From Rhodocyclaceae bacterium (GTDB taxonomy: Bacteria; Pseudomonadota; Gammaproteobacteria; Burkholderiales; Rhodocyclaceae), in the NCBI GenBank assembly GCA_025353195.1, contig JANXRC010000112.1, positions 1-41,262 on the forward strand: a stretch of DNA of 41,262 nucleotides, in the 5' to 3' direction. Within the stretch, counting starts at the first letter, position 1. Each line of letters begins with the position of its first letter. The notes under the pieces were generated by a model. It saw only the letters and a program-made list of their open reading frames with translations. It made no database searches and was not told the DNA's origin. This document shows, one piece after another, positions 1-41,262 of this stretch. The translations under genes were made by a program, and so were the position numbers.

Positions 1-139
1 CGCAGATCTACCGTGGCCAAGCTGGCCATCGGCTGCAACAGGCGCAAGGCAATTCGCGGCCGTCGGACCTGCCGCAAACCGTTGCCGCCTCCCGATCAGC
101 CTGTCACCGCGCCCAGGTCTAACGGCGGCAATCTGCCAC

Positions 140-2194
140 TCAGCGCTTGAATGCGATTGCCCCGGTCACGCCGCCCGAAGTGCCGTAACCGTAGGTGAAC
201 GCAACGCCTGCTGCCTCGGCATTCGGGCCGGCAAACATGCCTCCGAAAGAACCGCCCAATGTGTTGCCGAGGGGGTTCGCGCAAGTTCCAGTGCAACTGC
301 CGCTGGCGAAGGCGGCGCTGAAGCGTCCCGAGACTGCGCTGAAACCAGAACTGCCACTCATTGAATAGACACTGCCATTCGTATTGCTGGCCGTGATGCC
401 AACAGTCATGTTGCGATTGACGAAATCCGCCGTGAGCATCGCGCTGTTCAGACTCCCATTGATATTGGCATTCACGACCGATCCGATCGGCGAATAGCTT
501 ACCGTACCCAGCGTTGCCGGAAGTGTCTGGGTGGCCTGACCGACTATCCAGGGAAGATTGAAGCCGCTACTGCTCGTATACGAGGCGTAGTTATAGTCGA
601 CCACCTGTGCTCCGCTGCCGTTCCAGTAGCCCCAGCGCAGGTTGCCCGGCCCGCTGTCGGACCCCACCACGACATTGCCTGCAGTGCCCAGACTCGCCCG
701 GCGATTCCCCGCCGGCGGCCCGATCCGCGTCAGCGAGCCGGCCGCGTCCACTTGCACGTCCCAGAATGCCGAGGTTGAAATCACCGACCCGTTGCCGCCG
801 CCAGGATAGTTCGGGATTATTGCGGCAGCGGCCAACTGATTGGGCGGTGTCTGCTGCGGTACGGCGACGGTAAAGGTGCCACCGCCCGTGGCGGCATTTG
901 AACCGGAGAAGGTCAAGCTTGCCTGCGATCCGCTAATCGTTCCCGACACGCTTAGCGTATCAAGAAAGCCTACCGTGTTGCCGGGGCCGCAGGTCGAACA
1001 GCGGAACGCTCCTTGCTGCGTCGGGTAGTCGGCGCGGTTGGCGCTCCCGCTGAACGTTATGGTGCCACCCGAAATAGTGACCGGAATGCCATCCGAGTTG
1101 GACGGGGTACCGACGTTGAAGAACCCTCCCGAGTTATCCTGGAACGCCACGTTCACATAAGCGCGCTGCAGCACCAGGCTGACCCCGAGGACGACTTCGT
1201 TGATCGTGGCGTTTCCACAAGGTCCGTTTGTACAGGCGCTGACCGGTACGGTGCCACCGGTCAGGCGAAAGAACAGGATCGGCGAACTCGTGGTCGGCTG
1301 GACCAGCGTCGTGGGTCCTGATACGGCAACTTGATTGGTCGTCTGGAACGGAACAACCGTTACCACAGTCGGTAGCGTGCCGCCGCCAGCGCTCGAGGTT
1401 ACGCGACTGTCACCATTGGTGGCGCCCTGGCCCGTCTGTGCGACCGTTGTTGAGGACTCCGAGCCGCCCCCGGACTGGGACGAGGAGGCAGTCTGCTGCC
1501 CGCCGCTTGCACGTGCCCGCCCTTCCAGTACGTCGCGCAGGAAGCCCGGCGGTGCGATGATTCGCTGTGGCGCGGCAGCAGCGCTGGGTACCTGGAAATA
1601 CTGGTTGGCGCCAAACAGGCGCTCGCCGGTCTGGTTGGTGACCGCTATGCGGCCGTCGGTTACCGCGCCATACGTCCCGTTGGATGCGACACTGCCGTCG
1701 GCATTCCGGCAGTTGCCATCACAGTGCACCAGCGTGTAGTTGGTGCCTCGAATGCCGATCGTCGATGTCGGCGTCGTGACCTTGTAATCGTTGTCGTGAG
1801 TGAGTTTGCCGATCAGACCCGTCACCGTCCGCATGCCGCCCTTGGCAAGGTTGAAGAAGGCGCGCTGGAAGCCGCCCGGTTCGGCGTTCTTGAACGAGTA
1901 TTCGCTGACCTTGAATGTCGTCTCGGGCCGCAGCGCGACCATCGAGTCGTCGGTGAATAGGACCTGGGCGTTGGACTGTGCTCCCAGTTGCAGCGTGTCG
2001 CCGGAACGCACTTCACTGCCGCGCTGGGCAGTGATGGTCTGTGAACCACGTTCGATCTTCACGTCGCCGATCGCGATCAGCACCCTGCCGGCGACCTCCT
2101 GCGCGTGCAACGTTGATGAGCAGAGCAATGCCGCGAAAATGGACAGCAGCGATGCCGTGTGCGCAGTGAAGATCCTCGACTTACTTGAATTCAT
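140..2194 (-). CDS. FecR-domain protein with signal peptide and a Gly/Ser-rich C-terminal region resembling TbpB-type beta-barrel domains
   Basis: ORF 140..2332; likely start ATG at 2194 (MNSSKSRIFTAHTASLLSIFAALLCSSTLHAQ signal peptide). FecR-like motif GDVKIERGSQTITAQRGSEVRSGDTLQLG...ALRPETTFKV. C-terminus ...GGSFGGMFAGPNAEAAGVAFTYGYG...GAIAFKR resembles TbpB beta-barrel ends (xGPNAxExxG). Confidence 0.8.
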   Translation of the reverse strand: MNSSKSRIFTAHTASLLSIFAALLCSSTLHAQEVAGRVLIAIGDVKIERGSQTITAQRGSEVRSGDTLQLGAQSNAQVLFTDDSMVALRPETTFKVSEYSFKNAEPGGFQRAFFNLAKGGMRTVTGLIGKLTHDNDYKVTTPTSTIGIRGTNYTLVHCDGNCRNADGSVASNGTYGAVTDGRIAVTNQTGERLFGANQYFQVPSAAAAPQRIIAPPGFLRDVLEGRARASGGQQTASSSQSGGGSESSTTVAQTGQGATNGDSRVTSSAGGGTLPTVVTVVPFQTTNQVAVSGPTTLVQPTTSSPILFFRLTGGTVPVSACTNGPCGNATINEVVLGVSLVLQRAYVNVAFQDNSGGFFNVGTPSNSDGIPVTISGGTITFSGSANRADYPTQQGAFRCSTCGPGNTVGFLDTLSVSGTISGSQASLTFSGSNAATGGGTFTVAVPQQTPPNQLAAAAIIPNYPGGGNGSVISTSAFWDVQVDAAGSLTRIGPPAGNRRASLGTAGNVVVGSDSGPGNLRWGYWNGSGAQVVDYNYASYTSSSGFNLPWIVGQATQTLPATLGTVSYSPIGSVVNANINGSLNSAMLTADFVNRNMTVGITASNTNGSVYSMSGSSGFSAVSGRFSAAFASGSCTGTCANPLGNTLGGSFGGMFAGPNAEAAGVAFTYGYGTSGGVTGAIAFKR

Positions 2195-3503
2195 ATCGCA
2201 CCTTGAGAGCAAAGAGATCGCGCGGGAAAGTGTAGAGCTCGATGTTCGAATGGTTGCGTGCAGTAGTGATCTCACCGCGGAAGGACAGGTTACGCGAATA
2301 AAGGTAGGACGCTGCGATATCGATCGCCTCATAACGGTCGGAGCGCTTCACGCCGAGCAGCGCATCGACCTCCTTGTAATCCGAGTTGAGCAGCGTGTAA
2401 CCGAACGACACCCCCCATTCTGCTGCAGGCGTAAAGCTGACACCGATGCGGCCGCCTGATGTTCTCGGTACCAGGTCGTTACGGTTGTCGAGGGTATATT
2501 GCTCGCCGGCATTGAGCGAAACATTCAGAACAGGTTGCAGCGGATGGGCGAACAGCCTTCGGTAGCCGGCGGCCAGGCCGACGAAATCCGCATTTCGCGG
2601 CTGGTTGGGGTTCGCGTAAGTGAGACGCCCCGCTTGCGCACCGAGTGTAAACGCCTGTTGCTCATCGATCTGGTACTGCCATTCGCCTTGGCCGGCGTGG
2701 GTCGCCAGGTAACTGTTGTTCCCCATATGGAGCTGGCTTTCGCTCGCTCCCAGGCGAAGCAGGTGCTTTTCGTTGAGCCACGACGCACCACCGCTCAGAT
2801 TGTAGTTTTCTGAATTGTAGAGATGGTTTTCGGACTTGTCGTTGTACTTGAAGTCAAGCTGCCCGCTGCCGAACAAAGCTATGCCCGGGGCGACCGGGTA
2901 GGAGATGTAGCCGCCTGCTCCGAGGCTTGTGAAATTATCGCGCTGCTTGGTACCGCCTTGCGCGATCAGAACCGGACCCAGATTTGGCAACACGATATTG
3001 GGGCTTGCGACGCCACCATTGACGTTCGAATCAGCACCGATTCCGACCTCGACATACATCGACTGCGTCACCGAATAGCGGGATTCCCGCAACCGGATCA
3101 CGTCCAGAAACCGGTCGATGGTCGCCGCGACATCGGCAGGTGGCGAGAGCTTGCGCAGCGCCTCGAACTCGTCCCTGGCACGGGCATCCTCGCCGAGAAT
3201 GAAGTAGCCCCGGGCAAGTTGAAGCCGAGCCGAGGTGTTGTCCGGAAACTGCAGCAGATAGCGCTCGAGAGCCAGCACACCCTCGCCGGCATGACCGCTC
3301 TCGACCGCCGCAATGCCGAAATAGAAGTCGAACGCCGAATCACCGAACGAATCCCGTGACTGTCTGCCGGCAGCGTAAGCATCGGCCAGCTTGCCGGCTT
3401 CGACCAATGCCTTGACGTCTTCGACCGGGGTGGCGAGGGCGCAAACCGGAAGCGCAAGCGCCGCAATCAGGCAAAGATGGTGCTTGAGTTTCATATTTGT
3501 CAT
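2181..3503 (-). CDS. TPR + outer-membrane beta-barrel protein (surface lipoprotein assembly modifier / DUF560-like)
   Basis: ORF 2181..3704; likely start at 3503 or 3494 (MTNMKLKHHLCLIAALALPVCALA signal peptide). N-terminal TPR-like helices, then a barrel-like C-terminus with many alternating aromatics ending ...LKVRYEFK. Confidence 0.7.
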   Translation of the reverse strand: MTNMKLKHHLCLIAALALPVCALATPVEDVKALVEAGKLADAYAAGRQSRDSFGDSAFDFYFGIAAVESGHAGEGVLALERYLLQFPDNTSARLQLARGYFILGEDARARDEFEALRKLSPPADVAATIDRFLDVIRLRESRYSVTQSMYVEVGIGADSNVNGGVASPNIVLPNLGPVLIAQGGTKQRDNFTSLGAGGYISYPVAPGIALFGSGQLDFKYNDKSENHLYNSENYNLSGGASWLNEKHLLRLGASESQLHMGNNSYLATHAGQGEWQYQIDEQQAFTLGAQAGRLTYANPNQPRNADFVGLAAGYRRLFAHPLQPVLNVSLNAGEQYTLDNRNDLVPRTSGGRIGVSFTPAAEWGVSFGYTLLNSDYKEVDALLGVKRSDRYEAIDIAASYLYSRNLSFRGEITTARNHSNIELYTFPRDLFALKVRYEFK

Positions 3504-3663
3504 TCTTGAAAGGGACCCGAAGTCATTGTTTCTGATCAAGCTACTTCTGTCAATACGGGCTTCAGGGCTGGAATTCTGTCGTTTCCCTTGCAAGTGAGGC
3601 AGATGGCTCGGGCTAGTGCGGCTCATCGCCATCCGACGTCCCGTGACAGTTCGACGGCGTGTT

Positions 3664-5904
3664 TCAGTTCGCCACGCAATCCACGTAGTAGCGCACGGCG
3701 CCATTGCTGGCGTCCTTCACCAAGCCGTGAATGTCGGTCTCGAAACCGGGGAACTTCTCGTTGAACTCGCGGGCGAACTTCAGGTAGCGGACGATCGTGG
3801 CATTGAAGCGCTCGCCGGGAATCAGCAGCGGAATACCCGGCGGATAGGGCGTCAACAGCACCGCGGTAACGCGGTTTTCCAGCTTGTCGATGGATACGCG
3901 GTCGATTTCCCGGTGCGCCATCTTGGCAAACGCGTCGCCCGGACGCATGGCCGGCACCATGCTGGACAGATACATCTTGGTCGTCAGGCGGGCGACGTCC
4001 CTGGCCTTGTACACCTCGTGGATCTGGGTGCACAAGTCCTTGAGGCCGACCCGCTCGTAGCGCGGATGCTTGACCACGAACTCGGGCAGCACCTTCCATA
4101 GCGGATGGTTCCGGTCGTAGTCGTCCTTGAACTGCTGCAGGGCGGTGACCAGGGTGTTCCAGCGGCCCTTGGTGATGCCGATGGTGAACATGATGAAGAA
4201 GGAATAGAGGCCGCACTTCTCGACGATCACACCGTGTTCGGCGAGGTACTTGGTGACGATCGCCGCCGGAATGCCATTGTCATCGGAAAAGGCCCCATCG
4301 ACGTCGAGTCCGGGGGTAATCACGGTGGCCTTGATCGGATCGAGCAGGTTGAAGCCCTTGGCCAGCTTGCCGAAGCCATGCCAGCGCGCGCCGGGCTTGA
4401 GCATCCAGGCGTCGCGCTCCTCGATGCCTTCCTCGGATAGGTCGTCCGGACCCCAGACCTTGAACCACCAGTCGGCGCCCCATTCCTTGTCCACCTTGCG
4501 CATGGCGCGGCGGAAATCCAGCGCCTCGGCGATGGACTCCTCGACCAGCGCCCTGCCGCCCGGCTCCTCCATCATCGCCGCAGCGACATCGCAGGAGGCG
4601 ATGATCGAGTATTGCGGCGAGGTCGAGGTGTGCATCAGATAGGCCTCGTTGAAGACGTCGCGGTCGAGCTTGTTGTTCTCGGCGTCCTGCACCAGGATCT
4701 GCGAGGCCTGCGAGAGGCCGGCCAACAGCTTGTGCGTCGACTGCGTCGAGAACACCATCGACTCCTTGCAACGCGGGCGGTCGGCGCCGATGGCGTGATA
4801 GTCGCCGTAGAAATCGTGGAAGGCGGCATGCGGCAGCCAGGCTTCGTCGAAGTGCAGGGTGTCGATCTTGCCGTCGAGCATTTCCTTGATCTCTTCGACG
4901 TTGTAGAGGATGCCGTCGTAGGTGCTCTGGGTGATGGTCAGCACGCGCGGCTTGGCGTTCTTGTCGGTGGCGAAGGGATGCGCGGCGATCTTCTTCTGGA
5001 TGTTCTTCCAGCGGAACTCCTCTTTCGGGATCGGCCCGATGATGCCGTAGTTGTTGCGCGTCGGCATCAGGAACACCGGGATCGCGCCGGTCATCATGAT
5101 GGCGTGCAGGATCGACTTGTGGCAGTTGCGATCCACCACCACGATGTCCCCCGGCGCCACCGTGGAATGCCAGACGATCTTGTTCGAGGTCGAGGTGCCG
5201 TTGGTGACGAAGAACAGGTGATCGCAATTGAAAATTCGCGCGGCGTTGCGCTCGGAAGCCGCCACGGGGCCAGTGTGGTCGAGCAGCTGGCCGAGTTCCT
5301 CGACCGCGTTGCAGACGTCGGCGCGCAGCATGTTTTCGCCGAAGAACTGGTGGAACATCTGGCCCACCGGGCTCTTGAGGAAAGCGACGCCGCCCGAGTG
5401 GCCGGGGCAGTGCCACGAGTAGGAGCCGTCCGCCGCGTAATGCACCAGGGCGCGGAAGAAGGGCGGCGGCAGCGAATCCAGATAGGTCTTGGCCTCGCGC
5501 ACCACATGGCGGGCGATGAATTCCGGCGTGTCCTCGAACATGTGGATGAAGCCGTGCAGCTCGCGCAGGATGTCGTTCGGGATGTGGCGGCTGGTGCGAG
5601 TTTCGCCGTGCAGGAAGATCGGGATCTCGGCGTTCTTGTAGCGGATTTCCTCGACGAAGGCGCGCAGTTCGGCGATGGTTTCCTTTTCGCGGTTGGCCAG
5701 TTCCTCGTCGTCGACCGAGAGGATGAACGCCGAGGCCCGGCTTTGCTGCTGGGCAAACGAGCTCAGGTCGCCGTAGCTGGTAACGCCCAGCACATCCATG
5801 CCTTCTTCTTCGATGGCGTCCGCCAATGCACGGATGCCGAGGCCTGAAGCGTTTTCGGAACGGAAGTCCTCGTCGATGATGATGATCGGAAAGTGGAAGC
5901 GCAC
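3664..5904 (-). CDS. Orn/Lys/Arg decarboxylase (PLP fold-type I)
   Basis: 746 aa; N-terminal response-regulator-like wing, SWHCPGHSGGVAFLKSPVG, NGTSTSNKIVWHSTVAPGDIVVVDRNCHKS, STQSTHKLLAGLSQAS (PLP lysine). Confidence 0.95.
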   Translation of the reverse strand: MRFHFPIIIIDEDFRSENASGLGIRALADAIEEEGMDVLGVTSYGDLSSFAQQQSRASAFILSVDDEELANREKETIAELRAFVEEIRYKNAEIPIFLHGETRTSRHIPNDILRELHGFIHMFEDTPEFIARHVVREAKTYLDSLPPPFFRALVHYAADGSYSWHCPGHSGGVAFLKSPVGQMFHQFFGENMLRADVCNAVEELGQLLDHTGPVAASERNAARIFNCDHLFFVTNGTSTSNKIVWHSTVAPGDIVVVDRNCHKSILHAIMMTGAIPVFLMPTRNNYGIIGPIPKEEFRWKNIQKKIAAHPFATDKNAKPRVLTITQSTYDGILYNVEEIKEMLDGKIDTLHFDEAWLPHAAFHDFYGDYHAIGADRPRCKESMVFSTQSTHKLLAGLSQASQILVQDAENNKLDRDVFNEAYLMHTSTSPQYSIIASCDVAAAMMEEPGGRALVEESIAEALDFRRAMRKVDKEWGADWWFKVWGPDDLSEEGIEERDAWMLKPGARWHGFGKLAKGFNLLDPIKATVITPGLDVDGAFSDDNGIPAAIVTKYLAEHGVIVEKCGLYSFFIMFTIGITKGRWNTLVTALQQFKDDYDRNHPLWKVLPEFVVKHPRYERVGLKDLCTQIHEVYKARDVARLTTKMYLSSMVPAMRPGDAFAKMAHREIDRVSIDKLENRVTAVLLTPYPPGIPLLIPGERFNATIVRYLKFAREFNEKFPGFETDIHGLVKDASNGAVRYYVDCVAN

Positions 5905-5920
5905 GGCGGTATCCTTCGCT

Positions 5921-6487
5921 CTAGATCTTCGGCAGGGTCACGCCGACCTGCCCCTGGTACTTGCCGCCGCGATCCTTGTAGGAGGTCTCGCAGACTTCGT
6001 CGGCTTCGAAGAACAGTACCTGGGCACAACCTTCGCCGGCGTAAATCTTGGCCGGCAGCGGCGTCGTGTTGGAGAATTCCAGCGTCACGTAGCCCTCCCA
6101 TTCCGGCTCGAACGGCGTCACATTGACGATGATGCCGCAGCGGGCGTAGGTGCTCTTGCCGAGGCAGACGGTGAGGACATTGCGTGGAATGCGGAAATAC
6201 TCCAGGGTGCGCGCGAGGGCGAACGAGTTGGGCGGAATGACGCAATGGTCGCCGTCCATCTCGACGAAGGAATTCGGATCGAAATTCTTCGGATCGACGA
6301 TCGTCGAGTAGACGTTGGTGAACACCCGGAACTCGCGCGAGCAGCGGATATCGTAGCCGTAGCTCGAAGTGCCGTAGGAGACGATCTTGCGGCCATCGAT
6401 CTCGCGCACCATGTCGGGCTCGAAGGGTTCGATCATTCCATGCTCGGCCGCCATGCGGCGGATCCATTTGTCACACTTGATGGTCAT
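5921..6487 (-). CDS. dcd: dCTP deaminase
   Basis: 188 aa; [42 protein letters not shown]. Confidence 0.97.
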
Positions 6488-6540
6488 GGTACATCCGTAA
6501 AGAGGAGCTCAAGGGGGCGCAGTATACGGCCTGCGCAGAT

Positions 6541-7209
6541 TTAGCACAGCAGTTCGGCCAGTCGGGCGACATCGGCCGGGGCGCTGTCCCGGGCGATGGC
6601 CGCCAGCGGGATGCCGGCAACAAAGCGCGACAGGGTTTCCAGCGTGGCATTCAGTGCAACCGCCGAATCCGGCGTTTCATTGACGACAATCGCCGTCACA
6701 CCAGCGCCGACTCTTGCCAGAGCCTCCAGTGCCGTCAGCGTGTGGCTCAGGCTGCCCAGATAGCTGCCGGCCACCAGCACGCAGGGGAGGCCACTGGCGG
6801 CGATCCAGTCGCGCACCGTGTGCCGCTCGTCGAGCGGAGCCATGACGCCGCCGACGCCTTCAATCAGCAGCGGGCGGTCCGGCGCGGCGATGGCCCTGCG
6901 CGAGAAATCGACGAGTTCAGCGAAATCGATCCGGCGTCCTTCCCGTGCCGCCGCCATGTCCGGCGACAGCGGCGCGGCGAGACGCCAGGGCGCGATGGCA
7001 TCGAGTTCCGCGATGCTGACCTCGCGTCCCAGCGCCGCCAGCAATGCCCCGGCGTCGCTCGCCTGCGGCAGGAGCGGATCGAAGCCGGACAGCACCGGCT
7101 TGATCGCCGCCGGCCGCCGGCCCTCGCCACGCCAGTGCCGCAGCAGCGCGCAGGCCAGCCAGGTCTTGCCGATGTCGGTACCCGTGCCGGTGATAAAATT
7201 TGCGCCCAT
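6541..7209 (-). CDS. bioD: Dethiobiotin synthase
   Basis: 222 aa; FITGTGTDIGKTWLACALL P-loop, IEGVGGVMAPL; adjacent to bioA/bioF. Confidence 0.95.
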   Translation of the reverse strand: MGANFITGTGTDIGKTWLACALLRHWRGEGRRPAAIKPVLSGFDPLLPQASDAGALLAALGREVSIAELDAIAPWRLAAPLSPDMAAAREGRRIDFAELVDFSRRAIAAPDRPLLIEGVGGVMAPLDERHTVRDWIAASGLPCVLVAGSYLGSLSHTLTALEALARVGAGVTAIVVNETPDSAVALNATLETLSRFVAGIPLAAIARDSAPADVARLAELLC

Positions 7210-7257
7210 TCTTCCTCCGCCGCGTCATTCTAGCCGGCGTACCCGTCCCCGTTCGAC

Positions 7258-8562
7258 ATGTCCGACTGGCTCACCAAAGGCCTGCCCCATATCTGGCTGC
7301 CCTACACCCAGATGGCCACCGCCGCAGCGCCGCTGGCGGTGATGGCGACGCACGGCGCACGCATCCGCCTGGCCGATGGCCGTGAACTGATCGACGGCAT
7401 TTCCTCGTGGTGGACCGCCTGCCACGGCTACAACCATCCGCACATCCGCGCCGCCGTCGAGCAGCAGCTCGCCACCCTGCCGCACGTGATGTTTGCCGGC
7501 CTGGTGCACGAGCCGGCGCTGCGTCTGGCACACCGGCTGGCGGCGCTGCTGCCCGGCGACCTGGAACGCGTCTTCTTTACCGAATCCGGCTCGGTGGCGG
7601 TCGAAGTGGCGCTCAAGATGGCGATCCAGTATTGGCGCAACAAGGGACAAGTGGAGAAGCAGCGCATCGTCTATTTCCGCCACGCCTATCACGGCGACAC
7701 CTTCGCCACCATGGCCTTGTGCGACCCCGAGGAAGGCATGCACACGCTGTTCGCCGGAACCATGCCGGACCAGTTGATGGCCGAGTTGCCGACCGACGAG
7801 AGACTGCGCTGCGCCTTCGACCTGCTGCTGGAAACCCACGGCAAACGACTCGCTGCCGTCATCATCGAGCCGCTGGTGCAGGGCGCCGGCGGTATGAAGA
7901 TGCACGACGCGCAGACACTGGCCTTCGTCGCCGAGGCTTGCGCCCGGCACCGGGTGCTGCTGATCGCCGACGAAATCATGACCGGCTTCGGCCGCAGCGG
8001 GCGGATGTTCGCCTGCGAGGAAGCCAACGTGGTGCCCGACGTCATCTGCCTGTCGAAGGCGCTGACCGGCGGCACGCTGCCGCTGGCGGCCACCGTGGCG
8101 CGCCGGCACGTGTTCGAGGCCTTCCTGTCCGACGACCCGTCTGCTGCGCTGATGCATGGCCCGACCTACATGGCCAACCCGCTGGCCTGCGCCGCGGCGA
8201 ACGCCTCGCTCGACCTGTTCGATCCCGGTCACAATTCGCCGCGGCTGGAACAGGTGGCGGCGATCGAAGCGCAGTTGCGCGAACAACTCGCCCCCTGCCG
8301 CGAGCTTGCCGGCGTCGCTGAAGTTCGCGTCAAGGGCGCAATCGGCGCCGTGGAACTGGCCGGCGCCATCGATCTCAAGCGCCTGCGCCAACGCTTCGCC
8401 GAACTCGGCGTCTGGGTGCGGCCCTTTGGCAGCGTGGTGTATCTGATGCCGCCCTTCATCATCAGCGCCGGGGAACTGGCGACACTCACCGCTGCCGTAA
8501 GCCAGGTGCTGACGGAACGCGCAGAAGCCCTGAAAGGGATGCCGACCTGGACACAATACTGA
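7258..8562 (+). CDS. bioA: Adenosylmethionine-8-amino-7-oxononanoate aminotransferase
   Basis: 434 aa; IWLPYTQM, DGISSWWTACHGYNHP, YFRHAYHGDT, SKALTGG. Confidence 0.97.
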   Translation: MSDWLTKGLPHIWLPYTQMATAAAPLAVMATHGARIRLADGRELIDGISSWWTACHGYNHPHIRAAVEQQLATLPHVMFAGLVHEPALRLAHRLAALLPGDLERVFFTESGSVAVEVALKMAIQYWRNKGQVEKQRIVYFRHAYHGDTFATMALCDPEEGMHTLFAGTMPDQLMAELPTDERLRCAFDLLLETHGKRLAAVIIEPLVQGAGGMKMHDAQTLAFVAEACARHRVLLIADEIMTGFGRSGRMFACEEANVVPDVICLSKALTGGTLPLAATVARRHVFEAFLSDDPSAALMHGPTYMANPLACAAANASLDLFDPGHNSPRLEQVAAIEAQLREQLAPCRELAGVAEVRVKGAIGAVELAGAIDLKRLRQRFAELGVWVRPFGSVVYLMPPFIISAGELATLTAAVSQVLTERAEALKGMPTWTQY

Positions 8563-8579
8563 AGGCGCATCTCGCCGCA

Positions 8580-9737
8580 TTGAGCGCTGCCCAGCGCCTG
8601 CGCCGCCTGCGGCCGTGGCACTGGCACGCTGGGGCTTTGCGCGATGCCGATGGCCGCGCCCTGATCGACGCCTCGTCGAACGACTATCTGGGCCTGAGCC
8701 AGCATCCGCTGGTGAAGGCGCGCGCTGCGGAATGGGCGCAGCGCCACGGCGCCGGAGCGCCTGCCTCGCGCCTCGTCACCGGTACGCGCGAAATCACCCT
8801 GGCGGTCGAAGAAAAGCTCGCCACCTTCAAGCGCTGTGAAGCCGCCTTGCTGTTCTCCAGCGGCTTCCAGGCCAATGCCACGGTGATCCCGGCGCTGAAG
8901 AGAGTTATGCGCAGCGGTATCCCCGGGGACGGCGCCGGTGATGCGGCGATTTTCAGCGACGCGCTCAATCACGCCAGCATGGTGCATGGCTGCCGGGTCG
9001 CCCGAGCGAAGACAGAGGTCTTCCGCCACAAGGATCTCGATCACCTCGATCATCTGCTTCAACAGCATGCGGGCCGCAAACTGATCCTCACCGAGTCGGT
9101 GTTCAGCATGGATGGCGACCGCGCCGATCTGCCGGCGCTGGTGAAACTGGCCGAGCGCCACGGCGCCACGCTGTATGTCGACGAAGCCCATGCCACCGGC
9201 GTATTGGGGCCACAGGGACGGGGACTTGCGGCTGAATGCAGCGGCGGTGTGGATGTCGTGATGGGCACGCTGGGCAAGGCCTTCGGCGCTTTCGGCGCCT
9301 ACATCGCAGGCTCGCGGACGCTGATCGACTATCTGGTGAATTGCTGCCCCGGCTTCATCTACACCACCGCGCTGCCGCCTGCGGTGCTCGGCGCCGTCGA
9401 CGCGGCGCTCGATCTGGTGCCGGGCATGGACCAGGAGCGGATGCGGCTGGCGCAGAATGCGCAGCGCCTGCGCGACGCGCTGGCGCGGCACAACTACGAC
9501 ACGCTGGGTTCCAGCACGCAGATCATTCCCGCCGTGATCGGCTGCGAAGAGGACGCGCTGGCTGCCGCCGGGCGACTCGAAGACGCAGGAGTTCTCGCCA
9601 TCGCCATCCGCCCGCCGACGGTACCGGACGGCACCAGCCGGCTACGCCTGACCCTCAGCAGCAGCCTCGGCGAGGCCGACATGCAGCGACTGCTGGATGC
9701 GGTCGCCACATGCCTGCCGGTAAGACCGCAAGGCTAA
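8580..9737 (+). CDS. bioF: 8-amino-7-oxononanoate synthase
   Basis: SNDYLGLSQHP, VFSMDGDRADL, DEAHATGVLGPQGRG, GTLGKAFG, AIRPPTVPDGTSRLRLTLSSS. Track start is TTG at 8580; BioF-like residues (LKAHLAAL) continue upstream without ATG or GTG, so the true start is uncertain (CTG 8559 or 8547 possible). Confidence 0.95.
   Translation: MSAAQRLRRLRPWHWHAGALRDADGRALIDASSNDYLGLSQHPLVKARAAEWAQRHGAGAPASRLVTGTREITLAVEEKLATFKRCEAALLFSSGFQANATVIPALKRVMRSGIPGDGAGDAAIFSDALNHASMVHGCRVARAKTEVFRHKDLDHLDHLLQQHAGRKLILTESVFSMDGDRADLPALVKLAERHGATLYVDEAHATGVLGPQGRGLAAECSGGVDVVMGTLGKAFGAFGAYIAGSRTLIDYLVNCCPGFIYTTALPPAVLGAVDAALDLVPGMDQERMRLAQNAQRLRDALARHNYDTLGSSTQIIPAVIGCEEDALAAAGRLEDAGVLAIAIRPPTVPDGTSRLRLTLSSSLGEADMQRLLDAVATCLPVRPQG
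8902..8938 (+). repeat. Small dispersed repeat, copy inside bioF
   Basis: GAGTTATGCGCAGCGGTATCCCCGGGGACGGCGCCGG; 35 of 37 positions match the reverse complement of 15875-15911. Confidence 0.88.
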
Positions 9738-10825
9738 GTGTTTACCACCTTGATGCTGGGGAACTTGCTGGTGTGGTCCTTGGCCCGCTCGGCGATCTTC
9801 ACCGCGATGCGCCGCGCGATGGTCTTGTAGATCTGTGTCGCCGGTCCTTCCGGATCGGCCTCGACGGTCGGCTTGCCATCGTCCATCTGCATGCGGATCG
9901 CCATGTCGAGCGGCAGGGCGCCGAGCATTTCCACGTCGTAGTCCCTGGCCATCCGGTCGCCGCCGCCGGAACCGAAAATGGGTTCGGCGTGGCCGCACTT
10001 GGAGCAGATGTGAATGCTCATGTTCTCGACGATGCCGAGGATCGGGATGCCGACCTTCTCGAACATCTTGAGGCCCTTCCTCGCATCCAGCAGGGCGATG
10101 TCCTGCGGCGTGGTGACGATGATGGCGCCGGTCACCGGCACCTGTTGCGCCAGCGTCAGCTGGATGTCGCCGGTGCCGGGCGGCATGTCGATGACGAGGT
10201 AATCCACATCGCGCCAGCGCGTCTCGGTCAGCAGTTGGGTCAGCGCCTGCGTCACCATCGGGCCGCGCCAGACCATGGGCTGCTCGGGATCGATCAGGAA
10301 GCCGATCGACATGGCCTGGATGCCGTGCGCATCCATCGGCTCGAGGCCCTTGCCATCGGCCGACTCGGGACGGCCGCTGGCGATGCCCAGCATCTGCGGC
10401 AGCGAGGGGCCATAAATGTCGGCATCGAGCAGGCCCACCGTGGCGCCTTCAGCGGCCAGTGCCAGCGCCAGATTGACCGCCGTGGTCGATTTGCCGACGC
10501 CGCCCTTGCCGCTGGCCACCGCAATGATGTTCTTGACGCCCGGAACCAGCTTGACGCCCTTCTGCACGGCGTGCGTGACCACCTTCGAATAGACGTTGGC
10601 GCTGATATTGCCGATGCCGGGGACGGTCTTCAACTGCGCAATCACTGCCGCGCGCAAGCCTTCGATCTGGCTCTTCGCCGGGTAGCCGAGTTCGACGTCG
10701 AGCGACACATCGCCGCCAGTGACGCGGATGTTCTTGGCGCTGCGGCTGCTGACCAGATCCTTGCCGGTGTTGGCATCGACCACAGTCTTGAGCGCAGCCT
10801 GAATGGTTTGTTCGTTGATGGACAT
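9734..10825 (-). CDS. apbC: Iron-sulfur cluster carrier protein (Mrp/NBP35 family ATPase)
   Basis: 363 aa; IIAVASGKGGVGKSTTAVNLALALA, VENMSIHICSKCGHAEPIFGSGGG. Confidence 0.95.
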   Translation of the reverse strand: MSINEQTIQAALKTVVDANTGKDLVSSRSAKNIRVTGGDVSLDVELGYPAKSQIEGLRAAVIAQLKTVPGIGNISANVYSKVVTHAVQKGVKLVPGVKNIIAVASGKGGVGKSTTAVNLALALAAEGATVGLLDADIYGPSLPQMLGIASGRPESADGKGLEPMDAHGIQAMSIGFLIDPEQPMVWRGPMVTQALTQLLTETRWRDVDYLVIDMPPGTGDIQLTLAQQVPVTGAIIVTTPQDIALLDARKGLKMFEKVGIPILGIVENMSIHICSKCGHAEPIFGSGGGDRMARDYDVEMLGALPLDMAIRMQMDDGKPTVEADPEGPATQIYKTIARRIAVKIAERAKDHTSKFPSIKVVNT

Positions 10826-10934
10826 GAAAGGCCTTTGATGATGACGAAGAGTGGGGAGGAAATCGCGAGCGGCGGATTATCACCCGGAACCGTCACGTCA
10901 TACCCGAGTGAATTAGTCGGGATTATATATTATC

Positions 10935-10978
10935 CGGAGTGGCTTTGCCCGCGTCGTTTGCGGGCTTAGCCCACTCCG
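10935..10978. terminator. Long imperfect hairpin between the histidine kinase 3' end and the apbC upstream region
   Basis: CGGAGTGGcttTGCCCGCgtcgtttGCGGGCttagCCCACTCCG; imperfect nested stems. No strong U-tract, so it could be a REP-like element rather than a terminator. Confidence 0.4.
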
Positions 10979-11032
10979 CAGGGGCATCATCAGGTTCGGC
11001 TGATTTTCCATCTTCGCCGACGGCGATCGGGA

Positions 11033-12352
11033 TCAGCCGGGCGATGCGCTCGCTTCGGCCAGCGGCAGTTCGACCCAGAAGGTGCTGCCAATGCCATCGA
11101 CGGACTCGAAGCCGATTCGGCCTCTCATTCTCTCGATCAGCCGCTTCGACATCACGAGTCCGAGGCCGACGCCCTGGATCGCCCCCTCTTCCAGACCCAG
11201 ACGCGAAAATGGATCGAACAGTTCATGCTGTTTTTCTCTCGCGACCCCGACCCCGGTATCGGCGACGAGGATGCGCAGATAGGCCGTGCCGGCTGGCTGG
11301 CACCAGATCCTCACGGTGCCGCCGGCACGATTGAACTTGACGGCATTGGATAGCAGATTCAGCAGCACCTCCTTGACCAGAACCCGGTCCGCCCACACCG
11401 CCCGGTCCGCGCCGACGCCGCAGTCATTGACCAGCCCGACGCTGTTTTTTTGCGCTTCCAGCTCGATGATCGACAGACAGGGCGCGATGACTTGTTCCGT
11501 AACGACGGGCTCGATGTTCAGCGACAGTTCGCCCGTCTCGGCGCGGCTCATCTCCAGCACCTGGGTCAGCAGATCCCCCAGATGCAGCCCCGCCGCGAGG
11601 ATGTTCCTGGCGCCTTTCTGCTGTTCATCGCTCAGCGGATGCTCCTTGTCGCCGCCAAGCCGTTCGGCAAAGCCGAGGATCGCATCCAGCGGCGCGCGAA
11701 ACTCGTGGCTCATCGACTGCAGAAACACGGCCTTGGCCCGGCTCGATTGCTCTGCTGCGTGCTGCGCCTGGCGCAGATGCGCCTTGACCCGCGCCCGGTC
11801 GCGTGCCACGACAACCCCCGCCAGGACCACCATCCCGGCGGATCCCAGCATCGAAGTCAGCATCACTCCGGGAGCGTCCGACGCGGCAATGAAACTCACG
11901 GGAACCCAGCCCATCGTCGTCGACAAATAGAGGAGCACCAACGCCGCCGCCAGCGCCACGCCCGTGACCAGGAGGATGGCGGCATTGCCGAAGGTGCTCT
12001 GCATGGCAAGGTTGGCGAGAAATCCCGGCAGTGCGATCGAGATGATGCCGCCGGTCAGGAAGGCCCATACCCCGATGATCAGAACGCCGCCGAAGTTGGC
12101 CACCACCAGGCCGAGGGTAATGTCTCCCGTGGCACGAATCAGGATCGCGCCGAGCACCGGAGTCAGAATGCCGGCCGCGAACAGGGCATATTCCACCGCC
12201 GGGAGATGCCCGCGCACCACGACGACGCCCAACAGCATCAGCGAAACGACCAGCGAGATAGTCAGCAGGGACTTGGCGATGCCCCTGTGACGCGTGTTCT
12301 TGCGCGGATCATCACGGCCTTCGGGCGGCACAAACCAATCGATCACATCCAT
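11033..12352 (-). CDS. Membrane sensor histidine kinase (HisKA + HATPase_c), no adjacent response regulator
   Basis: 439 aa; several TM segments, H-box SMSHEFRAPLDAILGFAE, N-box NLLSNAVKFN, G boxes DTGVGV and GVGLGLVMSKRL. Confidence 0.9.
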   Translation of the reverse strand: MDVIDWFVPPEGRDDPRKNTRHRGIAKSLLTISLVVSLMLLGVVVVRGHLPAVEYALFAAGILTPVLGAILIRATGDITLGLVVANFGGVLIIGVWAFLTGGIISIALPGFLANLAMQSTFGNAAILLVTGVALAAALVLLYLSTTMGWVPVSFIAASDAPGVMLTSMLGSAGMVVLAGVVVARDRARVKAHLRQAQHAAEQSSRAKAVFLQSMSHEFRAPLDAILGFAERLGGDKEHPLSDEQQKGARNILAAGLHLGDLLTQVLEMSRAETGELSLNIEPVVTEQVIAPCLSIIELEAQKNSVGLVNDCGVGADRAVWADRVLVKEVLLNLLSNAVKFNRAGGTVRIWCQPAGTAYLRILVADTGVGVAREKQHELFDPFSRLGLEEGAIQGVGLGLVMSKRLIERMRGRIGFESVDGIGSTFWVELPLAEASASPG

Positions 12353-12527
12353 GTAGCAATCCCCCTCGCGGCCCCGACAAGGCCGTCAATATCCATCGGT
12401 GAAGCCCATTTTATTGACGGTCCAATCCGCCACATAGGACATATGACCGCCCATGCGATCGATTCTCGGCAAGGAAGACCCTATGCACAATAGGTGATTC
12501 GGTGCATACGAAACCGGCAGATGCGGC

Positions 12528-12813
12528 GCCGTATCACCAGCGCCGACTCCTGGGTTTCCCTCTCCGCGGAGATGCCGGGACTCGCCCCGGCGGGCGAGAT
12601 ACTTTCTTGTGATGCGACAAGAAAGTACCCAAAGAAGCGCACCCCCGCCGCCTCGGCCCTGCGGGCTGCCCTCGCTGCGGAAGGCCCGCCGGGCCGGTCG
12701 CTAAACTCGCTGCGCTCAGACAACGCGACCGGACTTCCCCCGGCGTACCTTCCTCGCTCGGCGGGTCAGAGGGGGAATGAAAGTCGTCGCGCGTGTGAGG
12801 CCGTGGCAAGAAT
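12528..12813 (+). repeat. Left arm of ~290-bp inverted repeat flanking the HIRAN gene
   Basis: GCCGTATCACCAGCGCCGACTCCTGGGT...GAGATGCCGGGACTCGCCCCGGCGGGCGAG...CGCTGCGGAAGGCCCGCCGGGCCGGTCGCTAAACT...CCTTCCTCGCTCGGCGGG...GGCCGTGGCAAGAAT reads almost identically in the reverse complement of 13812-14111. Confidence 0.93.
12600..12627. repeat. Hairpin inside the left repeat arm (11-bp perfect stem, 6-nt loop)
   Basis: TACTTTCTTGT-gatgcg-ACAAGAAAGTA. Confidence 0.9.
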
Positions 12814-12904
12814 GAACGCGACGCTGGCCTTATTGCTCCACTTACGCATGGGCCCTTTCATGACGGTGATATAGTCCAATCAATTCAATTCCAGGAGCAA
12901 ACAA

Positions 12905-13753
12905 ATGCACTGGATCATCGTTATCGGCATCATCGCCTTTCTCTTCTATGCACTGACGCGCAAGAGTCCGGGCACCAAGCCTTCCGGCAAATCAAGCTCT
13001 GGTGGCAAATCAGCGGGGCAGGGCACCAAGTTCCTGCCACCGATCCCCGAGGGCTTTCAAATCTTCAATGGACGGTTGGCCGTCGCAGGTGTCGAACACA
13101 GGCGCGATGATGCCATCCGCTTCGCCGGAGCTTCCGACCAGACGCTTGCGCTGGAACGCGAATCCGACAACACGCACGATGCGAACGCCATCAAGATCAT
13201 TGGCGTGTCACGCGGCACGCGCTGCTTTATCGGATACGTCCCCAAAGAAGTCGCCGAACAGATCGTCGGCAGCGGCCTTGTGGATGCCGTTCAACCGCGC
13301 TTGGAACGCATTTGGCGCACCGACAACGGCTTCGTCGATGTCACCTTCCAGATCGTCGGCCCGAAGGACAAGAGAGCACAATACGAAGACTTCCTGAACA
13401 ACAAGCCTGCCGACGCTTGGCAGAAGGAATGTTTGAAGTTCTTTGGGTTGCCAGTCTCCAAGGGACTCACCCTTGCACAGGCCGCGCAGATCATCGCGGT
13501 ACACCGCAAGAAACTGGAAATCGAAGACAAGACCCAACTCGACGAGTGGGATGCCTACGAGGAAATCTGCGAACAGTTCGACGAAGCCGATTTCCGAGAG
13601 GAGTTCGAATTAAAAAAGGTAAGTGCCAAGGCGCTTAAAGAAGCACTGGAGGCGTTGAAGCAGGAAGGTGACACGATGCGTTCGCTAGCCGGTGACATCG
13701 ACAAAGTTGTTGATAAGGTCATTGCTTTGAAGCCCGAGTTGGAGAAGAAATAG
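12905..13753 (+). CDS. Membrane-anchored HIRAN-domain protein
   Basis: 282 aa; N-terminal TM WIIVIGIIAFLFYAL; HIRAN-like VAGVEHRRDDAIRFAGASDQTLALERESDNTHDANAIKIIG...RCFIGYVPKEVAEQI; acidic/coiled C-terminus. RBS-like ccaggagcaaacaaATG. Confidence 0.8.
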   Translation: MHWIIVIGIIAFLFYALTRKSPGTKPSGKSSSGGKSAGQGTKFLPPIPEGFQIFNGRLAVAGVEHRRDDAIRFAGASDQTLALERESDNTHDANAIKIIGVSRGTRCFIGYVPKEVAEQIVGSGLVDAVQPRLERIWRTDNGFVDVTFQIVGPKDKRAQYEDFLNNKPADAWQKECLKFFGLPVSKGLTLAQAAQIIAVHRKKLEIEDKTQLDEWDAYEEICEQFDEADFREEFELKKVSAKALKEALEALKQEGDTMRSLAGDIDKVVDKVIALKPELEKK

Positions 13754-13811
13754 TGGCGGCGGATTAGCTGGCGGTCACACGCGATAAAAAGTCAGCTTTT
13801 GAATTGAATTG

Positions 13812-14111
13812 ATTCTTGCCACGGCCTGACACGCGCGACGGCTTTCATTCCCCTCTGTCCCGCCGAGCGAGGAAGGTTCGCCGGGGGTCGTCCGGTCGCG
13901 TTGTCCGACGACGGCCGTTTTTTGGCCGGCTAGTTTAGCGACCGGCCCGGCGGGCCTTCCGCAGCGAGGGTAGCCCGAAGGGCTGGGGCGGCGGGGCACG
14001 CTTCTTTGGGTACTTTCTTGTCGTGCAACAAGAAAGTACCTCGCCCGCCGGGGCGAGTCCCGGCATCTCCGTTGAGGAAGAAGACCCAGGAGTCGGCGCT
14101 AGCGATACGGC
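13812..14111 (-). repeat. Right arm of the inverted repeat flanking the HIRAN gene
   Basis: Reverse complement matches 12528-12813, with a small internal replacement (an arm-specific GGCCGTTTTTTGGCC-containing stretch near 13910-13935). Confidence 0.93.
14009..14040. repeat. Hairpin inside the right repeat arm (13-bp perfect stem, 6-nt loop)
   Basis: GGTACTTTCTTGT-cgtgca-ACAAGAAAGTACC; same position as 12600-12627 in the other arm. Confidence 0.9.
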
Positions 14112-14179
14112 ACCCCGCGCCGGTACAATGCACCCCTTGAGATGCGGCCGCCGCCGCCAGCACCCGGAAAGACCGTGTC

Positions 14180-16333
14180 ATGACCCGCAAGATTCTCCTT
14201 ACCGCCGCCCTGCCCTATGCCAACGGCGCGATTCACCTCGGCCATCTGGTCGAATACATCCAGACCGATATCTGGACCCGCTTCCAGAAGATGCGCGGCC
14301 ATGAATGCTGGTTCGTCTGCGCCGACGACACCCATGGCACGCCGATCATGCTGCGTGCGGAAAAGGAAGGCATCACGCCGGAACAGTTGATCGAGCGCGT
14401 GCACGCCGAACATTCCCGCGATTTCGCCGGTTTCCATGTCGCCTTCGACAATTACTACACCACCCATTCGGACGAAACACGCCACTACTCCGAAGACATT
14501 TTCACCAAGCTCAAGGCCGCCGGCCTGATCGAAATCCGCTCGATCGAGCAGTACTACGATCCGGTCAAGCAGATGTTCCTGCCGGACCGCTTCATCAAGG
14601 GCGAGTGCCCGAAGTGCGGGACCAAGGACCAGTACGGCGATGCCTGCGAATCCTGCGGCGCAGCCTACGCGCCGACCGACCTGAAGAATCCCTACTCGGC
14701 GGTATCGGGTGCGCAGCCGGTACTGAAGTCGTCCGACCACTATTTCTTCAAGCTCTCCGACCCGCGCTGCCAGGACTTCCTGCGGCAGTGGACGCAGCAG
14801 GAAGAGCGGCTGCAACCGGAGGCCGCCAACAAGCTGCAGGAATGGCTGGGCGCGCCCGGCGAGAATAAGCTCACCGACTGGGACATCTCGCGCGACGCGC
14901 CCTACTTCGGCTTCGAGATTCCCGGCGCGCCGGGAAAATTCTTCTACGTCTGGCTCGACGCGCCGATCGGTTACATGGGTTCGTTCAAGAACTTCTGCGA
15001 CAGGAAGGGGCTCGATTTCGACGAGTTCTGGGGCAAGGATTCGAAGGCCGAGCTGTATCACTTCATCGGCAAGGACATCCTCTACTTCCATGCCCTGTTC
15101 TGGCCGGCGGAACTGGCGCATGCCGGCTACCGGACGCCGACCAAGGTCTTCGCCCACGGCTTCCTGACCGTCGACGGCGCCAAGATGTCGAAGTCGCGCG
15201 GCACCTTCATCACCGCCGAGAGCTACCTGACGCAGGGGCTCAATCCGGAATGGCTGCGCTACTACTTCGCCGCCAAGCTCAACGGCAGCATGGAAGACAT
15301 CGACCTCAACCTCGAGGACTTCACCCAGCGCGTGAATTCCGACCTGATCGGCAAGTACATCAACATCGCCAGCCGCGCGGCGGGATTCATTGCAAAGCGT
15401 TTTGACGGCAAGTTGCAGCGGGAGCACGTCATCGCCCGATTCAAGGCGGAATTGCCGGGATTGATGGAGGCTGCCGATGAAATCGCCGGGTATTACGAGG
15501 GCCGTGATACGGCGCGCGCCCTGCGCCGTGTCATGGCGCTAGCCGACCAGATCAATCAGTACGTGGACAGGAACCAGCCCTGGGTACTGGCCAAGCAGGA
15601 GGGACAGGACGCCAAGCTGCACGAGGTCTGCACGCTGCTGATCAATGCCTTCCGCCTGCTAACCATCTACCTCAAGCCGGTGCTGCCCAAGCTGGCGCAA
15701 CGCGCCGAGGAGTTCCTCAACGTCGCCCCGTTGCATTGGGCGGATGCCGGCCATCTGCTGCCGATCAGCCACCCGATCAACCCCTACGAACATCTGATGC
15801 AGCGCATCGACGCGAAGCAGATCGACGCACTGATCGCCGCCAACCGCGAATCGTTGGAGCCCACCGCCGTAGCGCCGGCGCCGTCCCCGGGGATACCGCT
15901 TCGCGTAACTCCTGAGCCGCACTCGCCGCAACGTCACGCCCAGCACCAGCAGGCCACGGAGGACAAGGTGCAGGCACAGACCAGCCCCGTGGAACCCGCT
16001 ATCTCGATCGACGACTTCAGCAAGGTCGACCTGCGCATCGCCCGCATCGCCGACGCGCAGCACGTCGAAGGCGCCGACAAGCTGATCCGCCTCACACTGG
16101 ATCTCGGCGAGGGTGACACGCGCAATGTCTTCGCCGGCATCAAGTCAGCCTACGATCCGGCACAGCTGGTCGGGCGGCTCACGGTTATGGTGGCCAACCT
16201 CGCGCCGCGCAAGATGAAGTTCGGCCTGAGCGAGGGCATGGTGCTGGCCGCGTCGGACACCGACGGCAAGTCGCCCGGTCTGTTTCTGCTTTCGCCCGAC
16301 AGCGGCGCGCAGCCGGGCATGCGCGTGAAGTAA
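14180..16333 (+). CDS. metG: Methionyl-tRNA synthetase
   Basis: 717 aa; [36 protein letters not shown] zinc site, [10 protein letters not shown] (KMSKS), C-terminal tRNA-binding domain [12 protein letters not shown]...[15 protein letters not shown]. Confidence 0.98.
15875..15911 (-). repeat. Small dispersed repeat, copy inside metG
   Basis: Reverse complement GAGTTACGCGAAGCGGTATCCCCGGGGACGGCGCCGG matches bioF 8902-8938 at 35/37 positions. Confidence 0.88.
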
Positions 16334-16605
16334 TGGAAGTTCGACGGTTGGTCATCACCGGCTTTGTTCAAGGCGTCGGTTTCCGCTATGCGATGATGGC
16401 GCAGGCCCGCCTGCATGGCGTGAACGGCTGGGTGCGCAACCGTCGCGACGGCAGCGTCGAGGCCACGATCGCCGGCAGCGCAGGCCAAGTCGAGGAGATG
16501 CTGGCATGGAGCCGTATCGGCCCGGCCGGCGCCACAGTCGATAAGGTCATGGTTGAAACCGCCAGCGGCGAATACACGGACTTCGAATTGCGGCCGACCG
16601 CTTGA
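16333..16605 (+). CDS. acyP: Acylphosphatase
   Basis: 90 aa; VQGVGFRYAMMAQARLHGVNGWVRNRRDGSVEA; start shares 1 nt with the metG stop (taATG). Confidence 0.95.
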   Translation: MEVRRLVITGFVQGVGFRYAMMAQARLHGVNGWVRNRRDGSVEATIAGSAGQVEEMLAWSRIGPAGATVDKVMVETASGEYTDFELRPTA

Positions 16606-16667
16606 ATTGCGGCAAATAGCCACAACATAAACGAGGTTTCCACAATCACTACCTAAGGAGTTCCATC

Positions 16668-17264
16668 ATGGCCGTACTCGTTGGCAAAAAAGCCCCCGAC
16701 TTCATCGCGAATGCTGTTTTCGGCAACAATGAAATCAAGGAGCTCCAGCTGTCCTCGTACAGTGGCAAGCACGTTGTGCTGTTCTTTTATCCGCTCGATT
16801 TCACCTTTGTCTGCCCCTCGGAACTGATTGCTTTCGACCATCGCCTGGACGAATTCAAGAAGCGCGGCGTCGAAGTCATCGGCTGCTCGATCGATTCGCA
16901 ATTCACGCACCTGGCATGGAAGAATACGCCGGTGAACAACGGCGGCATCGGCCAGGTCGGCTACCCGCTGGTGGCCGACATCAATCACGCCATCTGCCAG
17001 GCCTATGACGTCGAAGCGGCGGGCGGCGTGGCCTTCCGCGGCTCCTTCCTGATCGACAAGGCCGGCGTGGTGCAGCACCAGGTGGTGAACAACCTGCCGC
17101 TGGGGCGCAACATCGACGAAATGCTGCGCATGATCGACGCCCTGCAATTCACCGAAGAACACGGCGAGGTCTGCCCGGCCGGCTGGCAGAAGGGCAAGAA
17201 GGGCATGAGCGCCTCGACCGCAGGCGTCGCCAAATACCTGGCCGAAAACGCTGCTGCGCTCTAG
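16668..17264 (+). CDS. Typical 2-Cys peroxiredoxin (AhpC/TSA)
   Basis: 198 aa; [17 protein letters not shown] (peroxidatic Cys), [14 protein letters not shown] (resolving Cys). Confidence 0.96.
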
Positions 17265-17293
17265 GAAATAGCAACTCTCCGGCTGCAACCGGC

Positions 17294-17327
17294 AAGCCGC
17301 TCCCATTCAAGGGGCGGCTTTTTCTTT
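17294..17327 (+). terminator. Rho-independent terminator of the peroxiredoxin gene
   Basis: AAGCCGCTCCC-attcaa-GGGGCGGCTT followed by TTTCTTT. Confidence 0.85.
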
Positions 17328-17510
17328 GCGCAGCGGGGCACCGCGCAACGTTGCAAAGAAGCAATACCGCCTTTGCTCGGTCATCCCATTGCCCTTTCTG
17401 GCGTGACCCCGATGATCCATACTGCATTCGGGGATGACTACTCCCATCTGCGGCGCCGTCGAAGAGCACGAGCCTGGATCCGGCATCGCTGGAAATCAGC
17501 CATCCCATTT

Positions 17511-17544
17511 CAACCACGGGAAATCGTGGGGTTGGTATTTTTTT
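17511..17544 (+). terminator. Intrinsic-terminator-like hairpin in the leader of the FeeM-like gene
   Basis: CAACCACG-ggaaat-CGTGG(g)GTTG followed by GTATTTTTTT; the U-tract ends 22 nt before ATG 17567. Confidence 0.65.
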
Positions 17545-17566
17545 AACCAAAAATGGAGACTTAACA

Positions 17567-18352
17567 ATGGAGCTGATTGCTGGCTTGGAATCTGAGCATC
17601 AAATCGCGGTGGCGCCTCTTGGCCGTTCCCTGTCCGTAACGAAGGAGCCGCTGTCGCAACCGAGCGTGACAGAGGAAAGATTGCCGTTCACCGTCAGGAT
17701 CGTGCGTAACGAGCAGGATCTCGACAAGGCGGTCTTGATCCGCCACTCGGCCTATGGGCGTCATATCCCGGAGGTCGCGGCATTGCTGGAGAAAGCCGAG
17801 GACTACGACAGCGAACCCGGTTCTGCGGTACTGCTGGCGGAATCCAAGCTGGATGGTTCACCTCTGGGCACGATGCGGATCCAGACCAACCGCTACCGCA
17901 AGCTGGCGCTGGAACAGTCGGCCGACTTGCCGTCATGGCTGCAAGGCAAGAGCCAGGCGGAAGCCACCCGCCTCGGCGTAATCGGCAACCGCATGGGGCG
18001 ACTGGTCAAGACAGCCCTGTTCAAGGCCTACTACCAGTATTGCGTGCTGGAGGACATCGAGTGGATGGTCATTGCCGCTCGCGCGCCACTGGATCGGCAG
18101 TACGAGGCGCTGCTGTTCCAGGATGTGCTTCCCGACGGCGGCTTCATCCCGATGCGTCATGCCGGAAATATTCCGCACCGGGTGCTGGCATTCAACATCG
18201 AGCGTGCCGACTTCAACTGGCGCCAGGCGAAGCATCCTCTGTACGGTTTCGTTGTGCTTACCCGCCATCCGGATATCGATCTCGGCGACGCAGGCAACCC
18301 GGCGTTTGCCGACAGGCATTACCCATCAATGGCTGGCGCCAGGAAGAACTGA
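17567..18352 (+). CDS. FeeM-like N-acyl amino acid synthase / GNAT-fold acyltransferase
   Basis: 261 aa; IRHSAYGRHIP, AEDYDSEPGSAVLLAESKLDGSPLGTMRIQTNRY, EATRLGV, GFIPMRHAGNIPHRVLAF; resembles the FeeM/autoinducer-synthase-like family. Confidence 0.75.
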   Translation: MELIAGLESEHQIAVAPLGRSLSVTKEPLSQPSVTEERLPFTVRIVRNEQDLDKAVLIRHSAYGRHIPEVAALLEKAEDYDSEPGSAVLLAESKLDGSPLGTMRIQTNRYRKLALEQSADLPSWLQGKSQAEATRLGVIGNRMGRLVKTALFKAYYQYCVLEDIEWMVIAARAPLDRQYEALLFQDVLPDGGFIPMRHAGNIPHRVLAFNIERADFNWRQAKHPLYGFVVLTRHPDIDLGDAGNPAFADRHYPSMAGARKN

Positions 18353-18406
18353 GGTGCGGAAGAAGGGCAGTAGAATCGCGGCCAGGGATGCCGGGGTTCT
18401 ACTGAG

Positions 18407-21355
18407 TTGGCTATAGAGCGTTTGCAGCGAATATTTGAGTCAGGCATTAGCGCGTCAGTCGATACGTTTCTGTACCGGCTGTCGGTCTATGGCGTTCCCG
18501 TCGTCATTGGCTTGGCGTCGCTGCTGGCGCTGGCCCTGTTGCCGAATGAATACCCGCTCGACGGCGCCAGCCCCCTCGAACTCAGCGTGCTGCAACAGGA
18601 TGGCGCGTCCCTGACGCCGCGCCAGGCGCTGGCGCAGCTGCCCGATCAACACGCCGCTGCCGAACTCAACACGCGCCTGTCGGAAGCGCCGTTCTGGTTC
18701 AGCTTCGTGGTGCCGGCGCAGGCTCAACCGGCGATCGTCGAACTCCCTTCCCGGCATGCGCTGGAAGCAGCGTGCTGGAGTGCGGCCGACCTGCAGCCGC
18801 TGGGCTTTGCCAGTCGCACCGCGGCGGAAGGCGCGATGAAGGCGGCGAAGACCGGCTTCGTGCTGGAGCTCGGGGCGCTGCCGGTATCGGCGCGCGTGCT
18901 GTGTCGGGCCAGCCACACCGGTCCGGCACACATCTCGGCCGTGCTGTGGTCGGCAGCGCAGTTCGATCTGTCGGACCTGAAGTTTCATCGCAACTCGGGC
19001 CTGCTCGACGGCGGGCTGATCGTGCTCTCGCTCTTCGTATTGATCACGGCGCTGATCAACCGCGAATGGCTGTACGTGCTGTTCGCCGCATGGCTGATCG
19101 CCAACCTGCGCCTGGCGGCCATTTCCGCCGGTTGGGATACGCAGTGGCTGGAACGCACAATACCTCCCGACTGGATCATTGCGCTGCGCAAGCTGACTAC
19201 ATCCGCATATTACGTGCTGACTTTCACGCTGTTCAGCGAACTGTTTTCCGACGATCTGAAACGGCTGAAATCGACCCTGATGTTGCGCGTCGCCCAGTGG
19301 TCATGCCTGATCCTGCTGGTGTCGGCCATCAGCCTGCCCTACGCAAGTTTCCTGCCCGTGCTCTGGCTATTGACGGCAGGCGGGGGCGCAATGATCGTCT
19401 TTCTGCTGATCCGCATCCTGGCCGTGACGCGTTCCAAGGTGGCGATCTGGTATGGCGCGGCGCTCGCCACCGCACTCCTGGCCAGTCTCAACGAAGTCCT
19501 GGCCGCTGCCCTCGGCTATCGCGGCTTGATCGGCAGCGTCAATAGCGTCACAGCGGCCCTCGCCTCGAGCCTGTTGGCCGCGCTGGCCATTGCCGAACAG
19601 ATGCGCCAGGAAAGAGAAGGGAGGAGAAAGGCCCAGGACGAATTGCGCAACACCTACGAAGCGATTCCGATCGGGCTGTTTTCGCTCGATGGACAGGGGC
19701 GACTGGTCCAGATCAATCCTGCCTATGCCGGCATGCTGGGGAGGTACGCAGGCGACTCCGGCCACTGGGGCGACGACTTCCAATCGGATGCCTGGGAGCG
19801 CCTGCAGATCCTTGCCGATAGTTCAGTCGCCGACGACATGGAACTCAAAGGCATCACCGGCCACGAGGGGCGTCAACGCAGCTTCCTGGTCAAGGCGACG
19901 CGGAACAAGGGGAGGATCGAAGGCTCATTGCAGGACGTCACGACGCGCGTCGAGGCGACCGAAAAACTTCGTTTCCTGGCCGAGCACGATCCATTGACCG
20001 GCATCTTCAACCGGCGCGGCATCGAGAAGACGTTCTATGCGGAGAATTTTTCGCTGACGAGCGGCAGCGCGATGGCGCTGGCCTATCTTGATCTGGATCG
20101 ATTCAAGCTGATCAACGACCTGTTCGGACATTTGGCGGGAGACATGGTCTTGCGCCATGTCTGCGACCGCGTCAACAAGATATTGACTGACGGGCAAGTA
20201 CTCGGGCGCGTCGGCGGCGACGAGTTCGTGATCATCTTTCGGCGGGGGCCGATACAATCGGCCGCCGAAAGATGCCGGCAAATCATTTCAGGAATATCCG
20301 CCGAGCCTTTCGCGGTCGGAGGGCGCGCATTTCAGGTCAAGTGTTCGATCGGGCTGGTCGAAATCGCCCGGGGAATCAAGGAAGACGACGCGGTATCGCT
20401 GGCGGACCGGGCCTGCCGCGAAGCGAAGGGAGGGCATGAGGGCAATCTGGTGATTTACCAGCAGGACATGTCGGTGTTTGCCGAGCGCGCGGAGGAATTG
20501 AGGCTGATCCAGCGCCTGGACATGCCGGAGCCGGAGGGATTGTTCCTGCTGATGCAACCCATCATGTCCTTGCGCGATCCCTACGGCTCACTCAACTTCG
20601 AGGTCCTGTTGCGCATGCGCGACAAGGACAATTCCATCCTGCCCGCTTGGAAAGTCATCACTGCAGCGGAACGCAACGGCCGCATTGCGGCGATCGACAA
20701 ATGGGTCCTGACGACCACGCTGGAGTGGCTCGTCACCCATGCCGCGCATCTCAAGAACTCGAGCTACGTGTCGGTAAATCTGAGCGGCGGCTCGCTCAAC
20801 GACGAGAATTTCATCGAAGACGCGTTTGCGATCCTGGCGCGCTATGGTCCTACCGTGCAGCGACTTTGCATTGAAATCACAGAGAGCGTGGCGCTGCACG
20901 ACCTCGCCAATACGCGGCATTTCATCGAGGGCATCCGGAAATACGGCGCGAGACTCGCGCTGGACGATTTTGGCGCCGGCTACACGTCATTCTCCTACCT
21001 CAGAAGCCTGCCGGCCGATGCGGTCAAGATCGACGGCGCCTATGTCAAGGACCTGCTCGCGCATCCGGCCAATCAGGCGATCGTGCAGGCGATCGTTGAT
21101 CTCACCCGCAATCTGGGCATGAAATGCATCGCCGAATGGGCTGAGGACGTGGCAACTCTTGAAGCGCTGGCCGAGATGGGTGTGGATTACGTGCAAGGCT
21201 ACGTGGTATCCGTGCCGCTGGCGCCGGAACGGATCCTGCTGGCCGGTTCCGCCGCGGACTGCATTGAAGACGAGCGCACGGCCCGTTTCGTCAGGGACTC
21301 GCTGCCTGCCATCCTGGTCCGCGCCGACCAGCCCGGTCGCGATCGTTTCAATTGA
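18407..21355 (+). CDS. Multi-TM sensor with PAS, GGDEF and EAL domains (diguanylate cyclase/phosphodiesterase)
   Basis: 982 aa; two hydrophobic regions, PAS-like segment, RVGGDEFVIIF, EAL-type domain with FEVLLRM, ITESVAL, LDDFGAGYTSFSYLRSLPADAVKIDG. Start TTG 18407 is not certain. Confidence 0.93.
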   Translation: MAIERLQRIFESGISASVDTFLYRLSVYGVPVVIGLASLLALALLPNEYPLDGASPLELSVLQQDGASLTPRQALAQLPDQHAAAELNTRLSEAPFWFSFVVPAQAQPAIVELPSRHALEAACWSAADLQPLGFASRTAAEGAMKAAKTGFVLELGALPVSARVLCRASHTGPAHISAVLWSAAQFDLSDLKFHRNSGLLDGGLIVLSLFVLITALINREWLYVLFAAWLIANLRLAAISAGWDTQWLERTIPPDWIIALRKLTTSAYYVLTFTLFSELFSDDLKRLKSTLMLRVAQWSCLILLVSAISLPYASFLPVLWLLTAGGGAMIVFLLIRILAVTRSKVAIWYGAALATALLASLNEVLAAALGYRGLIGSVNSVTAALASSLLAALAIAEQMRQEREGRRKAQDELRNTYEAIPIGLFSLDGQGRLVQINPAYAGMLGRYAGDSGHWGDDFQSDAWERLQILADSSVADDMELKGITGHEGRQRSFLVKATRNKGRIEGSLQDVTTRVEATEKLRFLAEHDPLTGIFNRRGIEKTFYAENFSLTSGSAMALAYLDLDRFKLINDLFGHLAGDMVLRHVCDRVNKILTDGQVLGRVGGDEFVIIFRRGPIQSAAERCRQIISGISAEPFAVGGRAFQVKCSIGLVEIARGIKEDDAVSLADRACREAKGGHEGNLVIYQQDMSVFAERAEELRLIQRLDMPEPEGLFLLMQPIMSLRDPYGSLNFEVLLRMRDKDNSILPAWKVITAAERNGRIAAIDKWVLTTTLEWLVTHAAHLKNSSYVSVNLSGGSLNDENFIEDAFAILARYGPTVQRLCIEITESVALHDLANTRHFIEGIRKYGARLALDDFGAGYTSFSYLRSLPADAVKIDGAYVKDLLAHPANQAIVQAIVDLTRNLGMKCIAEWAEDVATLEALAEMGVDYVQGYVVSVPLAPERILLAGSAADCIEDERTARFVRDSLPAILVRADQPGRDRFN

Positions 21356-21388
21356 CCGCTGCAATGCCCGCAATCGGCCCGCTGAATG

Positions 21389-21448
21389 GCGCTGATGGCG
21401 GCTAGCCGCGAATCGCTGAAGCCAATCGCCGTGTCACCAGCGCCGACT
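21389..21448 (+). repeat. Intergenic sequence related to metG 15827-15886 / the dispersed repeat
   Basis: GCGCTGATGGCGGCTAGCCGCGAATCGCTGAAGCCAATCGCCGTGTCACCAGCGCCGACT; 45/60 identical by hand count to metG GCACTGATCGCCGCCAACCGCGAATCGTTGGAGCCCACCGCCGTAGCGCCGGCGCCGTCC. Confidence 0.65.
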
Positions 21449-21498
21449 ATTGTCGCCCCCCCCCATCGCCGACGCGCCGCGGCCTTGTTCGCGAGTTA

Positions 21499-22131
21499 TC
21501 AATCGAAGAGCTTGTGCTCGATGGCGTAGCGGATCAGGTCGGCATTGTTGCCGATGCCGAGCTTCTCCATCAGGTGCGTCTTGTGTGTGGTGACGGTCTT
21601 CGGGCTGAGATGAAGCTGCTCGCCGATCTGGCTGAGCATCATCCCTTGCGCGATCAGTCGCAGCACCTGCCATTCGCGCTGACTCAGATTCTGGTGCGGA
21701 TCACCGCCACCGTGGGCCCCGGTATCGAAAGCCAGCAACTCGGCGATGGTGGGATCGATATAGTGCTCGCCGGCGCCGACGCGGGTCACTGCCGTCAACA
21801 AGGTGTCCGGGCTTGATCCCTTGGTGATGTAGCCCGAGGCCCCGGCCTGCAGGGCGCGGCGCACCGTTCCCGGTTCGTCGTGCATGCTGAGCACCAGAAT
21901 CGGCAAGTCCGGTTGCGCCTTCCTTGTCTGCTCGATGAGGCTGGTCCCCGACGCGCCGGGCATGGTCAGATCCATGATGATGAGATCGGCACCGCCAGCG
22001 CTCGCCGCGGCGAGGGCTTCAGCCGCGTTGGTGGCTTCCCGGACGACATCCATTCCGGAGAACGAATGCAGCATCTGCTTGAGGCCGACACGGAACAGCG
22101 TATGGTCGTCGGCGATGATGATTCTGATCAT
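21499..22131 (-). CDS. NarL/FixJ (LuxR-type) response regulator
   Basis: 210 aa; IIIADDHTLFRVGLKQML, LIIMDLTMPG, HTH SQREWQVLRLIAQGMMLSQIGEQLHLSPKTVTTHKTHLMEKL. Confidence 0.97.
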   Translation of the reverse strand: MIRIIIADDHTLFRVGLKQMLHSFSGMDVVREATNAAEALAAASAGGADLIIMDLTMPGASGTSLIEQTRKAQPDLPILVLSMHDEPGTVRRALQAGASGYITKGSSPDTLLTAVTRVGAGEHYIDPTIAELLAFDTGAHGGGDPHQNLSQREWQVLRLIAQGMMLSQIGEQLHLSPKTVTTHKTHLMEKLGIGNNADLIRYAIEHKLFD

Positions 22132-23384
22132 GGCGAAGGTGAACTCCTGTCGTCATTGTCCGCCTTGAGCGGAACCTCCGGCAGCATGACGGCAAGGCGA
22201 GTGCCGGCGCCGGGCGTGCTGTCGATCTCGAGCACGCCGCCGAGCGAGGTGACGCGTTCCGAGATTCCCAGCAAGCCAAAGTGCGTGGCATGGTCGACCC
22301 GCTGCGCGTCGAATCCCCTGCCATCGTCTTCCACCAGCAGACGCATTTCACCCGCATTTTGACTGAGCGTGATGTTCACATTGCGCGCCATGGCATGACG
22401 GACGATGTTGGTCAGCGATTCCTGGATGATGCGGAACAGCGCAATTGCGTAATCATCGTCGAGCCTGTCCGCTGCCGGCGTACACGAAACGCCGCACTGG
22501 ATTTTCGCCGGCCCGAGAATGCGCGCGGCAACCCATTCCACGGCCGCCGTCAGCCCAAGATTGAGGGCTGCAGGTCGCAGGTCGGAAGCGATGGTCTTTA
22601 CGCTGCGGTAGGCGTCGGCAATCATCGCATCGATGTTGCGCGCCGCATTGCGGGCGTCCGTCGAGTCGGCGGGCAGGCTGCGTTCAAGCAATTGCAGATG
22701 CATGCGCGCGGTGGTCAGCACCTGGCCCAGTTCGTCGTGGAATTCGCGCGCCAGGCGCGCGCGCTCCTGCTCGATGCGTACCTCGCGGTGGCGCGTCAGT
22801 CGCCGCAGCTCCTCATGCGAGCGTTCCAGATCCTGCTGCGCCCGCTTCAGCGCCGTGACGTCGAGGATAACGCCGTGGATTGCGCGCTCGCCCGCTGCAG
22901 TGAATTCCGTGGTAGCCCTGATTTGCAGCCAGCGTGGATGCTCGGCCGTCGGCAGGCTGCGCACCACCGACTCGAATTCGCGCGCCGGCGGTGTCGCTGC
23001 ATCGCGCCAGACCAGGCCGCCAAGATCGTCGGCATGAATGCCGCGGAAAAAAGCCTGCGGATCCGCCAGAATTTCAGCCGCCGTGCACGGCAGCAGTCTC
23101 GCCACGCCTTCGCTTATGGAGCGAAACCCCGGGACCGGGGCGGCGACGTACTCGAACAACGCCACCGGCAGCTGACTCGAGACCTGGCGCAGGCGCTCTT
23201 CCGAGGCGCGCAAGGCCAGTTCGGCCTGGCGGCGGCGCAGCGCCAAGCCCTGCCGACGGCGCCACGACCAGAAGGCGAAGGCCATCATCAGGCTCAGCGT
23301 AATGCCGATCAGGATCATGGCGGAGAGCGTGAGCTGTCGCGATGATGCGATGCTGATATCCTCGGCGGCAAGAGCAAGCGACAC
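22128..23384 (-). CDS. NarX-type sensor histidine kinase (PAS + HisKA_3 + HATPase)
   Basis: 418 aa; RLAREFHDELGQVLTTARMHLQLLERS, LFRIIQESLTNIVRHAMA, DDGRGFD, FGLLGISERV; ATGA overlap with the response regulator. Confidence 0.95.
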   Translation of the reverse strand: MSLALAAEDISIASSRQLTLSAMILIGITLSLMMAFAFWSWRRRQGLALRRRQAELALRASEERLRQVSSQLPVALFEYVAAPVPGFRSISEGVARLLPCTAAEILADPQAFFRGIHADDLGGLVWRDAATPPAREFESVVRSLPTAEHPRWLQIRATTEFTAAGERAIHGVILDVTALKRAQQDLERSHEELRRLTRHREVRIEQERARLAREFHDELGQVLTTARMHLQLLERSLPADSTDARNAARNIDAMIADAYRSVKTIASDLRPAALNLGLTAAVEWVAARILGPAKIQCGVSCTPAADRLDDDYAIALFRIIQESLTNIVRHAMARNVNITLSQNAGEMRLLVEDDGRGFDAQRVDHATHFGLLGISERVTSLGGVLEIDSTPGAGTRLAVMLPEVPLKADNDDRSSPSP

Positions 23385-23700
23385 GGCGGGAAAACTCCAG
23401 ATATAGGGCCTGCGGCCGATTATAGACAGCGGGGGGTTCAGCGGTGATCCGCGAGAGAAGGGATCAGGAGGGTGGGCACCGACGCAGGATCAGGTTTGCC
23501 CTATCCATAATCAGCTTTTGCCGATGGCGAAAAAGTGCAGGAAAGGGAATCATGGTCCCATCGTCAAAGTGCACACCGCACAGCCAATGGTATGCGGACG
23601 AGCGTACGATGTGCATGTTTGGACACGATGGGTTCGCGGGTTGGTTCGTTGGGTCGCATCGACATCTTCTTTCAAGCATTGTTTACAGCCGAGGTCGCCA

Positions 23701-24138
23701 ATGAAAACACAAAAAGGATTCTCTCTGATTGAACTGATGGTCGTTGTTGCGGTGATAGGCATTTTGATGGCGATTGCGCTGCCGAACTACACCACCTATG
23801 TGATCAGAAGCAAGGTTCCGGACGCCACCTCGAACCTGTCGAGCAAACGGGTGCAAATGGAGCAGTGGTTTCAGGACAACCGGAGTTATGTCGGCGCACC
23901 CCCCTGCGTAAACGATACGGCCACCAGCAAGTACTACGACTTTTCGTGCCCGATCGCGACACCGGGCACGGCCACCACATTCACTCTGGCAGCGGCAGGC
24001 AAGTCGTCCATGGCTGGCTTTACCTACACCATCGATCAAAACGGCACCAAGACCACCACTATCGCCGCCCCGGCCCCTTCGAGCTGGCAAGCGACGTCGG
24101 CGAACTGCTGGATCACCAACGAGGCAGGCGCGTGCTGA
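23701..24138 (+). CDS. pilE: Type IV pilin PilE-like
   Basis: MKTQKGFSLIELMVVVAVIGILMAIALPNY class III signal (G/F, E5) and C-terminal disulfide pattern ...NCWITNEAGAC. Confidence 0.92.
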   Translation: MKTQKGFSLIELMVVVAVIGILMAIALPNYTTYVIRSKVPDATSNLSSKRVQMEQWFQDNRSYVGAPPCVNDTATSKYYDFSCPIATPGTATTFTLAAAGKSSMAGFTYTIDQNGTKTTTIAAPAPSSWQATSANCWITNEAGAC

Positions 24139-24761
24139 ATCTGAAACATCCCCAGCGCGGAATGAGCCTGGTCGAACTGGCGGTCGGGCTTTTGATCGTC
24201 GGGATCCTGCTTGCCCTGGCGGCACCCAGCTATACCGGGTGGATTCAAAACACCAAGATTCGCACCACCTCCGAGGCCATCCTGAACGGTCTCCAGTTGG
24301 CGCGCACCGAAGCGGTCAGGCGCAATACCCGGATCCGCTTCCAGCTCACCGACACGATTCTCGCCGGCTGCGCGAATTCGACGAGCGGCGCCAACTGGGT
24401 AGTCAGTTTTGACGACCCCACCAACCTGTGCGCCAACGCGCTGCTGACTGACGCCACAGACGCAGGTGACATCCTCGCCAGTCCGGCGCCACGCATGATT
24501 CAGCGCAGGCCGGCGGCCGAAGGCTCCACCGGCATTACCGTTCTGGCCGATCAGGCGGTCATTGTCTTCAACGGCCTCGGGCGGGTGGTACCGATTCCTG
24601 GCGCCACGATCAACATCAATATTTCCAACCCGGCTGCAGGAGCCTGTGCGGCCGTCGGCGGCGGCGGTCCCATGCGCTGCATGCGCGTAACCGTTTCCAC
24701 CGGAGGCCAGATCCGCCTGTGTGACCCGGCCCGCACCGGCACCGATCCAGTGGCCTGCTGA
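24132..24761 (+). CDS. fimT: GspH/FimT-type minor pseudopilin
   Basis: GTG 24132 overlaps the pilE end; MLNLKHPQRG/MSLVELAVGLLIVGILLALAAPSY; ATSEAILNGLQLARTEAVRRN-like motif. Confidence 0.88.
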   Translation: MLNLKHPQRGMSLVELAVGLLIVGILLALAAPSYTGWIQNTKIRTTSEAILNGLQLARTEAVRRNTRIRFQLTDTILAGCANSTSGANWVVSFDDPTNLCANALLTDATDAGDILASPAPRMIQRRPAAEGSTGITVLADQAVIVFNGLGRVVPIPGATININISNPAAGACAAVGGGGPMRCMRVTVSTGGQIRLCDPARTGTDPVAC

Positions 24762-24762
24762 C

Positions 24763-25347
24763 ATGATGACCCACCGTTCAGATGCGCCTTCCCGCGATGG
24801 CCAATCCGGCTTCATGCTGCTCGAGGCACTCATCGCCATCCTGATTTTCTCTCTGGGCATTCTTGCCATCGTGGCCTTGCAGGCGGTTTCAATAAAGTTG
24901 ACGGAGGATGCCAAGTATCGCAGCGATGCTGCCCTGCTGGCCGAGGAGCTGCTCGGTCAAATATGGACCAGCGATCGCACACCGGCAACCATGAATGCCG
25001 TGTTCGCCACCGGCGCCAGCGCCTGCACCGCTCAGGCCGCCGGCATCGCCGCCGCCGCCGCCGCTTGTGCCGCTTGTACTGCGGATCCCTACAGCAACGC
25101 CTGTCAAAGTTATCCGACGTATACGACGTGGTCCGGGTATCCCTCTCCCCCCGCTGCCAGCGATCCGGTAGCGGACAGGAGGACGGTGAGCCACACCCTG
25201 CTTGGCACCATCACCAATCCGCCAACCGTGGTGGTTGACACCAGCGCCGGCACGGCCACCACCGGCACGGTGACCGTCACCGTGCGCTGGCAGGGTCCCA
25301 ATGATGGCCTTCCGCATTCCCACGTCGTCACGGCGCAGATCAGATAG
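24763..25347 (+). CDS. pilV: Type IV pilus modification protein PilV
   Basis: MMTHRSDAPSRDGQSG/FMLLEALIAILIFSLGILAIVALQ; operon position. Confidence 0.88.
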   Translation: MMTHRSDAPSRDGQSGFMLLEALIAILIFSLGILAIVALQAVSIKLTEDAKYRSDAALLAEELLGQIWTSDRTPATMNAVFATGASACTAQAAGIAAAAAACAACTADPYSNACQSYPTYTTWSGYPSPPAASDPVADRRTVSHTLLGTITNPPTVVVDTSAGTATTGTVTVTVRWQGPNDGLPHSHVVTAQIR

Positions 25348-25350
25348 GAG

Positions 25351-26463
25351 ATGAAATTGTTTTTTGTCACCCACAAATCTGTTCAGAAGACCACGTGCCG
25401 GGGCGCCAGGGGCTTCAGCCTGGTCGAAATCATGGTCGGCATGGTGATCGGCATGCTCGGCATCATCGTCATGATGCAGTTGTTTACCCTCACGGAAGGG
25501 CGCAAGCGCACCACCACCGGCGCGGGCGATGCGCAAAGCGCAGGAGCCATTGCCCTGTATGGCGTGCAGCGCGACATTCGCCAGGCCGGATACGGCATCA
25601 CCGATGTCAAGTTGCTGGGCTGCAATATCCTCTTGCGTACCGGCGTCACACTCAACGCGATTGCGCCGGTGACGATCAACCACGCGTCGATACCGGCGGG
25701 AGACCCGAACACCGACACCCTGCTGGTGGTCTACGGCAACTCCAACAGTTCGCCGCAGGGTGAAGTCATTATCGATCAGCTCGCGGCCGCCACACCGCCC
25801 TACACCGTTACTGCGCAGGCTTCGTTTGCGATCAACGACCGGGTCATCGCCGCCCCGGCCACCCGCCTGACACCCTGCAGCCTGATGCTGGACACCGTCG
25901 CCGGAGTCGGTGCCACCATTGGGGTCGCCACGGGCAGCGCCACCATGGGACAAGGGACGCTATTCGATCTGGGGCAAGGGCCGAAGATTCTGGCCTATGC
26001 CATTCATCGCGGCAACCTGACGGTGTGCGATTACATGACCAGCAACTGCGCTGCCGCCTGTTCGGCCACCGACGGTCCTGCCGCTACCCTGGTCGGCGGA
26101 TCGTGCAACACGGCCTGGACGCCGATTGCCAGCAATATAGTCAGCCTGCGCGCCGAGTATGGACACGACGTTTCGGTACCGATGGATGCCATCGTCGACA
26201 CCTATGACCAGGCCACACCCGGGACCGCATGCGCCTGGGCCATGGCGTCCGCGCTGCGGCTGGCACTGGTGGTACGCAACAGCCAGTTTGAAAAGACGGC
26301 CGTCACCGGTGGCGCCCCGGTCTGGGCCGGCACCACCAGCGCCGTCAGCGTGCCGATCAATCTGACCATCGACCCCAATTGGCAGAATTATCGCTACAAG
26401 GTCTACCAGACCACGGTGCCGCTGCGGAATGTCTCCTGGCTGGGAGTGCAATCAGGATGCTGA
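25351..26463 (+). CDS. pilW: Type IV pilus assembly protein PilW
   Basis: RGARG/FSLVEIMVGMVIGMLGIIVMMQLF, VQRDIRQAGYG. Confidence 0.92.
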   Translation: MKLFFVTHKSVQKTTCRGARGFSLVEIMVGMVIGMLGIIVMMQLFTLTEGRKRTTTGAGDAQSAGAIALYGVQRDIRQAGYGITDVKLLGCNILLRTGVTLNAIAPVTINHASIPAGDPNTDTLLVVYGNSNSSPQGEVIIDQLAAATPPYTVTAQASFAINDRVIAAPATRLTPCSLMLDTVAGVGATIGVATGSATMGQGTLFDLGQGPKILAYAIHRGNLTVCDYMTSNCAAACSATDGPAATLVGGSCNTAWTPIASNIVSLRAEYGHDVSVPMDAIVDTYDQATPGTACAWAMASALRLALVVRNSQFEKTAVTGGAPVWAGTTSAVSVPINLTIDPNWQNYRYKVYQTTVPLRNVSWLGVQSGC

Positions 26464-27104
26464 TCAAACCTGCACCGAAGCCGGCCTGTCGAATCCAACG
26501 CTCGCGGCAGCGCGGAGTGGTACTCATGATTGCCCTGATCATGCTGGTGGCCATGACACTGGGGGGACTCGCGCTGGTGCGCTCGGTGAACATGACCAAC
26601 ATCATCGCCGGCAATCTGGCGTTTCAGCAGGGGGCGACCAACTCGGGCGATACCGGCGTCGAACTCGCGGTCCATTGGCTGGAGATTAACAGCGGCGTCA
26701 CCCTCTACACCAGCGTCGCAGCGCAGGGCTACGTTGCAACCCGGCAAGACCCGGCGCCGGGACAGAGTTGGGATGCCTTCTGGCGCGCAGTGCTGGTCAA
26801 TCAGGCCGTCACGGTCAATCCCGCCAACCCCGGCGTCTATATGGCCTATACCCCGTCGGCGCCGAATGCCGCCGGCAACACGGTTTCCTTTGCCATTCAG
26901 CGCCTGTGCGCACAGGCACTGCCGCCCAGCAGTGCCGGGGCGGGATGCTCCATGCCACCGGCCACCGTCAGCACCAGCAGCAGCAGCAAGGGCGCCGGCG
27001 TGGTTGCCCTGCAGTATGGCAGCCAGGTCTATTACCGGATTACCTCGCGCATTGCGGGGCCCCGCAACACCGTCAGCTACGTCCAGGCGATCGTGGCGAT
27101 GTGA
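26457..27104 (+). CDS. pilX: Type IV pilus assembly protein PilX
   Basis: MLIKPAPKPACRIQRSRQRGVVLMIALIMLVAMTLGGLALVRSVNMTNIIAGNLAFQQ; overlaps the pilW stop. Confidence 0.9.
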   Translation: MLIKPAPKPACRIQRSRQRGVVLMIALIMLVAMTLGGLALVRSVNMTNIIAGNLAFQQGATNSGDTGVELAVHWLEINSGVTLYTSVAAQGYVATRQDPAPGQSWDAFWRAVLVNQAVTVNPANPGVYMAYTPSAPNAAGNTVSFAIQRLCAQALPPSSAGAGCSMPPATVSTSSSSKGAGVVALQYGSQVYYRITSRIAGPRNTVSYVQAIVAM

Positions 27105-27128
27105 TGTATCGAGAAAAAGGAAATCATC

Positions 27129-30100
27129 ATGACTAGCCGACTAATCAAAAGCATCAGTCTGGCGCTGCTATTTCTGGGCGCCGCTTCCGGCACCCAGGGT
27201 GCCGCCACCAGCATCGCGTCGGCACCCCTGGTGACATCTTCCGCCTCGGCGGTACTGCCCAACCTGACATTCATACTTGACGATTCCGGCAGCATGGCCT
27301 GGAACTACCTGCCCGACTGGGCCAGCGGCGCCCCCACCGTGCTGGCCAGAAACAACCGCTACAACGGAGTGGCCTACGACCCGGCCGTAATCTATCAGCC
27401 GCCGGTTCGGTACGCTGCGGACGGCACGCTGGACACCGCCACCTATCCCGGCCAGGCTGGAACCTCTGCCGCGACAGGGGCCAACACCGGCGCCGCCATG
27501 CCCAACTGGAAAGTGGTCAAGAACGATGCGTATGGCGTGCAAACCACCAGCACCACTGACCTGACCGCTGTCGCCTACTTTTACACCTTCCTGCCGGGTG
27601 AGTTTTGCACCGATGGTCACCTGCACAACTGCACGACCGGTTCCGCGCCGACCACGACCAATCCCAAGACAGCCTACCTGCGCTGGTGCGACAGCTCGGC
27701 GCAGACCAATAATGCAACACCGTCAGCAACCACGCCCAAGGGCTGCCAGTCGGCGTGGACCTCGGGCGCTTTCAATAACGCGCGTTATCCGGGGCTATTC
27801 ACCGGGACCCCGGCGACCAGCGTATTTACCGTAGCGACGGCGGCATCAAACCCGACGGTTACCAGCATCAAGGCCAACGGCCTGGAAATCCTCTCCGCCA
27901 CAACCGCAGGTTCCACCACGATAGCCACGGTCGCCGCCAATATCGTCGCCGGGATCAATGCCTGTACCGATTTCGTCACCGGCAATTGTCAGGTGGCGGG
28001 CTATAGCGCCGCCCTAAGCTCCACTTCCACGGTAACCATCACGGCGCCGACGACCATCGGTTCGACGGCGATCAACGCCAACACCTACTCTCTGGTGATG
28101 GCATTTACCAACACACTGACGACGACGAGCCCCACCAAGAGCGGCGCGTCGCCGTTCACCATGACCGCGTTCGCCGGATACAGCCTTGCGGCCGGCCAGG
28201 TCAACGTGCCGGGGCGCAACGTGCGCACCAACATCGTGTCGACCAACAACAGCTATCCCTATCCGGGCACCACCACCAAGGCATCCACACGCTCGGACTG
28301 CGCCGGCACCACCTGCACCTACGTCGAGGAAATGACCAACTACGCCAACTGGTTCACGTACTATCAGACGCGCATGCAGATGATGAAGACTTCGGTCAGC
28401 ATCGCCTTCAGTCCGGTGGGGCCCAAATACCGCGTGGGATATTTCAGTATCGACAACAATACCGGCACCGATTTCCTCAATGTGTCGGATTTCAACATAA
28501 CGCAGAAACGGGCGTGGTATGCCAAGCTGTTTGCTGCCCAGCCGAACAACAGCACTCCGCTGCATCCGGCGCTGACCAATGCCGGACGCATGTATGCCGG
28601 CAAGTTGAATGGCAGCACCTTCAACGGCAGCGTCGTCGTCGATCCGATGCAGTATTCCTGCCAGCAGAATTTCACCATCCTGTCTACCGACGGCTACTGG
28701 AACCTCGGCAGCGGCTATCAGCTCAATGGCACGACCACGGTCGGGCAGCAGGACGGCAACGAGATCCGGCCGTTTGTCGACTCCAGCATCGTCACCGACA
28801 CGACGGTGACGCCGTGGAGCAAGGTTGACCGCAAGCAGACTGTTACCCCCGTCACCGTCACCACGCCCTATACGCGCACGGTGACCACCGTATCCGCCAT
28901 CACACAGCCGACGTCGTGCCTGGCCGACAACAAGGCGAATTCAGCCGGCACCAAGACCAGGACCTGGTGCATTACCATGACCAACACGGCCAGCTCCGAT
29001 TGCAAGACCCTCGACAGCGGAGGCACCCGCGTTTACGCATGCCGTGGCTCGACCTCGTCGGGCCTGCCGCCCGGGGGCGCAGCGTGCCAGACCGATCCGG
29101 ACAATGGCCATACCTATTGCATCTACAGTGGCAACAGCACCATCGGGGCGAGTCGCTGCCAACAGGTATATTCAGGCAATACCTTGTATGCTTGCGACAT
29201 AAACGGCTTGTCCAGCGTCAGCGTCCAGACCCAGACCGCCAACGAGACCTCCACGGGAACCACCACCTCGATCGACGACTTTACCTCGACCTACAACAGC
29301 ACGGTGGTGACCACCAACGGTGTTGCCGCGCCGCCGACCAACAGCGCCGTCACGGTGAGCAGCGCCAACGTCACCCCGGCCACATTTGCCGCGACGACGC
29401 CATCGGACGATACCGGCGTCCCGGCTGCAGGGGCGTATGTCAACAGCGGTGCCCCGGTGGTCACGAGTACCAGCACACCGCCGGCCGCCGGGGCGTCACC
29501 GGGTACGGCCGGCTCACCGGTCAACACCAATGGCACACCGGTGGTCACCACCACGATTCCCGGGACCTATGCGGCAGGAGCCGCGACCACAACCAGCGTC
29601 GGCACCGGCGGCACCGCGAATACCCTGGCCGATGTGGCCGAGTACTACTACAAGACGGATTTGCGCACCACGGCATTGAGCAATTGCACCGGCGCGATCG
29701 TGCCTCCGGCGACGGCTGGCAGCGATGTGTGCAGCAACGACGTACCTGCCACAGGCGACGATGCGGCTTCCTGGCAGCACATGACCACCTTTACCCTGGG
29801 CCTGGGGGCGTCCGGCTACATGCTGTTCTCGCCCAGCTATGCGTCGGCAACGGCCGCCGGCGATGACTTCTTTGCCATCAAGAACGGCGAGAGTGCCAAC
29901 AGCGTCGCCGGCATCTGCAGGTGGCAAGCCGATGGCACGACCTGCAACTGGCCGACTCCGGTCAGCAACACGCAGACCACCATCGACGACCTCTGGCACA
30001 CCGCCATCAATGGCCGCGGCACCTACTTCAGCGCTACCAGCCCGGCGACACTGGCTTCCGGTTTGAGCAGTGCCTTGTCAAGCGTAAGTGCCCGCATCGG

Positions 30101-33059
30101 CGCTTCGGCCGCGGCGACCACCAGCAACCCGAACGTGACCTCGGGCGACAACTTCGTCTTCAGTTCCACCTTTTCCACCCAGGTTTGGGACGGAGAGCTG
30201 GTGCGGCAGCAAATCGACCTGACCACCGGCATCGTGTCGTCGGCAGTCGACTGGCACGCCGAAGAGAGGCTCGACCTCCAGACGTATTCGGCTCGCAACA
30301 TTTACACCTTCGATTCCGGCGCCGCGAACAAGCTGAAATCATTCACCTACGCCGGTTTGACGGCGACCGAGAAGACCTACTTCAACACCCCCGCCATCCT
30401 TGGCTTGACCCAATTCTGCGCGTCCGGCGCCACCTGCCTGAGTTCCACCGACCAGAGCAGCGCCGCCGGCGCCAACCTGGTGAACTTTCTGCGCGGTCAG
30501 CGCACCAACGAGGGGATTGCCAGCGACACGAGCAAGTACTACCGCCAGCGCAATCACCTGCTTGGCGACATCGTGACGGCCGAGGCAGTCTACGTAAAGA
30601 AATCCCTGTTCCAGTACCTCGATCGCGGCTACCTGAAGACACCGGACGGCACCACCTTTACGCCCTTCGTCACCACCAACAATACGCGTCGGGGCATGGT
30701 CTATGCGGCGGCCAATGACGGCATGCTGCATGCCTTCTATGCGGCGTCGGCGCCCTGCACGACGCTGCCGAACCCGTCGGCCAACCCGCCGGTCACGGCC
30801 GTTCCCGCAGATTGCGATCCCGATGTCACGACGGGCGCCGCCGTATCAGGCGGGGACGAGGCATGGGCCTACATACCCGCGCTGGTCATGCCCAATCTCT
30901 ACAAGCTGGCAGACAAGAATTATCCCAATCAACACAGTTATTTCGTTGATGGAACGCCGGTGGTGGCTGATATCTGTACCGCCAACTGCAATGCAACACC
31001 CAAGGTGGTCAAAAGCGGCGAAACCACCAATTTCATTATCGCCTCGATCAGCTGGGCGGCCGGGGTGGCGACCGTCACCACCAACGACGCCAATGGTTTT
31101 TCGCCGGGGATAGCCGTAATTCTCAGTGACGTCGCGGCCAATGGCTACAACGGTACCTTCACGATCGTGGCCATACTGAGTCCGACCACATTCACGTTCG
31201 CGCTGGCGGCGAATCCGGGCGCCAGCCCCAACCCGGTGTGGAAGACGATTCTGGTCGGCGGCCTGAACGCCGGCGGGCGCGGCTACTACGCGCTGGACGT
31301 CACCGACCCCTTGGCGCCCAAGGCGCTGTGGGAATATACCGACAGCAACATGGGCTTCACCTTTGGCAACCCCGAAATCGCCAAGCTCAAGGATGGCACC
31401 TGGGCGGTCATGGTGACTTCGGGCTACAACAACCTGTCGCCCGGAGACGGCATCGGCCGCCTGTACGTGCTCAATGCAAATACCGGCGCCGTGATCCGCA
31501 TCATCAGTACCGGCACCGGCACGCCGGCCGCCACCGTATCGACCGCGTCCTGGTCGGCCGGCAGCGCGACGATAACCACGACAGCCGCCCATGGCTTTGC
31601 GGTCGGCAATTCGGTCACGGTCACGGGACTCACCCCCGACGCATACAACGGTACCTTCACCGTGACCGCCGTGCCAACTACGACCACATTCAAGTATGCG
31701 CTGACCGCCAATCCGTTCGTGACGATCCCCGGTCTCGTAAATTCGCGGGCAGTCAGCGCAGCCTCGTGGTCGGCAGGCACGGTAACCATGGACACCACGG
31801 CGACCCATGGCTTGAGTGTCGGCAGTGCCATCACCGTCACCGGTTTTGACAATGCCAATACGGGTTACAACGGCAGCTTCATCGTGACCGCCGTTCCCAG
31901 TGGAACGCGCTTGCAGTATGCACTGGCGTCCGATCCGGGCGGCTGGACCCCGGTAGGCTTCGAAGCGGTCAGCAGGAGCGCATCCGTTGCAACGCCCTGG
32001 GCCGCCGGTGCAGCGACCATCACCACCGACACGGCGCATGGCTTCAGCGTAGGCAGCACGGTCACCATCGCCGGCTTTTCACCCAGCGGCTACAACGGTA
32101 CGGTCACCGTGACCGCCGTGCCGACGACGACCACGTTCAGGTATGCGCTGGCCGCCGACCCGGGCGCGACCGGAGCGGTTGCCGGGGGCACCCCGAGCAA
32201 TCTTGGCCACATCCGCGCCTGGGTAGATAACGCGACGAACGACAACACGGTCCAGCGCGTATACGGCGGCGACATGTTCGGCAACGTGTGGCGCTTCGAT
32301 GTCAACGGTGACATCGGTGCGGCGGGATACGATGCCCAACGCCTGGTGACGCTTTACACCGACGCGACGGGTACCGCGACGCAGCCGATCAGCAACAGGC
32401 CCGAGCTCGGCGAGATAACGGTAGGCAGCACGAAATATCCCGTGGTCTACATCGGCACCGGCCGCTATCTGGGCACCCCGGATCTGACGGATCTGTCGCA
32501 ACAGACAATGTACGCCATCAAGGACAGCATGGGCAGCACTTCCCTGGGCAATCCTCATGACGCCGCGTCGAAATTTGTCCAGCAGGTGCAGACCAACACG
32601 CTATGTCCGACCGGCACGCCGACCCATATCTGCCGTACCGGAGAAATCGTGCGCACCACCACCAACAATGCGGTGGACTTTTCGACCAGGAACGGCTGGT
32701 ATGTCGACTTCCCGGACCCTGGCGAGCGTGACAACACCGACCCTGTGCTGCAGCTGGGAACTCTGGTATTCAATACCAACGTCCCCAACGTCAGCGCCTG
32801 TACGGCGGGCGGCTACAGCTATACGTGGTTCCTCGACTACAGGACCGGCGGCGCCGTATCCAGCTCGACGACAGGTGTCTCGGCGCGCAGACTCGGCAGC
32901 GCGCTGGCGACGCGGCCGACGGTGGTGCGCCTGCCCAACAACACGGTGGTGGCCTTGACCCGACTGTCGGACAGTTCAACCACGACATCCGACGTCGCGA
33001 TCGGCTCCGGCGCGACCAATACCAGGCGCGTTTCCTGGCGCGAGTTGATTTCCGAGTAG
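27129..33059 (+). CDS. pilY1: Type IV pilus tip/biogenesis factor PilY1 (vWA-like N-domain, C-terminal beta-propeller)
   Basis: 1976 aa; N-terminal signal peptide, MIDAS-like LTFILDDSGSMAWNY, propeller motifs GMVYAAANDGMLHAFYA, WAYIPALVMPNL, VYGGDMFGNVWRFDVNG, PVVYIGTGRYLG; end of the minor-pilin operon. Confidence 0.93.
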   Translation: MTSRLIKSISLALLFLGAASGTQGAATSIASAPLVTSSASAVLPNLTFILDDSGSMAWNYLPDWASGAPTVLARNNRYNGVAYDPAVIYQPPVRYAADGTLDTATYPGQAGTSAATGANTGAAMPNWKVVKNDAYGVQTTSTTDLTAVAYFYTFLPGEFCTDGHLHNCTTGSAPTTTNPKTAYLRWCDSSAQTNNATPSATTPKGCQSAWTSGAFNNARYPGLFTGTPATSVFTVATAASNPTVTSIKANGLEILSATTAGSTTIATVAANIVAGINACTDFVTGNCQVAGYSAALSSTSTVTITAPTTIGSTAINANTYSLVMAFTNTLTTTSPTKSGASPFTMTAFAGYSLAAGQVNVPGRNVRTNIVSTNNSYPYPGTTTKASTRSDCAGTTCTYVEEMTNYANWFTYYQTRMQMMKTSVSIAFSPVGPKYRVGYFSIDNNTGTDFLNVSDFNITQKRAWYAKLFAAQPNNSTPLHPALTNAGRMYAGKLNGSTFNGSVVVDPMQYSCQQNFTILSTDGYWNLGSGYQLNGTTTVGQQDGNEIRPFVDSSIVTDTTVTPWSKVDRKQTVTPVTVTTPYTRTVTTVSAITQPTSCLADNKANSAGTKTRTWCITMTNTASSDCKTLDSGGTRVYACRGSTSSGLPPGGAACQTDPDNGHTYCIYSGNSTIGASRCQQVYSGNTLYACDINGLSSVSVQTQTANETSTGTTTSIDDFTSTYNSTVVTTNGVAAPPTNSAVTVSSANVTPATFAATTPSDDTGVPAAGAYVNSGAPVVTSTSTPPAAGASPGTAGSPVNTNGTPVVTTTIPGTYAAGAATTTSVGTGGTANTLADVAEYYYKTDLRTTALSNCTGAIVPPATAGSDVCSNDVPATGDDAASWQHMTTFTLGLGASGYMLFSPSYASATAAGDDFFAIKNGESANSVAGICRWQADGTTCNWPTPVSNTQTTIDDLWHTAINGRGTYFSATSPATLASGLSSALSSVSARIGASAAATTSNPNVTSGDNFVFSSTFSTQVWDGELVRQQIDLTTGIVSSAVDWHAEERLDLQTYSARNIYTFDSGAANKLKSFTYAGLTATEKTYFNTPAILGLTQFCASGATCLSSTDQSSAAGANLVNFLRGQRTNEGIASDTSKYYRQRNHLLGDIVTAEAVYVKKSLFQYLDRGYLKTPDGTTFTPFVTTNNTRRGMVYAAANDGMLHAFYAASAPCTTLPNPSANPPVTAVPADCDPDVTTGAAVSGGDEAWAYIPALVMPNLYKLADKNYPNQHSYFVDGTPVVADICTANCNATPKVVKSGETTNFIIASISWAAGVATVTTNDANGFSPGIAVILSDVAANGYNGTFTIVAILSPTTFTFALAANPGASPNPVWKTILVGGLNAGGRGYYALDVTDPLAPKALWEYTDSNMGFTFGNPEIAKLKDGTWAVMVTSGYNNLSPGDGIGRLYVLNANTGAVIRIISTGTGTPAATVSTASWSAGSATITTTAAHGFAVGNSVTVTGLTPDAYNGTFTVTAVPTTTTFKYALTANPFVTIPGLVNSRAVSAASWSAGTVTMDTTATHGLSVGSAITVTGFDNANTGYNGSFIVTAVPSGTRLQYALASDPGGWTPVGFEAVSRSASVATPWAAGAATITTDTAHGFSVGSTVTIAGFSPSGYNGTVTVTAVPTTTTFRYALAADPGATGAVAGGTPSNLGHIRAWVDNATNDNTVQRVYGGDMFGNVWRFDVNGDIGAAGYDAQRLVTLYTDATGTATQPISNRPELGEITVGSTKYPVVYIGTGRYLGTPDLTDLSQQTMYAIKDSMGSTSLGNPHDAASKFVQQVQTNTLCPTGTPTHICRTGEIVRTTTNNAVDFSTRNGWYVDFPDPGERDNTDPVLQLGTLVFNTNVPNVSACTAGGYSYTWFLDYRTGGAVSSSTTGVSARRLGSALATRPTVVRLPNNTVVALTRLSDSSTTTSDVAIGSGATNTRRVSWRELISE
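31047..31228 (+). repeat. PilY1-internal module copy 1 (FCCH-like)
   Basis: ISWAAGVATVTTNDANGFSPGIAVILSDVAANGYNGTFTIVAILSPTTFTFALAANPGAS. Confidence 0.75.
31545..31720 (+). repeat. PilY1-internal module copy 2 (FCCH-like)
   Basis: ASWSAGSATITTTAAHGFAVGNSVTVTGLTPDAYNGTFTVTAVPTTTTFKYALTANP. Confidence 0.85.
31761..31940 (+). repeat. PilY1-internal module copy 3 (FCCH-like)
   Basis: ASWSAGTVTMDTTATHGLSVGSAITVTGFDNANTGYNGSFIVTAVPSGTRLQYALASDPG. Confidence 0.85.
31989..32169 (+). repeat. PilY1-internal module copy 4 (FCCH-like)
   Basis: ATPWAAGAATITTDTAHGFSVGSTVTIAGFSPSGYNGTVTVTAVPTTTTFRYALAADPGA. Confidence 0.85.
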
Positions 33060-33286
33060 GGGCAGAGACGAAGCTGCCTGGATGATGGGCACGGGTGATC
33101 TCGGCAGCGGCCTGCTGGCTGCTGCCGAATGCGCCCCGGGCTGGAGATGGATCACGGTCGGGCGGGCAGGGCGAACCCGGCTGCCGGTCGAATCGCCGTC
33201 CCGCCGGCGCCGACTGTTTGCCCGCGGGACGAATCGCCGGATTCCTGACGCACCCCCTAAAATAGCAGTAGGCAGAGAAGGGTCGA

Positions 33287-34030
33287 ATGCTTGGCCCAGA
33301 TGGCCCGATGCACCTTGCCATACCAGATATGAATGGTCGAATCGACGCTCCGCCCCCTCTGCTCCTCGATGGCTCGTCCATGGAAGACCGTTGGCGCGCA
33401 ACTCCGAAGGAAAGCCGCTTCATGCTTTCGCTGGGAGTCTCCTGCGCGCTCCATGTGTTCGTTCTGTTTGCGCCGGTGTTCGGCACGGTCGCCCGATCAG
33501 CGCTGCCGTATTCTCAAAGCAGCCAGAAGACGCCATCCAGTCTTTCCGTCAGCTTGCCTCCGTCACACATCGTCACGGCCGAGGACTGGAATCTGTCGGC
33601 GGACAACCCGGTTCCGGCCGAATTATCGGTACCGGAACCGATAACGAACGGCGCGTCGACTCCATCGGGCAACCGGGCGGATGCAAGCGATCTGTTGCCC
33701 ATGCCGGGGGTCGTCTATTACCCGACCAGTTTTCTGACCGTGCGCCCACAGCCAATCGGCGAAGCCGATCTTGATCCGCCACACTTAAGGCCCATTGTTG
33801 CGTCCGGCAAGGTGAGGCTGACAGTCTGGATCAACCCGTTTGGCGAATCTTCCAAGGTTGCGGTGGAAGCCACCGATCTTCCGCAGATTTTCGTTGACGC
33901 CGCGGTCGGGGCATTCGAGCGGCTACGCTTCAAACCCGGCGAACTTCATGGTCTCAAGGTTGGCGTCGTCATGAGAGTCGAGGTCACCTACGACGACGGA
34001 AGGATGATCAAGACAGAAGTGGCGCCGTAG
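33287..34030 (+). CDS. TonB-like energy-transducer-type protein (single TM, divergent C-terminus)
   Basis: 247 aa ORF; MLSLGVSCALHVFVLFAPVF TM; C-terminus SGKVRLTVWINPFGESSKVAVEATDLPQIFVDAAVGAFERLRFKPGELHGLKVGVVMRVEVTY fits a TonB C-terminal fold. Exact start uncertain. Confidence 0.65.
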   Translation: MLGPDGPMHLAIPDMNGRIDAPPPLLLDGSSMEDRWRATPKESRFMLSLGVSCALHVFVLFAPVFGTVARSALPYSQSSQKTPSSLSVSLPPSHIVTAEDWNLSADNPVPAELSVPEPITNGASTPSGNRADASDLLPMPGVVYYPTSFLTVRPQPIGEADLDPPHLRPIVASGKVRLTVWINPFGESSKVAVEATDLPQIFVDAAVGAFERLRFKPGELHGLKVGVVMRVEVTYDDGRMIKTEVAP

Positions 34031-34147
34031 CAGTATCACGGCCTTGCCAGAATCAACTCGAAGGATCCGCGGCAGAACATGAATCGCCTTTTCTCCCTGC
34101 CGGAACACCACCGCGGCACGCCAATCGGACCATGACATAATCGCGCC

Positions 34148-35935
34148 ATGCCCCGCCTGCAACGCGACATTCTCCTTGGCTTTGCTCTGATCTGCGCGCT
34201 CGCGATCGGCCTGGCGTCGTCGAACCTGCTGCGCTGGGCCGATCAATCCCTGTATGACGCGCAGACGCGCTGGCTGCGTGCCCATGCGCCATCAGCGCTG
34301 CCCCAGGACGTGGTGGTGATCGGCCTCGATGAGGCCGCCTACGAGTCGATTCTCGAACCTTCCGCCCTTTGGCACAGGCATCTGGGCGACCTTCTCAGCG
34401 GACTGGCCGAAGCCAGACCGGCCGTGGTCGGACTGGCCACGGCGCTGCCGGTGCGCTCCTACGATTTTCTGATCAAGGGCATCGACGCGCCGCTGATCGA
34501 CGGCATCAAGCGACTGCGCGCGGCTGCTCCCCTGGTGGTAGGGCAGCCAATGGGCATTGGCCGCCAGTTGCGACCGATCGCACCCGAACTGCTGGCTGCG
34601 GCTGGCAATGACAGAGTGGCATCGCTGGCCATCTGCGAAGACGCCGACGGCACGGTGAGGCGCGTCTACCAAGCGCGCTGCCTCACCGAGGACAAGCACG
34701 AGCCCTTCGCTCACGCCATGGCCAGGCATCTGGGGCGGGAAGGTACCCGCACCGGCATGATCGATTACAGCGCCGGGGGAGAGATCGAGTACATCCCGTT
34801 CCGCGAGGTGCTCAGCTGGATTCGTCTGGGCGAGACCGATCAGTTGAGAAACCGTGTGCAAGGCCGCGTGGTGGTGGTGGCCAGCCTGCTGCCGACGGAA
34901 ATCCGCTACCGCCTGCCGGTCTCGCTGGCGGCATGGGAGCGCGGCAGCCGCACCGAGCCGGGCGCCGTGGTGCACGTGCAGGCCCTGCGTTCGCTGCTCA
35001 GCCGCGGCCTGATCGAGCGGATATCCGAACCCCTGTCCCTGGTGCTGGCCGGGCTCGGCGCGCTGCTCTGGTTCGGTCGCAACGGCTGGCGCAAGCTGGC
35101 CGCGGTACTGGGCGCGGGTGGCGCAGTGGTGGCGGGCGCCACCTATGCAATCTGGCAGGGTTACTATCTGCATTCCGGGACCCTGCTCGCCATCATTCTG
35201 ATGGCATTTCTGGCGCGCCTGGTCTGGGAGTCCGGGCGCCATTACCGTGAGAAGCAGTTGTTGCGTTCCGCATTCGCCGGGCATGTCAGTCCGCAGGTGA
35301 TGCGCGCCATTCTGGGCGGTGCGCTGCAACCGGATGCGGACGGCGAGCAGTGCAAGGTCACCATCCTGTTTGCCGATATCCGCGGCTTCACCGCACGCAG
35401 CGAGAACTCGACCCCGGAAGCCATGATCCGCCTGCTGAACCGCTATTACGCCGAGGTCTCGGCGGCGATCCACGCCCGCGGCGGCGCCATCGACAAGTTC
35501 ATCGGTGATGGCCTGATGGCTACCTTCGGCGTGCCGCAGCCCCTGCCGGCGCCGCAGCGCAACGCGCTGGAAGCGGCGCAGGACATGCTAGTGCGCGTTG
35601 CGCGACTGAACACCGAACTGGTCGCCGAAGGCCTGGCGCCGCTCGAAATCGGCATCGGCATTCATAGCGGCGAAGTTCTGGCCGGCTATGTGGGTTCGCG
35701 CAAGCGTCGCGATTTCACCGTGATCGGCGATCCGGTCAATACGGCGTCACGCCTGGAGGGCATGACCAAGACGGTAGGCTACCCGGTGGTCTGCTCCCAT
35801 GAAGTGGCGGCTGCCGTGGGCTTTGCCGGCGGACTGGTGGACCTCGGCGTGCAGGACATCAAAGGCCGTTCCGCGCTCCATCTGTGGGGCTGGAATCCGC
35901 CCCTGGCAAAGCGCGTGAAGACGAGGGCGCCTTGA
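34148..35935 (+). CDS. CHASE2-domain adenylate/guanylate cyclase
   Basis: 595 aa; N-terminal CHASE2-like region, TM segments, class III cyclase FADIRGFTARSE...AIDKFIGDGLMATFGVP...GIHSGEVLAGYVGSRKRRDFTVIGDPVNTASRLE. Confidence 0.93.
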   Translation: MPRLQRDILLGFALICALAIGLASSNLLRWADQSLYDAQTRWLRAHAPSALPQDVVVIGLDEAAYESILEPSALWHRHLGDLLSGLAEARPAVVGLATALPVRSYDFLIKGIDAPLIDGIKRLRAAAPLVVGQPMGIGRQLRPIAPELLAAAGNDRVASLAICEDADGTVRRVYQARCLTEDKHEPFAHAMARHLGREGTRTGMIDYSAGGEIEYIPFREVLSWIRLGETDQLRNRVQGRVVVVASLLPTEIRYRLPVSLAAWERGSRTEPGAVVHVQALRSLLSRGLIERISEPLSLVLAGLGALLWFGRNGWRKLAAVLGAGGAVVAGATYAIWQGYYLHSGTLLAIILMAFLARLVWESGRHYREKQLLRSAFAGHVSPQVMRAILGGALQPDADGEQCKVTILFADIRGFTARSENSTPEAMIRLLNRYYAEVSAAIHARGGAIDKFIGDGLMATFGVPQPLPAPQRNALEAAQDMLVRVARLNTELVAEGLAPLEIGIGIHSGEVLAGYVGSRKRRDFTVIGDPVNTASRLEGMTKTVGYPVVCSHEVAAAVGFAGGLVDLGVQDIKGRSALHLWGWNPPLAKRVKTRAP

Positions 35936-36681
35936 ATTCCGTTAATGCATCGCGCTTCTTCGGCTACGCCGCGCTGGCGTGGTTCGCCTCGACGCGCTGG
36001 GACCGGTTACGCGATCCGCAGTTGCGCATCCAGTTTCACCGCCAGATCAACGCTCACGGAATTGCCGCGCTGCCCGTCATCGCCGCGCTGGCAGCGCTGA
36101 CCGGGGCGACGGCGGTAACCCAGGTCACTGCGCTGGCCGGGCAGGACAACGACCTGGCCCAGCGCCTGCTGTTCTTCGGCCTGTTTTTCGAACTGGCACC
36201 CCTGCTCACGGCACTGGTGATGGTGGCTCGCAGCAGTGCCGCCATTGCCTCGGAACTCGCGGTGATGCATCTGTACGACGAATTCACCGCACTGCGCCGC
36301 ATGGGAGTGCCGGCGGCAGACTACCTCCTGCTGCCACGCATTCTCGGCCTGACGCTGGCCTTGCCGGCGGTGACCGTGTGCTTCCAGATCATCGCTGTCG
36401 GCAGCGGCTGGCTGGCTACGGCCCTGCTGCAGAATCAGCCCCTGTCAGAGATCGCCGGGCACTTCTTCGACCTCGCCGATCCGTGGCTGCCGCTTGCCAG
36501 CCTGGCGAAAAGCGCCCTGATGGGCGCGGTCATCGGCATCATCGCCTGCCATCACGGCAGCAGTGCCGCGCGCTCGACGCAGGCAATCTCGACGGCGTCG
36601 ATCCATGCCGTCGGCAACGGGTTGGTCGCAGTGTTCGTCGTGGATGTGACATTCGCCATCGCCGCCTATTTCCTGAAATGA
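35932..36681 (+). CDS. MlaE/YrbE-family ABC permease
   Basis: TTG 35932 overlaps the cyclase stop (TTGA); GLFFELAPLLTALVMVARSSAAIASELAVMHLYDEFTALRRMGV is the MlaE signature. Confidence 0.9.
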   Translation: MNSVNASRFFGYAALAWFASTRWDRLRDPQLRIQFHRQINAHGIAALPVIAALAALTGATAVTQVTALAGQDNDLAQRLLFFGLFFELAPLLTALVMVARSSAAIASELAVMHLYDEFTALRRMGVPAADYLLLPRILGLTLALPAVTVCFQIIAVGSGWLATALLQNQPLSEIAGHFFDLADPWLPLASLAKSALMGAVIGIIACHHGSSAARSTQAISTASIHAVGNGLVAVFVVDVTFAIAAYFLK

Positions 36682-36785
36682 AGCCCGTCGCGCGACCAGG
36701 TCTGCCGCACCGCCTGCCGGCCATCGCCATGGCTCGGGTGCGAAGCCGCGGCGCCGCGCTGCGGACGATCGAGGAAGTACGGTAG
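36678..36785 (+). CDS. Candidate 35-aa basic microprotein between the mlaE-like and mlaF-like genes
   Basis: MKPVARPGLPHRLPAIAMARVRSRGAALRTIEEVR*; ATGA overlap with the permease stop; stop lies 2 nt before ATG 36788. No homology evidence available. Confidence 0.35.
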   Translation: MKPVARPGLPHRLPAIAMARVRSRGAALRTIEEVR

Positions 36786-36787
36786 AC

Positions 36788-37402
36788 ATGTCGCTACTCG
36801 TCCAACTCGAGCAACGCACGCTGGTGCTGACCGGCGATGGCGAGCAGCGCCTGCTGATTCCGCTCGATCAGGGCGGTCGCCATCGCATCGTTGCTCCCGA
36901 TGCCGCGACCATCCAATGCGTCGTCGATGCGCTCGAAACCTGCGCCGGCGTCGGTGTCCTGCCTGCCAGCGGCGGCCTGCTGGGGGCCATGACGGTGGCG
37001 GACAATTTTGCGCTGGCTTTGCGCTACGGCGCCGATCCGCTGGACGATGCCGCCAGCGAATGGCAACACGCCCTGCAACTGGCATTCCAGCTTTGCGGTG
37101 TGCCCGAGGAACGCATCCGCAGCATCGGGCGCGAGCGGCCGATGAGCCTCGAACGGATCGAACGCTGGCTGGTCGGCTTCGTCCGCAACCTGCTGCGCCC
37201 GCCTGAATTGCTGGTGCTCGACCGGATCTTCGGCGGCCTCTCGCGCCGCCAGGCCGAGGCGGTGATCACCCTCGAAGCCGTTTATCATGACGTCCATCCC
37301 TTCCGCCCCACCCTGTTCGTCGATATCGATAGCCATGAACTGCCCGTCATACCGGATTGCATGAATCGCCTGGAACTGGAGGCCCTCGAATGTCCATGCT
37401 GA
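36788..37402 (+). CDS. Degenerate ABC ATPase-like protein in the MlaF position
   Basis: 204 aa; MlaF-like framework (GVLPASGGLLGAMTVADNFALALRYG; PPELLVLDRIFGGLSRRQAEAV) but no Walker A, altered signature and catalytic Glu changed to Arg. Confidence 0.75.
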   Translation: MSLLVQLEQRTLVLTGDGEQRLLIPLDQGGRHRIVAPDAATIQCVVDALETCAGVGVLPASGGLLGAMTVADNFALALRYGADPLDDAASEWQHALQLAFQLCGVPEERIRSIGRERPMSLERIERWLVGFVRNLLRPPELLVLDRIFGGLSRRQAEAVITLEAVYHDVHPFRPTLFVDIDSHELPVIPDCMNRLELEALECPC

Positions 37403-38331
37403 TTGCGCAGGACCGCGAAGCCGAAGCATTGCGCCGCGGCACGCGCCGCTTCGTGCTGTTTGGCCTGCTCGTGGTACTCGCGCTGATCGTCGCCATCCTC
37501 GTGCGCCAGGGCCTGTTCCGCCAGACCGCGTCACTGGGCTTTGTCACCGATTCGGCGCAGGACATCAGCAAGGGGCAGGCGGTGCGGATCGCCGGCTTTC
37601 GCGTCGGCTCGGTGGTCGCCGTGACGCTGCGGCCCAATGGCGAGGTCGAGGTGGGAATGGAAATCGACGCCGACCACTTGCGTTTTGTCACCCGCGATGC
37701 CGTGGTCGAACTGCGCAAGGAGGCGTTGATCGGCGCCGCGGTGCTCGAGATCGTGCCCGGCCCCGATCGCACCCGGCTCGCTGCCGACCAGGCGCGACTG
37801 GCCTTCACGCGCGGCGACAGCCTGACCGCCATGGCCGGCCAGCTGCGCGAACAGATCGCGCCGATCCTGAAGGACGTCAAGACCATCACCGGCACGCTGG
37901 CCGACGCCCAAAAGGGGCTGCCCGCGACGCTCGACCAGGTGCGTGAAACCACCGGCGCGCTGCACACGCTGCTCGATACCGGCAACCGCCAGGTTGCAGG
38001 TGTTGCCGCTTCCGCCACCCGCGTGCTGGGCAAGGCAGAGGAAAATCTTTCCCAACTCGCTATCACGCTGGAGATCACCAACAGCCGCCTGCCACCCCTG
38101 CTCGACCGTAGCCAGCGCATTGTCGATCACATGGAAAAGATCACCGCGGACGCCGAAACCACCCTGCCGACAGCCTTGCGCGATGGCGGCGCAGCGGCAG
38201 CCGATGTGCGCGAGATCGTCGCCGGTGCCAAGACGGCCTGGCCGATCCGCAACCTGATTGACGCCCCGGCGCCGGTCACGCTCAAGGCAGACAGCGATCC
38301 GCGCGGCGAGGGTGCACATGTCGCGCCCTGA
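37390..38331 (+). CDS. MlaD/MCE-domain substrate-binding protein
   Basis: MSMLIAQDREAEALRRGTRRFVLFGLLVVLALIVAILVRQGLF TM, then MCE pattern GFVTDSAQDISKGQAVRIAGFRVGSVVAVTL; overlaps the upstream gene. Confidence 0.9.
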   Translation: MSMLIAQDREAEALRRGTRRFVLFGLLVVLALIVAILVRQGLFRQTASLGFVTDSAQDISKGQAVRIAGFRVGSVVAVTLRPNGEVEVGMEIDADHLRFVTRDAVVELRKEALIGAAVLEIVPGPDRTRLAADQARLAFTRGDSLTAMAGQLREQIAPILKDVKTITGTLADAQKGLPATLDQVRETTGALHTLLDTGNRQVAGVAASATRVLGKAEENLSQLAITLEITNSRLPPLLDRSQRIVDHMEKITADAETTLPTALRDGGAAAADVREIVAGAKTAWPIRNLIDAPAPVTLKADSDPRGEGAHVAP

Positions 38332-39220
38332 GTTCTTCCCGCGACGGCCGTCGCTTTGCGCTGCGCTGCTGGCGTCGTTGCTGCTCGCCGCCTGCGCTGC
38401 GGCGCCAAAGGCCGGCGCCCCGCAGTTGCGCAAGCAGGCGCAGGAAGCAGAGGCGGATGGCGCACGGCGCTATGCGCGCGGCGACTACACGGGAGCGGCG
38501 CGCAGCTTCGGCGCGGCGCGGCAGTTGCAGCAAAGTTTTGACGATCCCGCCGCCGCCGGACGAAACGCCCTGAATCAGGCTCGTGCCGAACTGGCACAGG
38601 GCCAGGCGGAAGCGGCGCTGAATCGCGCGCAGCGCATCGCCCAGCCGGAACTCGCTCTCGAAGCCATGCTGCTGCAGGCGCAGGCGAACCTGGCACTGGG
38701 ACGGCTCGCCACGGCACAGGCGATCCTCGCCGCTGCGGCAACGGCCTGCGCGGCGAACTGCCCGCAGCTCGCCAGCCTGCATTTGTTGCAGGCGCGTGCC
38801 GCGCTCGCCGACAAGCACGCGGCGGACGCATTGGCGCACGCCGAAGCGGCCTTGAAGCTACTGCAGGATACGGACGAAGCGGCCGAGACGGGCAACGCCT
38901 GGCGGCTCATCGCCGCCGCGCGGCTCGCCAGCGGTGATGCCGCCAACGCCCTGCCCGCGGCGAGCGCCGCGCTCGAAATCGACCGCCGGCTGGCGCTGCC
39001 GGAAAAGATCGGCCGCGACTGGCTGTTGATCGGCGACATCCGGAAGAAAGTCGGCGCTGGGGCTCTGCACGCTCGGGACTCCGCTTCGCGGGCGAGCGAC
39101 ACGGTGGCAGCCTACCAGCGCGCGCTCGACGTGGCCACCGCAGCCGGTCTCGGCGATGTCGCCGGGAGCGCGACGCAAGCCCTGACCCAGGCCGGCCAGG
39201 GCACGGCCGCTGCCAGATAA
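38318..39220 (+). CDS. Putative TPR-like lipoprotein of the Mla-like operon
   Basis: Lipobox LLASLLLAAC; Ala-rich helical repeats (ARRYARGDYTGAARSFGAA...); start overlaps the MCE gene end. Confidence 0.75.
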   Translation: MSRPEFFPRRPSLCAALLASLLLAACAAAPKAGAPQLRKQAQEAEADGARRYARGDYTGAARSFGAARQLQQSFDDPAAAGRNALNQARAELAQGQAEAALNRAQRIAQPELALEAMLLQAQANLALGRLATAQAILAAAATACAANCPQLASLHLLQARAALADKHAADALAHAEAALKLLQDTDEAAETGNAWRLIAAARLASGDAANALPAASAALEIDRRLALPEKIGRDWLLIGDIRKKVGAGALHARDSASRASDTVAAYQRALDVATAAGLGDVAGSATQALTQAGQGTAAAR

Positions 39221-39294
39221 GATTCGTATCCGGCATACTTCATACTTCCCTGTATTCTTGAACCCTGTTTCACCCCACCACAAAGGAGTTCACC

Positions 39295-39513
39295 ATGGCA
39301 CGCAAAAAGAAACTCGACTTCTCCGACATCGCTACCGTCCGCAGCAAGGAGAACCTCAATCAGACCGCTTTCTGGACCCGCTATGGCGTCACCCAGTCGG
39401 GCGGCTCCCGTTACGAATCGGGTCGCAACATTCCGAAGCCGTTGGCTATCCTGTTGTGGCTTCATCGCTCGGGAAAGGTGACTGACAAGGATCTGGCGGA
39501 TGCCCTGAAGTAG
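39295..39513 (+). CDS. Small HTH (XRE-like) protein
   Basis: 72 aa; LNQTAFWTRYGVTQSGGSRYESGRNIPKPLAILLWLH; RBS aaaggagttcaccATG. Confidence 0.75.
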   Translation: MARKKKLDFSDIATVRSKENLNQTAFWTRYGVTQSGGSRYESGRNIPKPLAILLWLHRSGKVTDKDLADALK

Positions 39514-39575
39514 GCAACGGTTGTGGGCATGCCGTTTTTGGAAACCGGGTCACCAAAGATGCAAGGACTTCGCTG

Positions 39576-39995
39576 ATGATCGAAACGGCACGCGGCACGG
39601 TGCATGAGTGGCAGCGCGACCACATGGGCCACATCAACGTGCGCGCCTACATGGAGTTCCTCGAGGAGGCCTGCTGGCAGTTTTATGCCATGCTGGGAAT
39701 GACGCCCTCGCTGCTGCGCAGCGGCGCACTGCATCTGGCCGCCGTGCAGCAGAACATCAGCTACCGAAAAGAGCTCTATCCCGGCGATACCGTGGCCGTG
39801 CGCACCGGGGTGCTGGAAATGCGCGAGAAGGTGTTGCGCTTTCGGCACGAACTGTTCAATACCGAAACCAGCGATGTCTGCGCCGTTTGCGACTTCACGG
39901 TGGTCTGCCTCGACCCGAAATCCCGCAAGTCGCGGCCGTTTCCGCCGGAAGTGGCGGCACGAGCCGGTGAGTTGATCCTGCCCGCAAGACCCTAG
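39576..39995 (+). CDS. Acyl-CoA thioesterase (4HBT hotdog fold)
   Basis: 139 aa; VHEWQRDHMGHINVRAYMEFLEEACW, YRKELYPGDTVAVRT. Confidence 0.88.
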   Translation: MIETARGTVHEWQRDHMGHINVRAYMEFLEEACWQFYAMLGMTPSLLRSGALHLAAVQQNISYRKELYPGDTVAVRTGVLEMREKVLRFRHELFNTETSDVCAVCDFTVVCLDPKSRKSRPFPPEVAARAGELILPARP

Positions 39996-40010
39996 AGTAT
40001 CCATCCCACA

Positions 40011-40502
40011 ATGCCCACCACGAAGAAGCCCGCAGCAGAAGTGACGGTGACCGAGTTCGAGCCCGAATTCGTTGCCGGTCTGAAGAAGATCTTCGAGGAA
40101 ATGATCGCCTTCAACCAGGTCCTCGGCCTGAAGATCACTTTGATCACGCCTGAACGCGTTGCGGCATGCATCGCCATGCGGCAGGAGCTGGTCGGCAGCC
40201 CCAACCGGCTCCATGGCGGCGTCATCAGCGCCGGGCTCGACGCGATGGGCGGCCTGGCGGTGATGGGAGCCATCGGTGCGCGCCACATGGATGAAGCGCC
40301 GATGCAACGGCTTCACCGTTTCGGCAAGCTGGGCACCATCGATTTGCGAATCGACTATCTGCGCCCCGGCATCGGCGAACATTTCGAGCTGCGCGCGGAA
40401 GTGCTGCGCCTCGGCTCGCGCGTGGCGACCACCCGCATGGAATTCCTCGGCGCGGACGGCAAATTGCTGTCCACCGGGGCCGGCGCCTACATCGTTTCGT
40501 GA
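40011..40502 (+). CDS. PaaI-family hotdog thioesterase
   Basis: 163 aa; NRLHGGVISAGLDAMGGLAVM, GTIDLRIDYLRPG. Confidence 0.88.
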   Translation: MPTTKKPAAEVTVTEFEPEFVAGLKKIFEEMIAFNQVLGLKITLITPERVAACIAMRQELVGSPNRLHGGVISAGLDAMGGLAVMGAIGARHMDEAPMQRLHRFGKLGTIDLRIDYLRPGIGEHFELRAEVLRLGSRVATTRMEFLGADGKLLSTGAGAYIVS

Positions 40503-40852
40503 GCCGCTCGCAGAGCTTGTAAAGAAATCGTGGCGAGCGGGCCGCAGATTCCAGCCAAATCCGCCACCGACTCCATTCAAGATCGGGCCACTCGGGAACC
40601 CGAGGGTGAATGGCTGCAAAACGCCGTTCAGCTTTTTTGCGTCACCGGCGGCAGTGTGCCCGTTGCCGACGGTGGATGGAAGTGAAAGCCGCCATTGACA
40701 GCGAGCTTCCAGAATTCCGAAGCAGCCGTTCGCTATCCTTTCAGAATAATGACGATGATCCAGACGATGATGGATATAACAGCATAAAGTTACGGAAACG
40801 CTGATCATTTGTACCTCGCGGCACTCACCAGCCAATTCGGTGGCGATCTTCG

Positions 40853-41262
40853 TTATCGCAGCTTCATATCATCAAGAAACTCCGACCCCGGCTCAACGCT
40901 CGTCACCAGCAACTGATCCCGCGCCCGCGTGCAGGCGACGTAGAGCAGGTGCCGCTCGGTGTCATACACTTCTTGCAGATCGGCGTCGTCGCCCACCGTC
41001 TCGATGCGCTCCTGCAAGGGAATGATCTCGTCGTCGCAGGCCATCACCGCCACGGCGCGGAACTCCAGTCCCTTGGCGAGGTGCATGGTGCTGATCGAGA
41101 CCTGATCACTACTGGTCTCGACGTGCTCATCCAGAATCTTGAAGGCCAGACCCGATTCCTCCACGGCGGCGCGGGCACGGTCCAGTTGTGCGGCAGACCG
41201 GACGAACACGCCGATCTCGTGCAGCAGTATGCCGGCCTCGGCGCATTCCGTGATCCAGTTGC
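40853..41262 (-). CDS. UvrD/Rep-type helicase, C-terminal part (truncated by the window edge)
   Basis: Frame stays open to 41262; ISTMHLAKGLEFRAVAVMACDDEIIPLQ...DTERHLLYVACTRARDQLLVTSV (UvrD C-terminal motifs V/VI). Confidence 0.9.
   Translation of the reverse strand, partial: NWITECAEAGILLHEIGVFVRSAAQLDRARAAVEESGLAFKILDEHVETSSDQVSISTMHLAKGLEFRAVAVMACDDEIIPLQERIETVGDDADLQEVYDTERHLLYVACTRARDQLLVTSVEPGSEFLDDMKLR

Follow-up and report, generated by a model that had tools for sequence, protein, structure and literature searches.

Structured inverted arms around exchangeable genes suggest a family of transposase-less cassettes in Sulfuritalea

The HIRAN-domain gene upstream of metG in the 41,262-nucleotide stretch of Rhodocyclaceae DNA analysed here (contig JANXRC010000112.1, assembly GCA_025353195.1; hereafter the window) lies between two inverted arms that recur, paired around different genes, in the genus Sulfuritalea (Rhodocyclales), of which the source genome is a member. 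The arms enclose diverse cargo of low GC content; one site can hold different cargo in different species and one cargo can occur at different sites, orthologous sites can be empty, target-site duplications are absent, and a signal of the site is found in the outer part of the arm only. The comparison suggests that Sulfuritalea exchange genes among themselves by replacing the content of such arm pairs. For a genus-wide family of transposase-less cassettes, in which cargo is replaced by host homologous recombination between arms and DNA probably enters by transformation, we judge the case to be evenly balanced. All comparisons were made between species, and mostly between MAGs.

The left arm (12528-12813, + strand) and the right arm (13812-14111, - strand) of the window cassette form an inverted repeat; the match spans the entire 286-base query at 85% identity (E = 1.1e-91). 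The initial annotation had described nearly identical inverted arms of ~290 bp; the inverted arrangement holds, but "nearly identical" overstates the match. From the outside inwards, each arm carries an outer motif (CGCCGTATCACCAGCGCCGACT, found by pattern search at 12527-12548, +, and again at 14091-14112, -), a centre palindrome (GCCGGGACTCGCCCCGGC at 12574-12591, +; 14047-14064, -, from the sequence and the arm alignment), a hairpin and a deep inner block (12643-12774, +; 13850-13996, -, both from the arm alignment). The centre palindrome is a near-invariant core in 28 arms, and in the left arm it marks the border between a site-specific spacer outside and the inner arm inside. Repeat analysis placed the TACTTTCTTGT..ACAAGAAAGTA hairpin at 12600-12629 (+) and 14009-14040 (-), in agreement with the earlier statement that both arms share one strong hairpin. 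As single strands, the window arms fold only moderately more stably than shuffled sequences (z = -2.4 and -2.1), and an Rfam search of the region gave no match at E <= 1.

Also noted earlier was an inverted 14-mer inside the arms, AATCAATTCAATTC. The copy upstream of the HIRAN gene (12878-12891, +) and its partner (13801-13814, -) are indeed an exact inverted match, but the partner runs into the right arm at its inner end. The 14-mer was not seen in other aligned arms and is therefore private to the window copy. The cassette is flanked by a sensor histidine-kinase-like gene (11033-12352, -), which some but not all relatives have here, and by metG (14180-16333, +; ORF call and metG search of relatives). 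The right outer motif occupies the place of a solo motif just upstream of metG in cassette-free relatives.

Between the arms lies a single gene (12905-13753, +) and no transposase, as had been described. Its 282-residue product consists of an N-terminal transmembrane segment, a HIRAN domain and a C-terminal domain. The earlier reading of a membrane-anchored HIRAN protein was borne out by the N-terminal hydrophobic segment and by a Pfam profile search, in which PF08797 matched residues 79-120 with 28.3 bits, above its gathering threshold of 24.7. HIRAN structures of HLTF matched only at E values of 0.78-0.94. A single-sequence AlphaFold model of the protein was of unusable quality (mean pLDDT 43). 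Cargo GC is 54.9%, versus 62.3% in the flanks. The protein is rare, missing from nearly all relatives, and a search of plasmids for it found none. Its C-terminal ~115 residues recur in proteins of three genomes (G012, G187 and G415) that share an N-terminal hydrophobic segment, have no HIRAN domain and do not lie between arms. PADLOC assigned the protein to a candidate family, PDC-M03B, at 27 bits; from this weak match and the company of the cassette family, a role in defence can be guessed.

Arm-sequence matches among database records came nearly all from Sulfuritalea or from Rhodocyclales/Rhodocyclaceae. A search of 40 relatives for the arms revealed convergent pairs 1-4 kb apart in most of 24 same-genus genomes, and relatives of the window genome have no fewer than 32 distinct cassettes bounded by these arms. 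Each of 20 arm pairs that we read enclosed different genes. These copies give the proposed check on the arms a positive outcome, and the description of the locus as a passenger cassette is supported, with the same arms pairing around different cargo at many loci and in many species and with orthologous sites empty. Cargo GC ranged from 47 to 57% and was lower than that of the flanks in 32 of 32 cassettes. Most of the genomes compared are MAGs, in which repeats can mis-assemble; G002, however, is a complete single-contig genome with three cassettes of its own, and at several sites both flanks agree despite the MAG assemblies. No account of these cassettes was found in the open-access literature.

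The cargo is diverse and often defence-like. It includes HNH and Mrr nucleases, XRE proteins with an outer-membrane barrel, AAA/DUF4435 proteins, DUF5131 with a three-Cys-motif partner (TcmP), and HARE-HTH, DUF4145, DUF3644-like and PIN proteins. PADLOC recognised AriAB (PARIS; 459 bits), PDC-M41A (366) and HEC-08 (230) and, with lower scores, type IV restriction (95 bits) and a TIR effector (34), in a set of proteins picked as likely candidates and so not an unbiased rate of defence genes. A Pfam scan of 21 cargo proteins found no transposase. In the window's own genome (G000), a ParA-like ATPase gene on contig C7 (L003, 786-1798) ends beside a full arm where the contig stops, and probably marks a further cassette or arm there. 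Some arms carry another dispersed repeat, of the CGTCATTCC-GCGAA..GCGGGAATCCAG type, between the motif and the centre palindrome (outer spacers of L060, L074, L077 and others).

A search of the 31 genus members for metG failed only in G003, which gave a weak match, and the DNA upstream of the gene was read in most. Arms and cargo occupy this position in eight species: the window species with its HIRAN gene, and G001, G004, G005, G007, G012, G014 and G045, with common cargo in G004 and G005. Two further contigs stop inside an arm. Reading the same site in relatives, as had been proposed, also uncovered cassette-free forms: a single outer motif at the right-end position (G013, G020, G022, G042) or, in G006 and G011, an inverted pair of ~110 bp without cargo. 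The metG site is a probable hotspot of cargo exchange, which the initial annotation had overlooked, as it had the genome-wide occurrence of the motif at the arm ends. In G005 the site (L148, 4917-8115) holds nested arm pairs, as if one cassette had entered another.

For a second site, which lies where two genes converge, 25 species were compared. The site has no insert in G002, holds a solo motif in G000 and G022 and a cargo-free inverted pair in G001, G011, G014 and G020, and carries full cassettes in at least nine species; mutual similarity of nine of its cargos is limited to one 35-residue stretch. A third site behaves similarly to these two. Conversely, related cargo appears at different places. 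The metG cargo of G012 and a cargo on another contig of G007 are 90% identical in DNA over 681 bp; XRE-containing cargo is shared by G024 and G023, with arms present and no common flanks; and an AbrB/PIN pair that occupies the metG site in G005, G007 and G023 also lies beside an arm on contig C261 of G000. On that contig (L004, 710-1685) the AbrB-like antitoxin and PIN toxin genes sit between an outer motif and a partial arm.

The arms themselves are mosaic. Inner parts of the left and right arms of one cassette are more alike than those of re-paired arms (0.90 vs 0.85, p = 2e-4), yet the own partner was the best match in only 7 of 20 cases; arms thus behave as units, but as mosaic ones. When species are compared, spacers adjoining the outer motif on its inner side resemble each other more if they come from one site than if they come from different sites (p = 0.0004-0.01). 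The hairpin shows a weaker within-site likeness (p = 0.004-0.011), whereas in these same arms the similarity of the deep inner block is independent of site (p = 0.97); these permutation tests ignore phylogeny, and that inner block is their only internal control. Since the outer spacer is tied to the site and the deep inner block is not, the outer arm belongs to the site while the inner arm and cargo do not. A signal of this kind would be expected from crossovers inside the arms, and not from the movement of a whole element.

Under the exchange reading that we favour, a cassette would comprise one to several horizontally acquired genes between two structured inverted arms of ~270-300 bp, with the arms serving as portable homology. 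Host homologous recombination between the arms of incoming and resident cassettes would replace the cargo at a limited set of sites, and the outer arm ends would stay with the chromosomal site. Incoming DNA would probably arrive by natural transformation, with the motif at the outer ends as a putative uptake signal. We infer, in other words, the exchanger, the route of entry, the role of the motif and the first seeding of a site; homologous exchange does not account for how arms first reach a site that had none.

The initial annotation had offered mobilisation in trans or by recombination. Recombination is the better fit, and transposition mobilised in trans fits less well. In the latter case the cassette would be a non-autonomous transposon of the mobile-insertion-cassette (MIC) kind, its arms being terminal inverted repeats and its transposase encoded elsewhere. 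Passenger genes between inverted repeats without a transposase are what MICs and related passenger elements look like, and the same cargo at different loci, the sites empty in relatives and the nested arm pairs at metG in G005 would all be accommodated. No target-site duplication was found, however, in 18 cassettes (mean 0.78 vs 0.71 in shuffled sequences, p = 0.40), and the scanned cargo proteins include no transposase. The same fixed sites are occupied repeatedly in many species, outer and inner arm differ in their tie to the site, and inner arm blocks are only 75-99% alike even within one cassette. The Sulfuritalea arms, at ~290 bp and structured, also differ from IS-type ends. A transposon of this kind is conceivable but, in our estimation, unlikely.

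A second alternative would have a site-specific recombinase, of the host or of an element, acting on arms folded into single-strand hairpins, in the manner of integrons, or inserting at the centre of cargo-free mini-pairs (motif-spacer-palindrome-spacer-motif) used as landing pads. Arm structure is conserved with compensatory changes. In the consensus arm structure 98.3% of cells are paired, as against 34-52% in slid controls, which keep the relatedness of the arms, and seven pairs have two-sided changes, as against 3.7 in shuffles that ignore it. At the base of the hairpin, 14 arms have a C-G pair and the other 14 a G-C pair. Mini-pairs occur at the same sites as cassettes, and at their centre is an 18-mer of the same type as the arm centre palindrome; the locus signal fades inside that palindrome, and in one genome of another genus (G217) the arms begin there. 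Cassettes share with those of integrons a small, promiscuous cargo and structured repeats resembling recombination sites. Unlike integron cassettes, which have one attC each, they carry an inverted pair; the centre palindrome is inverted between the two arms, not direct. No integrase was linked to any cassette read, and the cassettes form no arrays. We regard a dedicated recombinase as improbable.

The arms could also be an ordinary dispersed intergenic repeat that flanks genes by chance, or their pairing an artefact of assembly. Arm-like DNA does range widely: a sample of 300 Burkholderiales genomes contained 28 that have it (18 of 135 genera), and many of these sequences are short, cargo-free inverted pairs. 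Inverted pairs with hairpins at the same sites recall REP/BIME and MITE-like repeats; differently from those, the arms pair around cargo and 61% of the outer-motif copies sampled lie inside genes. Chance pairing is contradicted by orientation, since 73 adjacent arm pairs comprised 63 +-, 2 ++ and 8 --, as well as by the low GC of all 32 cargos, the likeness of partner arms and the three cassettes of the complete genome. A further case comes from G217, of the same family and another genus, where 216-bp arms that are 97% identical surround cargo. Pairing clearly extends to many other loci than the HIRAN gene, and this explanation has very little probability left. Least credible of all is an invertible, phase-variable segment at 12814-13811, raised in the initial annotation and not upheld here: inverted repeats do flank a gene with its own leader, but no invertase or other recombinase lies nearby, the HIRAN gene is the only one between the arms and sits wholly inside with its leader, and the genes of other cassettes occur in either orientation with no promoter-switch anatomy.

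The ends of the G217 arms lack the outer motif. The motif is therefore not essential to a cassette, and arms range more widely than their association with it. A search of phage records for arms found none, and plasmids yielded one 94-bp piece, in Comamonas, whose neighbours are ABC-transporter genes and where the annotation shows no cargo pair. Similar-looking ClpP-like secreted cargo, compared by eye, is present in cassettes of two genera of the family (L273, 4062-5051, in G278; L067, 1839-2825, in G002).

Over their outermost 22-26 bp, the arms carry a genome-wide motif, TC-GCCGTNNCGCCAGCGCCGACT-YT, which was followed by pattern searches and in a 400-kb sample of G002. The window contains six copies where 0.02 are expected, with solo copies (CGCCGTNNCGCCAGCGCCGACT) at 6691-6712, 21427-21448 and 33194-33215, all on the + strand. 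Of 25 Sulfuritalea genomes, 23 have 467-826 copies each; control patterns gave at most 16 matches, and 16 other families are at background level. The 400-kb sample held 83 copies, on both strands, and no control match. Of these, 51 (61%) lie in ORFs, versus 89% of the sequence being coding, and they show a strong reading-frame bias (antisense phase 2, 22 of 32; sense phase 0, 12 of 19). Cargo totalling 46.6 kb contains 2 copies where 9.7 are expected. The NN positions read AT in 19 of 29 copies on arms versus 7 of 83 (p = 4e-9), which indicates that arm motifs share descent with the arms. Two other readings of the motif were set aside: the outer 26-mer as a terminal inverted repeat was dropped, as it belongs to a genome-wide motif found mostly inside genes, and a replication-polar motif was considered unlikely because both strands are mixed in the sampled stretches.

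From its sequence properties, the outer motif looks like a DNA uptake sequence, being abundant, mostly within genes, frame-biased and depleted in cargo, and a role in uptake is suggested by these properties. Uptake sequences of Neisseriaceae and Pasteurellaceae show orientation and reading-frame bias (PMC2346458), are missing from recently acquired genes and act as terminators when in inverted pairs (PMC2397512). Like them, the Sulfuritalea motif occurs in hundreds of copies on both strands, with frame and orientation bias in genes, forms inverted pairs and is rare in recently acquired DNA, here the cargo. It differs in being longer (~22-26 bp with an NN gap), in its density of ~200 per Mb and in its occurrence in Rhodocyclales. 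The uptake system of Neisseriaceae probably originated inside the family itself (PMC3630211), and no uptake motif was found described for Rhodocyclales in the open-access literature. Of 31 genomes, 30 have ComEC-type genes; such proteins also occur in E. coli and other controls and in non-specific transformers, so their presence is permissive only. The motif need not be an uptake sequence, but its likeness to one makes exchange via natural transformation plausible. It is possibly a more surprising finding than the cassettes. If it is a true uptake sequence, specific DNA uptake would no longer be confined to the two families with an established system, and it would be linked directly with the exchange of gene cassettes.

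More tentatively, we propose that transformation-linked exchange is at work, the uptake-like motif and the structured inverted arms together making accessory, largely defence, genes interchangeable at fixed sites with neither transposase nor integrase, like an integron whose machinery is the competence and recombination of the host. In Neisseria, minimal mobile elements are alternative genes between conserved flanks that are exchanged by transformation, with the flanking genes as the homology. The Sulfuritalea sites resemble them in holding different cargo by strain or species between conserved flanking genes, in having no mobility genes and in lying in a genome rich in an uptake-like motif; unlike them, the Sulfuritalea cassette brings its own inverted arms, and does so at many sites. 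The fixed sites with a rotating stock of defence genes also recall the P2/P4 hotspots of antiviral genes, which lie in prophages and satellites, whereas the Sulfuritalea sites are chromosomal, intergenic and between arms, with no phage genes (PMC9122126). The cassettes bear on how orphan accessory and defence genes move without a mobility gene: the carrier can be read from the sequence, presumed exchange sites have been located across about 25 species, and the genome-wide motif offers a testable route of entry.

Two observations concern the motif itself. In most species it stands shortly upstream of a TACAAT box before metG (window 14091-14112, for example), and it may also affect metG expression. 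Two genomes are motif-poor, G021 with 230 copies and G016 with 95; in G016, of the same genus, an arm match is absent and the 95 motif copies are all that is found, a natural case for joint loss.

Follow-up and report, generated by a model that had tools for sequence, protein, structure and literature searches.

ABC transporters are defined by their ATP-driven nucleotide-binding domains (NBDs). The locus described here raises the question of how such a transporter could operate when the only NBD encoded in its operon lacks intact ATPase motifs, and whether a gene in this state is a working component or a decaying one. The gene lies at positions 36788-37402 of the window (the whole stretch of 41,262 nucleotides that was analysed), where an initial annotation had read an MlaF-like protein with all its catalytic motifs eroded, and had proposed that the operon either uses an ATPase in trans or works without ATP hydrolysis.

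Organization of the locus

The genes that make up the locus are the following:

34148-35935, + strand: CHASE2 protein with a class III adenylate/guanylate cyclase domain, 595 aa (Pfam CHASE2 6.5e-19, Guanylate_cyc 3.7e-24)
35932-36681, + strand: MlaE-type permease of a distinct subfamily, 249 aa, TTG start (Pfam MlaE 5.3e-41)
36678-36785, + strand: 35-codon scar ORF, recognized by comparison with the sister species G002 (L052 7558-10919)
36788-37402, + strand: degenerate ABC nucleotide-binding domain (pseudo-NBD), 204 aa, ATG start
37390-38331, + strand: MCE (MlaD-type) protein, 313 aa (Pfam MlaD 7.2e-13, NCBIfam MCE family 2.5e-15)
38318-39220, + strand: lipoprotein with an LLAAC lipobox and TPR-like repeats, 300 aa (weak TPR_12 match, E 0.011)

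The stop of the cyclase gene overlaps the start of the MlaE gene, and the same holds for the pseudo-NBD and MCE genes and for the MCE and lipoprotein genes, which suggests that the five genes from cyclase to lipoprotein form a single operon. The permease passes the PF02405 cut-off with 141 against 22.5 bits and the MCE protein, in which a single MCE domain is followed by a long helical C-terminal part, passes that of PF02470 with 49 against 25.1 bits. The initial description of the neighbors as intact holds, with the small correction that the lipoprotein is of a TPR type with no Pfam match over threshold.

The scar ORF fuses the first codons of a CHASE2 gene to the last codons of a caspase (C14)-DUF4384 gene. 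Both genes are present in G002, where they separate MlaE from the pseudo-NBD, and the ORF is the remnant of a deletion. Upstream of the cyclase, at 33287-34030, lies a gene for a TonB C-terminal-domain protein; a single-sequence model search with the window's protein did not detect it at any of the relatives' loci examined, and it was for this reason set aside as an energy source.

The pseudo-NBD is an ABC NBD without its catalytic motifs

The open reading frame is present as first described, and an alignment with 7 canonical MlaF-type NBDs, from which we took the motif columns and whose C-terminal third is uncertain, bore out every one of the initial motif readings. The canonical P-loop block GGSGSGKTT is replaced by APDAATIQC, so that the Walker A pattern GxxGxGK[ST] is absent; the Q-loop glutamine is an alanine; the signature L-S-G-G-M aligns with L-E-R-I-E (within PMSLERIERW); and the switch histidine is an isoleucine. 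In Walker B, LLLLDEP has become LLVLDRI, with the catalytic glutamate changed to arginine and the aspartate retained as the only residue left of the catalytic set. Furthermore, about 27 residues after Walker A, corresponding to the strands that follow the P-loop in MlaF, are deleted, and the protein ends soon after the switch region, without the C-terminal handshake extension of MlaF.

Despite this erosion, several lines of evidence link the protein to the ABC superfamily. Pfam gave no match in its 204 residues and NCBIfam only weak FtsE/LptB matches far below the cut-offs. A PDB search with a profile of 12 pseudo-NBD homologues recovered FtsE (6.4e-6) and LptB (3.2e-5), along with LolD, MlaF and other NBDs, and a profile-profile comparison (hhalign) with six intact MlaF-type NBDs gave 98.6% probability (E 5e-16). 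The AlphaFold model (pLDDT 80.6, pTM 0.78) matched MlaF (6xbd_I, E 2.7e-7) and mycobacterial MceG (8fed, 7.7e-7) in foldseek searches, in agreement with the MlaF-like scaffold originally proposed, and one relative (L129) clears the Pfam ABC_tran cut-off with 30.7 against 25 bits. In both ancestry and fold the 204-residue protein is an ABC NBD; chance homology of a GC-rich frame is ruled out by the profile, fold and synteny evidence.

Judged by its residues, we conclude that the pseudo-NBD should neither bind nor hydrolyze ATP. In an ABC NBD dimer the composite ATP site is formed jointly by Walker A and the signature. Since both are lost, a normal composite site would not be possible in a homodimer of the pseudo-NBD or in a heterodimer with an intact NBD.

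Conservation and selection within the genus

The pseudo-NBD was found in 26 of 31 genomes of the genus, at 51-84% identity to the window's copy. All copies share the same degeneration and none has an internal stop, one of them (L033) being cut by a contig end. We looked for intact homologues at the locus in sister strains, and for neutral decay, as the findings that would speak against a conserved pseudo-NBD: none of the 25 same-genus homologues besides the window's own is intact, and dN/dS for the twelve closest pairs is 0.05-0.39, well below 1. These values are similar to those of the neighboring genes in their own closest pairs (MlaE 0.09-0.25, MCE 0.11-0.42). Selection was read from close pairs, and distant pairs were not relied on because pS is compressed at the local GC content; one more distant pseudo-NBD pair, in which dS is compressed, reaches 0.76. 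The pseudo-NBD is under purifying selection in the genus. In the five genomes without it (four at most 90% complete, and G012 97% complete) no MlaE of the cassette's subfamily was found either, and the cassette thus seems to be absent from them as a whole unit.

A widespread subfamily with graded erosion

An order-wide profile search of 399 sampled genomes yielded strong pseudo-NBD matches in 31, separated from the background of ordinary NBDs: 11 at E 1e-50 or better and 20 at 7e-27 to 1e-18, with the next at 6e-17. The strong matches fall in families f1, f5, f15, f21, f24, f33 and f51. Besides that of the genus, six families of the order were found to carry the cassette, as were three among the Gammaproteobacteria. 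Synteny was read from 1.5-kb flanks, or from larger regions for some loci where these were too short. All 30 order-level homologues inspected are degenerate and adjoin MlaE, MCE and TPR lipoprotein genes, the TPR lipoprotein being present in nearly all cassettes. The three gammaproteobacterial families add four more such loci, of which one is cut by contig ends. The initial annotation had remarked that it would be unusual for an MCE transporter to have a conserved pseudo-NBD, and conserved it is, within the genus and across many families.

The permeases of these cassettes are likewise distinct. Against a model of their subfamily they score 1e-77 or better, as against 1e-38 to 1e-46 for the three canonical MlaE proteins of the window's genome. 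A search with this subfamily detected seven sister loci, six in the class and one elsewhere in the phylum, whose NBDs are less eroded than those of the cassettes. The seven canonical NBDs all have the Q-loop glutamine, both signature glycines, the catalytic glutamate and the Walker A lysine. In the sister loci the Q-loop glutamine and the pair of signature glycines are gone throughout (0/7 each), with the Walker A lysine present in 6/7 and the catalytic glutamate and switch histidine in 3/7 each. L144, L148 and L152 are intermediates of this kind in which both Walker motifs are intact. The same two features are missing from all 28 cassette NBDs, of which five retain the Walker A lysine, one the catalytic glutamate and three the switch histidine. 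One gammaproteobacterial NBD (L127 2737-3399, genome G657) keeps the Walker B DE and has a near-P-loop, GVSDGSTS, with the lysine replaced by serine; by its residues it is an intermediate of the erosion series.

In a tree of NBDs built without the motif columns, all 35 degenerate and intermediate NBDs lie opposite the canonical ones (support 100/100), a split that could possibly reflect long-branch attraction because dead NBDs evolve fast. The 24 betaproteobacterial pseudo-NBDs form one group (99/99) in the same tree. The permease tree places 33 degenerate and intermediate rows on one side of a branch with support of 89/77, which is not firm. L151, found on a different contig of the genome that encodes the L127 pseudo-NBD, is counted there as the permease of that cassette; with L151 counted as canonical, the tree seems to reject one clade for the degenerate and intermediate loci (AU p 6e-5). 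The simplest reading, with an order of events that we infer, is one early loss of the Q-loop and signature followed by repeated loss of the other motifs. What had been noted from the window did not extend to this: the entire cassette forms a subfamily of its own, widespread and eroded in graded steps.

What the pseudo-NBD retains

Within the 24 betaproteobacterial pseudo-NBDs the Q-loop/helical block is the most conserved, at 2.91 bits per column (canonical 3.34), and the Walker A block stands at 1.73 bits (canonical 3.40). Where canonical NBDs are nearly invariant, pseudo-NBDs keep on average 18% of motif cells and 40% of the others. The canonical residues that survive are mostly non-catalytic, among them the arginine after the signature (100%) and an asparagine of the helical block (96%). 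In ABC transporters the coupling helix of the transmembrane domain is received by a cleft in the NBD, which changes as the helical subdomain rotates (PMC7367683), and it is the coupling helix of MlaE that mediates contact with MlaF (PMC7790496). Conservation in the pseudo-NBD has shifted to the Q-loop/helical block, the region that forms the permease cleft in MlaF.

The permease offers the matching element. Its AF2 model (pLDDT 91.5; TM-score 0.88 to MlaE 6xbd) places a short helix, residues 117-123, after the second long helix and before the third, and this segment is only slightly more conserved than the permease average (2.80 vs 2.57 bits). By the model, the window's permease keeps its coupling helix. 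The conserved interface block suggests that the pseudo-NBD would bind MlaE, and its retained job is likely to be holding or gating the permease.

Could an ATPase act in trans?

The initial annotation had called for a search for an orphan MlaF-like ATPase, and one exists: a paralogue at G000:C4:13267-14073 (L176) in the window's genome, with no MlaE beside it and with Walker A, LSGGM and DEP intact, the switch histidine being a tyrosine. It is 37% identical to the NBD at C131, one of three operon-borne intact MlaF-type NBDs of this genome (C21, Mla; C81, Mpc-like; C131), each of which adjoins its own MlaE. PqiA/PqiB/PqiC-like genes were also observed, at G000:C67:6000-12000 (L055), bringing the MCE loci of the organism to five in total.

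An intact MlaF-type ATPase from elsewhere in the genome might then power the permease, leaving the pseudo-NBD an accessory or regulatory part. Besides the four candidates, the idea has a precedent for sharing in MceG, which serves both Mce1 and Mce4 of Mycobacterium tuberculosis (PMC9947336). The co-occurrence that the idea would lead one to expect is not seen, however. The orphan is present in 29 of the 31 genomes; four of these 29 yielded no cassette (G003, G012, G020 and G029, of which only G012 is 97% complete), and it is missing from the 99%-complete G016, which has the cassette. Its presence does not track the cassette in the genus, and as a trans partner it is possible but unsupported. 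Moreover, given that the pseudo-NBD keeps the part expected at the MlaE coupling site, any intact NBD would first need to dislodge the pseudo-NBD, and the degeneration is spread over many families, the orphan search having covered the 31 genomes of the genus. We therefore regard powering in trans as unlikely, albeit the best placed of the alternatives.

The CHASE2 cyclase and other roles for the pseudo-NBD

The cyclase adjoins MlaE across the genus and at L051 and L138, and outside the genus it is part of the cassette in a single genus of family f24. Among the other cassettes whose flanks were examined, none had it, which rules it out as a universal partner of the pseudo-NBD. The gene order at L051 (7400-12340) is NBD-MCE-lipoprotein-cyclase-MlaE, as against cyclase-MlaE-NBD-MCE-lipoprotein in the window (34148-39220); that cyclase and cassette stay together despite this change speaks for a genuine partnership in these two genera, where the cyclase is a lineage-specific addition to the cassette. 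The open-access literature searched held nothing relevant on a link between CHASE2 and MlaE.

This synteny could be taken to mean that the pseudo-NBD has left transport altogether to become a regulator or assembly chaperone, as a stabilizer of MlaE or a link to the cyclase signal, and the cytoplasmic subunits MlaB and MceG do govern the stability of their complexes (PMC7367683, PMC9947336). Yet the restricted occurrence of the cyclase and the synteny of the pseudo-NBD with MlaE and MCE genes make such a role improbable. Still less probable is a remodelled site that binds a ligand other than ATP, such as a cyclic nucleotide, and thereby gates MlaE: a cyclase is encoded in the same operon, and a conserved block, GGRHR.V..D, surrounds the P-loop position in the pseudo-NBDs of the genus, but this block shows no conservation outside the genus, there is no known ligand-binding motif, and the cyclase was detected in only two genera. 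Neutral decay of a dying gene, which would equally be expected to remove all catalytic motifs, can be dismissed together with assembly or sequencing error, given the open frames and shared degeneration in 26 of 31 genomes, the low dN/dS of the closest pairs, the spread over many families and the joint absence of pseudo-NBD and subfamily MlaE elsewhere in the genus.

Comparison with known systems

The window's operon resembles MlaFEDB of E. coli in the fold of its permease, its MCE protein, the fold of its NBD and the coupling helix. It differs in that the NBD has neither functional ATP motifs nor the handshake extension, the two features that mark MlaF equivalogs, and also in gene order, in the TPR lipoprotein and in having no MlaB gene. 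Brucella Mpc, with a STAS-permease (MpcE), an ATPase (MpcF), a long MpcD and a lipoprotein, and with its ABC part including the ATPase well conserved (PMC12436622), shares the set of four genes for permease, NBD, long MCE protein and lipoprotein; unlike it, the window's operon combines a permease lacking a STAS domain with a dead NBD and a lipoprotein of the TPR type. A locus similar to Mpc, with intact motifs, is present at C81 of the window's genome. PqiA and LetA have no ATPase domain (PMC12436622), and by analogy the cassette may be a further candidate for MCE lipid transport without ATPase activity, but LetAB and PqiABC have LetA or PqiA rather than MlaE as the inner-membrane part and no remnant of an NBD.

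The mycobacterial Mce1 and Mce4 systems have an MlaE-like permease, to which the window's matches in fold (8fed), and an ATPase, MceG, that is encoded outside the operon and works in trans. We know of no in-operon pseudo-NBD in these systems. Unlike the pseudo-NBD, MceG has intact ATPase motifs, and both transport and stability depend on its Walker B: the Walker B mutants show strongly reduced fatty-acid import and destabilized Mce1 and Mce4 (PMC9947336). ATP-free work is hence not a given for MlaE-type permeases.

Loss of catalytic residues under selection is also seen in heterodimeric ABC exporters such as MRP1 and PatAB, in which a single site of the pair is degenerate and ATP is still turned over. 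In the cassette, by contrast, Walker A, the Q-loop, the signature and the catalytic glutamate are lost together from the only NBD of the operon. A dead in-operon NBD is found in none of Mpc, LetAB/PqiABC and Mce1/Mce4-MceG as compared here, and no prior description of a pseudo-NBD in MCE systems was found in the open-access literature searched.

A proposed transporter without a working motor of its own

The reading that we favor, at a probability of roughly 0.64, is that an MCE transporter not powered by ATP hydrolysis of its own keeps the catalytically dead NBD in a structural or gating role. Since selection maintains the dead motor in many related species, this type of transporter probably works without hydrolyzing ATP itself. 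One counterpoint is the orphan MlaF paralogue, which in principle could act in trans in the 29 genomes that have it.

Under the favored reading the pseudo-NBD descends from the ATPase subunit of an MCE lipid transporter, an ABC protein of the MlaF type. A dimer of the pseudo-NBD would now most likely use the coupling helices to cap the dimeric MlaE permease on its cytoplasmic face; the structural models are of monomers. Lipid would move between the inner membrane and the envelope through an MCE hexamer and the lipoprotein, with no ATP hydrolyzed at the complex's own NBD. Such movement could be passive, down a gradient, as may hold for the ATPase-free LetAB and PqiABC, or gated by another signal, for which the co-operonic CHASE2 cyclase is a faint candidate in the genus. 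The fuller scenario, to which we give somewhat less than even odds, is that an MlaE-type subfamily of Beta- and Gammaproteobacteria lost the use of ATP stepwise, at the Q-loop and signature and then at Walker B and Walker A, and became an ATP-independent lipid conduit with a dead NBD dimer as its structural gate, which some genera wired to a CHASE2 cyclase.

Annotation with MlaF profiles would miss such pseudo-NBD systems. A conserved MCE lineage whose sole in-operon NBD is dead, together with its surviving intermediates, offers a natural dissection of the non-hydrolytic roles of NBDs, and bears directly on whether ATP is required at all for lipid transfer by MlaE/MCE systems, or whether transfer can proceed in its absence, as in LetAB and PqiABC with their lack of an ATPase domain.
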